A stretch of DNA of 64,000 nucleotides, taken from Streptomyces sp. HD. GTDB taxonomy: Bacteria > Actinomycetota > Actinomycetes > Streptomycetales > Streptomycetaceae. Position numbers and translations under genes: made by a program. The stretch is from contig NZ_JAQMYP010000026.1 of the NCBI RefSeq assembly GCF_028369295.1, forward strand, positions 62,001-126,000, read 5' to 3'. Positions 1-64,000 of this stretch are shown piece after piece (position 1 is the first letter of the stretch; every line of letters starts with the position of its first letter). The notes beneath the pieces were generated by a model. The model was not told where the DNA came from, searched no databases, and saw only the letters and a list, made by a program, of their open reading frames with translations.

Positions 1-1
1 G

Positions 2-130
2 GACCCGCTGGGCCGGTTCCTGGAGGTGCGTGACGAGGTCAGGGCGAGGGCGGCCGCCGCACCCGGCGACACCCGCGCCGTTCATCCACGGAGTGGGCAC
101 GCCGGACGCGTCCACTCCGGCGACCACTAG
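2..130 (+). CDS. C-terminal end of an unidentified protein (partial)
   Basis: An open frame enters from the left edge of the window and stops at TAG 128-130, giving the last 42 residues (DPLGRFLEVRDEVRARAA and onward). The codons end almost uniformly in G or C, as in the neighbouring genes, which supports real coding. The stop lies 11 nt before the GTG of the LON-domain gene, so the two could be co-transcribed. The tail is too short and too low in complexity to name. The last 20 residues look unstructured. Confidence 0.45.
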   Translation, partial: DPLGRFLEVRDEVRARAAAAPGDTRAVHPRSGHAGRVHSGDH

Positions 131-141
131 GCTTTGACGCC

Positions 142-879
142 GTGACCGTCCGTCTTCCGCTCTTCCCCCTGAACTCGGTGCTGTTCCCGGGTCTCGTACT
201 TCCGCTGAACGTCTTCGAGGAGCGCTATCGCGCCATGATGCGCGAGCTCCTCAAGACCCCTGAGGAGGAACCACGCCGTTTCGCCGTCGTGGCGATCCGT
301 GACGGCCACGAGGTCGCCCCGAGCGCCCCCGGCATGCCCGACCCCACCGCACTGCCCGAGCGCGGCCCCACGGCGGGCTTCGGCACGGACCCGGTCAAGG
401 CGTTCCACGGGGTGGGCTGTGTGGCCGACGCGGCGACCATCCGGGAGCGGGCCGACGGCACCTTCGAGGTGCTGGCGACGGGGACGACACGGGTACGGCT
501 GGTGTCGGTGGACGCGTCGGGTCCCTACCTCACGGCGGAACTGGAGGAGCTCCCGGAGGAGCCGGGCGACGAGGCGGGAGCGCTGGCGGAGGGGGTGCTC
601 CGTGCCTTCCGCCAGTACCAGAAGCGACTGGCGGGCGCCCGCGAACGCTCCCTGTCGACGGCGGCGGAGCTGCCCGACCAGCCCTCGGTCGTCTCCTACC
701 TGGTGGCGGCCGCGATGATGCTGGACACGCCGACGAAGCAGCGTCTGCTCCAGGCCCCCGACACGGCGTCCCGACTGCGCGACGAACTGAAACTCCTTCG
801 CGCCGAGACCTCGATCATCCGTACCCTGCCCTCGCTGCCGGCGTCCGAGCTGACCCGCAGCCCGACGAGCCTCAACTGA
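142..879 (+). CDS. LON substrate-binding domain protein (stand-alone)
   Basis: A 245-residue protein that begins with the typical start of the LON N-terminal domain (VRLPLFPLNSVLFPG, then LNVFEERYRAMM). The domain covers nearly the whole protein. There is no AAA+ ATPase or Ser-Lys protease domain, so this is not Lon protease but the free-standing LON-domain family found across actinobacteria. The domain normally binds substrate proteins; the role of stand-alone versions is not established. It starts at GTG 142, and the YbaK-like gene follows 47 nt after its stop on the same strand, so a small operon is likely. The family call is secure and the function is open. Confidence 0.88.
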   Translation: MTVRLPLFPLNSVLFPGLVLPLNVFEERYRAMMRELLKTPEEEPRRFAVVAIRDGHEVAPSAPGMPDPTALPERGPTAGFGTDPVKAFHGVGCVADAATIRERADGTFEVLATGTTRVRLVSVDASGPYLTAELEELPEEPGDEAGALAEGVLRAFRQYQKRLAGARERSLSTAAELPDQPSVVSYLVAAAMMLDTPTKQRLLQAPDTASRLRDELKLLRAETSIIRTLPSLPASELTRSPTSLN

Positions 880-926
880 GGCACGCGCGCACGGCACTGA
901 CGTACGACCTCTGGGGAACCGGCACC

Positions 927-1484
927 ATGGCGAAGAAGTCGAAGAAGAACCAGCAGCACGGAATCGAGGCGCGCGAAGCGCATTCGAACAGGGTTGGTGG
1001 CGGGCGACGGGCGGGCGGCACACCCGCCACGGTCGCCCTCACTGCCGCGGGCGTCGAGTACACGGTCCACTCCTACGACCACGACCCCGCCCACCCCTCG
1101 TACGGCGAGGAGGCCGCGGAGGCGATGGGCGTGTCACCGGACCGGGTCTTCAAGACCCTGGTGGCGGACGTCGACGGAGCCCTCACGGTGGCGGTGGTCC
1201 CGGTGGCGGGCCAGCTGGACCTCAAGGCCCTGGCGTCGGCGGTCGGCGGCAAGCGCGCGGCCATGGCCGACCCGGCCCTCGCCGAACGCACGACCGGCTA
1301 CGTCCGGGGCGGCATCTCCCCGCTGGGCCAGCGCAAGAAGCTCCCCACGGTCCTGGACGCGTCGGCCTCGGCCCACCCCACGATCTGCGTCTCGGCCGGC
1401 CGCCGGGGCCTGGAGGTCGAGCTCTCCCCCGGCTCCCTCACCAAGCTCACCGACGCGACCCTCGCCCCCATCGGGCGCGCCTGA
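927..1484 (+). CDS. ybaK: YbaK/ProX-type aminoacyl-tRNA deacylase
   Basis: 185 residues. The first 30 are lysine-rich and probably disordered; residues about 31-182 form a YbaK/aa-tRNA deacylase domain. This family hydrolyses mischarged Cys-tRNA(Pro) in the cytoplasm and so protects translation fidelity. The conserved stretch around RVFKTLVADVDG contains the lysine that is essential in characterised YbaK enzymes, and GGKRAAM with the later GGISPLGQRKKLPT are also typical. The start at ATG 927 has a plausible upstream GGGGAA. It follows the LON-domain gene by 47 nt and precedes the bL37-like gene by 41 nt on the same strand. A ProXp-type variant with another tRNA specificity cannot be excluded. 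Confidence 0.9.
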   Translation: MAKKSKKNQQHGIEAREAHSNRVGGGRRAGGTPATVALTAAGVEYTVHSYDHDPAHPSYGEEAAEAMGVSPDRVFKTLVADVDGALTVAVVPVAGQLDLKALASAVGGKRAAMADPALAERTTGYVRGGISPLGQRKKLPTVLDASASAHPTICVSAGRRGLEVELSPGSLTKLTDATLAPIGRA

Positions 1485-1525
1485 GCTCTCGACGGGAGCG
1501 GTGTCCTCGGTTAAGTACGAGGGGC

Positions 1526-1600
1526 ATGTCGAAGAAAACCCGGAAACGCAAGTGGCGCATCAAGAAGGGCCGCTCGAACCACGGACGGCGCCCGGCGTAA
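1526..1600 (+). CDS. 24-residue basic protein, probable ribosomal protein bL37
   Basis: An ATG-TAA frame of 25 codons, preceded by GAGGGG at 1519-1524. The product is extremely basic: it starts MSKKTRKRKWR, continues with further Lys/Arg and ends SNHGRRPA. Size, charge and the C-terminal NHGxRP motif match, from memory, the tiny actinobacterial large-subunit protein bL37 found in mycobacterial ribosome structures. It lies 41 nt after ybaK on the same strand and converges on the next gene, which ends at 1618. It is short enough to be missed by ordinary gene callers. The main alternative is another arginine-rich ribosome-associated peptide. Confidence 0.72.
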   Translation: MSKKTRKRKWRIKKGRSNHGRRPA

Positions 1601-1617
1601 CGCCGGTCGCACAGGTC

Positions 1618-2367
1618 CTAGACCGGCGGAGCAGCATGCGGCGGCTGCCCCTCCGCATGCTGCTCCAGATACGGATCCACATCCCGAGGCCCGAACAACG
1701 CCGTCAGCCCCAGGTGCACCACCAGCGCGGCCAGCGGCCACACCAGCCACACCCCCTTGGCCCCCAGCTTCAGCGGCGCCGAGAAGGCGACCCCCTTGCC
1801 CACGTCCTTCGCGTGGGCGATCACATCCCCCGACGGCCCGAGCCACACCCCGACGCGCCACGCCAGCAACGACCCGAGCAGCGCCCCGACAGCCAGCCCC
1901 ACCACCAACGGCACGCCCCCACGCCGCCGGAAGAGAAACACGGCGACCGCGCTCACCAGCCCGAACGCGAGCGCGAGCAGAGTGAACGTTCCGTCCACCC
2001 CGACGGCCTGCTCCCCCTCGGTGTCCTTGAAGTAGACGACCCAGTTCCCGTTGAGGACGTCCCCGACCAACGGCACGCTGGGCGCCAGCCACCACCACAG
2101 CACCCCCAGCAGCGCCCCACTGAGCGCCACGACCAGCGCGACGACGGCGGCCTCTCGCACTTCGGTCTTCATGCCGGGACCGTCCTGTTCGTACGAGCCA
2201 TATATGCCGTACGGGCCGGGAGGGCCATACGGGCCCTGTGCCCCGGGCGGGGTGTCGGATATGGCGTCATGCGGCACGGCGGCCGCGTGCCCGGCAGCAG
2301 GCTGCTGCCACCCCTCGTTCGGGGACGGTTCACGCGGCGGCGGTGGAGGAGTCAGCGGAGCGGTCAC
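1618..2367 (-). CDS. Integral membrane protein with proline/glycine-rich N-terminus (DUF2567-like)
   Basis: About 249 residues from GTG 2367. The first 75 residues are Pro/Gly/Tyr-rich (PPPPPREPS, then a GPYGPPGPYG-type stretch) and probably cytoplasmic and disordered. Four hydrophobic segments follow: AAVVALVVALSGALLGVLW, a second in TFTLLALAFGLVSAVAVFL, a third in PLVVGLAVGALLGSLLAW and a last near LVWPLAALVVHLGL. This layout resembles the actinobacterial DUF2567 family; I am not certain of the family name. The frame stays open further upstream, but that would run into the neighbouring permease gene, so the GTG beginning VTAPLTPPPP was chosen. Function unknown. Confidence 0.75.
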   Translation of the reverse strand: MTAPLTPPPPPREPSPNEGWQQPAAGHAAAVPHDAISDTPPGAQGPYGPPGPYGIYGSYEQDGPGMKTEVREAAVVALVVALSGALLGVLWWWLAPSVPLVGDVLNGNWVVYFKDTEGEQAVGVDGTFTLLALAFGLVSAVAVFLFRRRGGVPLVVGLAVGALLGSLLAWRVGVWLGPSGDVIAHAKDVGKGVAFSAPLKLGAKGVWLVWPLAALVVHLGLTALFGPRDVDPYLEQHAEGQPPHAAPPV

Positions 2368-2401
2368 CCTGCCATCGTGCCAGGCCGACCTGTGCCGCGC
2401 G

Positions 2402-3226
2402 TCACCGGACGGCCGCCCGGCGGTAGGCCCAGGTGGCGACGGCCAGCGAGACGACACCGACCAGCCCGCACACGGCGAGGTCACCGAGCACGAACGCCCA
2501 GTCGGGGTGCGGCCCGAAGGTGCGGGCGAAGGCCTCCACGCCGTACGTCGACGGCAGCAGATCCCGGGCGAACCGCACCGCCTCCGGCATCCGGTCGGCC
2601 GGCAGCACGCCCAGCAGCAGCGCCGCGGACATGCCCAACTGCCCCAGCAGCGTGGCGAGTTCGGGCCGCGGCGCGAGCAGCCCGAGCGCGGCGCCCAGTC
2701 CGGCGAGCGCTGCCCCGGCGAGCGGGATCACCGCGGCGAGCACCCACAGATGCGCCACCGGAAGCCCGAACAGCGCACATCCGACCATGGCCGTCACCAC
2801 GGTCCCCGGCACCGTGAAGGAGGCGTACGCCCCGGCGGCCCCCAGCACCACGGCCGCGGGCGGCACGGGCAGGGTGGCGTAGTGGTCGAGCCCCCCGCTG
2901 GCCCGCAGCTGCCCGAAGTACTGCGCGAGCAGGTTCAGCGCGACGAAGGCGACCACGAGCACCGCCGACCCGGCCACCACGGCCCGCGCCTCGGCCCCGC
3001 CGTCCACGACCCCGCGCATCAGGATCATGATCCCGACGGACTGGAAGGTCGCCACGAACAGCAGCGGAATGCGCGCGACCCGCGCCCGCGACAGCTGCGC
3101 CCGGTACACGGCGCACAGCGACGGCCACAGCCGCGCGCGCGGCCCGAGCTCGGCAGCGGCCGGAGCGGCCGTCTCGTCCGCGGCCAGGGCGCTGCCCGGC
3201 AGAACCTCGGCGGGTACGACACTCAC
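2402..3226 (-). CDS. ABC-2 type transporter permease
   Basis: A 274-residue protein with six hydrophobic segments and the arrangement of ABC-2 permeases: a cytoplasmic N-terminus, a first membrane segment near IPLLFVATFQSVGIMILM, and a conserved late motif PEAVRFARDLLPSTYGVEAF. Such permeases work as dimers with an ATPase subunit, usually for drug or lipid export. The ATPase is encoded 100 nt upstream on the same strand, so the pair forms one exporter. The GTG at 3226 is preceded by AAAGGGAG. The substrate cannot be told from sequence. Confidence 0.9.
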   Translation of the reverse strand: MSVVPAEVLPGSALAADETAAPAAAELGPRARLWPSLCAVYRAQLSRARVARIPLLFVATFQSVGIMILMRGVVDGGAEARAVVAGSAVLVVAFVALNLLAQYFGQLRASGGLDHYATLPVPPAAVVLGAAGAYASFTVPGTVVTAMVGCALFGLPVAHLWVLAAVIPLAGAALAGLGAALGLLAPRPELATLLGQLGMSAALLLGVLPADRMPEAVRFARDLLPSTYGVEAFARTFGPHPDWAFVLGDLAVCGLVGVVSLAVATWAYRRAAVR

Positions 3227-3280
3227 GTGGCGCTGCTCCCTTTCACACGGGGGATCACTGGGGAGGTGGCCCTGTTCCGC

Positions 3281-3310
3281 ACGGAGACGGACACGGATAC
3301 GGATACGGCT
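3281..3310. repeat. Short hexamer tandem repeat between ABC ATPase and permease genes
   Basis: The spacer between the two ABC genes carries degenerate tandem hexamers: GAGACG, GACACG, GATACG, GATACG, GGCTGCG. It is non-coding in either gene frame. Its only visible effect is to lengthen the intergenic spacer, and it could vary between strains by slippage. Confidence 0.6.
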
Positions 3311-3326
3311 GCGACGGGCGGCGTGC

Positions 3327-4346
3327 TCAAGCCTTCACCAGCCCCTGCTGCGCGGCCCCGCCCAGCGACAGATACACGTCCTCCAGGCTCGGCGTGGCGA
3401 GCGTGAAGTCGTCCAGCGCGGCGAACGCGGCCCCGCCGGTGACGGTGGCGACGACCGCGCGGGCCTCCTCGGGGGCGAGCCGCAGCGTCCAGCGGCGCCC
3501 GGATTCCACGACCCGGTCCTGCAGCGCGGCGACCTCGGGCACCTCCAGGGGCGCCCGGTCCCGCCACAGCAGCTCGACGCGCACCTCTCCGGCGACCCGC
3601 TCCTTGAGCCCGGACGGCGTGTCACAGGCGATGACCCGCCCCCGGTCGAGCACGGCGACCCGGTCGAGCACGGTCTCGGCCTCGATGACGTTGTGGGTGA
3701 CGAGCAGCACGGTCGTACCGAGCTCGGCCCGTCGCCGGTCCACGGCCGACCACACGGCCCGCCGCGCCACCGGGTCCATCGCGGTGGTCGGCTCGTCCAG
3801 CACGAGCAGCGGCCGCTCCCCGACCAGTGCGGCGGCGAAGCAGGCCAGCCGCCGCTGCCCGCCGGACAGCTTCTTCAGCGGCCGCCCCGCGAGCGGCGTG
3901 AGCCCCAGCTCGTCGAGTACGGCGTCCCGCTCGCCGCGTGCCTGCCGTACGTCCAGGCCGCGCAGCCGCCCGGTCGTCTCGGCGGCGAGGGACACGGTCA
4001 GCTCGTCGAGGGCGGTCGACTCCTGCCCGAGGTAGGCGAGGATGCGCGCGGCCCGCTCCGGGTGGCGCACGATGTCGTGCCCGAGGATCTCGACGCTCCC
4101 GGCGTCGGGCCGCATCAGCCCGGTGAGCTGCCGTACGAGGGTGGTCTTGCCGGCGCCGTTCGGCCCGAGCAGCCCGAAGATCTCGCCGCGCCGGATGTCC
4201 AGCCGTACGTCGTCGGTGGCCCGCACCTCGGGCGTGGCCGGCACCCCGCGGCGTCCTCGTACGGCCGGATAGGTCTTGGTCAGCCCGCGCACGGCGCACA
4301 CGACATCACCACTGTGCCGAAGTGCCTGTCCCACGCGCGTACTCAC
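3327..4346 (-). CDS. ABC transporter ATP-binding protein (drug/lipid exporter type)
   Basis: About 339 residues from GTG 4346. All nucleotide-binding motifs are present: Walker A GPNGAGKT, signature LSGGQRRL, Walker B LLVLDEPTTAMDP and the switch histidine in LLVTHNVIEAE. A roughly 100-residue C-terminal extension after the nucleotide-binding domain is typical of DrrA/CcmA-type exporters. With the ABC-2 permease downstream it should form an ATP-driven exporter at the cytoplasmic membrane. The frame remains open to a TTG at 4457, but the stretch between is not conserved-looking. The GTG lacks a clear Shine-Dalgarno sequence, so a leaderless transcript is possible. Confidence 0.92.
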   Translation of the reverse strand: MSTRVGQALRHSGDVVCAVRGLTKTYPAVRGRRGVPATPEVRATDDVRLDIRRGEIFGLLGPNGAGKTTLVRQLTGLMRPDAGSVEILGHDIVRHPERAARILAYLGQESTALDELTVSLAAETTGRLRGLDVRQARGERDAVLDELGLTPLAGRPLKKLSGGQRRLACFAAALVGERPLLVLDEPTTAMDPVARRAVWSAVDRRRAELGTTVLLVTHNVIEAETVLDRVAVLDRGRVIACDTPSGLKERVAGEVRVELLWRDRAPLEVPEVAALQDRVVESGRRWTLRLAPEEARAVVATVTGGAAFAALDDFTLATPSLEDVYLSLGGAAQQGLVKA

Positions 4347-4516
4347 AAGGGACGAGACTACGGGGTCCGCGGGCCCGCTCCGCCCTCGGGGCGGCCACTC
4401 GCCACAAACCACCAGCTCGCCGACGTAAAACCGCCGGTCCCCATAAATCCGCCGCAACGGCGCTCAACCGCGACCACGCCTCCCGGTGCGGGCGAACCCG
4501 CCACAACCCGTCCGGC

Positions 4517-5746
4517 TCACTCACCGGCAGGCGCGTGCTCCGCCGCCGTCCGTACATCGATCTCCCGCCAGAACCCGGCCCGGATCGCGTACCGATCATG
4601 CTCGTCGATCTGGTCGTCCTTGTGCGCGAGCAGCCCGAACCGGGCCGCGTACCGCAGCAGCTCGCCGTCGATCCGGTGCGGAATCCGCGGGTACATCCCG
4701 GACAGCCGTTGCAGATGTCCCTGGTCCCCCAGCCGCCCCATCCAGCGCCGGGCGAAGACCTGACCCACCTCGTACGGGTCGCCGCCGACCGTCGTGATGT
4801 CCTCCTCGCGGTCGGCCCACCGCTGCTCCGCCGTGGTCAGCTGCGCCAGCGTCGGCATCGACGCGGCCTCGGCCGGCTCGGCGGCGACGCCGGGCCGGTC
4901 GACCCACCCCTTGTCGGAGGACCAGCGCAGCGTCGCACTGGCCGGGGGCTGGCTCGGCTGAACACCGGGCGCGCGCAGCGCGGCGAGGTCCTTCGGCGTG
5001 GGCACGCCCTTGGGCGAGGGCACCCGCTCCGCGGTGCCGTTCTCGGAGGCGGCGATCGCCGGCCGGTGCTCGCGCTCCTCGGGGGGCCGCTCGGCGGTCG
5101 CGCCGAGCGCGGAGTCGGGCAGCGGCGCGGACAGGATCGCGGCGATCTCGGGGCGGGGTGCGGGCGGCGGCGCGCACACCCCGGAGAGCTCCTTGGCACG
5201 GACGGCCTTGGTGATCCACGTACGGTCCAGGACGCGCCGTTCGTCGGCCTCGGCGACCAGGTCCTCGGACTGGTTGTAGTCACCGTCGGCGGCCTGCACG
5301 GCCCACAGATGTACGGCGACGCCGTGCTCCTTGGCGGCCATCATGCCCGGCAGCAGATCGCCGTCTCCGGTCACCAGCACCACATCGGAACAGGCGCGAT
5401 TGCGGGCCAGCTCGGTCAGCTCGGCGTGCATCGCGGCGTCCACACCCTTCTGCGCCCAGCGTCCGTCGCTGCGGGTCAGTGCGCCGAGCCGGACGGTCAC
5501 CCGGGGCATCACGCGCAGCCTGCGGTGCTCGGGCTGGGGGACGCGGTCGGGAGCGCCGTCGAACCAGTAGATGCGCAGCAGGGGCTGCTGGGTGTCGGAC
5601 TCGGCGCGTTCCCGCAGGCCCTGGATGAGGGCGGCGTGATCGACGGTGATCCGGGACCGGGAGGGTTCCCCGGCGAGGAGGCTGGCGGCGGCCCCCAGCA
5701 GATACCCGGCGTCCACCAGGACGATGCAGCGGTCCACGCGACTCAC
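4517..5746 (-). CDS. NYN (PIN-like) domain protein, putative ribonuclease
   Basis: 409 residues. Residues 1-165 form a NYN domain, the PIN-like nuclease fold found in LabA/YacP-type proteins. Visible acidic residues sit at the expected places: D12 in VLVDAGYLLG, KGVD at 100-103 and TGDGD at 126-130, which would coordinate catalytic metal ions. The rest (about 170-409) has a proline/alanine-rich linker and then a helical region around VGQVFARRWMGRLGDQ of unknown role. The GTG start has AGGAAGAGG just upstream. The gene is divergent from the small basic gene at 5985. RNase activity is inferred from the fold; the target is unknown. Confidence 0.85.
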   Translation of the reverse strand: MSRVDRCIVLVDAGYLLGAAASLLAGEPSRSRITVDHAALIQGLRERAESDTQQPLLRIYWFDGAPDRVPQPEHRRLRVMPRVTVRLGALTRSDGRWAQKGVDAAMHAELTELARNRACSDVVLVTGDGDLLPGMMAAKEHGVAVHLWAVQAADGDYNQSEDLVAEADERRVLDRTWITKAVRAKELSGVCAPPPAPRPEIAAILSAPLPDSALGATAERPPEEREHRPAIAASENGTAERVPSPKGVPTPKDLAALRAPGVQPSQPPASATLRWSSDKGWVDRPGVAAEPAEAASMPTLAQLTTAEQRWADREEDITTVGGDPYEVGQVFARRWMGRLGDQGHLQRLSGMYPRIPHRIDGELLRYAARFGLLAHKDDQIDEHDRYAIRAGFWREIDVRTAAEHAPAGE

Positions 5747-5984
5747 CCTCTTCCTGGGAGGTTTGCTTGGGGCTTCCTTCGAGTCTGCCCGACCGCGCGG
5801 GGGTTAACGGGGCGAACTCGATCTTCGGCGTGGCGTTTCGGGGCATCGCCGCCCCGGCGCGCCATTCCTCGCGCCCCGACAACCGCTGTCACACACGGTA
5901 ATTATCCGAAATGCGTTCTTTATCAGCCTATGTGAATCTGGTCGCGGCCCTGGCCCCTAGATCCCCCACAGGAGGCAGATCACC

Positions 5985-6149
5985 ATGGCCAAGAACAAGA
6001 AGCAGGACCGAACCCAGCCCCAGTCCGAGCGCGGGCAGCAGCAGGCCCAGCAGTCCTCGATGGAGGCGCAGGCCGAGCAGCGCATGTCCCAGGTGACTCC
6101 GGGCGATGTCGCGCGCAAGGGCAAGCAGAAGAAGTTCGGTCACAACTGA
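5985..6149 (+). CDS. Small hydrophilic Gln/Lys-rich protein
   Basis: 54 residues, starting MAKNKKQDRTQPQSERGQQQ and ending ARKGKQKKFGHN. It is rich in Gln, Lys and Ser, has no membrane segment and is probably disordered. GGAGG at 5971-5975 precedes ATG 5985 with good spacing, and the codons show strong GC bias at the third position, so it is very likely translated. A strong hairpin follows the stop. Similar short proteins occur in many Streptomyces genomes from memory, without known function. Confidence 0.8.
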   Translation: MAKNKKQDRTQPQSERGQQQAQQSSMEAQAEQRMSQVTPGDVARKGKQKKFGHN

Positions 6150-6187
6150 CATCTTCATAAAGGGCTTTTGCAGCCCAGGCACATGAC

Positions 6188-6220
6188 GAGGGGCGCACCC
6201 GGCACGCGGGTGCGCCCCTC
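6188..6220. terminator. Strong hairpin between the small basic gene and dnaE
   Basis: A 14-bp perfect stem, GAGGGGCGCACCCG pairing with CGGGTGCGCCCCTC, around a 5-nt loop. It lies between the ends of two converging genes (5985-6149 plus, dnaE minus), where a bidirectional terminator is expected. No long T tract follows, which is normal in Streptomyces. Confidence 0.85.
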
Positions 6221-6235
6221 TCACACATGTACGCC

Positions 6236-9200
6236 TCAGCCCGCCAGGCAGGACGGTCCGAGCAACACCTTCAGGTCACCGAACAGCGCCGGGTCCGGCT
6301 TCACCCGGTGCCGGTCCAGCCGTAGCACCGTCGTCTTGGTCGGGCCCTGCAGCTTGATGCGGACCTCGCTCTCGCCCTTGTGGTGGCTGAGGATCTCACC
6401 GAGGCGGCTCACCATCGGCGGGGTGACCCTGGTGGCCGGGATGGTGAGGATCACGGGCGCGTTGGTGCCCGCGTTGGACAGGTCGGGGACCTGGAGCTCC
6501 ATCGCGACCAGCCGCGGCACGTCCTCGCGCTTGTCGAGACGGCCCTTGACGAACACGACGGCGTCCTCGACGAGTTGGGTCGAGACGAGCTGGTACGTCG
6601 CCGGGAAGAACATGCACTCGATGGACCCGGCGAGGTCCTCGACGGTGGCGATCGCCCAGGCGTTGCCCTGCTTGGTCATCTTGCGCTGGAGGCCGGAGAT
6701 GATGCCGCCGATGGTCACCACGGCGCCGTCGGCGTGCTCGCCGCCCGTCAGCTGGGCGATGCCCGCGTCGGCCTTGTCGGACAGCACGTGCTCCAGGCCG
6801 AAGAGCGGGTGGTCGGAGACGTACAGACCGAGCATCTCCCGCTCCTGGGCGAGCAGATAGGTCTTGTCCCACTCCTCGTCGGTGAAGACGACGTCGAGTC
6901 CGAAGCCGGGCTCGTCGCTCTCCTCCTCGCCCATGCCGCCGAAGAGGTCGAACTGGCCCTCGGCCTCCTTGCGCTTGACCGCGACCACGTTGTCGATCAT
7001 CGGCTCGAAGTGCGCGGTGAGGCCCTTGCGGGTGTGCCCCAGGGTGTCGAACGCGCCCGCCTTGATCAGCGACTCGGTGGTGCGCTTGTTGCAGGCGACC
7101 GCCTCGACCTTGTCCAGATAGTCGGGGAAGGAGCCGTACTTGCCCTTGGCCTTACGGCTCTTGATGATCGACTCGACCACGTTCGTACCGACGTTGCGCA
7201 CCGCTTCGAGGCCGAAGAGGATCACGTCGTCGCCCTGGGCGGCGAAGTTGTGCACGGACTCGTTGACGTTCGGCGGGAGCACCCGGATACCCATGCGGCG
7301 GCACTCGTTGAGGTAGACCGCCGACTTGTCCTTGTCGTCCTTGACGGACGTCAGCAGCGCCGCCATGTACTCGGCGGGATGGTTGGCCTTGAGGTAGGCG
7401 GTCCAGTACGACACCAGGCCGTACGCCGCGGAGTGCGCCTTGTTGAACGCGTAGCCGGCGAACGGGACCAGCACGTCCCACAGGGCCTGGATGGCCTCGT
7501 CGCTGTAGCCCTTCTTGCGGGCGCCGTCCTGGAACAGGACGAAGTTCTTGGCCAGTTCCTCGGGCTTCTTCTTGCCCATCACCCGGCGGAGGATGTCGGC
7601 CTCGCCGAGCGAGTAGCCGGCGATGATCTGGGCGGCCTTCTGCACCTGCTCCTGGTAGACGATCAGGCCGTAGGTGACGTCCAGGACCTCCCTCAGGGGC
7701 TCTTCGAGCTCCTTGTGGATGGGGGTGATCTCCTGGAGCTTGTTCTTGCGCAGCGCGTAGTTGGTGTGCGAGTCCATGCCCATCGGGCCCGGACGGTACA
7801 GGGCCGAGACGGCGGAGATGTCTTCGAAGTTGTCGGGCTTCATCAGGCGCAGCAGCGAGCGCATGGGGCCGCCGTCGAACTGGAAGACGCCCAGGGTCTC
7901 GCCGCGCTGGAGCAGTTCGAAGGTCGTCGGGTCGTCCAGCGGGAGGCTCAGCAGCTCCAGGTCGATGCCCTTGTTGGACTTCACCATCTTGACGGCGTCG
8001 TCCATGATCGTCAGGTTGCGCAGGCCGAGGAAGTCCATCTTCAGCAGGCCGAGCGACTCACAGCTCGGGTAGTCCCACTGCGTGATGGTCACGCCGTCGG
8101 TGTGCCGGACCCAGACGGGCACGTGCTCGGTGATGGTCTCGCTGGACATGATCACGCCGGCGGCGTGCACACCCATCTGCCGGACCAGGCCCTCGACGCC
8201 CTTGGCGGTGTCGATGACCTTCTTCACGTCCGGTTCGTTCTCGTACATCCCGCGCACCTCGCCCGCCTCCGAGTAGCGGGGGTGCGAGGGGTCGGTGATG
8301 CCGTTGAGGTCGATGCCCTTGCCGAGGACGTCGGCGGGCATGGCCTTGGTGATGCGGTCGCCCATCGCGTACGGGTAGCCCAGCACGCGCGCGGAGTCCT
8401 TGATCGCGTTCTTGGCCTTGATCTTGCCGTAGGTGCCGATCATGGCGACCTTGTCGGCGCCGTACTTCTCCGTCACGTACCTGATCACCTCGACGCGCCG
8501 ACGCTCGTCGAAGTCGATGTCGACATCGGGCATCGAGATGCGCTCCGGGTTGAGGAACCGCTCGAAGATCAGGCCGTGCGGGATCGGGTCGAGGTCGGTG
8601 ATGCCCATGGCGTAGGCGACGATCGAGCCGGCCGCGGAGCCTCGGCCGGGGCCGACCGCGATGCCGTTGTTCTTGGCCCACATGATGAAGTCGGCGACGA
8701 CGAGGAAGTAGCCGGGGAAGCCCATCGAGATGATGACGTCCATCTCGTACTCGGCCTGCTTCTGGCGGTCCTCGGGGACGCCGCCGGGGAAGCGGCGCTC
8801 CATGCCGCGGCGGACCTCCTCCTTGAACCAGGTGACCTCGGTGAAGCCCTCCGGGATGTCGAACTTCGGCATCAGGTTCTTCGACTCGAACATGCCGTCG
8901 GTGTCGACCATCTCGGCGACCAGGAGGGTGTTGGCGCAGCCCTCCTGCCAGGCGTCCGAGGAGTCGATGGCGTACATCTCGTCCGTGGACTTCAGGTAGT
9001 AGCCGGTGCCGTCGAACTTGAAGCGGTCCGGGTCGGAGAGGTTCTTGCCGGTCTGGATGCACAGCAGGGCGTCGTGCGCGGTCGCCTCGTGCGCGTACGT
9101 GTAGTGCGAGTCGTTGGTGACCAGCGGGGGGATGCCGAGCTTCTTGCCGATCTCCAGGAGGCCGTCGCGGACCCGGTGCTCGATCTCGATGCCGTGGTCC

Positions 9201-9775
9201 ATCAGCTCCAGGAAGTAGCGGTCCTTGCCGAAGATGTCCTGGTAGTCGGCGGCCGCCTTGAGGGCCTCGTCGTACTGGCCGAGGCGCAGCCGGGTCTGCA
9301 GCTCACCGGAGGGGCAGCCGGTGGAGGCGACGATCCCCTCGGACCACTGGGAGATCGTCTCCTTGTCCATCCGGGGCCACTTCTGCAGCCAGCCCTCGGC
9401 GTAGGCGTCGGAGGAGAGCCGGAAGATGTTGTGCAGGCCGGTCTTGTTCACCGCCCACATCGTCTTGTGGGTGTAACCACCCGAACCGGAGACGTCGTCC
9501 CGCTTCTGGTGCGGCTGGCCCCACTGGATCTTGCGCTTGTTGCGCCGGGACTCGGGGGCGACATACGCCTCGATCCCGATGATCGGGGTGATCCCGGCCT
9601 TCTTCGCGGTGTGGAAGAAGTCATACGCCCCGTGGAGGTTGCCGTGGTCGGACATCGCGATGTGCGTCATGCCCATCTCGTTGCACGCGTCGAACATGTC
9701 CTTCAGCCGCGCGGCACCGTCCAGCAGCGAGTACTGGGTGTGGACGTGCAGGTGCGTGAACGGCGGCTTTGACAC
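6236..9775 (-). CDS. dnaE: DNA polymerase III alpha subunit
   Basis: The replicative polymerase, 1179 residues from GTG 9775, which has a perfect GGAGG seven bases upstream. The frame is open to 9820, but that start lacks such a site. An N-terminal PHP domain begins at FTHLHVHTQYSLLDGA, the palm carries the catalytic acidic motif PDVDIDFDE near residues 416-424, and a fingers region, helix-hairpin-helix and OB-fold follow. The clamp-binding motif QFDLF is at about 941-945. This is the DnaE1 type, which lacks the proofreading domain of PolC. It is monocistronic here and divergent from the DUF2252 gene. Confidence 0.98.
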   Translation of the reverse strand: MSKPPFTHLHVHTQYSLLDGAARLKDMFDACNEMGMTHIAMSDHGNLHGAYDFFHTAKKAGITPIIGIEAYVAPESRRNKRKIQWGQPHQKRDDVSGSGGYTHKTMWAVNKTGLHNIFRLSSDAYAEGWLQKWPRMDKETISQWSEGIVASTGCPSGELQTRLRLGQYDEALKAAADYQDIFGKDRYFLELMDHGIEIEHRVRDGLLEIGKKLGIPPLVTNDSHYTYAHEATAHDALLCIQTGKNLSDPDRFKFDGTGYYLKSTDEMYAIDSSDAWQEGCANTLLVAEMVDTDGMFESKNLMPKFDIPEGFTEVTWFKEEVRRGMERRFPGGVPEDRQKQAEYEMDVIISMGFPGYFLVVADFIMWAKNNGIAVGPGRGSAAGSIVAYAMGITDLDPIPHGLIFERFLNPERISMPDVDIDFDERRRVEVIRYVTEKYGADKVAMIGTYGKIKAKNAIKDSARVLGYPYAMGDRITKAMPADVLGKGIDLNGITDPSHPRYSEAGEVRGMYENEPDVKKVIDTAKGVEGLVRQMGVHAAGVIMSSETITEHVPVWVRHTDGVTITQWDYPSCESLGLLKMDFLGLRNLTIMDDAVKMVKSNKGIDLELLSLPLDDPTTFELLQRGETLGVFQFDGGPMRSLLRLMKPDNFEDISAVSALYRPGPMGMDSHTNYALRKNKLQEITPIHKELEEPLREVLDVTYGLIVYQEQVQKAAQIIAGYSLGEADILRRVMGKKKPEELAKNFVLFQDGARKKGYSDEAIQALWDVLVPFAGYAFNKAHSAAYGLVSYWTAYLKANHPAEYMAALLTSVKDDKDKSAVYLNECRRMGIRVLPPNVNESVHNFAAQGDDVILFGLEAVRNVGTNVVESIIKSRKAKGKYGSFPDYLDKVEAVACNKRTTESLIKAGAFDTLGHTRKGLTAHFEPMIDNVVAVKRKEAEGQFDLFGGMGEEESDEPGFGLDVVFTDEEWDKTYLLAQEREMLGLYVSDHPLFGLEHVLSDKADAGIAQLTGGEHADGAVVTIGGIISGLQRKMTKQGNAWAIATVEDLAGSIECMFFPATYQLVSTQLVEDAVVFVKGRLDKREDVPRLVAMELQVPDLSNAGTNAPVILTIPATRVTPPMVSRLGEILSHHKGESEVRIKLQGPTKTTVLRLDRHRVKPDPALFGDLKVLLGPSCLAG

Positions 9776-9945
9776 GGTGAGTCCTCCAAGGGAAACGCTC
9801 GGCGACGGGGTGGCGGACACTTCTGGGATCAGCGTCGAAGTCTATGCCTCGGGACTGACACCCGGCGGGCACTCGCGCGTACCTTCATGCGTTGGACACG
9901 GCAGAGACGCTGTCGTACATGCACTGCACCAGGAGGCACCCAGCG

Positions 9946-11271
9946 ATGTCGGTTCCCCAGCTCAACGGCGAGCAGCGTGGCGAGGAGATACTCGCCGTCT
10001 TCGACACCGCCTTCGGCGAACTCCTGGCCGCCGACCCGGCGGCGTTCCGGGTGAAGTTCCGCAAGATGGCGGCCTCGGCCTTCGCGTTCTACCGGGGAAC
10101 GGCGTGTCTCTTCTACCGCGACCTGGACCACGAGAAGCACGGCGGGCCCTACCTGGACGAGCGCACCTCGCGCGTGTGGATCCACGGCGACCTGCACGCG
10201 GAGAACTTCGGCACGTACATGGACGCCAACGGCCGTCTGGTCTTCAACGTCAACGACTTCGACGAGGCGTACGTCGGCCCCTTCACCTGGGACCTCAAGC
10301 GCTTCGCCGCCTCGATCGCCCTCATCGGCTACGCCAAGGCGCTCAGCGACGAGCAGATCACCGAGCTGGTGCGGGTCTACGCGGGAGCCTACCGCGCGCG
10401 CGTGCACGCCCTGGCGACCGGCGCCAAGAGCGACGAGGTGCCGCCGTTCACGCTGGACACCGCCCAGGGCCCGCTGCTGGACGCGCTGCGCGACGCCCGT
10501 GCGCTGACCCGCTTCGGGCTGCTGGAGTCGATGACCGGGATCCGCGACTTCGAGCGCCGCTTCTCCGCTGGCGGCGGCGCGATCGAGCTGGACGCGGCCA
10601 CCCGCTACAAGGTGCTCGCGGCCTTCGACGGCTATCTGGAGACACTGCCGGACACCTCCCTGGACCGCCCGGACTCCTACCGGGTGAAGGACGTGGTCGG
10701 GCGGCGCGGCATCGGCATCGGATCGGCCGGGCTGCCGTCGTACAACATCCTCCTGGAGGGCCACACGGACGCCCTGGAGAACGACGTCGTGATCTACATC
10801 AAGCAGGCCCAGACCCCGGCCGTCTCCCGGCACATCACCGACCAGGCACTGCGCGACTACTTCCAGCACGAGGGCCACCGCACGGTGATCTCCCAGCGCG
10901 CCCTGCAGGCGAACGCCGACCCGTGGCTGGGCTGGACCGAGCTGGACGGAGCGGGCCAGCTGGTCGCCGAGGTCTCGCCGTACGCGGTGGACCTGGACTG
11001 GGGCGACATCGACGACCCGGAGGAGATCGCGTCGGTCGTCGCCGACCTCGGCCGGGCCACGGCCACGATGCACGCGGCGGCGGACGACACCTCCGGCGAG
11101 TCCCTGGTGCCGTTCTCCACCGAGCGGGCCATCGACGCGGCGATCGCGGCCGACGAGGAAGGCTTCGCGGAGCTCCTGGTCGCCTTCGCGCACGACTACG
11201 GCGCACGCGCGCGTGCCGACCACCAGATCTTCGTGGACCTGTTCCGCAACGGGCGGATTCCGGGTCTGTGA
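9946..11271 (+). CDS. DUF2252 protein, kinase-like fold
   Basis: 441 residues. The motifs HGDLHAENFG (80-89) and NDFDEA (103-108) resemble the catalytic loop and metal-binding segment of aminoglycoside-phosphotransferase/HipA-like kinases, and they are the hallmark of DUF2252. Substrate and role are unknown. ATG 9946 is chosen because AGGAGG lies nine bases upstream and the protein then begins MSVPQLNGEQRGEEIL; an in-frame ATG at 9892 has no ribosome-binding site. The gene is divergent from dnaE with 170 bp between the starts. Confidence 0.88.
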   Translation: MSVPQLNGEQRGEEILAVFDTAFGELLAADPAAFRVKFRKMAASAFAFYRGTACLFYRDLDHEKHGGPYLDERTSRVWIHGDLHAENFGTYMDANGRLVFNVNDFDEAYVGPFTWDLKRFAASIALIGYAKALSDEQITELVRVYAGAYRARVHALATGAKSDEVPPFTLDTAQGPLLDALRDARALTRFGLLESMTGIRDFERRFSAGGGAIELDAATRYKVLAAFDGYLETLPDTSLDRPDSYRVKDVVGRRGIGIGSAGLPSYNILLEGHTDALENDVVIYIKQAQTPAVSRHITDQALRDYFQHEGHRTVISQRALQANADPWLGWTELDGAGQLVAEVSPYAVDLDWGDIDDPEEIASVVADLGRATATMHAAADDTSGESLVPFSTERAIDAAIAADEEGFAELLVAFAHDYGARARADHQIFVDLFRNGRIPGL

Positions 11272-11360
11272 CGGAAAGGCCGTTCTCCGGCGTTTCTCAG
11301 CCAGGCACAGGCCCCCTTTAAGGGTCTCTTACAGGACCACGTGACACACTCTTCTCCGCC

Positions 11361-12059
11361 ATGGACATATCCGGGACCCAGCTACGAGCCGTACGCGCGG
11401 CGCTGTTCACGTCACTCGTCGTGACGCTCAGCGCCGCGTCACACGTGCTGTTGTCCCGGGCGCCGCTGCCGCTGAACACGGTGGCCCTGCTCACGGCCGC
11501 CGTGTTCGTCCTCGCCTACGTCCTGGCCGGCCGCGAGCGGACCTTCGGGCGGATCGCCGCCCTGCTGATCCCGCTGGAACTGGCGGCGGACACGATCCTC
11601 ACCACCGGCCAGCACGTCTGTTACGGCCGGGCGGGCGGCCCGGTCGCGGGCCCGCTGCGGTCCGTCGGCTTCGACGTGCTGTGCGGCGACAACACCGCCG
11701 TGGGCACTCCCCTGGCGGGGGTGAGCGGTGCCGACCCGCACCGCCTGGCCACGGTTCTCGCCCAGGCCGACCCGGTGACGCCCTGGCTGCTGCTGGGCGC
11801 GCACATCGGCGTCGGCCTCCTCGCCGCCGCCTGGCTGCGGCGCGGCGAGCGGGCCCTGGCCCAGCTGCTGCGGGCGGTGACGGCGACCACGTTCCGCCCG
11901 CTGCTGCTGGCGGTCGCCGCGGTGACGGTGCGCCGGACCACGCCGGTCCGCCGACTGCCGCGCCCCGCCCGCCGTACGGCCGGCACCCGCAGCCGCCTCC
12001 TCGTGCACTCCCCGGGACGCCGTGGACCGCCGTGCTCACTCGCCTTCACCTGCGCGTGA
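11361..12059 (+). CDS. Membrane protein preceding a DsbA-like gene
   Basis: 232 residues from ATG 11361. Three or four hydrophobic segments are visible: AALFTSLVVTLSAASHVLLS, TVALLTAAVFVLAYVLAG, IAALLIPLELAADTILT, and later WLLLGAHIGVGLLAAAWL. Two cysteines (in QHVCYGRA and DVLCGDN) lie in the presumed extracytoplasmic loop. The C-terminal 45 residues are Arg/Pro-rich. No family is recognised. It lies 77 nt before a DsbA-like thioredoxin gene on the same strand, so a role in redox folding at the membrane is possible but unproven. Confidence 0.7.
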   Translation: MDISGTQLRAVRAALFTSLVVTLSAASHVLLSRAPLPLNTVALLTAAVFVLAYVLAGRERTFGRIAALLIPLELAADTILTTGQHVCYGRAGGPVAGPLRSVGFDVLCGDNTAVGTPLAGVSGADPHRLATVLAQADPVTPWLLLGAHIGVGLLAAAWLRRGERALAQLLRAVTATTFRPLLLAVAAVTVRRTTPVRRLPRPARRTAGTRSRLLVHSPGRRGPPCSLAFTCA

Positions 12060-12136
12060 ACCGCGCCTGAGCACCACACCCCACCCATACGTATCCCGCA
12101 CACACAGGTGTGCGCGTCCCCATGGAGATCACCAAC

Positions 12137-12976
12137 ATGAGCAAGCGGAACAGCCAGGCGGCGAAGACGGCGGCCCGGGAGCGGCTGCGCGCCGAGCGCG
12201 AGCGCGAGGCCAAGCGGGCCAAGGTCAGGCGCCAGATCATCGTCGCCTGCTCGGTCGTCGGCGTCCTGGCGGCGGCGGGCGGCATCGGTTACGCGGTCGT
12301 CCAGGCCAACAAGCCCGGCCACTGGGAGGCCGTGAAGGACGCGAAGGTCGTCGCTCCGGCCCACACCACGGGCACCGACGGCACGACGGTCGTCATCGGC
12401 AAGGACAGCGCCAAGAAGACCCTCAAGGTCTACGAGGACCCGCGCTGCCCGGTCTGCGCCTCGTTCGAGCAGGCCGCCGGTTCGGTCGTCGACAAGGACA
12501 TCGAGGCCGGCAAGTACAAGGTCGAGTTCATCGGCGGCACGTTCCTCGACGGCGACCAGCTGAAGGACGGCAAGATCGGCGCCAACGCCGAGGGCTCCAA
12601 GAACGCGATGAGCGCCATGGGCGCCGCGCTGAACGTGAGCACCGAGGCGTTCATGGAGTACAAGGCCGCGCTGTACTCGGCGAAGTACCACCCCGAGGAG
12701 ACGGACGACAAGTTCAAGGACGACGACTACCTCATCGAGATCGCGGACTCCGTCCCCGCCCTGAAGAACAACGCCAAGTTCGAGAACGCGGTGAAGAAGG
12801 GCACGTACGACGCCTGGGCGCTGGCCATGTCGAAGGCCTTCGACACCAATAAGGACGGTGTGACGGGCACCCCGAGCTTCGTCATGAACGGCAAGCAGCT
12901 GAAGACCTCCGGCCCCAACCAGCCGTGGACGGCGGAGGAGTTCACCAAGGCGGTGGACGCGGCTCTCAAGGGCTGA
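12137..12976 (+). CDS. Membrane-anchored DsbA-like thioredoxin-fold protein
   Basis: 279 residues. A highly charged cytoplasmic N-terminus (about 1-32) is followed by one membrane anchor (IIVACSVVGVLAAAGGIGYAV) and an extracytoplasmic DsbA/DSBA-like thioredoxin domain. The active site is CPVC at 104-107, preceded by VYEDPR. The cis-proline is in TGTPSFVMNG near the C-terminus. Enzymes of this type oxidise or shuffle disulfides in exported proteins. The ATG at 12137 has GGAG upstream; earlier in-frame ATGs at 12110 and 12122 are less well placed. The gene upstream encodes a membrane protein, and a strong terminator follows. Confidence 0.9.
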   Translation: MSKRNSQAAKTAARERLRAEREREAKRAKVRRQIIVACSVVGVLAAAGGIGYAVVQANKPGHWEAVKDAKVVAPAHTTGTDGTTVVIGKDSAKKTLKVYEDPRCPVCASFEQAAGSVVDKDIEAGKYKVEFIGGTFLDGDQLKDGKIGANAEGSKNAMSAMGAALNVSTEAFMEYKAALYSAKYHPEETDDKFKDDDYLIEIADSVPALKNNAKFENAVKKGTYDAWALAMSKAFDTNKDGVTGTPSFVMNGKQLKTSGPNQPWTAEEFTKAVDAALKG

Positions 12977-13015
12977 CTCAAGGGCTTACACCGGCGGGGA
13001 GTCGACCTCCGTGTG

Positions 13016-13051
13016 AAGGGCGGGCGAACATTCACAGGTTCGCCCGCCCTT
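13016..13051 (+). terminator. Hairpin terminator after the DsbA-like gene
   Basis: A 14-bp stem, AAGGGCGGGCGAAC pairing with GTTCGCCCGCCCTT, with an 8-nt loop. It starts 39 nt after the DsbA-like stop codon and ends 29 nt before the phoD start, separating the two transcription units. Confidence 0.88.
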
Positions 13052-13080
13052 GTTCATACCGATCAGTAACCTGATCGCTC

Positions 13081-14751
13081 GTGACCAGTCGATACAGATC
13101 ATCCGAGCAGCACAATTCCCCTGCCCCCCGCCGCCGTACGGTCGTCAAGGCCGCGGCGGCGACGGCCGGTGCCGCGGTCGTCGCGGCCCCGCTCGCAGCC
13201 GCGCTGCCCGCCGGTGCCGCCGAGGCGGCCCCCGCCTTCCTGCACGGTGTCGCCTCCGGTGACCCGCTGCCCGACGGCGTCCTGCTGTGGACCAGGGTGA
13301 CGCCGACCGCCGAGGCCACCCCCGGTTCCGGGCTCGGCCCGGACACCGAGGTGAGCTGGGTCGTGGCCCGGGACAAGGCGCTGACGAACATCGTCGCCAA
13401 GGGCTCGACCACCGCGAAGGCAGCCTCGGACCACACGGTCAAGGCGGACATCCGGGGCCTGCAGCCGGCCACCGACTACTGGTTCCGCTTCTCGGCAGGC
13501 GGCACGGAGTCCCCGGTGGCGCGCACCCGGACCGCGCCGCCGGTCGACGCGGCCGTGTCCAACCTCCGCTTCGGCGTGGTCTCCTGCGCGAACTGGGAGG
13601 CCGGCTACTTCGCGTCGTACCGCCATCTCGCGGCCCGTGGCGACCTGGACGCCTGGCTGCACCTCGGCGACTACATCTACGAGTACGGCACCGGCCAGTA
13701 CGGCACGCGCGGCACCGTCGTACGGCAGACGGAGCCCGCGGGCGAGACCCTCACGCTCGCCGACTACCGCGGCCGGCACGGCAAGTACAAGACGGACCCC
13801 GATCTGCAGGCCCTGCACACGAAGGCGCCCGTCGTCGCGATCTGGGACGACCACGAGATGGCCAACGACGCCTGGTCGGGCGGCGCCGAGAACCACACCG
13901 AGGGCGCCGAGGGCACCTGGGCCGCGCGTCAGGCCGCCGCCAAGCAGGCGTACTTCGAGTGGATGCCGGTGCGTCCGGCGATCGCCGGCACCACCTACCG
14001 ACGGCTGCGCTTCGGCAAGCTCGTCGACCTCTCGCTGCTCGACCTGCGCTCCTTCCGCTCGCAGCAGGTCAAGACCGGCAACGGCGAGGTCGACGACCCG
14101 GACCGCACCCTCACCGGCCGGGCCCAACTGGACTGGCTGAAGGCGGGGCTGAAGTCCTCCGACACCACCTGGCGGCTGGTCGGCAACTCGGTGATGATCG
14201 CGCCGTTCGCGATCGGCTCCCTCACCGCGGACCTGCTCAAGCCGCTCGCCAAGCTGCTGGGCCTGCCGCAGGAGGGGCTCGCCCTCAACCCCGACCAGTG
14301 GGACGGCTACACGGACGACCGCCGGGAGCTGCTGGCCCACCTGCGGTCCAACGCGATCCGCAACACCGTGTTCCTGACCGGCGACATCCACATGGCGTGG
14401 GCCAACGACGTGCCGGTGGACGCCGGTACCTACCCGCTGTCCGCCTCCGCCGCCACGGAGTTCGTCGTCACCTCGGTGACGTCGGACAACCTCGACGACA
14501 TCGTCCAGGTCCCCCAGGGCACGGTCTCCGCGATCGCCTCGCCGATCATCAAGGCCGCCAACCGGCACGTCCACTGGGTCGACACCGACCGCCACGGTTA
14601 CGGCGTCCTGGACATCACGGCCGACCGTGCGCAGATGGACTACTACGTCCTGTCCGACAAGACGAAGCAGGACACGACCGCCTCCTGGGCGCGGTCCTAC
14701 CGCACGCGCAGCGGGACCCAGAAGGTGGAGCGCACGTACGACCCCGTCTGA
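13081..14751 (+). CDS. phoD: Tat-exported alkaline phosphatase, PhoD family
   Basis: 556 residues. A twin-arginine signal is evident (RRRTVVK at 17-23, then an alanine-rich hydrophobic stretch to about residue 50), so the enzyme is exported folded. A fibronectin-like N-terminal PhoD domain ([20 protein letters not shown]) precedes the metallophosphatase domain, with metal-binding motifs [19 protein letters not shown] and TGDIHMAW. PhoD enzymes hydrolyse phosphodiesters and monoesters with Ca and Fe and are usually induced by phosphate starvation through PhoP; I did not identify a PHO box with confidence. Start GTG 13081. The final YVLSDKTKQ...VERTYDPV region is typical of the family. Confidence 0.95.
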
Positions 14752-14784
14752 CGGCTCCCGCTCGGTCCTGGGAGTCCTACGGAG

Positions 14785-15354
14785 TCACAGGGTGTCGAGG
14801 AAGCCGAGTGCCACCCGCCAGGTGGCCTCGGCGGCCTCCTCGTCGTAGTCCGGCAGGTCCGGGTCGGTGTAGAGGTGGCCCGCCCCGGCGTATCTGTACA
14901 CCTCGACGTCGGCGCCCGCTCGGCCCATCTGTAGATACCAGGCGCTCAGCCAGTCGTCCGTCTCGAACGGGTCCGGCTCGGCGACATGCAGCTGCACCGG
15001 CAGATCGTCCACCGAGACGTTCGGCGCGATGTCCGACGTGCCGTGCAGAAGCAGCAGTCCGCGCGCCTTCTCGTCGCCGAGCGCGAGGGTCTGGGCGATG
15101 GAGGCGCCGAGCGAGAACCCGGCGTAGACCAGCCCGCGCTCCGAGTAGGGCGCGGAGGCGAGCACGGCCCGCTTCAGCAGGTCGTCCTTGCCGATCCGCT
15201 CCTTGAACTCCATGCCTTCCTCGACCGTCTCGAACGTCCGCCCCTCGAAGAGGTCCGGCGTCCACACCTCGTGTCCGGCGGCGCGCAGCCGGTCCGCGGC
15301 CCGGCGCACCGCGGGCCTGAGGCCAAAGGTCGAGTGAAACAGCATGATGTTCAT
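14785..15354 (-). CDS. Dienelactone hydrolase-like alpha/beta hydrolase
   Basis: 189 residues covering a compact alpha/beta hydrolase fold of the dienelactone hydrolase family. The nucleophile elbow reads YAGFSLGAS, so the nucleophile is serine where classical dienelactone hydrolases have cysteine. The likely catalytic Asp and His are in VAEPDPFE and AGAGHLYTD. It is cytoplasmic with unknown substrate. The gene converges on phoD with only 33 nt between the stops, and is divergent from the MscS channel gene. Confidence 0.88.
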   Translation of the reverse strand: MNIMLFHSTFGLRPAVRRAADRLRAAGHEVWTPDLFEGRTFETVEEGMEFKERIGKDDLLKRAVLASAPYSERGLVYAGFSLGASIAQTLALGDEKARGLLLLHGTSDIAPNVSVDDLPVQLHVAEPDPFETDDWLSAWYLQMGRAGADVEVYRYAGAGHLYTDPDLPDYDEEAAEATWRVALGFLDTL

Positions 15355-15449
15355 GAAGCCATGGTGCCAGCCGGGTACGACAGCGCCGTGACCACCGCCT
15401 CACCGGCACGGATGTTCATGACCCCCCTCGGGTGGTTACGTTCGGAGGC

Positions 15450-16580
15450 ATGGAGAACATACTCCGACCACTGATCGTGATCGGCGGCTCGGTGCTGCTC
15501 ACCCTGGTCATCGGATGGGCCACCGACCGCCTCATGCACAAGGCCGACGAACGGCACAGTGAGACACCGCTGTGGGGTCTGCTGCGCCAGGCCCGCATCC
15601 CCTACCAGCTCGTGCTGTGCGCGGCCCTGCTCAGAGGGTCCTACGACGAGGCCGAGCTGTTCCAGGAGAACCGGGTCGCGATCGGCAGGGTGCTGACCCT
15701 GGTGCTGATCGGGGCGGCGGCCTGGCTGGCGATCCGTATCGCGGCGGCGGTCGTGGAGACCTCGTACAGCCGTTACGCCCGGGCCCATCGCGATCCGGCC
15801 CGGGTGCGGCGGGTGCGCACCCAGGTGACGTTGATCATGCGTGTGGTCTCGGCGGTCGTCGGTGTGGTGGCCGTGGCGGCGATGCTGCTGACCTTCCCGG
15901 CGTTCCGCGCGGCCGGTGCCTCGCTGCTGGCCTCGGCCGGCATCCTCGGCATCGTCGCCGGTGTCGCGGCCCAGTCCACGCTGAGCAACATGTTCGCCGG
16001 GCTGCAGATCGCCTTCGGCGACATGGTGCGCATCGGGGACACGGTCGTGGTGGACGGCGAGTGGGGCACCGTCGAGGAGATCACCCTGACGTTCCTGACG
16101 GTGCGGACGTGGGACGAGCGCCGGATCACGATGCCGGTGTCGTACTTCACATCGAAGGCCTTCGAGAACTGGTCGCGCGGCGGCGCCCAGATGACCGGCA
16201 CCGTCTTCCTGCACGTCGACCACTCGGCGCCGATGGAGGCGATGCGCGAGCAACTCCGCGACATCCTGCGCGCGTGCCCGGCGTGGGACGGCCGCGACTA
16301 CGGCCTGGCCGTCACCGACTCCACGCCGAGCACCATCGAAGTGCGGGCGCTGGTCACGGCCAAGGACGCGGACGACCTGTGGACGGTCCGGGTCACGGTG
16401 CGCGAGCAGCTGATCCGCTGGCTGACCGCGCAGCATCCGTACGCGCTGCCCCGCGTCAACGCGACGGACGCGGCCCTGCCGCCCGGCTTCCCGGTCCCCG
16501 GCCCGGTCTCCGGCCGCCTCCCGGCCCGCCGCACCCACCAGCACGACCACCTGCCACCACAACGCCCTGACCGCCTCTGA
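15450..16580 (+). CDS. MscS-type mechanosensitive ion channel
   Basis: 376 residues from ATG 15450. Four transmembrane segments, the first beginning LRPLIVIGGSVLLTLVIG. The pore-lining helix and beta domain of MscS are clear: GVAAQSTLSNMFAGLQIAFG, then DMVRIGDTVVVDGEWGTVEEITL and the family motif ITMPVSYFTSKAFENWSR. Such channels open on membrane tension to release solutes during hypo-osmotic shock. GGAGG at 15444-15448 is only one base from the ATG, so the GTG at 15432 is a possible alternative. The C-terminus is Pro/Arg-rich. Confidence 0.93.
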   Translation: MENILRPLIVIGGSVLLTLVIGWATDRLMHKADERHSETPLWGLLRQARIPYQLVLCAALLRGSYDEAELFQENRVAIGRVLTLVLIGAAAWLAIRIAAAVVETSYSRYARAHRDPARVRRVRTQVTLIMRVVSAVVGVVAVAAMLLTFPAFRAAGASLLASAGILGIVAGVAAQSTLSNMFAGLQIAFGDMVRIGDTVVVDGEWGTVEEITLTFLTVRTWDERRITMPVSYFTSKAFENWSRGGAQMTGTVFLHVDHSAPMEAMREQLRDILRACPAWDGRDYGLAVTDSTPSTIEVRALVTAKDADDLWTVRVTVREQLIRWLTAQHPYALPRVNATDAALPPGFPVPGPVSGRLPARRTHQHDHLPPQRPDRL

Positions 16581-16598
16581 CCGGGGCACGGCGGCGCC

Positions 16599-16690
16599 GT
16601 AAGGGGCGCGGGGCCGTTGTCGATGTGCGGCTACCGCCGCGTGGGCGCGACCAGCCGCAACGGCGCCGCGGACAACCGAGGGCCTGTCGC
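16599..16690. repeat. Streptomyces-type interspersed palindromic element (REP-like)
   Basis: The convergent gap between the channel and SDR genes holds AAGGGGCGCGGGGC followed by GGGCGCGACCAGCCGCAACG and further GC-rich half-palindromes. From memory this resembles the GGGGCGCGGGGAACTGCGCGACCAGC-like element repeated between genes throughout Streptomyces chromosomes. It can fold into hairpins and may end transcription from both sides. Confidence 0.55.
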
Positions 16691-16709
16691 GGTGTTTCCC
16701 GCGGAGGGC

Positions 16710-17450
16710 TCAGTGCCCGCGCTCGGCCCCGCCGCTCACCTGGATGATCTGCGAGGTGATGTGCCCGGCGCCGTGGGACGCCAGCCAGTGCAGGGTCGCG
16801 GCGACGTCCCCGGGCGTACCGGCCCGCCCGGTCGAGGTCTCCGCGACCAGCCGGGCGCGCCGCTCCTCGTCCATCCCGTCGCCGAAGAACTCGGTGTCCT
16901 CGACATAGCCCGGCGCGACCACGTTCACGGTGATCCCGCGCGGCCCCAACTGCCGGGCCAGATCATGGGCGTACGGATGCAGCGCTGCCTTGGACGCCGC
17001 GTACGCCCCGCTGCCGGAGCCCCGGAAGGCGGCGATGGAGCTGAGGAACAGCACCCGCCCGCCGGGGTCGGCGAGCCGGTCCTTCAGGGCCTCGGTGAGC
17101 AGGGCCGCGGTCAGGGTGTTGAGGCCGAAGTTGAGGGTCCAGTTGTGCAGGACGACATCGAGCGGCTCGTCGCTGTCGACCTTGGGCTCCAGATACCCGG
17201 AGCCGCCTGCGCTGTGGATCAGCACGTCCACCGTGCCGAGCTCCGACGCCACGAACCGCTCCACGCCCCGCACACCGCGCGGCCTGCTCAGATCCGCCGC
17301 GTAGGTGAGGGCGCCGGGCACACCGGCCTTCTCCAGCACCTCGGGGCGTCTGCCGAGCAGCAGCACCCGGTCCCCGTCCGCCGCGAACAGCTGTGCCGCC
17401 GCGAGCCCGATCCCCGTACCGCCTCCACTGATCACCACGTTGCGAGCCAT
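16710..17450 (-). CDS. Short-chain dehydrogenase/reductase (SDR)
   Basis: 246 residues from ATG 17450. The cofactor motif is GGGTGIG, with NAG-equivalent HSAGGSG, and the active site has Ser (FLSSIAAF) and YAASK, the classical SDR catalytic tetrad. It should be an NAD(P)-dependent oxidoreductase; the substrate is unknown. No Shine-Dalgarno sequence is seen. A TACGAT -10-like hexamer sits six bases before the ATG, which suggests a leaderless transcript. The antiporter gene ends 38 nt upstream on the same strand. Confidence 0.93.
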   Translation of the reverse strand: MARNVVISGGGTGIGLAAAQLFAADGDRVLLLGRRPEVLEKAGVPGALTYAADLSRPRGVRGVERFVASELGTVDVLIHSAGGSGYLEPKVDSDEPLDVVLHNWTLNFGLNTLTAALLTEALKDRLADPGGRVLFLSSIAAFRGSGSGAYAASKAALHPYAHDLARQLGPRGITVNVVAPGYVEDTEFFGDGMDEERRARLVAETSTGRAGTPGDVAATLHWLASHGAGHITSQIIQVSGGAERGH

Positions 17451-17488
17451 GATCAGATCGTACGAAAGGAGGGCCGCCCGCGGCCAGA

Positions 17489-19105
17489 TCACCTCAGACT
17501 GCGCACGTCCAAATGCCGCAGCACCCGGTCCACCACCTCCGGGTCGGCCCCCGGCTCACTGCGCGCCGCCAGCACCTCGTGCCGGGCCGCGCTCAGCAGC
17601 TCGTTCTGGATCCGCCGCACCCGCTTCAGCCGCCGCACCCGCTGCTGAAGCGCCTCCCTGCGCTCGTCCTCAGCCATGTCGGGGCTGATCCGCACGCCGA
17701 TCTCGAACGCCCGCCGCAGCATCTGCTCGGACAGATCCTCGGGCAGGTCCTCGACCTCCTCGATCTCCCTCAGCCTGCGCTTCGCCGCCTTCGCCGCGCG
17801 CACCGCCAGCTCCTTCTCGAACTCCTTCTCCCGCTCGTTGTCGGCGCGCACCCCGAGCCGTTTCACCAGCCACGGCAGGGTCAGCCCCTGCACCACCAGC
17901 GTCGCCATGATCACCCCGAAGGCGATGAACACGATCTCGTTGCGGTCGGGGAAGGGATCACCCGCGTCGGTCTCCAGCGGAATGGCCAGCGCCAGGGCCA
18001 CGGACGCCACCCCGCGCATCCCCGACCACCACATCACGACGGTCTCGCGCCAGCTCATCGGGACCTCCTCGTCGTAGTCCCGCTTGGCGTGCATGCGCCT
18101 GGTGAGCCAGGTGGCCGGCAGCAGGTACAGCAGCCGTACCAGTACGACGACGCCGACCACCGTGGCCGCCCAGCCGAGCATCTCCTCCCACCGCCCGGAC
18201 GCCGTGCGCACCGCGATGTGCAGTTCCAGCCCGATCAGCCCGAACGCGACACCGGTGACCAGCGTGTCGACGATGTCCCAGAAGGTGTGCCCGGCCAGCC
18301 GCGTCATCACGTCGTCGGCGTCAGTGGCGTACTCGGCGAGGAACAGGGCGGTGACGAGCACGGCGAGCACACCGGAGCCCTGGAGCTCCTCGGCCAGCAC
18401 ATACGAGGCGTACGGCACGAGCAGCGAGAGCCCGATCTGCAGGGTCGGGTCCCCGAGCAGGTCCATCAGCTTGTTGGCGCCCCACCCGAGGGCGAGCCCG
18501 ACGGCCAGCGCGACGACGGCGGAGAGCACGAGATCGAGTCCCGCCTCCCACGCGGTGAAGCTGCCGCTCACGGCGGCGGCGATGGCCACGTGGTACAGCA
18601 CGATGGCCGTCACGTCGTTGAAGAGCCCCTCGCCCTCCAGGATGGACACCATGCGCCTGGGCAGCCCGAGTTGCCCGGCGACCGCGGTCGCGGCGACCGG
18701 ATCGGGCGGTGCGACGAGCGCGCCCAGCGCCACGGCGGCGGCGAGCGGCAGCCCCGGCACGATCGCGTGGGCGACCGCGGCCACACACAGCGTCGTGACG
18801 AACACCAGCGCCACGGCGAGCAGGAAGATGGGCCGCACATTCGCCGCGAACTGCCGCCAGGAGGTCCGTCGTACGGCCGCGTACAACAGGGGCGGCAACA
18901 GCAGCGGCAGGATCAGATCAGGCGGTACGTCGACGTTCGGCACGAAGTCGAGCAACGCGAGCACGATCCCGAGCAGCGTCATCAGCACCGGTGCCGGCAA
19001 CCCGAGCCGGTCCCCCACCGGGACACTCACCACGGCCCCGAGCAACAGCACGAACAACAGGGCCAACTGATCCACGGTCAGCGCTCCGGTGATCTCGGCT
19101 TCCAC
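17489..19105 (-). CDS. CPA1-family Na+/H+ antiporter
   Basis: 538 residues with about 12 transmembrane segments followed by a charged cytoplasmic tail of roughly 120 residues. Ion-binding motifs of the CPA1 family are visible: APPDPVAATAV and EGEGLFNDVTAIVLYHVA. It exchanges Na+ (or K+) for protons across the cytoplasmic membrane, giving pH and salt tolerance. GTG 19105 has GAGG eight bases upstream. The long, Arg/Glu-rich C-terminal tail (about 420-538) is probably helical and regulatory. Confidence 0.95.
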   Translation of the reverse strand: MEAEITGALTVDQLALLFVLLLGAVVSVPVGDRLGLPAPVLMTLLGIVLALLDFVPNVDVPPDLILPLLLPPLLYAAVRRTSWRQFAANVRPIFLLAVALVFVTTLCVAAVAHAIVPGLPLAAAVALGALVAPPDPVAATAVAGQLGLPRRMVSILEGEGLFNDVTAIVLYHVAIAAAVSGSFTAWEAGLDLVLSAVVALAVGLALGWGANKLMDLLGDPTLQIGLSLLVPYASYVLAEELQGSGVLAVLVTALFLAEYATDADDVMTRLAGHTFWDIVDTLVTGVAFGLIGLELHIAVRTASGRWEEMLGWAATVVGVVVLVRLLYLLPATWLTRRMHAKRDYDEEVPMSWRETVVMWWSGMRGVASVALALAIPLETDAGDPFPDRNEIVFIAFGVIMATLVVQGLTLPWLVKRLGVRADNEREKEFEKELAVRAAKAAKRRLREIEEVEDLPEDLSEQMLRRAFEIGVRISPDMAEDERREALQQRVRRLKRVRRIQNELLSAARHEVLAARSEPGADPEVVDRVLRHLDVRSLR

Positions 19106-19162
19106 AAGGCAGACCTCAAGCCTGCCACGCCGCCCTTCTCACCAGCGCCTACGCTCCCTCGG

Positions 19163-19648
19163 CTACAGAGCGCGCCGCATCGCCCGGTGCGGCATCCCCG
19201 CGTCGTAGAACTCCGGCCCGTACGCCACGTACCCCAGCCGCTCGTAGAACCCCAGCGCCTGCGTCTGCGCATGCAGGTCCACGGCCACCAGGCCACGCGC
19301 GCGTGCCGCGTCCTCGATGGCCCGCACCAGCGCGGCCCCGACACCGAGCCCCCGTGCCGCCTGCGTCACGGCGAGCCGCCCCAGCGACCCCACGGCCGGA
19401 TCACCGTCGACCTTCGCCGCGGCCGCCTCCCCGTGCAGCAGCCGGCCGGTCCCGAGCGGCACGCCGTCCTCCCGGACCGCCAGCACATGCACGGCGGTGG
19501 CGTCGTAGGCGTCGTACTCGATGTCCTCCGGCACGCCCTGCTCACCGACGAAGACGTCCTTGCGCACCGCGAAGCACATCTCACGGTCGGCGGGATCGTC
19601 GGCGACCCGCACGGCATACGACGGCGACGCCGACGACGGCAGGCTCAC
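19163..19648 (-). CDS. GNAT family N-acetyltransferase
   Basis: 161 residues covering one GNAT domain. The acetyl-CoA binding motif A is [17 protein letters not shown], and the C-terminal part [18 protein letters not shown] is typical. [21 protein letters not shown] at the start matches the ElaA/YjcF-type subgroup. The substrate is unknown. The start codon overlaps the end of the upstream pseudouridine synthase gene by 4 nt, so translation is probably coupled. Confidence 0.93.
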
Positions 19649-20589
19649 GCGTATGTCTCCTCACGGACCTGGTCGAGGGCTTCCTGCAGGTCGGCCGGGT
19701 AGTCGCAGGAGAACTCCACCCACTGCCCGTCCCCGGGGTGCTCGAAGCCGAGACGGACGGCGTGCAGCCACTGGCGGGTCAGCCGGAGCCGCTTGGCGAG
19801 CGTCGGGTCGGCGCCGTAGGTCAGGTCGCCGACGCAGGGGTGGCGGTGGGCCGCCATGTGCACACGGATCTGGTGGGTGCGCCCGGTCTCCAGCTTCACG
19901 TCGAGCAGGGAGGCCGCGCGGAACGCCTCGATGAGGTCGTAGTGCGTGACGGACGGCTTGCCGTCGGCCGTGACCGCCCACTTGTAGTCGTGGTTGGGGT
20001 GGCGGCCGATGGGTGCGTCGATGGTGCCGCTGGTCGGGTCGGGGTGGCCCTGGACGAGCGTGTGGTACCGCTTGTCGACCGTGCGCTCCTTGAACTGGCG
20101 CTTGAGCGACGTGTACGCGTACTCGGACTTGGCGACGACCATCAGCCCCGAGGTGCCCACGTCGAGCCGGTGCACGATGCCCTGACGCTCGGCGGCCCCG
20201 GACGTGGAGATGCGATACCCGGCGGCGGCCAGCCCGCCGATGACCGTCGGCCCGGACCAGCCGGGGCTCGGGTGTGCGGCGACACCGACCGGCTTGACGA
20301 TCACGACCACGTCATCGTCGTCGTGCACGATCTCCATGCCCTCGACCGGCTCGGCGACGATCTGCACCGGCGCGGCCGCGCCCGGCATCTCGACCTCCAG
20401 CCAGGCCCCGCCGCGCACCCGCTCGGACTTGCCGACCACGCTCCCGTCGACCTGGACCTTGCCCGCCGCGGCCAGCTCGGCCGCCTTGGTCCTGGAGAAG
20501 CCGAACATGCGGGAGATGGCGGCGTCGACGCGCTCGCCCTCCAGGCCGTCCGGCACGGGCAGGGTTCGGATCTCGGGAATCGTGCTCAC
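19645..20589 (-). CDS. rluD: Pseudouridine synthase, RluA/RluD family
   Basis: 314 residues. An N-terminal S4 RNA-binding domain ([20 protein letters not shown]) precedes the RluA-type catalytic domain with the motif [11 protein letters not shown], whose Asp is the nucleophile, and later GRTHQIRVH. It converts uridines to pseudouridine, most likely in 23S rRNA as RluD does, though RluA/RluC-type targets are possible. The gene follows lspA by 73 nt in the same direction and overlaps the GNAT gene by 4 nt; the lspA-rluD pairing is widely conserved in bacteria. Confidence 0.95.
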
Positions 20590-20662
20590 CCGACGAGTAT
20601 GCCGGACGGGGCCGACAGTCCCGCACGGAGCCTGTGGACAACCTCCCGGGCTCCTGGCGGGC

Positions 20663-21259
20663 TCAGTCCTTGTGCACGGTGCCGTCGGGGTCCAGCCCCC
20701 GGAACGACAGCAGCACGATCAGGATGCCGCCGCACACGATCGCAGAGTCGGCGAGGTTGAACACGGCGAAGTGCTTGGGCGCGATGAAGTCCACGACCGC
20801 GCCCTCGAAGACTCCCGGCGAGCGGAAGATCCGGTCGGTGAGGTTGCCGAGCGCACCGCCGAGCAGCAGGCCGAGCGCGATCGCCCAGGGCAGGCTGTAC
20901 AGCTTGCGGGCGAGCCGGGCGATCACCACGATCACGGCCGCCGCGATCACCGTGAAGATCACGGTGAAGGCCTCACCGAAACCGAAGGCCGCGCCCGCGT
21001 TGCGGATCGCCTCGAACTTCAGCCAGTCCCCGATGATCTCGATCGGCGCGTGGTGCTCCAGCTTGGCGACCACGATCATCTTGCTGACCAGGTCCAGGGC
21101 GTACGCGAAGGCGGCGACTGAGAACAGCACGGCGATCCGGCGCTTGCCCCGGGGCCGCTCGGTCCCGGGGTCCGTCGCCTGCTCGTCGGACTGCTCCGGC
21201 TCGGCTCCCGCCGCCTCTGGGGTGTCCGGCGTACCGATGATGCGCTCCGCCTCTGCCAC
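20663..21259 (-). CDS. lspA: Lipoprotein signal peptidase (signal peptidase II)
   Basis: 198 residues with four transmembrane segments after an acidic N-terminus of about 45 residues. The two catalytic aspartates lie in GNLTDRIF and [12 protein letters not shown], and NAGAAFGFG is also conserved. The enzyme cleaves signal peptides from diacylglyceryl-modified prolipoproteins in the membrane. The extended N-terminus ([20 protein letters not shown]) is longer than in E. coli and is common in Streptomyces. It is upstream of rluD and downstream of the DksA-like gene, all on the minus strand. Confidence 0.97.
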
Positions 21260-21329
21260 GTGAGTCCCTCAACCTAGGTACCTGACTGAGCACGAGAGTA
21301 CGGCACGTCCGGCAGCACCCGCCTACCGG

Positions 21330-22358
21330 TCAGTACCGGCGTTCCTGCTTCTGCTTGCACTCCACGCAGAGGGTCGCGCGGGGGAAGGCCTGCATCCTGG
21401 CCTTGCCGATCGGGTTCCCGCAGCTTTCGCACAGACCGTAGGTACCCGCGTCGAGCCGTTCCAGGGCCCGCTCGGCCTGGGTGAGCATCTCGCGCGCGTT
21501 GGCGGCGAGCGCCAGCTCGTGCTCGCGCGTGATGTTCTTGGCGCCGGTGTCCGCCTGGTCGTCGCCGGCGCCGTCCCCGGAGTCCCGCATCAGGCCGACG
21601 AGCGACTCCTCGGACGACGTGATCTCGTCACGCAGGCGCACGACCTCGGACATCAGCTCGGCCCGCGCCTCCTCGACCTCCTCCGGGGTCCAGGGGTCCT
21701 CACCGGGGCGTACCGCGAGCTCGCCGGGCTCCACCGCCGCGGCGATGCGTGCCTTGGGAACGGCGGTCTTCGCCGCCGTGGCCGTGCCAGGAGTCTTCTT
21801 CGCAACCACCGTCGTGGCTCCCGTCTGCTCCGCGGCCTGCGCCGCGCCCGACTTCTTGGCCCTGCTCTTGGCGACCGCACTCTTCCTGGCCGCCTTCTTG
21901 GGGACCGCATCCTCGGCCGCGGCCTTCTTGTCCGCGGCCTCCTTGTCCGCGGCCTCCTTGTCCGCGCCCTCCTTGGCCGCGCTCTCCTTGGCCGCGCTCT
22001 CCTTGGCCGCGCTCTCCTTGGCCGCCTTGCCCTTGGACACGGTCTTCGCGGTCTTCCTGGCCGCTGCCTTCCCGCCCGCCGCCTCGGGACCCGAGGTCTT
22101 GGCGGTGACGGCCTTCTTCGGGGCCGTCCCGGTGGCCGCCGCCGTCGCCTTCTTGACGCCCGGCTTCGCCGCCGTCTTCTTCCCGGCCTTCTTCGCCGCG
22201 CTCCCCTTGGAATCGCTCCCCTCGGACTCGGTCCCCTTGGACTCGGTCCCCTGCGTGCTCTTCTTCCCGCTCACATCCTTGGCCGCACCGCCGGAGGCGT
22301 CCGCATGGGTGGACCTGCCCGACGCCGACTGCTGTTCGGCGGTCTTCTTCGCCACCAT
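21330..22358 (-). CDS. DksA/TraR zinc-finger protein with long lysine/alanine-rich N-terminus
   Basis: 342 residues in two parts. Residues 1-215 are low complexity, rich in Lys, Ala, Ser and Glu, with tandem AAKES and ADKEA pentapeptides, resembling histone H1-type tails. Residues 220-342 form a DksA/TraR-like coiled coil and zinc finger (CESCGNPIGKARMQ and LCVECK, a C4 type). The C-terminal part suggests RNA polymerase secondary-channel or zinc-dependent regulation; the tail could bind DNA or RNA. The classical DksA Asp pair at the coiled-coil tip is not clearly present. A promoter region shared with the divergent ileS leader lies upstream. Confidence 0.88.
   Translation of the reverse strand: MVAKKTAEQQSASGRSTHADASGGAAKDVSGKKSTQGTESKGTESEGSDSKGSAAKKAGKKTAAKPGVKKATAAATGTAPKKAVTAKTSGPEAAGGKAAARKTAKTVSKGKAAKESAAKESAAKESAAKEGADKEAADKEAADKKAAAEDAVPKKAARKSAVAKSRAKKSGAAQAAEQTGATTVVAKKTPGTATAAKTAVPKARIAAAVEPGELAVRPGEDPWTPEEVEEARAELMSEVVRLRDEITSSEESLVGLMRDSGDGAGDDQADTGAKNITREHELALAANAREMLTQAERALERLDAGTYGLCESCGNPIGKARMQAFPRATLCVECKQKQERRY
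21920..22035. repeat. 15-bp tandem repeats inside the DksA-like gene
   Basis: Imperfect 15-bp units of two related types, GCGCTCTCCTTGGCC and GCGGCCTCCTTGTCC, are repeated in tandem and encode the AAKES and DKEAA pentapeptides. The unit length is a multiple of three, so copy-number change by slippage would keep the frame. Confidence 0.85.
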
Positions 22359-22642
22359 GCCGCGGCCCCTTCACATATTGTGATCTTGCTCGCGAATCGT
22401 GCTGGGACGATAAATCGACTTGAGTCCCGCGGCAACGGGGCACACCGCCCGATTCGCCCGCCTCGCGCATGCCGCGGGGCAGACATGCAAGCGTTGTGCC
22501 CAGCTCCCCGCGGGGTATGCCGCCGAGCCGGACGTCCCAGAATCCGAACGCACGTACCGCACCATTCGGGTCACCGAGTCCAGAACACGATCCCCGCCCC
22601 CGCGCCCCGGAAATCCGGTCGGCCGCTGTCCGCGCGGCGCCG

Positions 22643-22648
22643 TACACT
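22643..22648 (+). promoter_or_regulatory. Probable -10 of the ileS promoter
   Basis: TACACT matches a Streptomyces vegetative -10 hexamer and stands about 20 nt before the start of the T-box fold. No good -35 is visible at the usual spacing. The region 22360-22640, between the DksA-like gene and this site, shows no gene; it must hold both divergent promoters. Confidence 0.4.
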
Positions 22649-22654
22649 GGGCGG

Positions 22655-22952
22655 AGCGAAAAGCGTGGATGGGGACGAGTAGCGACGTACGCAGCCCAGA
22701 GCGACCCGGGGACGGTGGAAGCCCGGGGGCGAGCGCGACGTGAAGATCACCCCGGAGCCGTCGGAAGAAAGCCGCAGCCGAAGCGCAGCGGCGAGTAGAA
22801 CCGGCATCGCGACCCCAATGAGGGGGCTCGCCGACGCACACCCCGCGTCGGAGGGCCAAGGAGGGTGGTACCGCGGGAGCGCGCCGAAACCGGCGTACGG
22901 AAAGTTCGGCTCTCGTCCCTCCGGACGGAAGGCAGCAAGTCCGCCGGAGGAA
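22655..22952 (+). promoter_or_regulatory. T-box riboswitch controlling ileS, isoleucine specifier
   Basis: The hallmark T-box sequence AGGGTGGTACCGCG is at 22862-22875. Stem I starts with GGGG 22671-22674, followed by the loop-E-like GACGAGTAG, and closes with CCCC 22750-22753; between them GAAGATCA carries a candidate specifier codon ATC (Ile) at 22746-22748. Downstream, CCTCCGG (22918-22924) can pair with CCGGAGG (22944-22950), which contains the ileS ribosome-binding site. This is the translational type known in actinobacteria: uncharged tRNA-Ile would free the ribosome-binding site. No T-run terminator is present. Confidence 0.92.
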
Positions 22953-22960
22953 GCCCGCTG

Positions 22961-25900
22961 ATGACAACGCCGACGTACCGCCAGGTGCCCGCCCAGGTCG
23001 ACCTGCCCGCGCTTGAGCACGCGGTGCTCGACTTCTGGCGTGAGCAGAAGATCTTCGCCAAGAGCCTGGAGCAGTCCGAGGGCCGCCCCGAGTGGGTGTT
23101 CTACGAGGGCCCGCCCACCGCCAACGGCATGCCCGGCGCCCACCACATCGAGGCCCGCGTCTTCAAGGACGTCTTCCCCCGCTTCCGCACCATGCGCGGC
23201 TACCACGTCGCCCGCAAGGCCGGCTGGGACTGCCACGGCCTCCCGGTGGAGCTCGCGGTGGAGAAGGAGCTCGGCTTCTCCGGCAAGAAGGACATCGAGG
23301 CGTACGGCATCGCCGAGTTCAACGCCAAGTGCCGCGAGTCCGTGACCCGGCACACCGACGCCTTCGAGGCGCTCACGACCCGCATGGGCTACTGGACCGA
23401 CCTCCAGGACCCCTACCGCACGATGGACCCCGAGTACATCGAGTCGGTCTGGTGGTCGCTGAAGACGATCTTCGACAAGGGCCTGCTGGTCCAGGACCAC
23501 CGCGTCGCCCCCTGGTGCCCGCGCTGCGGCACCGGCCTCTCGGACCACGAGCTGGCGCAGGGCTACGAGACGGTCGTCGACCCCTCGGTGTACGTCCGTT
23601 TCCCGCTCACCTCCGGTCCGCTGGCCGGTGAGGCGGCGCTCCTGGTGTGGACGACCACGCCCTGGACCCTGGTCTCCAACACGGCCGTGGCCGCGCACCC
23701 CGAGGTCACCTACGTCGTCGCGACGGACGGCGAGGAGAAGCTCGTCGTCGCCGAGCCGCTCGTCGCCAAGGCGCTCGGCGAGGGCTGGGAGACCACCGGC
23801 CAGACCTTCACCGGCGCCGAGATGGAGCGCTGGACGTATCAACGCCCGTTCGAGCTGGTGGAGTTCCCGGCTCCGGCCCACTACGTGGTCAACGCCGAGT
23901 ACGTCACGACCGAGGACGGAACGGGTCTGGTCCACCAGTCCCCCGCCTTCGGTGAGGACGACCTCAAGGTCTGCCGTGCCTACGGCCTGCCCGTGGTGAA
24001 CCCGGTCCGCCCGGACGGCACCTTCGCCGAGGACGTCCCCCTGGTCGGCGGCGTCTTCTTCAAGAAGGCGGACGAAAAGCTCACCGAGGACCTCCAGCAG
24101 CGCGGCCTCCTCTTCCGGCACATCCCGTACGAGCACAGCTACCCGCACTGCTGGCGCTGCCACACCGCGCTCCTCTACTACGCGCAGCCGTCCTGGTACA
24201 TCCGCACCACGGCCGCCAAGGACCGCCTCCTCCAGGAGAACGAGAACACCAACTGGTTCCCGGAGACGGTCAAGCACGGCCGGTACGGCGACTGGCTGAA
24301 CAACAACATCGACTGGGCGCTGTCCCGCAACCGCTACTGGGGCACCCCGCTGCCGATCTGGCGCTGCGAGGACGACCACCTCACCTGCGTCGGCTCCCGC
24401 ACCGAGCTCACCGAGCTGACGGGCACCGACCAGTCCGGACTGGACCCGCACCGCCCGTTCATCGACGCGGTCACCTTCGCGTGCCCCCAGTGCGAGAAGC
24501 CGGCCACGCGCGTGCCGGAGGTCATCGACGCCTGGTACGACTCGGGTTCGATGCCGTTCGCGCAGTGGGGCTACCCGTACAAGAACAAGGAGCTGTTCGA
24601 GGCCCGCTACCCGGCGCAGTTCATCTGCGAGGCCATCGACCAGACCCGCGGCTGGTTCTACACGCTGATGGCCGTCGGCACCCTGGTCTTCGACAAGTCG
24701 TCGTACGAGAACGTCGTCTGCCTCGGCCACATCCTCGCCGAGGACGGCCGCAAGATGTCCAAGCACCTGGGCAACACCCTGGAGCCGATCCCGCTGATGG
24801 ACCGGCACGGCGCGGACGCGGTGCGCTGGTTCATGGCGGCCGGCGGCTCCCCGTGGGCGGCACGCCGCGTGGGCCACGGCACGATCCAGGAGGTGGTGCG
24901 CAAGACCCTCCTCACGTACTGGAACACGGTCGCCTTCCAGGCCCTGTACGCCCGCACGTCCGACTGGGCGCCCAGCGCGGCCGACCCGGCCCCCGCCGAC
25001 CGCCCGGTCCTGGACCGCTGGCTGCTCTCCGAACTCCACGCGCTCACCGACCAGGTGACACAGGCCCTGGAGGCGTACGACACCCAGCGCGCCGGCAAGC
25101 TGCTCTCGGCGTTCGTCGACGACTTGAGCAACTGGTACGTCCGCCGCTCCCGTCGCCGTTTCTGGCAGGGCGACAAGGCGGCGCTGCGCACCCTGCACGA
25201 GGTCGTCGAGACGGTCACCAAGCTGATGGCCCCGCTGACCCCGTTCATCACCGAGCGGGTCTGGCAGGACCTGATCGTGCCGGTGACCCCCGGCGCCCCG
25301 GAGTCGGTCCACCTCGCCTCCTGGCCGGAGGCCGACCTGTCGGCGATCGCCCCGGAACTGTCGAGGCAGATGGTCCTGGTCCGCCGGCTGGTCGAGCTGG
25401 GCCGCGCCACGCGCGCGGAGTCGGGTGTCAAGACCCGTCAGCCGCTGTCCCGTGCCCTGGTGGCGGTGGCGGGCTTCGAGACGCTCGACCGCGAGCTGCA
25501 CACGCAGATCACGGAGGAGCTGAACGTCGAGTCCCTGGCGTCCCTGTCGGAGGTCGGCGGCAGCCTGGTGGACACCACCGCCAAGGCCAACTTCCGCGCC
25601 CTGGGCAAGCGTTTCGGCAAGCGCGTCCAGGACGTGGCGAAGGCCGTCGCGAACGCGGACGCGGCCGCGCTGTCCCTGGCCCTGCGCGAGGGGACCGCGT
25701 CGGTGGAGGTCGACGGCGAGACGGTCACGCTCGCGCCGGACGAGGTGATCATCACGGAGACCCCGCGCGAGGGCTGGTCGGTGGCGTCCGACTCCGGTGC
25801 GACGGTCGCCCTGGACCTGGAGATCACGGAGGAGCTGCGCCGCGCGGGCCTGGCCCGTGACGCGATCCGCCTGATCCAGGAGGCCCGCAAGAACAGCGGC

Positions 25901-26098
25901 CTGGACGTGGCCGACCGGATCGCCCTGCGCTGGACGGCGACGGACCCGGCGACGGTCTCGGCCCTGAGCGAGCACGCCGAGCTCATCGCCGAGGAGGTCC
26001 TGGCGACGGACTTCGCCCAGGGCGAGGCGGACGACACGTACGGCCCCCCGTTCACGGACGAGGGCCTGACCCTGGCGTTCCGTCTGCGCAAGCAGTAG
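22961..26098 (+). CDS. ileS: Isoleucyl-tRNA synthetase
   Basis: 1045 residues from ATG 22961, with GGAGGAA ten bases upstream inside the T-box sequestering helix. It charges tRNA-Ile in the cytoplasm. The ATP-binding signature is the GAHHIE variant (HHIE at 61-64) instead of canonical HIGH, and the KMSKS loop reads KMSKH (598-602). An editing domain (CP1) with TTPWTLVSNTAVAAHP is present. Length and signature match the larger, eukaryote-like IleRS class, which is often naturally tolerant to mupirocin; that property is inferred. It is followed by a strong terminator. Confidence 0.98.
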   Translation: MTTPTYRQVPAQVDLPALEHAVLDFWREQKIFAKSLEQSEGRPEWVFYEGPPTANGMPGAHHIEARVFKDVFPRFRTMRGYHVARKAGWDCHGLPVELAVEKELGFSGKKDIEAYGIAEFNAKCRESVTRHTDAFEALTTRMGYWTDLQDPYRTMDPEYIESVWWSLKTIFDKGLLVQDHRVAPWCPRCGTGLSDHELAQGYETVVDPSVYVRFPLTSGPLAGEAALLVWTTTPWTLVSNTAVAAHPEVTYVVATDGEEKLVVAEPLVAKALGEGWETTGQTFTGAEMERWTYQRPFELVEFPAPAHYVVNAEYVTTEDGTGLVHQSPAFGEDDLKVCRAYGLPVVNPVRPDGTFAEDVPLVGGVFFKKADEKLTEDLQQRGLLFRHIPYEHSYPHCWRCHTALLYYAQPSWYIRTTAAKDRLLQENENTNWFPETVKHGRYGDWLNNNIDWALSRNRYWGTPLPIWRCEDDHLTCVGSRTELTELTGTDQSGLDPHRPFIDAVTFACPQCEKPATRVPEVIDAWYDSGSMPFAQWGYPYKNKELFEARYPAQFICEAIDQTRGWFYTLMAVGTLVFDKSSYENVVCLGHILAEDGRKMSKHLGNTLEPIPLMDRHGADAVRWFMAAGGSPWAARRVGHGTIQEVVRKTLLTYWNTVAFQALYARTSDWAPSAADPAPADRPVLDRWLLSELHALTDQVTQALEAYDTQRAGKLLSAFVDDLSNWYVRRSRRRFWQGDKAALRTLHEVVETVTKLMAPLTPFITERVWQDLIVPVTPGAPESVHLASWPEADLSAIAPELSRQMVLVRRLVELGRATRAESGVKTRQPLSRALVAVAGFETLDRELHTQITEELNVESLASLSEVGGSLVDTTAKANFRALGKRFGKRVQDVAKAVANADAAALSLALREGTASVEVDGETVTLAPDEVIITETPREGWSVASDSGATVALDLEITEELRRAGLARDAIRLIQEARKNSGLDVADRIALRWTATDPATVSALSEHAELIAEEVLATDFAQGEADDTYGPPFTDEGLTLAFRLRKQ

Positions 26099-26116
26099 CG
26101 GGACTCAGCCGGGCGA

Positions 26117-26164
26117 CCGAAGGCCCGGGACCACCAAAGAATCTTGGTGGTCCCGGGCCTTCGG
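26117..26164 (+). terminator. Terminator after ileS
   Basis: A 21-bp perfect stem, CCGAAGGCCCGGGACCACCA and its complement with one further pair, around a 6-nt loop (AGAATC). It begins 19 nt after the ileS stop. Confidence 0.92.
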
Positions 26165-26234
26165 CGTTGTGTACGTCGGACACCGCACCCAGGGCCGAAC
26201 AAACACCTCAAACACCGTGAACACGCGTAGCAAA

Positions 26235-26272
26235 AGGGCGGGGCCCCGGATCAAAATCCGGGGCCCCGCCCT
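26235..26272 (-). terminator. Terminator after divIVA
   Basis: A 17-bp perfect stem, AGGGCGGGGCCCCGGAT with its complement, around a 4-nt loop. Read on the minus strand the stem is followed by TTTTG, so it looks like an intrinsic terminator for the divIVA transcript. It stands back to back with the ileS terminator. Confidence 0.92.
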
Positions 26273-26307
26273 GAACGCTGCCGACGCCTAAGGCGTACTA
26301 CCAACCG

Positions 26308-27453
26308 TCAGTTGTCGTCCTCGTCGATCAGGAACCCACGCATCGGCGAGGGAGCCTGACCCATCGGGGACGGACCCTGCGGACGCACGGGCGCCATCGG
26401 CTGGGTCATCGCCGGGGACATCTGCTGCTGGCCGCCGTAGGACGGAGCAGCCGGAGACGGGGCGCCGCCCATCGTCTGGTTGCCGCCGTACGACGGGGCG
26501 CTCGCGCCGGCCGGTGCCATGGAGGGCGCCGGGGACGGCGGGAGAGACGCCGCAGCCGGGGTGCGCGGCGGGGCGAGCGAGTCGTCCGCCTGGGTCTCCA
26601 GCTGGCGCAGCTGGGACTCAAGGTAGGACTTCAGCCGCGTGCGGTACTCGCGCTCGAAGCCGCGCAGGTCCTCGACCTTGCGCTCCAGCGTGGCGCGAGC
26701 GGACTCCAGGGAGCCCATCGCGACGCGGTGCTTCTCCTGCGCGTCCCGCTCCAGGGCGTCCGCCTTGGCACGGGCGTCCCGCTCAAGACCCTCGGCACGC
26801 GAACGCGCCTCGCCGACGATCTTGTTGGCTTCGGAACGAGCCTCGGCGATCGCCTGGTCGGCGGTCTGCTGGGCGAGCGACAGAACGCGCGCGGCGCTGT
26901 CGCCACCGGGGCCGCCCTGACCGGGACCGCCCATCGGGCCACCCATAGGACCGCCCATCGGGCCGCCCATCTGCTGCATGGGGGGCTGGCCCATCGGCCC
27001 CGGACCCTGGCCCATCGGACCGGGACCCTGAGGGCCACCCTGACCGCCGGGACCGGCGGGCAGCTGCGGAGCACCGCTGGGCAGCTGGGGCGGACCACCC
27101 ATGGGGCCACCCATCTGCTGCTGCGGCGGGCCCGATATCCCGGCGGGTACGGGAGCCCCGGGACCGCGCATGCCCTGCTGCGGCATACCGCCCTGCTGGG
27201 GCATTCCGCCCTGCTGCTGGTCCTGCGGTCCGCCGGGCCCCTCCGGGGGCTTGCGCATGTTCTGCTGGTTCTGGGCAGCAGCGCGCGTGGCCGCGGCCAG
27301 CTTGGCGCGCAGGTCCTCGTTCTCGCGGAGCAGGCGGGTCAGTTCGGCTTCGACCTCATCGAGGAAGGCATCGACCTCGTCCTCGTCATAGCCTTCTCGG
27401 AGGCGGACGGTCGTGAACTGCTTGTTCCGCACGTCCTCGGGGGTCAACGGCAT
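26308..27453 (-). CDS. divIVA: Polar growth protein DivIVA
   Basis: 381 residues. The N-terminal DivIVA membrane-curvature domain ([20 protein letters not shown], then [15 protein letters not shown]) is followed by a short coiled coil, a Pro/Gln/Gly/Met-rich linker (about 75-190), a second long coiled coil (about 190-295, [20 protein letters not shown]) and a Pro/Ser-rich C-terminal tail. In Streptomyces DivIVA marks hyphal tips and branch sites, recruits the wall machinery and is essential; it is phosphorylated by AfsK. It is the last gene of the cluster, 55 nt after yggT, and has its own terminator. Confidence 0.97.
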
Positions 27454-27508
27454 CTCTTCACCTCAACGTAGTCGTCGGCAGTCGGCAAGACCGTATCTGT
27501 CACATCGC

Positions 27509-27796
27509 TCACATCGCGCTCCGCACGAGCGTGATCAGGATGTAGACGATGATCATCAGTACGAAGAAGGACAGGTCGAGCGCCACGCCCCCGAGACGCA
27601 GCGGCGGAATAACCCGCCGCAGAAGCTTCAGCGGTGGATCAGTGACAGTGTAGGTGGCCTCCAGAACGACCACCATCGCCTTGCCGGGTTGCCATGAGCG
27701 GGCGAACTGGAACACGTAGTCCATGACCAACCGGAAGATGAGCACGATGAGGAACACCATCAGCGCGATGTAGAGAACCTGCAGGACCACGCTCAT
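27509..27796 (-). CDS. yggT: YggT/YlmG family membrane protein
   Basis: 95 residues from ATG 27796, with two membrane segments (VLYIALMVFLIVLIFRLVM and DLSFFVLMIIVYILITLV) flanking the conserved loop DPPLKLLRRVIPPLRLGGVALD. The family (YlmG in Gram-positives) sits beside sepF and divIVA in many genomes and is thought to affect division or nucleoid/septum organisation, without a known biochemical activity. The frame is open further upstream, but this ATG has a GAGAGGGAAG just before it and the family homology begins here. Confidence 0.93.
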   Translation of the reverse strand: MSVVLQVLYIALMVFLIVLIFRLVMDYVFQFARSWQPGKAMVVVLEATYTVTDPPLKLLRRVIPPLRLGGVALDLSFFVLMIIVYILITLVRSAM

Positions 27797-27854
27797 GACT
27801 GGTGCTTCCCTCTCCCCTGTTCCTTGTTCCGTGCGTTTCTTCCGGTGGTGCGTC

Positions 27855-28496
27855 TCAGCTCTGGTTGAAGAACCCGCCCTCTGCGATGCGGGCCTTGTCC
27901 TCCGCCGTGACATCGACGTTAGCAGGAGACAACAGGAACACCTTCTGGGTCACCCGCTCGATGCTGCCGTGAAGACCAAACACCAAACCCGCCGCAAAGT
28001 CGACAAGTCGCTTGGCATCTGTGTCGTCCATCTCAGTCAGATTCATGATCACCGGGGTACCTTCACGGAAGTGTTCCCCGATGGTACGGGCCTCGTTGTA
28101 GGTCCGCGGGTGAAGCGTGGTGATCCGATAAGGCTCTCGTTCCGACACGACCTTGGGCATGATCACCGGTGCGTTCTTCTCCAGGCTTGCGCGTTCTTGT
28201 GTGATAGACGCCACGGGCGCGATACGTGCCGGGCGGCTGGATTCCGCGGGTAGCGAAGTCGATCGGGCGACCGGTTCACGCGGCGCGGGCGGCTGTACGA
28301 TTCGCACCTCTTCGTCCCTTTGGGACTGATGTGCACTGTGCGACTGGTGCGACGGCTCGTGCCGTCGATGGTCCCGCTCAGGCTCCGGGTCCAGTTCGGG
28401 CTCGAAGTCGTCATCGGGGTCGAACCCCCGGCCGTCGTACCCATCGTCCTCCACGAGGCCGAGGTAGACCGCCATCTTGCGCATCGCGCCGGCCAT
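27855..28496 (-). CDS. sepF: Cell division protein SepF
   Basis: 213 residues. It starts with a membrane-targeting amphipathic helix ([17 protein letters not shown]), has an acidic and His/Ser-rich linker (20-120) and ends with the SepF core ([19 protein letters not shown]...[20 protein letters not shown]...GFFNQS). SepF binds the FtsZ C-terminus and membrane and anchors the Z ring; it replaces FtsA, which actinobacteria lack. It is co-directional with yggS upstream (125 nt gap) and yggT downstream. Confidence 0.96.
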
Positions 28497-28621
28497 GCTC
28501 TGAGTCCTCCGCTCTGTGGTGGATCGGCGACTGCCAAGTGCCCGCCATCCACGCGGCCGTTACGTCCGCCTTTCGGCGACATTGACCATATTTTCTGCTG
28601 TGGTCCGACTTCCTGGCGACG

Positions 28622-29362
28622 TTACCCGAGCCTGGGGCGGACTCCGAGTACCGCAGTGCCGACGCGCACATGTGTCGCACCCGCCGCCACCGCCTCTTCG
28701 AGATCCGCACTCATCCCTGCCGACACCATGTTCGCAGCCGGATGAGCTCGGCGCAGGTCGGTCGACAAATCCATCAACCGCTCGAACGCCGCCTGTTGGC
28801 GCCCCGCGTACTCCCCGGTGAGCGGAGCGACGGTCATCAGCCCGTCGAGCCGCAGCCCCGGAGCCTTCGCCACGAGGTCGGCCAACTCTTCGATCCCGCC
28901 CGGTGCCACACCGCCCCTCTCGCCTCGCGCGCCCCCGCCCGCCGCGGGCTCCCCCGCGTCCAGCGCCACCTGGATCAGGCAGCCGAGCTCGCGCTCCTGC
29001 CGTACGGCCTCCTTCGACAGGGCCGTCACCAGCTTGGAACGATCGACGGACTGCACGAGATCCGCGTAACCGACCACGGATCGCACTTTGTTGGTCTGCA
29101 ACTGGCCGACGAAGTGCCAGGCGAGGGGCAGGTCCGAGCATGCGGCGGCCTTGGGCGCCGCGTCCTGGTCGCGGTTCTCGGCGACATGGCGCACACCGAG
29201 CTCCGAAAGGACCCGCACATCGCTCGCGGGGTAGGTCTTGGTGACCACGATCAGGGTCACTTCCTCGCGGGGGCGCCCGGCGGCCGCGCAGGCGGCGGCG
29301 ATACGGTCCTCCACCTTCGCCAGGTTCGCGGCGAGTTCGTCCTTACGGTCCGTCATGTCCAT
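28622..29362 (-). CDS. yggS: PLP homeostasis protein YggS/YlmE
   Basis: 246 residues, a single alanine-racemase-like TIM barrel that binds pyridoxal phosphate. The PLP lysine is in LIVVTKTYPASDVRVL; the phosphate-binding region is MGMSADLEEAV-like (AGMSADLEEAVAAGATHVRVGTA). The family (PLPBP) keeps free PLP balanced and has no known enzymatic reaction. The ATG at 29362 follows the pgeF stop directly (TGA then ATG); a second ATG two codons on is possible. It is in the conserved ftsZ-pgeF-yggS-sepF order. Confidence 0.95.
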   Translation of the reverse strand: MDMTDRKDELAANLAKVEDRIAAACAAAGRPREEVTLIVVTKTYPASDVRVLSELGVRHVAENRDQDAAPKAAACSDLPLAWHFVGQLQTNKVRSVVGYADLVQSVDRSKLVTALSKEAVRQERELGCLIQVALDAGEPAAGGGARGERGGVAPGGIEELADLVAKAPGLRLDGLMTVAPLTGEYAGRQQAAFERLMDLSTDLRRAHPAANMVSAGMSADLEEAVAAGATHVRVGTAVLGVRPRLG

Positions 29363-30091
29363 TCAGTCCAGCCAGACGTAGCCGGCGAGCCGACCGGTGG
29401 TGCGGTCGCGGCGGTACGAGAAGTGGTCGCCCGACTCCAGGGTGCACACCGGCGACTGCTCCCGGTCACGCACTCCGAAGCGCGCGAGCTGGGCGTGCAC
29501 TCCGGCGGCCACGTCCACCGCCGGCGTACCCCAACTCGTCTCGGCGTGCGCCGTCGGCTCCTTGATGGCGACCTCGGCGCGCATCGCCTCCGGCACCTCG
29601 TAGCACCGGCCGCAGACGGCGGGGCCGGTGCGGGCGACGATCCGGGCCGGGTCGGCACCCAGTTCGGTCATCGCGCGTAGCGCTGCCGGGACGACCCCGG
29701 CGATCATGCCCGGCCGCCCAGCGTGGGCCGCGGCGACGATCCCGGCGACCGGGTCGGCCAGCAGGACCGGCACGCAGTCGGCAGTGAGAACCGCGAGGGC
29801 GAGACCCGGCCGCGCCGTGACGATCGCGTCGACGTCGGGCACCGGACCATCACCCCACGGTCCGTCGACCACGGCGACGTCCGCCCCGTGCACCTGGTTC
29901 ATCCAGACCACGTCACCCGGACCGAACCCGAGCGACTTGGCGGCGAGATCCCGGTTGGTCAGTACGGCGTCCGCGTCGTCGCCGACCGCCCCGCCGAGGT
30001 TGAGCTCCGCATACGGAGCGGCGCTCACCCCGCCCCACCTGTCGGTGAAGGCGAAGTGCGCGCCGCTCACGGTGTCGCGCTGTGCTATCAC
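29363..30091 (-). CDS. pgeF: Multicopper polyphenol oxidase-like protein, peptidoglycan editing factor
   Basis: 242 residues of the YfiH/laccase-domain (DUF152) family. Zinc/copper-binding and catalytic signatures are visible: NQVHGADVAVVD, LTADCVPVLLAD, AAHAGRPGM. In E. coli the family (PgeF) corrects L-Ser misincorporated for L-Ala in peptidoglycan precursors, and purine nucleoside phosphorylase activity has also been reported. Here the usual GWRG segment reads AGRPG, a small deviation. It lies 10 nt after ftsZ and abuts yggS, so it belongs to the ftsZ transcription unit. Confidence 0.93.
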   Translation of the reverse strand: MIAQRDTVSGAHFAFTDRWGGVSAAPYAELNLGGAVGDDADAVLTNRDLAAKSLGFGPGDVVWMNQVHGADVAVVDGPWGDGPVPDVDAIVTARPGLALAVLTADCVPVLLADPVAGIVAAAHAGRPGMIAGVVPAALRAMTELGADPARIVARTGPAVCGRCYEVPEAMRAEVAIKEPTAHAETSWGTPAVDVAAGVHAQLARFGVRDREQSPVCTLESGDHFSYRRDRTTGRLAGYVWLD

Positions 30092-30101
30092 GTCAGAAGG
30101 A

Positions 30102-31313
30102 TCACTTAAGGAAGTCCGGGACGTCCAGTTCCTCCGCCGCGCTGTCGGCGTAGGACCGCGACGGCGGAACCGGCGGGGCGACCGGGATGTCGGCCACCGG
30201 CTCCGGTGCCGCGGGCTCCGGCTCCTCCTTCGGCGTGACGCTGCCGAGCGAGCCGAACGACGGGCGGGACTCGGTCTGCCGTACCGGAGTGGGCTCCTCG
30301 CGGCGAGCCGAGGCCGACGTCGAGGTCGAGGTCGAGCCGAGGACGTTGTCCCGGCGGGCCGGCGGCTGGCCGCCGTCGAAGCCGGCCGCGATCACGGTCA
30401 CCCGGACCTCGTCGCCGAGGGCGTCGTCGATGACCGCGCCGAAGATGATGTTGGCCTCGGGGTGGGCGGCCTCGCTGACCAGCTGGGCCGCCTCGTTGAT
30501 CTCGAACAGGCCGAGGTCGGAGCCGCCGGAGATGGAGAGCAGCACGCCCCGGGCGCCGTCGATGGACGCCTCCAGGAGCGGCGAGGAGATCGCCATCTCG
30601 GCCGCGGCCACCGCGCGGTCGTCGCCGCGGGCCGAGCCGATGCCCATGAGGGCCGAACCGGCCTCGGACATGACCGACTTGACGTCGGCGAAGTCGAGGT
30701 TGATCAGACCCGGCGTGGTGATGAGGTCGGTGATGCCCTGGACACCGGAGAGCAGAACCTGGTCGGCCGACTTGAAGGCGTCGAGCACCGAGACCTGGCG
30801 GTCCGAGATGGACAGCAGCCGGTCGTTCGGGATGACGATGAGGGTGTCGACCTCTTCACGGAGCTCGGCGATGCCGTCCTCGGCCTGGTTGGCGCGGCGC
30901 CGGCCCTCGAAGGTGAACGGGCGGGTGACCACGCCGATGGTGAGGGCGCCCAGGTTGCGGGCGATGTTGGCCACGACGGGCGCGCCGCCGGTGCCGGTGC
31001 CGCCGCCTTCACCGGCCGTCACGAAGACCATGTCGGCCCCCTTGAGGACCTCCTCGATCTCCTCGCGGTGGTCCTCGGCGGCCTTGCGGCCGACGGCCGG
31101 GTTGGCTCCGGCGCCGAGTCCGCGGGTGAGTTCGCGGCCGACGTCGAGCTTGACGTCGGCATCGCTCATCAACAGAGCTTGCGCGTCAGTGTTGATGGCG
31201 ATGAACTCGACACCCTTGAGACCGACCTCGATCATCCGGTTGATGGCATTGACACCACCGCCGCCGACACCGATGACTTTGATGACTGCGAGGTAGTTCT
31301 GCGGTGCTGCCAC
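30102..31313 (-). CDS. ftsZ: Cell division GTPase FtsZ
   Basis: 403 residues, the tubulin homologue that forms the Z ring. The GTP-binding signature GGGTGTG is at 103-109, and the C-terminal interaction peptide ends [10 protein letters not shown]. Residues about 318-390 are a Pro/Ser/Glu-rich linker. GTG 31313 is preceded by GAGGCGAGAGG. In Streptomyces ftsZ is dispensable for vegetative growth but required for sporulation septa, and its transcription rises in aerial hyphae from one of several promoters in the 287-bp gap upstream. Confidence 0.99.
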
Positions 31314-31600
31314 GTCGAAGGCCTCTCGCCTCGATTTACGGGTCGTCGGATCGCGGGGAGCGACGTGCTTCGCGAACCGGCGACTGATGCCGAATGGGAC
31401 GGTCCGTAGCGCCGACCCGAACCCTAACCCTGAAGTTTAGGGTTACCAGTGTGTCTGTTCCTTGAAGTCTTCTGAACAGGACACTAAGTCGACAAGTGGC
31501 GCACGTTCAACGAACACGCCGAACCTCCCGTTTTTCTTTTCACCCTATGTGATCAGCCATGTCGCCGCCCAACCAGGGTGCTGGCCTGCGCGAATGTGCG
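31314..31600 (-). promoter_or_regulatory. ftsQ-ftsZ intergenic region, ftsZ promoters
   Basis: 287 bp without a gene, clearly more AT-rich than its surroundings (AAAAGAAAAA and similar tracts on the minus strand). In S. coelicolor the equivalent region carries three ftsZ promoters, one of which is switched on during sporulation. I can see AT-rich candidate hexamers around 31465-31500 but cannot assign them reliably. An inverted repeat AACCCTAA (31420-31427) and TTAGGGTT (31437-31444) lies about 105 bp before the ftsZ start. Confidence 0.75.
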
Positions 31601-32398
31601 TCAACTCCGCGCTGACGCAGGGGCGGTGGGAACGCTGACGTCGAAGTACCGCGCATCCGGCGAGGCTTTCATGAGAGCGGTGAGTGTGCGAGCCTTCGCG
31701 GCGCCCTTCTCGCCACTCCCCCAGACGACGGTCCGGCCGTCGCCCAACTCCAGTGAGATGTCGTCGTAGGAGCGCACCTTGACGACCTCGGTTGACCTCG
31801 CAACGGCGGCCGGAATGGCCCCGGCGACCCGCACCGCCTCCCGCACCAGTCGCCCCTCGCCGAAGCGGCGCAGGCTCGCGGCGGCGGAGCCCGACCGGGA
31901 CACCGACAATTCCAGCACGGGAACGCCTTTCGGGGCTTCAGAAACTGTGGCGAAACGGACACCTTCGTCATCCACTTCGATGAAGTTTCCGCCCTTTTGG
32001 ACAATCAGAACCGGAGTACGCTCCACCACTTTCAGGCCGATTCCATGCGGCCAGGCACGGACTACGTCAACTGCGTCAATTCGGGGCAATTTCCGACGCA
32101 GTCGTGCCTCAATCGCATCGGTCTGCACGGAAATCAGCGGCGCCCCGACGGGGACGTCGGCGGCCTCAAGGACCTGCGCGGGCGTCAGAACCCGGGTCCC
32201 GGAGACGGATACCCGCTCGACGCGCAGCCACTTGGAGCCGTACAGCAGCCAGACGGAGCCCACGGCGAGGAGCGCCAGGACGACGGCAAGGATGATGATC
32301 GTACGAAGGCGCGTCAGCCTCAACCGCCGCCGGGCGAGGGGCGGGTCGGACGACTCCTGCTGGCGTTCACCGCGCTCGGCGGTCGTCGGTCCGGCCAC
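31601..32398 (-). CDS. ftsQ: Cell division protein FtsQ/DivIB
   Basis: 265 residues: a charged cytoplasmic N-terminus (1-32), one transmembrane helix (IIILAVVLALLAVGSVWLLY, about 34-53) and an extracytoplasmic POTRA domain (LRVERVSVSGTRVLTPAQ onward) followed by the beta domain. FtsQ joins FtsL and FtsB-like proteins to activate FtsWI. The GTG start is 23 nt after murG. In many actinobacteria murC stands between murG and ftsQ; it is absent here. Confidence 0.95.
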   Translation of the reverse strand: MAGPTTAERGERQQESSDPPLARRRLRLTRLRTIIILAVVLALLAVGSVWLLYGSKWLRVERVSVSGTRVLTPAQVLEAADVPVGAPLISVQTDAIEARLRRKLPRIDAVDVVRAWPHGIGLKVVERTPVLIVQKGGNFIEVDDEGVRFATVSEAPKGVPVLELSVSRSGSAAASLRRFGEGRLVREAVRVAGAIPAAVARSTEVVKVRSYDDISLELGDGRTVVWGSGEKGAAKARTLTALMKASPDARYFDVSVPTAPASARS

Positions 32399-32421
32399 GC
32401 TCCCTGCCCTCCGTCATCCGG

Positions 32422-33516
32422 TTACTGGCGGCGGTGCGAGGCGATCGCCTCGTACACCATGCCGACGAGCAGGTCGTCGGCGTCCCGGCGGCCGAACTCG
32501 CTTGCGGCGCGGGACATCTCGTACAGCCGGTGCGGGTCGGCGAGCACGGGCAGGACGTTCTGCTGCACCCACTCGGGCGTGAGTTCCGCGTCGTCGACCA
32601 GCAGGCCGCCGCCGGCCTTGACCACCGGCTGGGCGTTCAGCCGCTGTTCGCCGTTGCCGATGGGCAGCGGAACGTAGGCGGCCGGGAGTCCGACGGCGGA
32701 GAGTTCGGCGACGGTCATCGCGCCCGCGCGGCAGAGCATCATGTCGGCCGCGGCGTACGCGAGGTCCATCCGGTCCAGGTAACTTACCGGGATATAGGGG
32801 GGCATTCCCGGCATCTGGTGCACTTGCGGCAGTTCGTTCTTCGGGCCGACCGCGTGCAGGATCTGGATGCCGGCCTGCTGGAGCCAGGGCGCGACCTGCT
32901 GGACGACCTCGTTGAGGCGCCGTGCGCCCTGTGAGCCGCCGGAGACCAGCAGGGTGGGCAGGTTCGGGTCGAGCCCGAACATCGCGCGCGCCTCGGGGCG
33001 GACAGCGGCCCGGTCGAGGGTGGCGATGGTGTGGCGCAGCGGGATGCCGATGTAGCGGGAGTTGCGCAGCTTGCTGTCCGGGGTGGCGACGGCGACCTGG
33101 GCGGCGTAGCGCGAACCGATCTTGTTGGCCAGGCCCGGACGGGCGTTGGCCTCATGGATGATGATCGGCACACCGAGGCGCTTGGCGGCGAGATAGCCGG
33201 GCAGGGCGACATAGCCGCCGAAGCCGACGACGGCGTCCGCCTTGGTGCGCTCCAGGATCTGCTCGGTCGCCTTGATCGTCCCGCGCAGCCGGCCCGGGAC
33301 GGTGATCAGCTCGGGCGTCGGCTTGCGCGGCAGGGGTACGGCGGGGATCAGCGCGAGCTCATAGCCCCGCTGTGGGACGAGCTTGGTCTCCAGGCCGCGC
33401 TCCGTGCCCAGGGCCGTGATCCCCACGCCCGGGTCCTGCCTGCGCAGGGCGTCCGCGAGGGCGAGCGCGGGCTCGATGTGGCCGGCGGTCCCCCCACCGG
33501 CGAGTACGACATGCAC
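32422..33516 (-). CDS. murG: UDP-GlcNAc:lipid I N-acetylglucosaminyltransferase
   Basis: 364 residues, a GT-B glycosyltransferase that makes lipid II on the inner face of the membrane. The N-terminal glycine loop reads VVLAGGGTAGHIEPALALADAL, and the donor-binding region includes GGSQGARRLNE and CRAGAMTVAELSAVGLPAAYVPLP. GTG 33516 lies six bases after the ftsW stop. The length is standard. Confidence 0.98.
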   Translation of the reverse strand: MHVVLAGGGTAGHIEPALALADALRRQDPGVGITALGTERGLETKLVPQRGYELALIPAVPLPRKPTPELITVPGRLRGTIKATEQILERTKADAVVGFGGYVALPGYLAAKRLGVPIIIHEANARPGLANKIGSRYAAQVAVATPDSKLRNSRYIGIPLRHTIATLDRAAVRPEARAMFGLDPNLPTLLVSGGSQGARRLNEVVQQVAPWLQQAGIQILHAVGPKNELPQVHQMPGMPPYIPVSYLDRMDLAYAAADMMLCRAGAMTVAELSAVGLPAAYVPLPIGNGEQRLNAQPVVKAGGGLLVDDAELTPEWVQQNVLPVLADPHRLYEMSRAASEFGRRDADDLLVGMVYEAIASHRRQ

Positions 33517-33522
33517 CGAAAT

Positions 33523-34884
33523 TCACCGCTCTCCGGACGAACGCGCCGCCGAGGCACGCCGTCGCATCGTGTTCCATCTCCGAGGCCCCCGGCCGGAACC
33601 GGCGCCTCCCGCACGCTTTCTACCAAGGCGGGATTGCCGTGCAGAAAGCGCCGCCCGCGCAGCGGGTTCGTCGCGCGCGAACGCGATCAGCAGCCCGATG
33701 GCGAACATGGTCGGCAGCAGGGCGGACCCTCCGTAGGAGAACAGCGGGAGGGGAACGCCGGCGATCGGCAGCAGACCGAGCACCGCACCGATGTTGATCA
33801 CGGCTTGCGCGGTGATCCAGGTGGTCACGCCTCCCGCGGCATACCTCACGAAGGGGTCCTCCGTGCGTCCGGCCACGCGGATACCCGCATAGCCTAGAGC
33901 CGCGAAGAGGGCGAGCACCGACAGCGTCCCCGCCAGGCCCAGTTCCTCACCGGTGACGGCGAAGATGAAGTCGGTGTGGGCTTCGGGGAGTTGGCCCCAT
34001 TTCTCCACACTCGCACCCAGCCCGGAACCGAAGATTCCGCCGGAGGCGAGCGCATAGATGCCGTGCACGGCCTGCCAGCAGTCGACCGGGCCGGACTGGG
34101 GCTCGGTGGCGCCGAGGCACTGGAGGCGGGCCATCCGGTTCTCGCTGCTCTTGATGAGGAGCACACCGATCACGCCCGCGAACGACAGCACGCCCACGAA
34201 CAGCCGGGTGGGCGCTCCCGCCAGCCACAGCAGGCCGAACAGGATCGCCGACAGGATGATCGCCGTACCCATGTCGCCGCCGAGCATGATCAGCCCGAGC
34301 AGCATGAAGGCGACCGGCACCAGCGGCACCAGCATGTGCTTCCACTGCGTCAGCAGCTTCTTGTCCTGTTTGCGGGCGATCAGATCGGCGCCCCACAGGA
34401 CCAGCGCGAGCTTGCCGAACTCGCTGGGCTGGATCTGGAAGGAGCCGCCGAGGGCGATCCAGTTCTGGTTGCCGTTGACCGCGACTCCTATCCCGGGGAC
34501 CTGCACCAGCGCCATCAGGAAGACGGCGCCGGCGAGGATCGGGTAGGCGAGCGCCCGGTGCAGCTTGACGGGCATCCGGGAGGCGGCGAGCAGCAACCCG
34601 GTGCCGATCACGGCGGCGAGCAGCTGCTTGCGGAAGAAGTACGACCCCGGCAACGACATCTGCAGCGCCGTGATCTGGGAGGCCGAGTAGACCATCACCA
34701 GACCGAGCACGGTGATCAGCAGGCTGCCGCCGAGGATCAGGTAGTAGGCGGTCAGCGGCCGGTCCCACGCGCGGTACACGCGCGTGTAGAACCGCTGGAC
34801 CGCGTTCTCGTCCCGCGCCGGGGAAGGAGAGGGCCGCCGAACGGCCCGCTGTACGGGAGGCCCTCCCGTACGGCTACCGGGCAT
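33523..34884 (-). CDS. ftsW: Lipid II polymerase FtsW (SEDS family)
   Basis: 453 residues with about ten transmembrane segments. SEDS signatures are present: NGNQNWIALGGSFQIQPSEF and, near the end, GIAGVPLPLFSYGGS-like IAGVPLPLFSYGGSAL. The N-terminal 45 residues and C-terminal 45 are charged, cytoplasmic and Arg/Pro-rich. It polymerises lipid II with its partner transpeptidase (FtsI, encoded upstream) at septa. The murD stop is 113 nt upstream, one of the larger gaps in the cluster. Confidence 0.97.
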   Translation of the reverse strand: MPGSRTGGPPVQRAVRRPSPSPARDENAVQRFYTRVYRAWDRPLTAYYLILGGSLLITVLGLVMVYSASQITALQMSLPGSYFFRKQLLAAVIGTGLLLAASRMPVKLHRALAYPILAGAVFLMALVQVPGIGVAVNGNQNWIALGGSFQIQPSEFGKLALVLWGADLIARKQDKKLLTQWKHMLVPLVPVAFMLLGLIMLGGDMGTAIILSAILFGLLWLAGAPTRLFVGVLSFAGVIGVLLIKSSENRMARLQCLGATEPQSGPVDCWQAVHGIYALASGGIFGSGLGASVEKWGQLPEAHTDFIFAVTGEELGLAGTLSVLALFAALGYAGIRVAGRTEDPFVRYAAGGVTTWITAQAVINIGAVLGLLPIAGVPLPLFSYGGSALLPTMFAIGLLIAFARDEPAARAALSARQSRLGRKRAGGAGSGRGPRRWNTMRRRASAARSSGER

Positions 34885-34997
34885 CGGCGCTCACCGCCCC
34901 GCCGTGGGCGTACGTACTGGCCGACCGCATCCGAGTCACGCGTCCCTCCACTTCACGGTGGGGGTCCCGAAGCACCCGCAGTGGCCGAGACCCGGCG

Positions 34998-36422
34998 TCA
35001 GGCGCCCGCGCCGAGTTCGCGAACCGCCTCCGCGAACGCGTCACCGCGCTGGTTGTAGTTGGCGAACATGTCCATGGAGGCACAGGCCGGAGCAAGGAGC
35101 ACCGTGTCGCCGGGCCGTGCGAGGCCCTTCGCCTCCTGGACCGCCGCAAGCATCGCCCCAGTGTCGGTCCGGTCGAGGTCGACGACGGGTACTTCCGGCG
35201 CGTGTCGCGCGAGGGCTTCACGGATCAGGCCACGATCGGCGCCCATGAGCACGACCGCGCGCAGCCGCTCGGCCGACTCGGCGACCAGTTCCTCGAAGAC
35301 GGCGCCCTTGGCGAGCCCGCCCGCGATCCAGACGATGGAGTCGTAGGCCGCCAACGACGCTTGAGCCGCGTGGGTGTTGGTGGCCTTGGAGTCGTCGACG
35401 TAGGCGACCCCGTCCACGTCCGCCACGTGCGCGATGCGGTGGGCGTCCGGGGTGAAGGCCCGCAGCCCGTCCCGTACGGCCTTGGGGGGCACCCCGAAGG
35501 CCCGGGCGAGGGCCGCCGCCGCAAGGGCGTTGGCGATGTTGTGCGGCGCCGGCGGGTTGACGTCGGAGACCTCGGCGAGCTCCTGGGCGTTCTTCTGCCG
35601 GTCCTCGACGAAGGCGCGGTCGACGAGGATGCCCTCGACGACGCCGAGTTGGGACGGGGCCGGGGTGCCGAGGGTGAAGCCGATGGCCCGGCAGCCCTCC
35701 TCCACGTCGGCCTCGCGGACCAGGTCCTCGGTGGCCTTGTCGGCGACGTTGTAGACGCAGGCGACGCGGTTGCCCTCGTAGATACGGCCCTTGTCGGCGG
35801 CGTACGCCTCCATGGAGCCGTGCCAGTCGAGATGGTCGGGGGCGAGGTTCAGCACGGCCGCCGAGTGGGCGCGCAGCGAGGGCGCCCAGTGCAGCTGGTA
35901 GCTGGACAACTCCACGGCGAGGACGTCGTACTGCTCCTCGCCGAGCACCGCGTCGAGGAGTGAGACGCCGATGTTGCCGACGGCCGCCGTGCGCAGGCCC
36001 GCCGCCTTGAGGATGGAGGCGAGCATCTGGACGGTCGTGGTCTTGCCGTTGGTGCCGGTCACGGCGAGCCAGGGCGCGGCGTCGGGGCCGCGCAGTCGCC
36101 AGGCGAGCTCGACGTCGCCCCAGACCGGGACGCCGGCCTGCTCGGCGGCGGCGAACAGCGGCTTGTCCGGCTTCCAGCCGGGTGCGGTGACGATCAGTTC
36201 GGTGCCGTCGGGCAGGGTCGCTCCGTCGCCGAGGCGGACGGTGATGCCGAGGTCCTCCAGCTCGGTGGCCTGGGCACGCGCGCGTGCGTCGTCGCCGTCG
36301 TTGACGACGGTGACGTGGGCGCCGAGGCCGTGCAGCACCTTGGCCGCCGGGATCCCGGAGACGCCGAGCCCGGCGACGGTGACGTTCTTCCCCTGCCAGT
36401 CGGTCACTTGTCCGCTGCCCAT
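34998..36422 (-). CDS. murD: UDP-MurNAc-L-alanine:D-glutamate ligase
   Basis: 474 residues, a Mur ligase adding D-Glu to UDP-MurNAc-L-Ala in the cytoplasm. ATP-binding motif AVTGTNGKTTTVQML, central EVSSYQL-type segment VELSSYQLHWAPSL, and the C-terminal domain with VDDSKATNTHAA. ATG 36422 overlaps mraY by 19 nt; an in-frame GTG at 36407 would give the classic 4-nt GTGA overlap and is a real alternative. Either way translation is coupled to mraY. Confidence 0.97.
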   Translation of the reverse strand: MGSGQVTDWQGKNVTVAGLGVSGIPAAKVLHGLGAHVTVVNDGDDARARAQATELEDLGITVRLGDGATLPDGTELIVTAPGWKPDKPLFAAAEQAGVPVWGDVELAWRLRGPDAAPWLAVTGTNGKTTTVQMLASILKAAGLRTAAVGNIGVSLLDAVLGEEQYDVLAVELSSYQLHWAPSLRAHSAAVLNLAPDHLDWHGSMEAYAADKGRIYEGNRVACVYNVADKATEDLVREADVEEGCRAIGFTLGTPAPSQLGVVEGILVDRAFVEDRQKNAQELAEVSDVNPPAPHNIANALAAAALARAFGVPPKAVRDGLRAFTPDAHRIAHVADVDGVAYVDDSKATNTHAAQASLAAYDSIVWIAGGLAKGAVFEELVAESAERLRAVVLMGADRGLIREALARHAPEVPVVDLDRTDTGAMLAAVQEAKGLARPGDTVLLAPACASMDMFANYNQRGDAFAEAVRELGAGA

Positions 36423-37477
36423 CCCGCGTAGAAGAGGCCCAGTCCGACGATCACACAGATGCCCTGAATGATCCAGAAGCGGACCACTACGAGCACTTCC
36501 GACCAGCCCTTGAGTTCGAAGTGGTGCTGGAGTGGCGCCATGCGGAAGACGCGCTTGCCGGTGAGGCGGAAGGAGCCGACCTGGATGACCACCGACATGG
36601 TGATCAGCACGAACAGACCACCGAGGATGGCGAGCAGCAGCTCGGTGCGCGAGCAGATGGCGAGACCGGCGAGCGCGCCGCCGAGGGCCAGTGAACCGGT
36701 GTCACCCATGAAGATCTTGGCGGGCGACGTGTTCCACCACAGGAAGCCGAGGCAGGCGCCCATCAGCGCGGAGGAGACGACGGCGAGATCGAGTGGATCG
36801 CGCACTTCGTAGCAGGCGTTGGGGTTGGGCAGGATCTGCGCGTTGGCGCAGGACTCCTGGAACTGCCAGACGCCGATGAAGGTGTAGGCGCCGAAGACGA
36901 GCACGGAGGCGCCGGTGGCGAGGCCGTCCAGACCGTCCGTCAGGTTCACGCCGTTCGACATGGCGAGGATCATGAACAGCGCCCAGACGACGAACAGCAC
37001 CGGGCCGATGGACCAGCCGAAGTCCTGCACGAAGGAGAGCTTGGTGGAGGCCGGGGTGTTGCCGCGGTTGTCCGCGAACTGCAGCGAGAGCACCGCGAAG
37101 GCGATACCGCCGAAGAGCTGGCCGGCCATCTTGGCCTTGGCCCGCAGACCCAGCGAACGACGCTTGACGATCTTGATGTAGTCGTCGAGGAAACCGACCA
37201 GACCCATGCCGGCCATCAGCCCGAGCACCAGGATGCCGGAGAACGTCGGCGGCTTGCCGGTGATCAGCTTGGACAGGAAGTACGCGGCGACCGTGGCCAG
37301 GATGAAGGCGATACCACCCATGGTCGGCGTACCGCGCTTGGCGTGGTGCTCGCGCGGGCCGTCGTCCCGGATGTACTGACCGTAGCCCTTGCGGGCCAGC
37401 AGCTTGATCAACAGCGGGGTGCCGATCAGGGTCAGGAAGAGGCCAATGACTCCTGAGAACAGGATCTGATTCATCAT
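36404..37477 (-). CDS. mraY: Phospho-MurNAc-pentapeptide translocase
   Basis: 357 residues with ten transmembrane segments. It transfers phospho-MurNAc-pentapeptide to undecaprenyl phosphate to make lipid I. Typical motifs: GTPTMGGIAF, LGFLDDYIKI and NLTDGLDGLA with catalytic aspartates, and FMGDTGSLALGG. ATG 37477 overlaps the murF stop by 4 nt (ATGA). The family length is about 360. Confidence 0.98.
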   Translation of the reverse strand: MMNQILFSGVIGLFLTLIGTPLLIKLLARKGYGQYIRDDGPREHHAKRGTPTMGGIAFILATVAAYFLSKLITGKPPTFSGILVLGLMAGMGLVGFLDDYIKIVKRRSLGLRAKAKMAGQLFGGIAFAVLSLQFADNRGNTPASTKLSFVQDFGWSIGPVLFVVWALFMILAMSNGVNLTDGLDGLATGASVLVFGAYTFIGVWQFQESCANAQILPNPNACYEVRDPLDLAVVSSALMGACLGFLWWNTSPAKIFMGDTGSLALGGALAGLAICSRTELLLAILGGLFVLITMSVVIQVGSFRLTGKRVFRMAPLQHHFELKGWSEVLVVVRFWIIQGICVIVGLGLFYAGWAADK

Positions 37478-38904
37478 CGGGCGGCAACCTCACCCTCGGT
37501 GCCGCCCGCGAGCAGCGCCTCGGCGACACTCTCCAGCCCGACCGAACGGGACGCCTTCACGAGTACGACGTCCCCCGGGCGCAGCTCGCTGCGCAACAGG
37601 TCGACCGCCGCCTGTGCGTCGGACACGTGCACCGACTCCTCACCCCACGAACCCTCGTTATATGCGCCCAGTTGCAGCCAGGACGCTTCCCTGCCCCCGA
37701 CCGCGACGAGCTTGCTGACGTTGAGCCGGACGGCGAGCCGTCCGACCGCGTCGTGCTCGGCGAGCGCCTCGTCACCGAGCTCGGCCATCTTGCCGAGCAC
37801 CGCCCACGTACGGCCCCCCGTCGCCCGTGCGGCGCCGCCCATCGCGGCCAGCGCACGCAGAGCGGCCCGCATGGACTCGGGGTTCGCGTTGTAGGCGTCG
37901 TTGACGATCGTCACGCCGTCCGGGCGCTCGGTGACCTCCATCCGCCAGCGGGAGAGGGAGCCCGCCTCGGAGAGCGCGGTGGCGATCTCTTCCGCGGACA
38001 TGCCCAGCTCATGGGCGACGGCGGCCGCGGCGAGCGCGTTCGACACGTGGTGCTCACCGTACAGGCGCATGGTCACATCGCTTGCACCGGAGGGTGTGTG
38101 AAGGGTGAAAGCAGGCTGTCCGCTGTCCGTGAGTCTCACGTTCTCGGCGCGTACGTCCGCTTCGCCTGACTCTCCGAAAAGGATCACCTTCGCCTTCGTA
38201 CGGGAGGCCATGGCCCGTACGAGGGGATCGTCGGCGTTGAGGATCGCGGTGCCGCCCTCCGCCGCCGACGGCAGCCCTTCGACGAGCTCGCCCTTGGCCT
38301 GCGCGATCTGCTCACGGCCGCCGAACTCGCCGATGTGGGCGGTGCCGACGTTGAGCACGAGGCCGATCCTCGGGGGCGTCAGATCGGAGAGGTAGCGGAT
38401 GTGGCCGATGCCGCGGGCGCCCATCTCCAGGACGAGGAAGCGGGTCTCCTCGGTGGCGCTGAGGGCGGTGAGCGGCAGTCCGATCTCGTTGTTGAGGGAG
38501 CCCGGCGTCCACACGGTGGGCGCCTTGCGCTGGAGCACCTGGGCGATCAGGTCCTTGGTGCTGGTCTTGCCCGCCGAGCCGGTCAGGGCCACGAGGGTCG
38601 CGCCGAGCCGCTGGACGACATGACGGGCGAGGGCGCCGAGGGCCTTCTGGACGTCCGGCACGACGATCGCGGGCACGCCCACGGGGCGCGAGCCCAGTAC
38701 CGCGGCGGCGCCGGCCGCGACGACGGCCTGCGCGAAGTCGTGGCCGTCGACGCGCTCGCCGACGAAGGCGACGAAGAGGCTGCCGGGCTCCACTTCACGG
38801 GAGTCCCGGACGACGGATCCGGTGACCTGGACGGACGGATCCGGTATGTCGTGCGTCTGCCCGCCGACGACTTCTGCGATCTCGGCGAGGGAGAGGGCGA
38901 TCAC
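37474..38904 (-). CDS. murF: UDP-MurNAc-tripeptide:D-Ala-D-Ala ligase
   Basis: 476 residues from GTG 38904, which begins VIALSLAEIAEVVGGQ where the family's N-terminal domain starts; the longer open frame upstream lies inside murE and is not used. ATP-binding motif ALTGSAGKTSTKDLI, Mur ligase centre EMGARGIGHIRYL, and VNDAYNANPESMRAAL in the C-terminal part. It completes the pentapeptide precursor. The start is four bases after the murE stop, and the end overlaps mraY by 4 nt. Confidence 0.97.
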   Translation of the reverse strand: MIALSLAEIAEVVGGQTHDIPDPSVQVTGSVVRDSREVEPGSLFVAFVGERVDGHDFAQAVVAAGAAAVLGSRPVGVPAIVVPDVQKALGALARHVVQRLGATLVALTGSAGKTSTKDLIAQVLQRKAPTVWTPGSLNNEIGLPLTALSATEETRFLVLEMGARGIGHIRYLSDLTPPRIGLVLNVGTAHIGEFGGREQIAQAKGELVEGLPSAAEGGTAILNADDPLVRAMASRTKAKVILFGESGEADVRAENVRLTDSGQPAFTLHTPSGASDVTMRLYGEHHVSNALAAAAVAHELGMSAEEIATALSEAGSLSRWRMEVTERPDGVTIVNDAYNANPESMRAALRALAAMGGAARATGGRTWAVLGKMAELGDEALAEHDAVGRLAVRLNVSKLVAVGGREASWLQLGAYNEGSWGEESVHVSDAQAAVDLLRSELRPGDVVLVKASRSVGLESVAEALLAGGTEGEVAAR

Positions 38905-38908
38905 AAGT

Positions 38909-40570
38909 TCATCCCTGGGTCTTCTGGATAGCTTCGCGAAGCACCTGGCGGTCGTCGAAGGGACGGACCACCCCGGCGATGTCCTGGCCCTGCTCATGCC
39001 CCTTGCCGGCGACCAGCACGGTGTCGCCGGGCTGTGCGCGGGCGACGGCTGCGGCGATCGCGGCGGCCCGGTCCTCGAAGACCTGGACCTCGCCACGCTC
39101 GTGCACTGGCACGGACGCCGCGCCCTGGAGCATGGTTGCGAGAATCGCGAGGGGGTCTTCGGAGCGGGGGTTGTCGGAGGTCAGTACGGCGGTGTCGGCG
39201 AGCCGGGCCGCGGCGGCACCCATCGGTTCGCGCTTGGTCTGGTCGCGGTCCCCGCCGCAGCCGAGCACGATGTGCAGGCTGCCCTCGGTGACCTTGCGCA
39301 GCGCCTTGAGCACCGACTCGACGGCGTCGGTCTTGTGGGCGTAGTCCACGACCGCGAGATACGGCTGCCCGGCGTCCACCCGCTCCAGCCGGCCCGGCAC
39401 GCCCGGCACGGCGGCGATGCCGTCGGCGGCGGTCTGGGCGTCGAGGCCGGCGGCGGCCAGGGCGACGATGGCGGCGAGGGTGTTCGCCACGTTGAAGGGG
39501 CCCGGCAGCGGCGACCTGGCGGTGATCCGCTCGCTCTTGGGGCCGATCACCGTGAACGTCGCGTCCATGGGACCGACCTCGACGTCCTCGGCACGCCAGT
39601 CGGCGTCGGGGTGGCCCTCGGCGGAGAAGGTGACGACCGGGACGGAGGCCTCCTTCGCGAGCCTGCGGCCGTACTCGTCATCGAGGTTGACGACGCCGAA
39701 TCTGCTGCGCCGGGGAGTGAACAGCTGCGCCTTGGCCCGGAAGTAGTCCTCCATGTCGGAGTGGAACTCCATGTGTTCCGGGCTGAGGTTGGTGAACACG
39801 GCGATGTCGAAGACGCAGCCGTCGACCCGGCCGAGCACCAGCGCGTGGCTGGAGACCTCCATGGCGACCGCCTCGACGCCGCGTTCGCGCATGACGGCGA
39901 ACAGGGCCTGCAGGTCGGTGGCCTCGGGGGTGGTCCGCTCGGACTTGATGCGCTCGTCGCCGATACGCATCTCGACCGTGCCGATCAGCCCGGTGGAGCG
40001 GGTGCTCTTGAGGCCGCCCTCGACCAGGTACGCGGTGGTGGTCTTGCCGGAGGTGCCGGTGATGCCGATCTGGAGCAGATCGCGGCCGGGGTGGCCGTAG
40101 ATCGTGGCCGCCAGTTCGCCCATCCGGCCGCGCGGATCCTCGACGACCAGGACCGGCAGGCCGGTCGCGGCGGCGCGCTCGGCGCCGGTCGGGTCGGTCA
40201 GCACGGCGGCCGCGCCGAGGCCGGCGGCCTGCGTCACGAAGTCGGCACCGTGCAGACGGGCGCCCGGGAGGGCGGCGTACAGGTCGCCGGGGCGGACTGC
40301 GCGCGAGTCATGGGTGATGCCCGTGACCTCGGCGGATTCGGCGCGCTCCGGCGTGGTGGCCCCCAGCTGACCGGCGAGTTCCGCGAGGGGTGTGGCGGAG
40401 ACCTGGGCCGGCCTGGGCGGTCCCGGATATGTCACGGGATGCCCCTTCTGGGTGGTTTGGGACTGATCAGCGTGTGGCACGGCGGTGAGCGTACCGGGCG
40501 TACCGGCTTCGGAGCGAAGTGAGGGGCGGGGCTCGCTCTGGTTCCCGGCGTCGGGAGTGATCGTTGTCAC
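38909..40570 (-). CDS. murE: UDP-MurNAc-tripeptide synthetase (diaminopimelate-adding)
   Basis: A 553-residue frame from GTG 40570. The first 45 residues are low complexity, and a second GTG at 40435 (VTYPGPPRPAQVS, with AAGGGG seven bases upstream) may be the real start, giving 508 residues. Motifs: GITGTSGKTTTAYLVEGGL (ATP), MEVSSHALVLGRV and the meso-diaminopimelate recognition motif DNPRSEDP, which tells that it adds DAP (LL-DAP in Streptomyces walls). It sits between ftsI (47 nt) and murF (4 nt). Confidence 0.96.
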   Translation of the reverse strand: MTTITPDAGNQSEPRPSLRSEAGTPGTLTAVPHADQSQTTQKGHPVTYPGPPRPAQVSATPLAELAGQLGATTPERAESAEVTGITHDSRAVRPGDLYAALPGARLHGADFVTQAAGLGAAAVLTDPTGAERAAATGLPVLVVEDPRGRMGELAATIYGHPGRDLLQIGITGTSGKTTTAYLVEGGLKSTRSTGLIGTVEMRIGDERIKSERTTPEATDLQALFAVMRERGVEAVAMEVSSHALVLGRVDGCVFDIAVFTNLSPEHMEFHSDMEDYFRAKAQLFTPRRSRFGVVNLDDEYGRRLAKEASVPVVTFSAEGHPDADWRAEDVEVGPMDATFTVIGPKSERITARSPLPGPFNVANTLAAIVALAAAGLDAQTAADGIAAVPGVPGRLERVDAGQPYLAVVDYAHKTDAVESVLKALRKVTEGSLHIVLGCGGDRDQTKREPMGAAAARLADTAVLTSDNPRSEDPLAILATMLQGAASVPVHERGEVQVFEDRAAAIAAAVARAQPGDTVLVAGKGHEQGQDIAGVVRPFDDRQVLREAIQKTQG

Positions 40571-40617
40571 GAGGTGGTTCCTGGCTGCTCGGTGCTGATC
40601 AGTGTGGTCGGGTGAGG

Positions 40618-42579
40618 TCAGGGTCGGTAGCCGACCGGGAGCTTCGCGGGCTTGGCCCCGGTGGGCGGAACCTGGAGGGTCTTCAGCGCGAACTCCATGA
40701 CCTTCTTGTAGATCGGCCCGCAGATCTGGCCGCCGAAGTAGTTGCCCGCGGTGGCGTTCTGGATGGCGCAGTAGACCGTGACGCGGGGCTTGTCCGCGGG
40801 CGCGAAACCGGCGAACGACGACGTGTAGCCGCGGTACCTGCCGGTGGCCGGATCCACTCGGTTCGCCGTACCCGTCTTGCCCGCGACCCGGTAGCCGGGG
40901 ATGCGCGCCTTGGTGCCGGTGCCCTCCTCGTCGTCCACGACCGACTCCAGCATCTGGGCGAGGGTCCTCGCCGTCTTGGCGCTGACGACCCTGGTCTTCT
41001 TGGGTTTCTTGGCGGGCGTGAACTGCCCGTCGGGTCCCTTGGTGCCGCGCACGAGGGTGGGCTCGATGCGTACGCCGCCGTTGGCGATCGTCGAGTAGAC
41101 GGAGGCCGCCTGCATCGCGTTGATGGACACGCCCTGGCCGAAAGGAATCGTGTACTGCTGCGAGGTGGACCAGGTGTCCGGGGCGGCGAGGATGCCCGGG
41201 GTCTCACCCGGGTAGCCCAGCCCGGTGTAGCCGCCGAAGCCGAACTTGCGCAGGTAGCTGTACAGGACCCGGTTGGCCTGCCGCTGCGTCTTGCCCAGCT
41301 GGCCGGTGGCCAGGATGGTGCCGATGTTGCTGGACTTGGCGAGCACGCCGTTGAGCGTCAGGTACCAGGTCGGGTGGTCGATGTCGTCCTTGAAGAGCCG
41401 GTCGCCGCGGTGCAGCCGGTTCGGCACGACGACACTCGTGGTGGGCACGGCCACGCCCTCCTGCAGTACGGCGGCCATCGAGATGACCTTCGCGGTGGAG
41501 CCGGGCTCGTAGGCGTCCTGGACGGCCGCGTTGCCCATGTTGGCGGCCCTGGCCTCGGAGAGGTTGTTCGGGTCGAAGCCGGGCGAGTTGGCCATCGCGA
41601 GGACCTGGCCGGTCCGGGTGTCCTGGACGATCACATAGCCGCGGTCCGCCTTGGACTTCGCGACCTGCTCGGAGATCGCGTTCTGCGCGGCCCACTGGAT
41701 GTCGCGGTCGATGGTGAGCTCGACGTCGCTGCCGGGCACGGCGGGCGTCTCGGTGGAGTTCACGGTGGGGACCTGGCGGCCGCCGGACTGGGCGTAGCGG
41801 ATCTCGCCGTCCTTGCCGGTCAGCTCCTTGTTCAGCTGCTGCTCGACACCGCCGCCGCCCTTGCCGTCGGCGTTGACCCAGCCCAGTATCCCGGCGGCGA
41901 GGTCGCCGTTGGGATACACGCGCTTGCTGCTGGCGACCGAGAGGACGCCGGCGAGGACGTTGACCGTGGTCTTGTCCTTCTGGGACTTGGTGGCCAGCGC
42001 GTTCTTCAGGTCCTTGATCTGCTTCCAGACCTGCGGGGTCTGGCGGCTCGCCAGCAGGGTGTAGCGCTGGTTCTTGTTCTCCGGCCGGAGCTTCTTGACG
42101 ATCGCCTGCTGGTCCTGGCCGAGGATCGGGGCCAGGAGGGCGGCCGCCTGCTCGGGGCCGTCGTCGATCTTCAGCTGCTCACGGCTGAACAGCGTGGGGT
42201 CGGCGGTGATGTCGTACGCGTCCACGCTGGCCGCCAGCGCCACGCCGTTGCGGTCGGTGATGCCGCCGCGCTCGGCGGCCAGGGTGTAGCCGACGTAGCG
42301 GTTCTTCTCGGCCTTGGCCGCGTAGGTGCTCGCGTCGACGCCCTGCACCTGGAGCAGGCGCAGGACGAAGGCGAGCAGGACCAGGGTCAGGGCCAGGCTG
42401 ACCATGCGGAGCCGGGGGCGGGGCCTGCCGAGCCGGATACGGACCACGGGACGCGGGACCGGGCGGCGGGCGGGGCGGGCACCGGGGCCCGAACGGCGCT
42501 GGGCTCCGCCGGAACGGGCGGGCTTCGCGGGTCCGGGCACACGGCGGCGCGGCGCTTCCCTGTCGGACACTTCCGTCAC
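40618..42579 (-). CDS. ftsI: Penicillin-binding protein, septal transpeptidase FtsI (PBP3)
   Basis: 653 residues from GTG 42579, which overlaps the ftsL stop by 4 nt (GTGA). A basic, Arg/Pro-rich cytoplasmic tail (1-60), one transmembrane helix (VSLALTLVLLAFVLRLL), a PBP dimerisation domain (ERGGITDRNGVALA) and a transpeptidase domain. Active-site motifs: STAK at 361-364, SSN in LAKSSNIGTIL and KTGTA with K568. It cross-links septal peptidoglycan with FtsW. In Streptomyces it is needed for sporulation septation. Confidence 0.97.
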   Translation of the reverse strand: MTEVSDREAPRRRVPGPAKPARSGGAQRRSGPGARPARRPVPRPVVRIRLGRPRPRLRMVSLALTLVLLAFVLRLLQVQGVDASTYAAKAEKNRYVGYTLAAERGGITDRNGVALAASVDAYDITADPTLFSREQLKIDDGPEQAAALLAPILGQDQQAIVKKLRPENKNQRYTLLASRQTPQVWKQIKDLKNALATKSQKDKTTVNVLAGVLSVASSKRVYPNGDLAAGILGWVNADGKGGGGVEQQLNKELTGKDGEIRYAQSGGRQVPTVNSTETPAVPGSDVELTIDRDIQWAAQNAISEQVAKSKADRGYVIVQDTRTGQVLAMANSPGFDPNNLSEARAANMGNAAVQDAYEPGSTAKVISMAAVLQEGVAVPTTSVVVPNRLHRGDRLFKDDIDHPTWYLTLNGVLAKSSNIGTILATGQLGKTQRQANRVLYSYLRKFGFGGYTGLGYPGETPGILAAPDTWSTSQQYTIPFGQGVSINAMQAASVYSTIANGGVRIEPTLVRGTKGPDGQFTPAKKPKKTRVVSAKTARTLAQMLESVVDDEEGTGTKARIPGYRVAGKTGTANRVDPATGRYRGYTSSFAGFAPADKPRVTVYCAIQNATAGNYFGGQICGPIYKKVMEFALKTLQVPPTGAKPAKLPVGYRP

Positions 42580-43157
42580 CTGCCGGGGGTCGGGTACGTG
42601 GAGGACTGGGCGGACGGGATGGACTGCTGGGCGGGGGGCGGGTACTGCGGCGCGGCGGGAGCGGCCCCGGGAGGCGGTGTGACGGACATCGGGCTCGGTG
42701 CCGTACCGGCTGCCGGGGCCGCCGCGGGCTCGCTGACGGGGGTCTCGGGGGTGAGGATGAGCGGCGTGTAGGCGGCGCCCTCGCCCCAGGACCGGGACGC
42801 GGGGCTCGGGACGCCCTTGACCTTGCCGTCGGGGCCGAGGAACGCGGGGTCGCCGCCGGGGACCATGCCGAGCTCGCGGGCGCGGCGCTGGAGGGCGTCG
42901 GGTTCGGCGTAGCCGTCGATGTCCCGCTGGAGGGACTGCTCCTCGTCGGTGAGGGTCTTCGTCCCCCTCTTCAGGTCGTCCAGCTTGAACGCGCCCTCGC
43001 TGAGGGCGGAGTTCAGCACGAGGAGCCCGATGAGGCCGCCGCCGAGGAGAAGGACGACAAGGAGGACGAAGGGGGTGCGGGCGGCGCGTGCGCGCCCTGC
43101 GGGGATGAGCCGCGCGAGCCGGGCGGCTCGCCCCTTCAGTTCGGGTTTCCTGCTCAC
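42576..43157 (-). CDS. ftsL: FtsL-like septum formation initiator
   Basis: 193 residues from GTG 43157, four bases after GGGGGAGG. Charged N-terminus with KGRAARLARLIPAGRARAAR, one transmembrane segment (PFVLLVVLLLGGGLIGLLVL), a coiled-coil region (LDDLKRGTKTLTDEEQSLQR) and a long Pro/Ala-rich extracytoplasmic tail. Position between rsmH and ftsI, size and topology fit FtsL, which bridges FtsQ and FtsWI. The sequence of FtsL proteins diverges fast, so position weighs heavily in this call. The open frame upstream of the GTG is not coding-like. Confidence 0.88.
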   Translation of the reverse strand: MSRKPELKGRAARLARLIPAGRARAARTPFVLLVVLLLGGGLIGLLVLNSALSEGAFKLDDLKRGTKTLTDEEQSLQRDIDGYAEPDALQRRARELGMVPGGDPAFLGPDGKVKGVPSPASRSWGEGAAYTPLILTPETPVSEPAAAPAAGTAPSPMSVTPPPGAAPAAPQYPPPAQQSIPSAQSSTYPTPGR

Positions 43158-43236
43158 TGGACCTCCCCCGGGTCCGGTTCTCCAACTGATGGGTTCGGAT
43201 CCTGGACCCGGACGCCCGCCCCTGCCCTCTCGCCCG

Positions 43237-44193
43237 TCATTCGATGGACTCCCTGATGCGCTCGGCGCCACGCAGGCGCGCAGGTGCCGCGCGCCGGTTC
43301 TCGGCGACCTCTTCCTCGGTGGGAAGTTCGGCACCGCGCGTCAGCAGCTTGAGCCGCGGCTGGTACTGCTCGGGGACGACGGGCAGCCCGGGCGGGGCGG
43401 TGTTGGCGGCGCCGGCTGCGAAGACCTGCTTGACCAGCCGGTCCTCCAGCGAGTGGTACGACAGGACGGCGATCCGCCCGCCGACGTCGAGGGCCTCCAC
43501 GGCGGCCGGGATCGCCCGCTCCAGGACGGAGAGCTCGCCGTTGACCTCGATGCGCAGCGCCTGGAAGGTGCGCTTGGCCGGGTTGCCGCCGGTACGCTTG
43601 GCGGCCTGCGGCAGCGCGTCCCGGATCAGCTCCACGAGCCGGGCGCTGTTGCTGAACGGCTCCTTGTCGCGTTCGCGCACGATGGCGGACACGATCCGCT
43701 TGGCCTGCTTCTCCTCGCCGTAGGCGCGCAGGATGCGGACCAGCTCACCGGCCGGGTAGGTGTTGAGGACCTCGGCGGCACTCATACCGGTCGTCTGGTC
43801 CATGCGCATGTCGAGAGGGGCGTCCTGGGCGTAGGCGAAGCCGCGGTCGGCCTCGTCCAGCTGCATGGAGGAGACGCCGAGGTCGAACAGGACGCCCTGC
43901 ACGCGCGCGATGCCGAGCCGGTCCAGGACGTCCGGGAGCTCGTCGTAGACGGCGTGCACGAGGTTCGCGCGCTCGCCGTAGGGCGCGAGGCGCTCGCCGG
44001 ACAGGCGCAGCGCCTCCTTGTCGCGGTCGAGAGCGACGAGCCGGGCCTCGGGGAACTGCTGGAGGAGCGCCTCGCTGTGGCCGCCGAGCCCGAGGGTGCA
44101 GTCGACGACGACCGCTCCGGGCCGCTGCAGGGCGGGGGCCAACATGTCCAGGCACCGCTGGAGCATCACCGGGACATGTCGACTCTGGCTCAA
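43237..44193 (-). CDS. rsmH: 16S rRNA (cytosine1402-N4)-methyltransferase
   Basis: 318 residues of the RsmH/MraW family, which methylates N4 of C1402 in the decoding centre of 16S rRNA. SAM-binding start [15 protein letters not shown] with [14 protein letters not shown], then [20 protein letters not shown], and the end [18 protein letters not shown]-like tail. It is the first gene of the minus-strand cluster. mraZ, which often precedes it, is not found upstream; instead a divergent carbonic anhydrase gene is there. Confidence 0.98.
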
Positions 44194-44612
44194 GGGGCCC
44201 TCTCAGATCCGGCGGGCCTTACGCACCGCCGGGTCCCCGCCCGCTCGTGAAGGGGAGGTCTGCCGGCGCCGGGAGCGTCAGCCGACCGGGAGCGGGAGGA
44301 GGCCGAGCCGTACGTACGCGCCGCGCACGCGGGGAGATCTCCGGAAAATCGCCGGGGTCTCCGGGAAAAACAGTCCAGCAGGGAGAGCCGCCCCTCCCGC
44401 TTCGCGTCACTTTAGTCCACCGTGTCGCGCGGTCAATCAACCGGCCTGCGCTTCGCCGATTCGGGTTCGGACGAAGCCGCGCGGTGCGGAAAATCGCTCG
44501 TATGGGCGCACTCACGCCACCCCTGTGGGTTAGCTCACAACAAGGCTCGATGGCGTTCTTTGTCCCCCCTCACAGCGGGACCGTTCGGCACGTGACCAGT
44601 ACCGTCATGGGT
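44194..44612. promoter_or_regulatory. Divergent rsmH / carbonic anhydrase regulatory region
   Basis: 419 bp without a gene. It must hold the promoter of the division and cell-wall cluster (minus) and of the carbonic anhydrase gene (plus). GC content drops around 44400-44440 and 44520-44560. A CRP-like 16-mer is at 44524-44539. An open plus-strand frame crosses the region and joins the carbonic anhydrase frame, but its composition does not look like a real N-terminal extension. Confidence 0.7.
44524..44539. promoter_or_regulatory. CRP-like palindrome TGTGGGTTAGCTCACA
   Basis: The site matches the CRP family consensus TGTGA-N6-TCACA at nine of ten conserved positions. It is about 74 bp before the carbonic anhydrase start and 331 bp before rsmH. 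S. coelicolor has a Crp protein with a similar consensus. Binding is inferred only. Confidence 0.4.
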
Positions 44613-45161
44613 ATGACGACTTCTGCATCGGTTCCCGCTGGTCCCGACGGTGCGATAGCCGGCCACGGCACGGTCACCGACCGTCTCGTCGACGCGAACG
44701 AGCGATACGCCGCCGCCTTCACCGACCCCGGCATGGACGCCCGTCCCGTGCTCCACGTCGCCATCGTCGCCTGCATGGACGCCCGTCTCGACCTGCACGC
44801 CGCGCTCGGTCTGGAGCTCGGCGACTGCCACACCATCCGCAACGCCGGCGGTGTCGTCACCGACGACGTGATCCGCTCGCTCACCATCAGCCAGCGCAAG
44901 CTCGGCACCCGCAGCATCGTGCTGATCCACCACACCGGCTGCGGTCTGGAGGCGATCACCGAGGACTTCCGCACCGACCTGGAGATGGAGGTCGGCCAGC
45001 GGCCCGCCTGGGCGGTGGAGTCCTTCCGGGACGTCGACCAGGACGTACGGCAGTCGATGCAGCGGGTGCGGACCTCGCCGTTCCTGCTGCACACCAACGA
45101 CGTGCGGGGCTTCGTCTTCGACGTGCGGACGGGTCTGCTGCGCGAGATCGACCCCGGGTGA
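44613..45161 (+). CDS. Beta-class carbonic anhydrase
   Basis: 182 residues from ATG 44613 (another ATG lies two codons upstream). Zinc ligands of beta-carbonic anhydrases are visible: C54-x-D56-x-R58 in VACMDARLD, and H107 and C110 in HHTGC. RNAGG is the conserved turn. It hydrates CO2 to bicarbonate in the cytoplasm, feeding carboxylases. The length is on the short side of the family. No ribosome-binding site is seen; a TACCGT hexamer just before the start suggests a leaderless mRNA. Confidence 0.94.
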   Translation: MTTSASVPAGPDGAIAGHGTVTDRLVDANERYAAAFTDPGMDARPVLHVAIVACMDARLDLHAALGLELGDCHTIRNAGGVVTDDVIRSLTISQRKLGTRSIVLIHHTGCGLEAITEDFRTDLEMEVGQRPAWAVESFRDVDQDVRQSMQRVRTSPFLLHTNDVRGFVFDVRTGLLREIDPG

Positions 45162-45445
45162 CCGTCCGTGTCACCCGCCTGTGCATGACCTCGCGCGGAT
45201 GCGCGTGACCATCCGCCGGACCTGTCGTTCCGCTGTCAATTTGAGCTTGGGCGTGCCCAAAAGGCCGTAAGACCCGACATAACGCAGGCAGTTGTCCACA
45301 GGCGAGTGACACGAATCGGTAACGGCAGCAAGAATGCTGGGGTGGCAACACGCGGAACCTTTCACGCGTGGTGTCCGTGTTCCAGGGGTGGGCCGGTCCG
45401 CGTCGTAGAGCGTCGGCCCGGATAGAACGGGCCGAGGAGGGCCGG
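45162..45445 (+). other. Gene-free spacer upstream of the MoxR operon
   Basis: 284 bp between the carbonic anhydrase and moxR genes. The left part has GTGTCACCC/GCGCGGATGCGCG-type small inverted repeats that may end the carbonic anhydrase transcript. The right part (45235-45360) is less GC-rich and presumably has the operon promoter; I cannot assign hexamers with confidence. Confidence 0.4.
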
Positions 45446-46485
<1,040 letters not shown>

Positions 46486-46486
<1 letters not shown>

Positions 46487-47859
46487 TGACCTCCGGCAGT
46501 ACCGGCCAGGCCGAGGCGGACCGGGGTGAGAAGAGCGGGCTGCGCACGGCGCTGGCCGGTCTGACCACCCGTGGCCGCTCCTTCCTGGCCGCCGGTGTCG
46601 CGGCCGCCGTCTGCGCCTACGTCCTCGGCCAGAGCGACCTGCTGCGCGTCGGACTGCTGCTCGCCGTGCTGCCCCTGGTCTGCGCGACCGTGCTGTACCG
46701 CACCCGCTACCGGGTCGCGGGCAGCCGCAGGCTCTCCCCCGCCCGCGTGCCCGCGGGCAGCGAGGCCCGCGTCCATCTGCAGATGGACAACGTCTCCCGG
46801 CTGCCCACGGGCCTGCTGATGCTGCAGGACCGGGTGCCGTACGTCCTCGGCCCGCGCCCCCGCTTCGTGCTGGACCGGGTGGAGCCGGGCGGCCGCCGCG
46901 AGGTGTCCTACCGGGTGCGCTCCGACCTGCGCGGCCGCTACCCGCTGGGCCCGCTGCAGCTGCGCCTGACCGACCCGTTCGGCATGTGCGAGCTGACCCG
47001 CTCCTTCTCGACGCACGACACCCTCACCGTCATCCCGCGCGTGGAGCCGCTGCCGCCGGTGCGCTTCAGCGGGGAGGCCAAGGGGTACGGCGACGGCCGG
47101 CAGCGCTCGCTGGCGCTGGCCGGCGAGGACGACGTGATCCCGCGCGGGTACCGCTACGGCGACGACCTGCGCCGTGTGCACTGGCGCTCCACAGCGCGCT
47201 ACGGCGAGCTGATGGTGCGCCGCGAGGAGCAGCCGCAGCGCTCCCGCTGCACGGTGCTGCTGGACACCCGGGGCCCGGCCTTCCAGGGCGCGGGCCCCGA
47301 CTCGGCCTTCGAGTGGGCCGTGTCGGGCACGGCGTCCGTGCTGGTCCACATGCTGGAGCGGGGCTTCTCCGTACGGCTGCTCACCGACACCGGCAGCTCG
47401 GTGCCCGGCGAGGGCGCCGACGGGTTCGCGGGCGCGAGCCAGGAGTCGGCGGACGCGGCCGGGCTGATGATGGACACCCTCGCGGTGATCGACCATTCCG
47501 ACGGCACGGGTCTGTCGCGGGCGTACGACCTGCTGCGCGGCGGCAACGAGGGGCTGCTGGTGGCCTTCTTCGGCGACCTCGACGAGGAGCAGGCGGCGGT
47601 GGCCGCCAAGATGCGGCAGCGCAGCGGCGGCGCGGTGGCCTTCGTGCTGGGCAGCGGAGCCTGGGTGCGGGAACCGACCGATGTGGCCGGTCCGTCGGAC
47701 AGGGGCGAGGAGCGACTGCGGATGCTGCGGGAGGCGGGCTGGACGGCCCTGAGCGTGCCGCGCGGCGCCTCGCTGAACGAGCTGTGGCGCCAGGCGGACC
47801 GCGCGCGTACGGACGCCGTCGCGAGCAGTGGCGTGCGGGGCGAGGGGGGACCGGTATGA
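46486..47859 (+). CDS. DUF58 domain protein, MoxR partner
   Basis: 457 residues from ATG 46486 (GGAGG five bases upstream). Two hydrophobic segments near the N-terminus (FLAAGVAAAVCAYVLG and VGLLLAVLPLVCATVL), then a beta-rich region and the DUF58 motif GDDLRRVHWRSTARYGELMVRR; a VWA-like fold follows (about 230-420). The protein is probably membrane-anchored with its domain in the cytoplasm and works with the MoxR ATPase. The stop overlaps the transglutaminase start by 4 nt. Confidence 0.93.
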
Positions 47860-50240
47860 GCGGGCGGACACGGATGGCGCTGAGCTCCGCGGCGGCCACG
47901 CTGCTGGCCTCGTGCGCCCTGCTGCCGCTGGTCTCCCCGGCCACCTGGCTGGTGCAGGCGATCTTCCTGCTGGCGATCCAGACGGGCGTGGGCATGGCGA
48001 CCCGGCGGGTGCCGCTGGCGCGGCCCCTGACCGTGGGGGCACAGGCCCTCGTCGCGCTGATGCTGCTGACGCTGACCTTCGCCAACCGGCAGGCGATCCT
48101 CGGAGTGATCCCCGGCCCGGAGGCCTTCCGTCACTTCGCCGACCTGTTGCAGGCGGGCGCGGACGACGTCAGCCGGTACTCGATCCCGGCGCCGCTGTCG
48201 GACGGCATCCGCCTGATGCTCATCGGCGGGGTCCTGATCATCGGCCTGGCGGTGGAGACCCTCGCGGTGACCTTCCGCAGCGCCGCCCCGGCCGGGCTGC
48301 CGCTGCTGGCGCTGTACTCCGTGGCCGCCGGGCTCTCCGAGGGCGGCTCGGACTGGGTGTGGTTCCTGATCGCCGCCGCGGGCTATCTGATGCTGCTGCT
48401 GGCCGAGGGACGCGACCGGCTCTCGCAGTGGGGCAGGGTCTTCGGCGGGGGGCCTCGGACCCCGGGCGAGGAGCAGAGCGGCGCGGTGGCGCCGGTCCGC
48501 ACCGGGCGGCGGATCGGCGTGGTCGCCCTGGGCGTCGCCCTGGTGGTGCCGCTCGCCCTGCCCGCCATGGACGGCGGTCTGCTGGACGCGGCCGGCACGG
48601 GCGTGGGCTCCGGGAGCGGCGGCGGGGGCACGATCTCGGCGGTGAACCCGCTGGTGTCGCTGCGCGACAGTCTGAACGTGGACGAGGACCGCCAGGTCAT
48701 GTCCCTGAAGACCAACTCGCAGGACATCTCCGACCTGTACCTGCGGATCGTCTCCCTGGACGACTTCGACGGCACCACCTGGCAGCCGTCGAAGCGCAGC
48801 ATCCAGTCCGTGCCGGGCGAGTTCCCCACGCCCATCGGCCTCGGCCCCGAGATCCGGCGCACGGACGTCGAGACGACGATCTCGGCCGCGAACTGGTACG
48901 CCCAGAACTGGCTGCCGATGCCGTACCCGCCAAGCAGCGTGCAGATCGGCGGAAACTGGCGGTACGAACCGCTGGGCATGACGGTCGTCGGGGACCGCCG
49001 CCAGACCACACGCGGGGTGACGTACACCGTGCGCAGCCTTGATGTGCGGCCGACGGCCGACCAGCTCGCGAACGCGCCGGAACCGCCCGCCGCGCTGAAG
49101 CGCGAGTTCACCGAGCTGCCGGACTCGCTGCCCGCGGTGGTCGCCAAGACCGCGCGCGAGGTCACCGAGGGCGCCACCAGCCACTACGGCCAGGCGGTCA
49201 AGCTGCAGGAGTACTTCGCCGTGAACGGCGGATTCCAGTACGACACCAACGTCAAGGTCGGCACCGGCCGGCAGGCGATCGCCCGGTTCCTGAAGGACAA
49301 GCAGGGCTTCTGCGTCCACTTCTCCTTCGCGATGGCGGCGATGGCCCGCTCGCTGGACATACCGGCCCGGGTCGCGGTGGGCTTCGCACCCGGAACCCCG
49401 CAGGGCGACGGTTCGGTGTCGGTGGGGCTGAGGGACGCGCACGCCTGGCCCGAGCTGTACTTCGAGGGCGTGGGCTGGACCCGCTTCGAGCCGACGCCGA
49501 CCCGTGGCTCGGTTCCGACGTACACCCAGTCGGACACGCCCGGCTCCACGCTTCCCGACGTGTCACGGCCCTCGCAGTCGACGAGCACCGGCCCCTCCGC
49601 CGCGCCGTCGGCGAGCGATAGCTGCGTCGGGCGGAACCGGGAGCTGTGCGCGACCGAGTCCCCCGAGGCGGCGCTGGCCACGGGTGACGACGGCCCGGGG
49701 TGGTACGCCCTGCTGGCCTGGACGCTCGGCGGGCTGGTGTCGCTGCTGATCCCGCTGACGCCGATGCTGTTGCGGATGCGGACACGGGCGGTACGGCTGG
49801 GGGCGCACGGCCGCTCCGAGGCGGACATCGCGCCGCACACCCTGGCGGTCTGGCGTGAACTGACCGACACCGCCTGGGACTTCGGCATCCACCCGGACGA
49901 ATCCCAGACCCCCCGCAAGGCCGCCGCCCGCATCGTCCGCCTCGGTCACCTCGACCCACCGGCCGCGGCCTCCGTGCACCGGGTCGCCGACGCGGTGGAA
50001 CAGGTCCTCTACGCGCCCAGTCCGCGCCCGGTGGCCGGCCTCGCGGAGGATGTCCGCCGCGTCCTGTCCAACCTGCAGTCCAAGGTCAGCTGGACGACGA
50101 ACATGCGCGCCCTGCTGGCCCCGCGCTCCAGCGTGCGCATCACCTGGGCCCTGTCGGACTGGTGGACCGGCCTGAAGCAACGCGTCGCCGCAGCCCGACC
50201 GACGTGGCGCAGGCCGTCCACGCCGGGGCAGCGGGGGTGA
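47856..50240 (+). CDS. TgpA-type transglutaminase-like membrane protein
   Basis: 794 residues from ATG 47856. Residues 1-230 carry six or so membrane segments of the DUF3488/TgpA type; an extracytoplasmic transglutaminase-like domain follows with Cys486 in QGFCVHFSFA and His529 in LRDAHAWPELYFEG. The expected third residue appears in FEPTPT, where Glu stands for the usual Asp. After a Ser/Thr/Pro-rich linker comes another membrane segment (about 625-650) and a C-terminal DUF4129-like tail. Substrates are unknown; a wall or protein cross-linking or protease role is assumed. It ends the MoxR-DUF58-TgpA unit. Confidence 0.92.
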   Translation: MSGRTRMALSSAAATLLASCALLPLVSPATWLVQAIFLLAIQTGVGMATRRVPLARPLTVGAQALVALMLLTLTFANRQAILGVIPGPEAFRHFADLLQAGADDVSRYSIPAPLSDGIRLMLIGGVLIIGLAVETLAVTFRSAAPAGLPLLALYSVAAGLSEGGSDWVWFLIAAAGYLMLLLAEGRDRLSQWGRVFGGGPRTPGEEQSGAVAPVRTGRRIGVVALGVALVVPLALPAMDGGLLDAAGTGVGSGSGGGGTISAVNPLVSLRDSLNVDEDRQVMSLKTNSQDISDLYLRIVSLDDFDGTTWQPSKRSIQSVPGEFPTPIGLGPEIRRTDVETTISAANWYAQNWLPMPYPPSSVQIGGNWRYEPLGMTVVGDRRQTTRGVTYTVRSLDVRPTADQLANAPEPPAALKREFTELPDSLPAVVAKTAREVTEGATSHYGQAVKLQEYFAVNGGFQYDTNVKVGTGRQAIARFLKDKQGFCVHFSFAMAAMARSLDIPARVAVGFAPGTPQGDGSVSVGLRDAHAWPELYFEGVGWTRFEPTPTRGSVPTYTQSDTPGSTLPDVSRPSQSTSTGPSAAPSASDSCVGRNRELCATESPEAALATGDDGPGWYALLAWTLGGLVSLLIPLTPMLLRMRTRAVRLGAHGRSEADIAPHTLAVWRELTDTAWDFGIHPDESQTPRKAAARIVRLGHLDPPAAASVHRVADAVEQVLYAPSPRPVAGLAEDVRRVLSNLQSKVSWTTNMRALLAPRSSVRITWALSDWWTGLKQRVAAARPTWRRPSTPGQRG

Positions 50241-50291
50241 CACCCCGCCGGGGGCGGGCGGCGTCCGTACTCCGGCGGTGCGAGCAAACGC

Positions 50292-50330
50292 GTCAGGGGG
50301 TGACCACCCATCCGGTGGTCACCCCCTGAC
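50292..50330. terminator. Bidirectional hairpin between transglutaminase and DUF3040 genes
   Basis: A 17-bp perfect stem, GTCAGGGGGTGACCACC pairing with GGTGGTCACCCCCTGAC, with a 5-nt loop. It separates two converging genes. Confidence 0.9.
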
Positions 50331-50355
50331 GTATGTCCAGGAGCCGCTCGTCGAG

Positions 50356-50748
50356 CTAGTGGCCGCCCTGCTCGTCACGGCGGCGCTGCCAGCGTTCCTC
50401 GATGCGGTCCATCATCGAGCGCTTCTGGCGTGGCTGACGGCGGGCGTGCGGGCCGCTCGCGGGCTGCTCGCCCGGCTTGGGGGCCTTGCGCCATCCGGTC
50501 ACAGCGAGTACCGCGCAGCCCAGCATGACGAGGAATCCCACCACGCTCAGCCAGACCTGCTTGGCGACCATTCCAGCCATGAGGAGCGCGATACCTACGA
50601 GGAAGCCCGCGACCGCCTGGTAGACCCGTCGCCGGGTGTACGTACGCAGCCCGCTTCCCTCAAGCGCTGTCGCGAACTTGGGATCTTCGGCGTACAGCGC
50701 TCGCTCCATTTGCTCGAGCATTCGCTGCTCGTGCTCCGAGAGCGGCAC
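50356..50748 (-). CDS. DUF3040 small membrane protein
   Basis: 130 residues starting MPLSEHEQRMLEQMERALYA, the hallmark of the actinobacterial DUF3040 family. Two membrane segments (VYQAVAGFLVGIALLMAGM and WLSVVGFLVMLGCAVLAV) precede a basic tail (RQPRQKRSMMDRIEERW). DUF3040 genes often lie near the division cluster in actinobacteria, but their function is unknown. The 289-bp region upstream (50749-51037) has no gene that I can support. Confidence 0.93.
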   Translation of the reverse strand: MPLSEHEQRMLEQMERALYAEDPKFATALEGSGLRTYTRRRVYQAVAGFLVGIALLMAGMVAKQVWLSVVGFLVMLGCAVLAVTGWRKAPKPGEQPASGPHARRQPRQKRSMMDRIEERWQRRRDEQGGH

Positions 50749-51037
50749 GGAGTCCTCCTCATCGTGCAGTCGCCGGGGCGACCCGGGGGGTCCCTTCAGG
50801 ATAGGCAGGGAATCGCCCCCGTGAAACCCGCCCCTCTACGCCAATTGGCCAACCGGGCTCCGGCATGGAGGCCCGGCTCGCTGAGATCTTCATTCCCCAG
50901 CGGCCGACCCGTCATGCCGGAACGGTCTCCCTCGATCATACGGCGCTGAGCGCTCGATCGGGGGGCCTGTGGCGTACTCCATGTGCGGCCAAGTCCCTGA
51001 TCAAGGCCCACCCGCACGGTGCGCCCACAGGGGGAGC
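50749..51037. other. Gene-free region upstream of the DUF3040 gene
   Basis: 289 bp. It should carry the DUF3040 promoter on the minus strand and lies just after the end of the methyltransferase gene. A small imperfect repeat of CTCGATC occurs near 50930 and 50956. No convincing open frame with a ribosome-binding site is seen. Confidence 0.35.
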
Positions 51038-51862
51038 TCAGGCCTGCGAGGTCTCCCCCGTCTCACCGAGCACATGGAGCTGGGTGGCCACCGAGTGGAA
51101 GGCGGGCAGCTCGGCCGCAGCCTCCTCCAGCTTCAGCAGTGCCTCCAGCGCCCCGGGCTCGGTGTCCACCAGCACACCGGGGACCAGGTCGGCGAAGACC
51201 CGCACGCCGTGCACGGCGCCGACCCGCAGGCCGGCCCCCTCCACCAGCCCGGTGAGCTGCTGGGCGGTGAAACGACGCGGCACCGGGTCGCCCTCCCCCC
51301 AGCGGCCGTCCGGGTCCTCCAGGGCCCGCTTGGCCTCCTTGAAGTGACCGGCGAGGGCCCGCGCCAGCACCGCACCGCCCAGCCCGGCCGCGAGCAGGCT
51401 GAGGACGCCCTCGTCGCGCAGGGCGGCGACCGCGTTGCGGACACCCTCGGCGGGGTCGTCGACGTACTCCAGGACGCCGTGGCAGAGCACGACGTCGTAA
51501 CCGCCGCGCTCGACCACGTCGAAGAGGCCGTGGGCGTCGCCCTGGACTCCCCGTACCCGGTCGGCGACGTCCGCCTCGGCGGCGCGCCGCTCCAGGGCGA
51601 AGAGCGCGTTGGGGCTGGGGTCGACGACGGTGACACGGTGGCCGAGGCGGGCGAGGGGCACCGCGAACCTGCCGCTGCCGCCGCCGGTGTCGAGGACGTC
51701 CAGCGCCTGCCGGCCCGTGGCCTTGACCCGGCGGTCCACGGCGTCCTGGAGGACCTCCCACACCACGGCGGTGCGGAGGGAGGCGCGGGGCCGGGAGGGG
51801 TCGGAGCGCAGCGACGTCTGAGGGTGCTGATGGGAGACGGGCGGGCGCATCGGGTCCGACAC
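51038..51862 (-). CDS. SAM-dependent class I methyltransferase
   Basis: 274 residues from GTG 51862 (GAGGAG nine bases upstream). The SAM-binding motif I is VLDTGGGSGRFAVPLARLGH with the acidic motif II end in VTVVDPSP, followed by VLCHGVLEYVDDP. The fold is UbiE/SmtA-like, but the substrate cannot be told. GDPVPRRFTAQQLTGLVEGAG is typical of SmtA/CmoM-like enzymes that methylate tRNA wobble carboxymethoxyuridine, a possible role. The neighbouring 51863-52093 gap has no gene. Confidence 0.9.
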   Translation of the reverse strand: MSDPMRPPVSHQHPQTSLRSDPSRPRASLRTAVVWEVLQDAVDRRVKATGRQALDVLDTGGGSGRFAVPLARLGHRVTVVDPSPNALFALERRAAEADVADRVRGVQGDAHGLFDVVERGGYDVVLCHGVLEYVDDPAEGVRNAVAALRDEGVLSLLAAGLGGAVLARALAGHFKEAKRALEDPDGRWGEGDPVPRRFTAQQLTGLVEGAGLRVGAVHGVRVFADLVPGVLVDTEPGALEALLKLEEAAAELPAFHSVATQLHVLGETGETSQA

Positions 51863-52093
51863 GGCAGTTGACTCCTCGGCGCGGCACCACCGCTTACGCG
51901 GTGGAGCGAACGGGCTGCCTCCCCGGCGCCCGGGTCACAGGAGCAGGAAGGCTTCAGGCGCCCTCCACCCTATTGCCTACGACGCCCCACCCGACCATCG
52001 GTCACGCGCGACGCCCGGCCACCGCACCCGGCGAACACCGAGGAGCGAACCGCAGGAGCCCCGCACCACCGGCCCGTGATGCGGCGTCGGCCG

Positions 52094-52672
52094 TCACCCC
52101 GCGTCCGGCATGTCCTCGCGGCCGTGTCGTGAGGTGTCCGGTGTCTCGATGCCCGCGTCCGCGTCCGGGCGTGGCTGGGGCAGGACCGGCTGGAGTACCA
52201 GCATCCGCTCGACCAGGCGCAGGAACATCGCCACGTCGCGTATCAGGTCGTCGGCGTCCCGGCGACTGGCCGCGCCCTGGATGCCCGCCTCGGCCCGGGC
52301 GCGGCGCCGGGCGCCGGAGGCGAACAGCGCGCTCCACTCGGTGAGTTCGGGCGCTATCTCGGGGAGCACTTCCCAGGCGCTCCTGATCCGGGCCCGACGC
52401 CTGGGCGAGGGCTCCGGGCGCCCCCGCGCGGCGAGCACGGCGGCGGCGGTGCGCAGGGCGGCGAGGTGGGCCGTGGCATAGCGCTCGTTCGACGTTTCCA
52501 GGACGGCGGCCTCGTCCAGTGCGGCACGGGCCTGGGCGAGCAGGTCGAGGGCGGCGGGCGGGGCCGTGGTCCGGCGGAGCACAGGGTGCACGTCGCTCGC
52601 CGGGCCGGTCAGTGAGGGGGCAGGGCCGGTGGCGCGGCGCCGACGGGCGGCGGCTGCGTGGTAGCTGGCCAT
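52094..52672 (-). CDS. SAV_6107-type HEPN domain protein
   Basis: 192 residues from ATG 52672, preceded by AGGAGG at ideal spacing. The helical core (about 40-165) matches the actinobacterial SAV_6107-type HEPN family. It contains R64-YATA-H69 (in NERYATAHLAAL), an R-x4-H motif like the catalytic motif of HEPN ribonucleases. HEPN proteins are often toxins or RNases, but no nucleotidyltransferase partner is adjacent. It is divergent from the ABC/YhgE module, with 166 bp between the starts. The N-terminus (AAAARRRRATG) is basic. Confidence 0.82.
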   Translation of the reverse strand: MASYHAAAARRRRATGPAPSLTGPASDVHPVLRRTTAPPAALDLLAQARAALDEAAVLETSNERYATAHLAALRTAAAVLAARGRPEPSPRRRARIRSAWEVLPEIAPELTEWSALFASGARRRARAEAGIQGAASRRDADDLIRDVAMFLRLVERMLVLQPVLPQPRPDADAGIETPDTSRHGREDMPDAG

Positions 52673-52772
52673 GACGAACCTCCTGTCGTCTGTGTGACGG
52701 CATGCCCGATACGGGATGCCGTATGTGCCCATCGTGAGGTATGGCACTGACAATCCGTTCTGACCTGCGCTT

Positions 52773-52801
52773 TTGCTTCGCTCGCGAGTTCGGACTAAAT
52801 T
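52773..52801 (+). promoter_or_regulatory. Candidate promoter of the ABC/YhgE operon
   Basis: TTGCTT (52773-52778) and TAAATT (52796-52801) are separated by exactly 17 bp, a good fit to a vegetative promoter. Transcription would start at about 52808, inside the palindrome 52806-52819 and about 30 nt before the ATPase gene. Confidence 0.6.
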
Positions 52802-52805
52802 TTGC

Positions 52806-52819
52806 ACTGACCAGTCAGT
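52806..52819. promoter_or_regulatory. Perfect palindromic operator ACTGAC-CA-GTCAGT
   Basis: Six-base inverted arms with a two-base centre, placed at the predicted transcription start. This is the usual form and position of a TetR-family operator. The TetR gene at 55764 is the third gene of the same unit, so it is the natural candidate repressor. Confidence 0.75.
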
Positions 52820-52838
52820 TCAAATACGGAGGGGCAGC

Positions 52839-53684
52839 ATGGGGGGAACCGTCGCCGGAGTCGGCGTCACGGCCCTGGGTCTCGGCCTCGAAGGGCCTCG
52901 CGGGTGGGCGTTCCGCGGGGTCTCGTTCGAGGCGGAGCCCAGCTCGCTGATCACGATCGAAGGACCGTCGGGCACCGGCCGTACGTGCCTGCTGCTGGCG
53001 CTGACGGGGCGGATGAAGCCCACCGAGGGAGCCGCCGGCGTGGGCGGCAGCGCGCTGCCCAAGCGCATGGCTGCGGTACGCCGCGTCAGCGCCCTGGCCC
53101 ACGTCCCCGGCGTGACCGACCTGGAGCCGGCCCTGACCGTCGCCGAGCACCTCCACGAACGGGGGCTGCTGCAGCGGCGGTTCGGCGACTCGCTGCGCGG
53201 GCTGCTGCGGCCGCGTGCCGAGCGGAAGGGCGAGGGGCGGCGGCTGATCGACGCCGCGCTGAGTACCGCGGGCCTCGACCTGGACTCCCTGCCCAAGGGC
53301 TCGCGTACGGCCGTACGCGATCTGGAGCGGGTGGAGGCGCTGCGGCTGTCCATCGCGCTGGCCCTGATCGGGCGTCCCCGGCTGCTCGGCGTCGACGACA
53401 CCGACCTCAAGCTGTCGGACGCCGAACGGGCCGAGGTCTGGGCGCTGTTGCGGTCGATCACCGAGGCCGGCACCACGGTGATCGCGGTGTGCAGCGAGGC
53501 CCCGGGCGGCACGGTCGCGGTGTCCACGCAGGCGACCGATGAGGAGCCCGCCTCCGAGGAAGCCCGGAAGGCCCAGGAACCGCAGGACTCGCAGGACTCG
53601 CCGACATCGCAGGACTCGCAGGACTCGCAGGAATCCGACGGAAAGGAGGCCGCCGATGCGCTCACCGAGGCTGGCCGCGCTTGA
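52839..53684 (+). CDS. Degenerate ABC transporter ATPase-like protein
   Basis: 281 residues from ATG 52839 (GGAGGGG upstream). The ABC ATPase fold is recognisable, but key residues deviate: the P-loop reads GPSGTGRT (42-49) with Arg48 in place of the essential Lys, no LSGGQ signature is visible (RDLERVEALRLSIALALIG stands there), and Walker B ends LLGVDD with Asp187 where the catalytic Glu is expected. The C-terminal 50 residues are Gln/Asp/Ser repeats. It overlaps the YhgE/Pip gene by 29 nt, so the two are coupled. It probably binds, but may not hydrolyse, ATP, and may pair with that membrane protein. Confidence 0.85.
   Translation: MGGTVAGVGVTALGLGLEGPRGWAFRGVSFEAEPSSLITIEGPSGTGRTCLLLALTGRMKPTEGAAGVGGSALPKRMAAVRRVSALAHVPGVTDLEPALTVAEHLHERGLLQRRFGDSLRGLLRPRAERKGEGRRLIDAALSTAGLDLDSLPKGSRTAVRDLERVEALRLSIALALIGRPRLLGVDDTDLKLSDAERAEVWALLRSITEAGTTVIAVCSEAPGGTVAVSTQATDEEPASEEARKAQEPQDSQDSPTSQDSQDSQESDGKEAADALTEAGRA
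53590..53640. repeat. Short tandem repeat encoding SQD units
   Basis: Tandem nonamers related to CAGGACTCG, encoding repeated Gln-Asp-Ser (SQDSQDS) at the end of the ATPase-like protein. They are in frame, so copy-number changes would not disrupt the downstream coupling. Confidence 0.75.
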
Positions 53685-55740
53685 GCTGAGGCGCTTCGGC
53701 CGGGGGAAGCTGCCGCGTGCCGCCCTGGTCGCACTGCTGGTGCTGCCCCTGCTGTACGGCGCCCTGTACCTGTGGTCGTTCTGGGACCCGTACGGCCGTC
53801 TCGACCGCATCCCCGTCGCGCTCGTGAACGACGACAAGGGGGCGGCCGTCGAGGGGAAGAAGCTCACGGCCGGCGCCGACCTCACCGAAGGGCTGCGCGA
53901 CAGCGAGGTCTTCGACTGGCACGAGGTGAGTGCCGCCGACGCCGAGAAGGGCGTCGAGAACGGCACCTACTACCTGTCGCTGACCATGCCGGCCGACTTC
54001 AGTGAGCGGATCGCCTCCAGCGCGGGCGCCTCGCCGGAGACGGGCGCCCTTCAGGTGCGTACGAACGACGCGAACAACTACATCGTCGGGCAGATCTCGC
54101 GCACGGTGTTCAGCGAGGTGCGCGAGGCCGCGTCCACGAAGGCGTCGCGGTCGTTCCTGGACCGGATCTTCGTGTCGTTCTCCGACATCCACGGCGCGAC
54201 GGTGAAGGCCGCGGACGGCGCCGACAAGCTCGAAGGCGGCATCGGGAAGGCGGAGAAGGGCTCCAAGGACCTCGCGGACGGGCTGAAGAGCGCCAAGGAG
54301 GGCAGCGGCAAGCTGTCCACGGGCCTGAAGAAGCTCAACAAGGGCGCGGCCGGGGTGGAGGACGGCACCAGGCGGGTCGCGGAGGGCACGCAGACGCTGG
54401 CCGACAAGGTCAACGGCATCCACCAGAAGGTCGGCCCGTTCGTCAAGGACAACGAGAAGGCCATCGGCGACACCGCCCAGCTGGTCGCCGACGCGTCGGG
54501 AGCGATGCGCAACAACCTCGACGACCTGGTGGAGCGGGCTCCGGCCGCCGCCAAGGGCGCCCACACGGCGTCCGACGCGCTGAACGTCATCTACAAGGCG
54601 CGCTGTGAGGACGCCGTACTGTCCGACCCGGCCTGCTCCGACCTGAAGAAGGCGAAGGAGTCCGCGGCGGACGTGGCGACGATCGCCGACGACCTCAACA
54701 CGCTGATCACCGACCAGAACGGCGACCTGAAGAAGCTCGACCAGCACCTCGCCACCCTCCAGAAGCAGTCCCAGGCGCTCGCCGACCGCGCGCCCCGCCT
54801 CTCCGAGGACCTCGACGACGCCGTCACCCGGATCAACCAGCTCAACGACGGGGCCGGCAAGGTCGCCGCGGGCGCCAAGAAGCTGCACTCGGGGATCGGC
54901 TCGGCCGGCACCGGCGCGGTGAAACTGGACTCCGGTGTGGGCGAGCTGAAGACCGGCGCCTACGACCTCAACGGCGGTATGTACAAGCTCGTCGACGGCT
55001 CCGGGAAGCTCTCGAACGGGCTGCACGACGGCGCGAAGCAGATCCCCGACTACGACAAGAAGGACCGCGACCAGCGCACGGAGGTCATGGCCGACCCCGT
55101 CCAGCTCGCCTCCAGGGATCTGCACAAGGCGCCCAACTACGGCACCGGTTTCGCCCCGTACTTCATCCCGCTGTCCCTGTGGGTGGGCTCGATGGTGGCG
55201 TACATGCTGATCTCGCCGATGAACCGGCGTGCGCTCGCCGCGGGCGCCTCCGCATGGCGGATCGCGCTGGCCGGCTGGCTGCCCGTGGTGGCGATCGGGG
55301 TGCTGCAGACGGTGGCGCTGATCTCGGTGCTGCACTGGGCGATCGGGCTTGAGATGGCGCGGGCGGCCGGGACGGTGGGCTTCCTGTTCCTGGTGACGGC
55401 GTGCTTCGCGGCGATCGTGCAGTGGCTGAACGCGCGCTTCGGGGCGGCGGGCCGGATCCTCGTCCTGGCCCTGCTGATGCTGCAGTTGACGTCCGCGGGC
55501 GGCACCTACCCGGTGCAGACCAGCCCCGCCTTCTTCAACGCGCTCCACCCCTTCCTGCCGATGAGCTACGTCGTGGAGGCGCTCAGGAGGCTCATCACGG
55601 GCGGCGGTCTGGAACCGGTGTGGCACGCGTGCGTGGTGCTCGTCGCCTTCACCGCGGGCGCCGTCGCGCTGACCGCGCTGTCGGCCCGTCGGCGGCAGGT
55701 GTGGACGCTCGACCGGCTGCACCCGGAGCTGAGCCTGTGA
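53656..55740 (+). CDS. YhgE/Pip family ABC-2-type membrane protein
   Basis: 694 residues. An N-terminal membrane segment (ALVALLVLPLLYGALYLWSFWDP) is followed by the YhgE motif IPVALVNDDKGA, a large extracytoplasmic region of about 450 residues with repeated coiled-coil segments (GADKLEGGIGKAEKGSKDLA, further G-x-x-x-L repeats), and five or six membrane segments at the C-terminus. Pip/YhgE proteins were first known as phage receptors in lactococci and are distantly related to MmpL and ABC-2 exporters; function is unclear. Genes around it: degenerate ATPase upstream (overlapping), TetR downstream (23 nt). Confidence 0.92.
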   Translation: MRSPRLAALELRRFGRGKLPRAALVALLVLPLLYGALYLWSFWDPYGRLDRIPVALVNDDKGAAVEGKKLTAGADLTEGLRDSEVFDWHEVSAADAEKGVENGTYYLSLTMPADFSERIASSAGASPETGALQVRTNDANNYIVGQISRTVFSEVREAASTKASRSFLDRIFVSFSDIHGATVKAADGADKLEGGIGKAEKGSKDLADGLKSAKEGSGKLSTGLKKLNKGAAGVEDGTRRVAEGTQTLADKVNGIHQKVGPFVKDNEKAIGDTAQLVADASGAMRNNLDDLVERAPAAAKGAHTASDALNVIYKARCEDAVLSDPACSDLKKAKESAADVATIADDLNTLITDQNGDLKKLDQHLATLQKQSQALADRAPRLSEDLDDAVTRINQLNDGAGKVAAGAKKLHSGIGSAGTGAVKLDSGVGELKTGAYDLNGGMYKLVDGSGKLSNGLHDGAKQIPDYDKKDRDQRTEVMADPVQLASRDLHKAPNYGTGFAPYFIPLSLWVGSMVAYMLISPMNRRALAAGASAWRIALAGWLPVVAIGVLQTVALISVLHWAIGLEMARAAGTVGFLFLVTACFAAIVQWLNARFGAAGRILVLALLMLQLTSAGGTYPVQTSPAFFNALHPFLPMSYVVEALRRLITGGGLEPVWHACVVLVAFTAGAVALTALSARRRQVWTLDRLHPELSL

Positions 55741-55763
55741 CCGCGCGCGGGACAATCAGTGCC

Positions 55764-56393
55764 ATGGAACGCAGCAACGCCCCGTCGGGCGGCAGCACGC
55801 GCCGCGAGGCCACCCGGCAGAAGCTCTACGAGGCGGCCGTCACGCTCATCGCCGAGCAGGGCTTCTCCGCCACCACGGTCGACGAGATCGCCGAGCGGGC
55901 CGGGGTGGCGAAGGGCACGGTCTACTACAACTTCGCCAGCAAGTCGGTCCTCTTCGAGGAACTGCTGCGGCACGGAGTGGGCCTCCTGACCGCCTCCCTG
56001 CGCGAGGCCGCCGAGCAGACCGCCCGGGAAGGCGGCGGCAAGGTGGACGCCCTGGACGCGATGATCCGCGCGGGGCTGGTCTTCATCGACCGCTACCCGT
56101 CCTTCACCCAGCTCTACGTCGCCGAGCTGTGGCGGACGAACCGGGCCTGGCAGTCCACGCTGATGGTGGTCCGGCAGCAGGCCGTGGCGGTCGTCGAGGG
56201 GGTGCTGCGCGAGGGCGTGGAGAACGGCGAGTTCAGCGAGGAGATCGACATCCAGCTGACCGCCGCCGCACTGGTCGGCATGGTCCTGGTGGCCGCGCTG
56301 GACTGGAAGTCCTTCCAGCCGGAGCGCTCCCTGGACGACGTGCACGCGGCGCTGTCCCGGCTGCTGCAGGGCCGGGTGAGCGGCAGCCGCTGA
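55764..56393 (+). CDS. TetR family transcriptional regulator
   Basis: 209 residues. The TetR helix-turn-helix is clear (RQKLYEAAVTLIAEQGFSAT, then TVDEIAERAGVAKGTVYYNF at 38-57). The C-terminal ligand domain (about 70-205) is AcrR-like. It lies 23 nt after the YhgE/Pip gene and likely represses the operon through the palindrome at 52806-52819; that link is inference. GACAAT just before the start could be an internal promoter with a leaderless message. Confidence 0.95.
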   Translation: MERSNAPSGGSTRREATRQKLYEAAVTLIAEQGFSATTVDEIAERAGVAKGTVYYNFASKSVLFEELLRHGVGLLTASLREAAEQTAREGGGKVDALDAMIRAGLVFIDRYPSFTQLYVAELWRTNRAWQSTLMVVRQQAVAVVEGVLREGVENGEFSEEIDIQLTAAALVGMVLVAALDWKSFQPERSLDDVHAALSRLLQGRVSGSR

Positions 56394-56406
56394 CCCGGCC
56401 GGCGTG

Positions 56407-56436
56407 ACGCGCGCGTGTGGCAGAGCACGCGCGCGT
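56407..56436 (+). terminator. Hairpin terminator after the TetR gene
   Basis: An 11-bp stem, ACGCGCGCGTG pairing with CACGCGCGCGT, with an 8-nt loop, 13 nt after the TetR stop. Confidence 0.7.
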
Positions 56437-56507
56437 GCATGAGAAAGCGCCGGTCCGAAGTGGCCGCGTCCCCCGCGGGCCACTGTCGAACCGGCGCCCT
56501 CTCGTAC

Positions 56508-56545
56508 TCCCCCGTTTTCCCCCGTTTTCCCCCGTGTTCCCCCGT
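56508..56545. repeat. 10-bp tandem repeat CCCCCGTTTT with G-quadruplex potential
   Basis: Almost four direct copies of CCCCCGTTTT (the third reads CCCCCGTGTT, the fourth CCCCCGTCGG). The minus strand has four runs of five G separated by five-base loops, the pattern of a G-quadruplex. Confidence 0.85.
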
Positions 56546-56813
56546 CGGACCCCCGTTCGGTCGTTCCCCCGGGTCCCCCGGTCTCACTCCCGCCGACGCC
56601 TGGTCGGCGGAAGGAGCGGATCCGGGGCCGCTCCGTTCCGGCGCCCCGTGTCGCCGGTGCGGAGCCGATCCCCTTCTCCGTGCCTCCACTCTCTCGTTCA
56701 CGCAGGTCGGCCCCCATCCGCGCGCGTACTCATCTCACCGACTAGGTACGCGTACTCAGAGCTGCGCACTCACCCCCAGGACCGTCCGTTGCCGACTGGT
56801 TACGATCACGTCC

Positions 56814-57428
56814 GTGTCTGTACTCCCCTTGGTGTTCACAAGCGGCTGGGCCAGCGGCGTCAACGCGTACGCGGTAGTGCTGCTCCTCGGCATATTCGGC
56901 GCGACGGGACTGAGCGACGAGGTACCCGCGGCGCTGCAGCGGCCCGACGTCCTGATAGCGGCCGGCGTGCTGTTCCTCTGCGAGGCCGTCGCCGACAAGA
57001 TCCCGTACGTGGACTCGGCCTGGGACGCGGTGCACACCGTGATCCGGCCGGTCGCGGGCGCGGTCGTCGCGGCGCTGCTCGCCGGGCAGAGCGGGTCGGT
57101 GCCGGAGCTGGCGGCGGGCGCGGTCGGCGGTTCGACGGCGCTGCTGAGCCATCTGGTCAAGGCCGGGACGCGGATGGCGGTCAACAGCTCGCCCGAGCCG
57201 TTCAGCAACGTCGTGGTGAGCCTCGCCGAGGACCTCGGGGTCGCCGCGATCATCACCTTCGCGATCTTCAACCCCGTGGCGGCGGCCGTCATCGCGGGCG
57301 CTCTCCTGCTCGCCGGTCTGTTCCTGCTCTACTTCCTGGTCTCCCGGATCCGTCGCTTCCTGCGGCGCCGGGCCGAGCGGCGGGCGGAGAAACGGCTCGC
57401 GCAGTCGATGGCGCAGGGCTCCGGCTGA
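56814..57428 (+). CDS. DUF4126 membrane protein
   Basis: 204 residues from GTG 56814, starting VSVLPLVFTSGWASGVNAYA, the typical N-terminus of DUF4126. Four to five membrane segments (one is RPVAGAVVAALLAGQ, others include DLGVAAIITFAIFNPVAAAV and GALLLAGLFLLYFLVSRI), and a basic C-terminal tail (RRFLRRRAERRAEKRL). No Shine-Dalgarno sequence; a TACGAT hexamer at 56801-56806 suggests a leaderless transcript. Function unknown. Confidence 0.88.
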   Translation: MSVLPLVFTSGWASGVNAYAVVLLLGIFGATGLSDEVPAALQRPDVLIAAGVLFLCEAVADKIPYVDSAWDAVHTVIRPVAGAVVAALLAGQSGSVPELAAGAVGGSTALLSHLVKAGTRMAVNSSPEPFSNVVVSLAEDLGVAAIITFAIFNPVAAAVIAGALLLAGLFLLYFLVSRIRRFLRRRAERRAEKRLAQSMAQGSG

Positions 57429-57483
57429 GCCGTCGTCCGAGGTCAGTGGGCCGCTGTCGGTGGAGGCCGATAAAGTCCCACGC

Positions 57484-58995
57484 ATGGCACGGATTGCGGT
57501 GATCGGCGCCGGGATGGGCGCGATGGCGGCTGCTGCCCGGCTGGCCGTCGCGGGCCACCGGGTGGCGGTGTACGAGCGTACGGAGACGTACGGCGGAGCG
57601 GTGCGCCGCTTCGAGCGCGACGGCTTCGGCTTCGACACGGGACCGGGACTGCTCCCGCTGCCCGCCGTGTACCGCGATCTGTTCATCAAGACCGGCAAGG
57701 AGCCGCTGGAGGCGTGCGTCGAGCTGGTCCAGGTCGACCCGTCGGCGCGGCACGTCTTCGCCGACGGCACCGAGGTGTCGCTGCCGAACGCCTCGCGCGC
57801 GGGTGTGGTGGCGGCTCTGGACGAGGCCCTCGGCGCCGGGACCGGCGACCGCTGGGGCGATTTCCTGGTCCGCGCCCGCGAGGCCTGGGACCGCACGCGC
57901 AGACCGCTCCTGGAGGAGCCCCTGTGGCCCAACTGGCAGGTGCTGGCCGAGCGCGAGCCCTACCCGTCGGTCCCGCACAAGCGCCTCCTGCGCACCCGCC
58001 GGGCCGGCACGCTCGCCGAGGTCGGCGCCTGGGAGCTGCGCGACGCCCGGCTCATCGCCCTGCTGGAGAGCCACGCGCTCGGTTACGGCCTGGATGCCCG
58101 TGTCACCCCGGCGAGCGCGGCGGTGCTGCCGTACCTGGAGCACGCCTTCGGGATCTGGTATGTCCGGGGCGGCATACGGGAGTTGGCGCGGGCGGTGTAC
58201 GAGCGGTGCACGGCGCGGAGGGTCGAGTTCCACTTCGGTGCGGAGGTCACCGGGGTCGTGGAGAAGGACGGCCGGGCGGCGGGGCTGGAGCTGGCCGACG
58301 GCGCGGTGGCGGAGGCCGACATGGTCGTCGGCAACGGGCCGTGGCGCCTGAGCGGCCTGGCGCGCGGCCGTGAGCTGTACGTGGCGGAGGAGGTCGAGCC
58401 GGGCCCCGAGGGCATGTCCCCGGGCCGGGCGGTGGTCTGCCTGGCGCTGCGCGGGGCGCGGGAGGCGGGCGCCGCTCACCGCACGGTGGTGCACACCCCG
58501 GACCGGCAGGCCGAGTTGGACGCCCTCGGGCTCGGCGAGCCGCCCGCACACCCGACGGTCCGGATCGACCGCCCGGACGACGCGGCCCTGCGCCCCGACG
58601 ACGCGCACGAGTCCGTGGTGCTCACGGCCACGGTGCCGTCGCAGACGCGCTACGACTGGACCGCGGCGGGTGCCGCCGACGCCTTCGCGGACCGGATGGT
58701 CACCGCCGCCGAGCGGGCCCTGCCCGGCCTGCGTAAGCGCGTGCTGTGGCGCGAGGTCCGTACACCGGAGCACACCCGGCAGGAGACGGGGGCCGAGGGC
58801 GGCGGGGTGCCCGCGCCGGCGCTGGCCGCGGCGGAGGGGAGCTTCCTGCGCCCGTCCAACAGCACCCGCGTACCGGGCCTGTTCACCGTCGGCGGCTGGT
58901 CCCATCCCGGCGGTGGTCTCCCCCACGCCGGTATGTCGGGCGCGCTGGTGTCCGGGCTGATCGTGGAGGGGCCGGATTTCCGGGGCTCGCAGTGA
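57484..58995 (+). CDS. CrtI-like FAD-dependent oxidoreductase
   Basis: 503 residues. The N-terminal dinucleotide-binding motif is VIGAGMGAMAAAARLAVAGH, ending in VYER, and the C-terminal signature LFTVGGWSHPGGGLPHAGMS matches the phytoene desaturase/CrtI family. No other carotenoid genes are adjacent, so the substrate may be another hydrophobic compound. ATG 57484 has no good ribosome-binding site (GGAGG stands 17 nt upstream), while TAAAGT eight bases before could be a -10. The DUF4126 gene lies 55 nt upstream. Confidence 0.9.
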   Translation: MARIAVIGAGMGAMAAAARLAVAGHRVAVYERTETYGGAVRRFERDGFGFDTGPGLLPLPAVYRDLFIKTGKEPLEACVELVQVDPSARHVFADGTEVSLPNASRAGVVAALDEALGAGTGDRWGDFLVRAREAWDRTRRPLLEEPLWPNWQVLAEREPYPSVPHKRLLRTRRAGTLAEVGAWELRDARLIALLESHALGYGLDARVTPASAAVLPYLEHAFGIWYVRGGIRELARAVYERCTARRVEFHFGAEVTGVVEKDGRAAGLELADGAVAEADMVVGNGPWRLSGLARGRELYVAEEVEPGPEGMSPGRAVVCLALRGAREAGAAHRTVVHTPDRQAELDALGLGEPPAHPTVRIDRPDDAALRPDDAHESVVLTATVPSQTRYDWTAAGAADAFADRMVTAAERALPGLRKRVLWREVRTPEHTRQETGAEGGGVPAPALAAAEGSFLRPSNSTRVPGLFTVGGWSHPGGGLPHAGMSGALVSGLIVEGPDFRGSQ

Positions 58996-59025
58996 TCCCC
59001 GGCCAGGCCGAGATCGGGTAGGCCG

Positions 59026-60009
59026 TCAGAAGCGGTACTGCTCGTCGTACCCCTGATCCTGCCCTTGGCCGTGCCCCTGCTGGCCGTTGCCCTGGTACGG
59101 GTACGGCTGCTCGGGCGGGAGGTCGCCGCCGTATGCCTCGTCGGTGCGCTGCTGCGGGACCCAGACGCCGCCGGGCGGGGTCGTCTCGCCGTAGGTGCCG
59201 GTGGCGTACTGGTCCTGGCCGTAGCCCTGCTGGCCGTACTGCTGCTGGCCGTAGGCGTCGTAGCCGGCGCCGCCGTAGGTCTGGGTGCCGACGTACGGGT
59301 CGGAGTAGGAGGCGTACTGCTGGCCGTTCGCGTCGTAGCCGTACTGCTGCTGGTCGTAGCCGGAGTAGCCGTCGTACCCGTACCCCTGGTCGGCCGTCGC
59401 GTACTGGTCCTGGGACTGGCCGGCGGCGGCGTAGTTCTGGTTGGCGGCGGCGTAGGCGGAGTCGCTGTATATGCCGTACGAGCCGGTGTCCTCCGGCAGG
59501 GGCTGCGGCTCGTAGACGGAGGTCGTCTCGGCGGTGGTGGGCTGGGCCTGGCGCGAGGGGGTGAAGACGTCGTCGCGGTCGTAGTCGTCCGGGCCGTAGC
59601 CGACGCCGTCCTGGGCGTACTTGCGGTCGTCGTGACCGTATGTGCCGTCGCCGCCGAATCCGTCCTCGGACGCCTCAAGGTCGGAGACCTGCAGGGTCGG
59701 CTCCTGGCGCTCCGTTTCGTCGCGGCGGCGCTTGGCGGCCAGCGGGCCCAGGGCCGGGGCGGAGACCGCCCAGCCGGCCGAGAAGCCGCGGCGGAACGAC
59801 AGCGTGACGTAGGTCTGGCCGACGGCGAAGGCGGCCGCGCCCAGTCCGATGACGACGACCTGAGAGATCAGCACCCCGGCCACGACGCCGAGGAAGCCGA
59901 GGAAGGCGAGCAGCCGCCAGCGCAGGCGTGCCTTGTACTGCAGCAGCACCTCGCCGAGCAGCCACAGCGCGACGACGCCGAACGCGATGTAGAGGACCGT
60001 CCAGCCCAT
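59026..60009 (-). CDS. Membrane protein with Tyr/Gln/Gly-rich prion-like tail
   Basis: 327 residues. The first 110 hold three membrane segments (LYIAFGVVALWLLGEVLL, LLAFLGFLGVVAGVLI, VVVIGLGAAAFAVGQTY). From residue about 130 to the end the sequence is a low-complexity tail of Tyr, Gln, Gly, Asp and Ala (GYGYDGYSGYDQQQYGYDAN and many YG/QQY repeats). Such a composition resembles prion-like or phase-separating domains; the tail should be cytoplasmic if the count of three segments holds. No family with known function is recognised. It is co-directional with metF, whose end is 58 nt upstream. Confidence 0.88.
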   Translation of the reverse strand: MGWTVLYIAFGVVALWLLGEVLLQYKARLRWRLLAFLGFLGVVAGVLISQVVVIGLGAAAFAVGQTYVTLSFRRGFSAGWAVSAPALGPLAAKRRRDETERQEPTLQVSDLEASEDGFGGDGTYGHDDRKYAQDGVGYGPDDYDRDDVFTPSRQAQPTTAETTSVYEPQPLPEDTGSYGIYSDSAYAAANQNYAAAGQSQDQYATADQGYGYDGYSGYDQQQYGYDANGQQYASYSDPYVGTQTYGGAGYDAYGQQQYGQQGYGQDQYATGTYGETTPPGGVWVPQQRTDEAYGGDLPPEQPYPYQGNGQQGHGQGQDQGYDEQYRF

Positions 60010-60066
60010 GTACGCCCCTCTCCCAGTGGCCGCCTACGCAGTGTGACGTATACCAGTACGGCCGGT

Positions 60067-60990
60067 CTAGGCCTGCGGTGGGTGGTGCAGGCCCAGGTTC
60101 TCGTAGATTTCCAGGGTCGCCGTGGAGTTGTTGAGCGTGATGAAGTGCAGTCCGGGCACTCCCTCGGCCAGTAGCCGCGCGCAGAACTCCGTGGCGAACT
60201 CGATCCCGATCGAGCGTACAGCCGCCGGATCGTCCTTTGCTGTGAGGATCCGCTCTTTCAGGGCGGCCGGGAAGGCGGCGTTGGTGAGGGACGGGATCCG
60301 CTCCAGCGTCTTTACGCTGGCAATCGGCATGATCTCCGGGATGATCGGGGTGTCGCAGCCGGCGGCCGACACGCGGTCGCGCAAACGCAGATAGTCCTCC
60401 GGTTCGAAGAACATCTGCGTGATCGCGTAGTCCGCGCCGGCCCGGCACTTGTCGACGAAGTTACGGACGTCGCTCTCCCAGTCGGCGGAGCGGGGGTGCA
60501 TCGCGGGGAAGGCCGCGACGCCCACGCAGAAATCGCCGGACGCCTTGATCAGTTCGACCAGTTCGGCGGCGTAGGCCAGGCCCTGGGGGTGCGGCACCCA
60601 CTCGCCCAGCGGGTCGCCGGGCGGGTCGCCGCGCAGCGCCAGCATGTTGCGGATCCCGGCGTCGGCGTACTGGCCGATGATGTTGCGCAGGTCGGCCACC
60701 GAGTGGTCGACGGCGGTGAGGTGGGCGATCGGCGTGAGGGTGGTGTCCGAGGCGATCGCCTCGGTCGCCTTGACCGTGCCGGCGCGGGTGGAACCGCCCG
60801 CGCCGTAGGTCACGGAGACGAAGTCGGGTCCGACGGCCTCGACCCGGCGCAGCGCGTTCCACAGGTTCCGCTCGCCCTTCGGGGTCTTGGGCGCGTAGAA
60901 CTCGAAGGAATACGTCGTCTTGCCGGTCGCGAGCATCTCGCGCACGGTACGAGCGTGGTCCGACCTGATGGATGCGGTGCCGAGGGCCAT
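60067..60990 (-). CDS. metF: 5,10-methylenetetrahydrofolate reductase
   Basis: 307 residues, a flavoprotein TIM barrel making 5-methyltetrahydrofolate for methionine synthesis. Signatures: [18 protein letters not shown] (with the catalytic Glu), [20 protein letters not shown] and [14 protein letters not shown]. The length fits the bacterial enzyme. The 174 bp upstream (60991-61164) has no gene and separates it from thiE on the same strand; no SAM or cobalamin riboswitch is recognisable there. Confidence 0.97.
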
Positions 60991-61164
60991 ACTCGCAGGT
61001 TAACCAGGGCCCCCCGGTCCCCCAACCGAACACTGGACATTTGCCCGATTTGTCGGGCTGTCGTCCACTCCTTGGACAAGGAAGGGCCAAAACAAGGCCG
61101 ATTTCCCACGGGACGATGACGGGGCCGACCACTGGCTGAGACGTGCGGCTTCGGTCTGCCGCGG

Positions 61165-61827
61165 CTACATCTGCCGCAGCCGCTTCGCGAACTCCGCCGA
61201 CGCCGCACCCGGGTCGTCCGCCTCCGTGATCGCCCGTACGACGACGACCCGGCGGGCGCCCGCCTCCAGCACCTCGTCGAGGTTGCCGAGGTCGATGCCG
61301 CCGATGGCGAACCAGGGGCGGTCGGTGCCCAGGGCTGCGGTGTGGCGAACCAGGTCGAGGCCGGGGGCGTGGCGGCCGGGCTTGGTGGGGGTGGGCCAGC
61401 AGGGGCCGGTGCAGAAGTAGTCCACGCCGTCCTGGGCGGCGGCCGCGTCGGCCTCGGAGTCGGAGTGCGTGGATCGGCCGATCAGGACGTCGTCGCCGAG
61501 GATCGCGCGGGCGGCGGGGACCGGGAGGTCGCCCTGGCCGAGGTGCAGGACGTCGGCGCCCGCGGCATGGGCCACGTCGGCACGGTCGTTGACCGCGAGG
61601 AGCTTGCCGTGCCGGGCGCAGGCGTCGGCGAAGACCTTCAGGTGCTCCAGTTCCTCGCCCGCCTCCATGCCCTTGTCCCGCAGCTGCACGATGTCCACCC
61701 CGCCGGCCAGCACGGCGTCCAGGAACTCCGCGAGGTCGCCCTGCCGCCTCCGGGCGTCTGTGCAGAGGTAGAGCCGGGCGTCGGCGAGCTGGCTGCGGGC
61801 GTTGGCTGCGGTGACGGTGTCGGACAT
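61165..61827 (-). CDS. thiE: Thiamine-phosphate synthase
   Basis: 220 residues from ATG 61827 with AGGGGG upstream. It joins the thiazole phosphate and HMP diphosphate moieties to thiamine phosphate. Motifs: [47 protein letters not shown] and [12 protein letters not shown] (phosphate binding; Cys replaces the usual Val). No TPP riboswitch is seen upstream, although thiamine genes in Streptomyces often have one elsewhere. Confidence 0.96.
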
Positions 61828-61951
61828 GCGGGTGCCCCCTGGTGGTCGGGTTGCCGGGCGGGTGACGTCGGGCTGGTGCCGGACCCCACGCACGGTAGCC
61901 GGAGCGGCGCGGGCGGTGTCTCCCGGCGGCCCGCGGCGGTGCTGTCGTCGA

Positions 61952-62057
61952 GGGCGTACGGGCCGGGGCGGTGGCCCCGGCGAGCGTGCTCGGCCACGGC
62001 CGTGGGGCCGTGCTCGACCGCGGCCGTGGCCCGCAGGCCCCGACCCGTACGCCGAAC
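61952..62057. repeat. Long imperfect inverted repeat with nested hairpins
   Basis: Outer arms GGGCGTACGGGCCGGGGC (from 61953) and GGCCCCGACCCGTACGCC (ending 62053) pair with one mismatch. Between them GGCCACGGCCGTGG and CGCGGCCGTGGCC form further hairpins. The element fills the gap between thiE and the Rv2175c-like gene, both on the minus strand, and could terminate the latter's transcript. Confidence 0.75.
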
Positions 62058-62081
62058 GGTGTTCGGATCCGGGTTTTCAGA

Positions 62082-62447
62082 TCAGACGGCGAGCGCCTGG
62101 GCGCGGCGCTTCACCTCCGTGCCGCGATTCTCGCTGAGGGCCTGTGCGGGGGTACCGGGCAGGCTCTCGTCGGGGGTGAACAGCCACTCCAGCATCTCTT
62201 CGTCCGTGAAGCCGTCGTCCCGCAGGAGCGTCAGGGTCCCGGACAGGCCCTTGACGACCTTGTCCCCGTCGATGAAGGCGGCAGGGACGTGCAGCGCGCG
62301 GTTCTCACCACGGCGTACGGCGATGAGCTGGCCCTCCTTGACCAGCTGCCGGACGCGCGTCACCTCGACGCCGAGCTGTTCGGCGATGTCGGGCAGGGTG
62401 AGCCAGGCGGGGACGAGAGCATCGATCTTTGCGTCAATCTCGGTCAC
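62082..62447 (-). CDS. Rv2175c-type DNA-binding protein
   Basis: 121 residues from GTG 62447; an in-frame GTG at 62471 is possible. The N-terminal half is a winged helix-turn-helix (WLTLPDIAEQLGVEVTRVRQ), and the rest (ENRALHVPAAFIDGDKVVKG, TLTLLRDDGFTDEEMLEWLF) matches the Rv2175c family. In M. tuberculosis Rv2175c binds DNA and is phosphorylated by PknL, encoded next to it. Here the kinase is not in the window to the left and may lie elsewhere. No DNA target is known. Confidence 0.9.
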   Translation of the reverse strand: MTEIDAKIDALVPAWLTLPDIAEQLGVEVTRVRQLVKEGQLIAVRRGENRALHVPAAFIDGDKVVKGLSGTLTLLRDDGFTDEEMLEWLFTPDESLPGTPAQALSENRGTEVKRRAQALAV

Positions 62448-62525
62448 GGGAACAAGCCTGCCATCTGCCACTGACAGTCGGAAGCCAGGCCGGTCCACCC
62501 GGGAGGAGGCGTCGCCCTCGACGCG

Positions 62526-63743
62526 CTACGCCGTCGCGGCCTTCAACGGCCGCGCCGGGTCCGTCAACAGCTCCGCGTTCATCGGCGTGCCCGACTCGAT
62601 CAGCCGGCGCCCCTGCGCCAGATCCCTCGGCCGGCCCACCGCCAAGAGGGCGACCAGGCGGTCGCGCCGCAGCCAGCAGACCGTCCAGGCCGGGCCCGAC
62701 GGCTCTCCGCGCCACAGGGTCGTGTCGGCGGCGGCGTGGTGGCCGGCGTACTGGACGAAGCGGCCGAACTGCTCGGACCAGAAGTACGGCACGGGGTCGT
62801 AGACCGCGGGGGTCTCGCCGAGGATGTTCGCGGCGACCGTGCGCGGGCCCTGGAGGGCGTTGTCCCAGTGGTGGACCAGCAGGCGCTCGCCATACCGTCC
62901 CGAGGGGAAGGACGCGCAGTCGCCGACCGCGTAGACGTCCGGCACGGATGTGCGCAGATGGTCGTCGGCCACGACCTCCCCGTACGCGCCGAGTTCGATA
63001 CCCGAGTCCGCCAGCCAGGCCGTCGCGGGCCGCGCCCCGATGCCGACCACGACGGCGCCCGCGGGCAGCCGCGTACCGTCGTCGAGGAGCACCACGCCGG
63101 GCTCGACGCGCTCCACGCGCGTGTGCGTGCGCAGTACCGCCCCGCTGTCCTCGTACCAGCCGGCCATGGGCGCCGCCACCTCCTCGGGCAGCGCCCCCGC
63201 GAGCGGCCGGTCGGCGGCCTCCACGACCGTCACCGCGCAGCCCGCCTCGCGCGCGGCCGTGGCGAACTCCGCACCGATCCAGCCCGCCCCGACGACCACG
63301 ATGTCGTGCTGCCGGGCAAGCACCGGCCGCAGCCGCTCGGCGTCGTCCAGGGTGCGCAGCAGATGCACGCCGGGCACCCCCTCCGCGCCCGGCAGCCGGA
63401 TCGGTTCGGCACCGGTCGCGAGCACCAGGTCGTCGTACGGCACGGGCCCGGCCTCGGTGTCCAGCTCGCGGTCGGCGGTGCGTACGCCCAGCACCTCGCG
63501 GCCCAGCCGCAGGTCGATGCCGAGCGCCTCGAAGTCGACGTCGAAGGCGGAGCCCTCGGCCTTGCCCAGCAGCACGGCCTTGGACAGGGGTGGCCGGTCG
63601 TACGGCTGATGGGGCTCGGCGCCGATCAGCGTGATGGTGCCGGTGAATCCCTGCTCCCGCAGGGCGACCGCCGTTTGCACTCCGGCCATGCCGGCGCCGG
63701 CGACGACCACTTTCCGCTGCGACTGCGTCGTCTGCTCGCTCAC
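62526..63743 (-). CDS. FAD/NAD(P)-dependent ferredoxin reductase-like enzyme
   Basis: 405 residues from GTG 63743. FAD motif VVVAGAGMAGVQTAVALREQ, NAD motif VVVGAGWIGAEFATAAREAG and the FAD-binding VYAVGDCASFP with a C-terminal reductase domain. This is the rubredoxin/ferredoxin reductase type that passes electrons from NAD(P)H to small iron-sulfur proteins, often for P450s. No ferredoxin gene is adjacent in the window. A palindrome lies about 17 nt upstream, and a weak -10 (TATGGT) six bases before the start suggests a leaderless message. Confidence 0.93.
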   Translation of the reverse strand: MSEQTTQSQRKVVVAGAGMAGVQTAVALREQGFTGTITLIGAEPHQPYDRPPLSKAVLLGKAEGSAFDVDFEALGIDLRLGREVLGVRTADRELDTEAGPVPYDDLVLATGAEPIRLPGAEGVPGVHLLRTLDDAERLRPVLARQHDIVVVGAGWIGAEFATAAREAGCAVTVVEAADRPLAGALPEEVAAPMAGWYEDSGAVLRTHTRVERVEPGVVLLDDGTRLPAGAVVVGIGARPATAWLADSGIELGAYGEVVADDHLRTSVPDVYAVGDCASFPSGRYGERLLVHHWDNALQGPRTVAANILGETPAVYDPVPYFWSEQFGRFVQYAGHHAAADTTLWRGEPSGPAWTVCWLRRDRLVALLAVGRPRDLAQGRRLIESGTPMNAELLTDPARPLKAATA

Positions 63744-63759
63744 CTGATCACCATAGACA

Positions 63760-63776
63760 ACTGACAATTTGTCAGT
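63760..63776. promoter_or_regulatory. Palindromic operator ACTGAC-AATTT-GTCAGT
   Basis: A 17-bp palindrome with six-base arms around AATTT, overlapping the probable promoter of the ferredoxin reductase gene and the last base of the upstream gene. The arms are the same as those of the operator at 52806-52819, with a longer centre. A TetR- or MarR-type regulator would be expected. Confidence 0.6.
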
Positions 63777-64000
63777 CAGGAGTCGTGCCCAGTGACCTGC
63801 TCCACAACGCTGGTTCCCGAGCCTTCCTGCGACTCCCACTCCCAGGTCTCCTCCAGCCGCACCCGCCCGTCGGCGAGTTCGACCACCGTCGACACACAGT
63901 GGCCGGAAGACGTGGTCCCGTCCCGCTTCAGCTGCACGTACCGGAAGTCCAGCCGGTCGCCGTCCCGGGTGCCCACGAGATGCCCGCGTACGACGTCGCC
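63776..64000 (-). CDS. Conserved hypothetical protein, N-terminus beyond the window
   Basis: The last 74 residues of a protein that runs in from the right edge. The end (RVRLEETWEWESQEGSGTSVVEQV) and the earlier GHLVGTRDGDRLDFRYVQLK match, from memory, a small beta-rich family that automatic annotation often calls N-acetylglutamate synthase without evidence. No real enzymatic motif is visible. The stop overlaps the palindromic operator of the next gene. Confidence 0.75.
   Translation of the reverse strand, partial: GDVVRGHLVGTRDGDRLDFRYVQLKRDGTTSSGHCVSTVVELADGRVRLEETWEWESQEGSGTSVVEQVTGHDS

Follow-up and report, generated by a model that had tools for sequence, protein, structure and literature searches.

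Proteins of the YhgE/Pip family are widespread, and several Gram-positive bacteria have members that phages use as receptors; there is no agreement on what these proteins do natively. Pip and YueB are known for the receptor role, and their native function is unsettled (PMC4999554, PMC3701619). In a transporter survey, PIP-family proteins came out close to the ABC-2 superfamily (PMC3924187). The Bacillota representatives, Pip of L. lactis and E. faecalis and YueB/YhgE of B. subtilis, resemble the Streptomyces protein described here in matching both TIGR03061 and TIGR03062 over cut-off, and in having an N-terminal membrane helix and a long extracytoplasmic helical part. EsaA/YueB of type VIIb secretion has an N-terminal domain in common with this protein, which gives a sub-threshold match to the EsaA N-terminal part but remains below the cut-off of the EsaA family (TIGR03929, 56.2 bits against 122); no type VII genes were recognised by eye among the genes of the window, that is, the whole stretch of 64,000 nucleotides that was analysed. 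With the ABC-2 exporters that use DrrA/NodI-like ATPases and with the ABCA transporters, the protein has in common an ABC2_membrane_3 match and an extracytoplasmic insert after the first membrane helix; unlike in those systems, the accompanying ATPase falls far under the subfamily cut-offs and its catalytic motifs are gone. Loss of catalytic residues with persistence of the fold and of the nucleotide pocket is also seen in TM287/288 and SUR, where one of two ATP sites is degenerate; here, in contrast, the degeneracy affects the operon's single ATPase gene, which would leave a homodimer with no canonical catalytic site.

In the open-access literature searched, which takes in a minority of subscription papers and no preprints, we came across no description of an ABC-type partner for YhgE/Pip. 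An initial sequence-only reading had called the locus a candidate uncharacterised system, which is fair for the pairing of the ATPase with YhgE; YhgE/Pip proteins and TetR-YhgE neighbours are already known from other bacteria. We consider it fairly probable that the locus encodes a self-repressed YhgE module in which the ABC subunit is a non-hydrolysing partner, binding nucleotide or simply docking.

Organization of the locus

The genome that carries the window is a Streptomyces genome of 10.4 Mb. A short way past the dcw cluster of cell-division and cell-wall genes, of which ftsZ, murG, ftsW, ftsI and rsmH were identified by eye at about 30-44 kb of the window, the proposed unit of three genes was confirmed at 52839-56393: an ABC-fold protein, a YhgE/Pip membrane protein and, closing the unit as anticipated, a TetR regulator, with a 24-bp palindrome ahead of them. 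Its features are as follows:

52773..52801, + strand: candidate promoter, -35 TTGCTT at 52773-52778 and -10 TAAATT at 52796-52801, 17-nt spacer (from the sequence)
52801..52824, no strand assigned: predicted operator, 24-bp imperfect palindrome TTTGcACTGACCAGTCAGTtCAAA, core ACTGACNNGTCAGT at 52806-52819 (conservation, information profile, single full copy per genome)
52839..53684, + strand: pseudo-ABC ATPase subunit, 281 aa, Arg48 in the P-loop (Pfam ABC_tran, motif conservation, AlphaFold2, Foldseek)
53656..53684, + strand: 29-nt overlap of the ATPase 3' end and the YhgE 5' end, with ribosome site AAAGGAGG before the YhgE ATG
53656..55740, + strand: YhgE/Pip family membrane protein, 694 aa (TIGR03061, TIGR03062, TIGR03057, ABC2_membrane_3, AlphaFold2 of moderate confidence)
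55764..56393, + strand: TetR-family regulator, 209 aa (TetR_N and TetR_C_24)

The TTG at 52773 was rejected as the start of the ATPase gene, being merely the first TTG of the open frame; the true start is most likely the ATG at 52839, which is preceded by a GGAGGGG ribosome site and from which the homologues align. The overlap of the ATPase and YhgE genes by 29 nt, already noticed in the initial reading, is exact, and it has the same length in 118 of 137 homologous loci and measures 14 nt in 15 more, which suggests translational coupling. The unit occurs as a tandem duplicate at two loci, and one genome holds two copies at loci far apart. A HEPN_SAV_6107 gene lies divergently upstream of the operon; a functional link to this gene or to the dcw cluster was discarded, the common position being limited to Streptomyces, and so was a reading as a defence system, for which PADLOC returned no meaningful match.

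The YhgE protein matches the N-terminal domain profile TIGR03061 with 194.4 bits (cut-off 96.15) and the C-terminal domain profile TIGR03062 with 241.2 bits (cut-off 102.2), contains xxxLxxG repeats and exceeds the cut-off of ABC2_membrane_3. The AlphaFold2 model, weak to moderate in confidence (pLDDT 64.5, pTM 0.33), places a first membrane helix at about residues 21-42, a small alpha/beta region at about 52-136, a long helical hairpin at about 167-462 and the C-terminal membrane helices at about 500-678, an architecture consistent with the ABC2_membrane_3 match. A fold search in the PDB gave no match at E <= 0.001 and only uninformative coiled coils at E >= 2e-3; a profile search in the PDB likewise recovered nothing but coiled coils.

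The degenerate ABC-type protein

Membership of the ABC superfamily is indicated by Pfam ABC_tran (43.1 bits against a cut-off of 25). The nearest profiles are those of DrrA/FtsE/NodI and ABCA chains, and the protein remains far under every subfamily cut-off shown, with 51 against 312 bits for DrrA. Its AlphaFold2 model is confident (pLDDT 85) and retrieves ABC ATPases in Foldseek with an E value of 2e-14, Mce1-associated, FtsE and LptB chains being examples. The losses of the P-loop Lys, of the LSGGQ signature and of the Walker B Glu, all three reported in the initial reading, are borne out by the protein sequence: Walker A reads GPSGTGRT, with Arg48 at the Lys position, RDLERVEALRLS stands where LSGGQ is expected, and Asp replaces Glu in Walker B (LLGVDD). 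The switch (H-loop) His is missing, with a VCSEAP-type sequence at that site, and the Q-loop Gln, a loss not listed before, is missing too. Among the 30 best-scoring matches to ordinary ABC ATPases in the same genome, 29 have Lys together with a signature-like motif, and one was left unscored by the script. Were the locus an ordinary working ABC exporter whose ATPase functions with unusual residues, Arg in place of Lys and Asp in place of Glu, the ABC fold, the ABC-2-like permease and the Lys kept in two homologues would be accounted for; however, five catalytic elements are gone together, including the switch His and the signature loop that completes the site of the partner, and Lys-to-Arg at Walker A generally impairs hydrolysis in ABC ATPases, and we hold this explanation to be quite improbable.

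The preferred reading of a non-hydrolysing partner draws on the conservation of these altered positions. Whether homologues retain the Walker A Lys was a check proposed at the outset, and its outcome favours the initial reading; Arg is found in 138/138 rows among the Streptomycetaceae (139 aligned homologues adjoining YhgE, 138 of them covering the region, some genomes having been fetched twice so that the rows are not fully independent), the typical Walker A form being GPSGSGRT. Nearly all of these homologues have an LERxE-type sequence at the signature site and none has LSGGQ, H, P or N occupies the Q-loop position in most, and Asp187, at the position of the Walker B Glu, is present in 138 of 139. 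In the same alignment the per-column entropy is zero at G42, G45, G47, R48 and D186 and 0.06 bits at T49 and D187, and the P-loop averages 0.20 bits against 0.97 for the ATPase core. The invariance of Arg48 and the low entropy at phosphate-contacting residues, together with the lost motifs, argue for a phosphate pocket under selection from which the catalytic and sandwich-forming elements have gone.

It could also be supposed that the ATPase gene is in decay and persists only through the overlap of its 3' end with the start of YhgE, and the loss of the catalytic motifs and the lack of a detectable ABC-like gene in 3 of 40 loci of other actinomycete families would fit such a history. Against it, NG86 dN/dS values relative to nine relatives amount to 0.26-0.36 for the ATPase core, close to those of YhgE (0.14-0.40; TetR, 0.10-0.25), from which the ATPase core is judged to be under purifying selection similar to that on YhgE; invariant columns are scattered over the whole, confidently modelled fold, and the gene is retained across a whole class of bacteria. 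We therefore consider decay the most improbable of the explanations. The earlier remark that the frame is well preserved thus stands, with dN/dS about 0.3 and the degeneracy being an old, selected trait of the family.

Distribution of the ABC-YhgE pairing

Among the Streptomyces relatives, the ATPase is present in 30 of 36, all 30 of which have a canonical YhgE. Canonical YhgE is absent from five of the six relatives without the ATPase; in the other one, a divergent YhgE follows an ATPase whose degeneration has gone further still (43.8 bits). In a sample of 40 loci with a canonical YhgE gene, taken from the class Actinomycetes outside the Streptomycetaceae, the ATPase profile detects an ABC-like neighbour of YhgE in 36, several of these matches being weak (under 40 bits), and clustering with divergent neighbours adds one more; at the remaining three loci neither profile nor clustering detects an ABC-like gene beside YhgE. 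LSGGQ occurs in none of the YhgE neighbours at these 40 loci. The P-loop residue is Arg in most of them, Lys in two, and elsewhere Q, H, L, P or lost. On the YhgE tree, Lys is confined to one branch, Q and H/L/P to two others, and Arg is found elsewhere; these states cluster on the tree, with 3 changes against 9.9 in shuffles, the tree being midpoint-rooted only and so leaving the direction of change unfixed.

The two loci with Lys make catalysis possible in part of the family, which counts against a non-hydrolysing partner throughout. The loss of the P-loop in some clades makes nucleotide binding hardly the shared function, and this decay to Q, H, L, P or nothing, in a gene still found beside YhgE, is what would be expected of a subunit that serves YhgE only structurally, for docking or assembly, that uses no nucleotide and whose P-loop is an evolutionary remnant. 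A mere remnant leaves the difference between P-loop and core entropy in the Streptomycetaceae unexplained, and we regard this alternative as rather unlikely. The favoured reading, that of a non-hydrolysing partner in a self-repressed module, admits docking as well as nucleotide binding.

Beyond these samples, Rhodococcus and Arthrobacter plasmids have an annotated ABC protein directly upstream of YhgE, with GQAGAART and ADGQERRT for Walker A, and a Tsukamurella plasmid has a hypothetical protein at that place. In Bacillota and Deinococcota, unlike here, no annotated ABC gene adjoins YhgE in any of 11 plasmid loci, in a collection whose gene table is incomplete, which argues that the ABC partner is dispensable for YhgE in general. 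Apart from TetR, no neighbour gene is widely common across the other actinomycete families, and TetR-family neighbours of YhgE occur in other phyla too. Glutamate decarboxylase, an HdeD-type acid-resistance protein, and fatty-acid and bile-salt genes recur beside YhgE elsewhere; these neighbours point loosely to a role in acid or amphiphile stress. Links to particular compounds were discarded: with lauric acid, the archaeal YhgE-like gene decreased rather than increased (PMC5816558), and for ginkgolic acid and licochalcone A, the reports describe YhgE mutations in selected E. faecalis isolates without demonstrated causality (PMC8754111, PMC9634178).

The predicted operator, the regulator and a possible mode of action

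The control region had been described as a perfect promoter-operator, which holds for the arms of the palindrome and has to be tempered for the rest: in ACTGAC-CA-GTCAGT (52806-52819) the two central bases are asymmetric, and the promoter hexamers match at four of six positions each. The spacing of TTGCTT-17-TAAATT is ideal and makes the promoter plausible; it scores below the threshold of the promoter scan, and across 135 loci its key columns reach about 70-78% conservation. Allowing one mismatch, the window still contains no further match to the palindrome core (0.14 expected), and 135 of 137 loci carry this core without any change ahead of the ATPase gene, flanked by outer arms TTTTG and CAAAA. 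Downstream of the operator, conservation drops to background within a few bases despite the common ancestry of the loci, which argues that the block itself is selected; the predicted transcription start lies inside it. No RNA element was found in the leader with Rfam.

When up to two mismatches are allowed, 19 genomes each contain the 24-bp operator a single time, always at this operon, and the reversed operator used as a control gave no match in the same scan. Of the 18 genomes with no match, three are relatives in which the canonical operon is missing, one has a contig that breaks off at the gene, and 14 belong to the same order but not to the family. A wider TetR regulon was rejected, as the second perfect core in the genome lacks the outer arms. 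Outside the Streptomycetaceae, the operator is present at 11 of 13 loci that have a related TetR gene and at 1 of the 27 that do not (Fisher p 4e-7, the loci not being independent). The regulator itself contains a TetR_N domain (66.1 bits, cut-off 24) and its gene is found downstream in 80/80 loci with 76-98% identity. TetR and operator would thus appear to be the unit's own pair, as had been supposed, both going with the operon and apparently with nothing else. Among the nearest solved structures to the regulator are KstR2 and FadR types, whose ligands are CoA thioesters; by analogy this is a hint, and only a hint, of a CoA-thioester-type ligand.

The initial reading is supported in part, namely for the old degeneracy and for the regulator-operator pair; a regulatory role of the ATPase and export by the module, for which no substrate or phenotype evidence turned up, would go beyond these results. 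In the mechanism that we propose, YhgE would be an ABC-2-like membrane protein with membrane helices at both ends and, following the first of these, a large helical hairpin outside the cytoplasm. The ABC-type protein, which would form a physical complex with YhgE, keeps the ABC fold and the phosphate-binding loop without the elements to form and fire a catalytic ATP sandwich; lacking these, it most likely binds nucleotide, or simply docks, and may serve as a non-hydrolysing clamp setting the conformation or the assembly of YhgE. TetR would bind the single palindrome over the transcription start and repress its own operon until released by a ligand, probably hydrophobic, and YhgE would then take effect at the membrane, where it may counter stress from amphiphiles or acid.

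A wider and tentative proposal, which we think somewhat doubtful, is that actinomycete YhgE/Pip proteins are nucleotide-gated, non-hydrolysing ABC-type complexes, in which a catalytically dead dimer of the ABC protein would sense nucleotide in the cytoplasm and thereby switch an ABC-2-like envelope protein that bears a long extracytoplasmic stalk; the YhgE proteins of other phyla would descend from, or work like, such a complex minus its cytoplasmic half. A dead-ATPase partner and a single-site repressor found across Actinomycetes tie YhgE/Pip to the ABC world and offer a handle on the role of these proteins; a class-wide ABC subunit without catalytic motifs would, if true, be instructive as an exception, since ABC subunits as a rule act as motors.

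Surroundings of the operon and its operator

In Streptomyces, the usual neighbour upstream of the operon is a HEPN_SAV_6107 gene, for which the PADLOC matches to PDC-M05B are weak (20 bits).

52094-52672, divergent from the operon: HEPN_SAV_6107 gene
52746-52766, between this gene and the operon: another conserved stretch, ACTGACAATCCGTTCTGACC

Per-base conservation of the latter is about 70% across the 135 homologous loci compared, and it may be part of the HEPN gene's promoter. The palindromic operator core, ACTGACNNGTCAGT, recurs perfectly only once elsewhere in the genome (1501-1514 of locus L225), without the outer arms; this copy lies 3' of an undecaprenyl-pyrophosphate-phosphatase-like gene, identified by eye.

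Copies and variants of the ATPase-YhgE unit

The unit occurs in tandem copies at two of the loci compared (L185 and L200), and genome G036 carries a second, dispersed copy (L230). In three Streptomyces genomes (L018, L036 and G003 C2:325615-326318), the reading frame of the ATPase match is split or is interrupted by in-frame TGA codons; either the assemblies are at fault or the genes are broken. Also common in the family is another class of YhgE-like proteins (G099, G107, G092 and others), which are shorter, at about 430-600 aa, and score under the family cut-off.

Glutamate decarboxylase near YhgE/Pip

Rhodococcus, Listeria, Enterococcus and three more actinomycete genomes have a glutamate decarboxylase gene next to YhgE/Pip or close by; in Listeria and Enterococcus it is accompanied by an HdeD/DUF308 acid-resistance protein.

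Glutamate decarboxylase genes at the comparison loci
L231, 6069-7448: next to YhgE/Pip or close by
L244, 1-459: next to YhgE/Pip or close by
L237, 8178-9548: next to YhgE/Pip or close by
L190, L195, L201: gene 3' of YhgE

These genes form a recurring acid-stress neighbourhood of YhgE/Pip.
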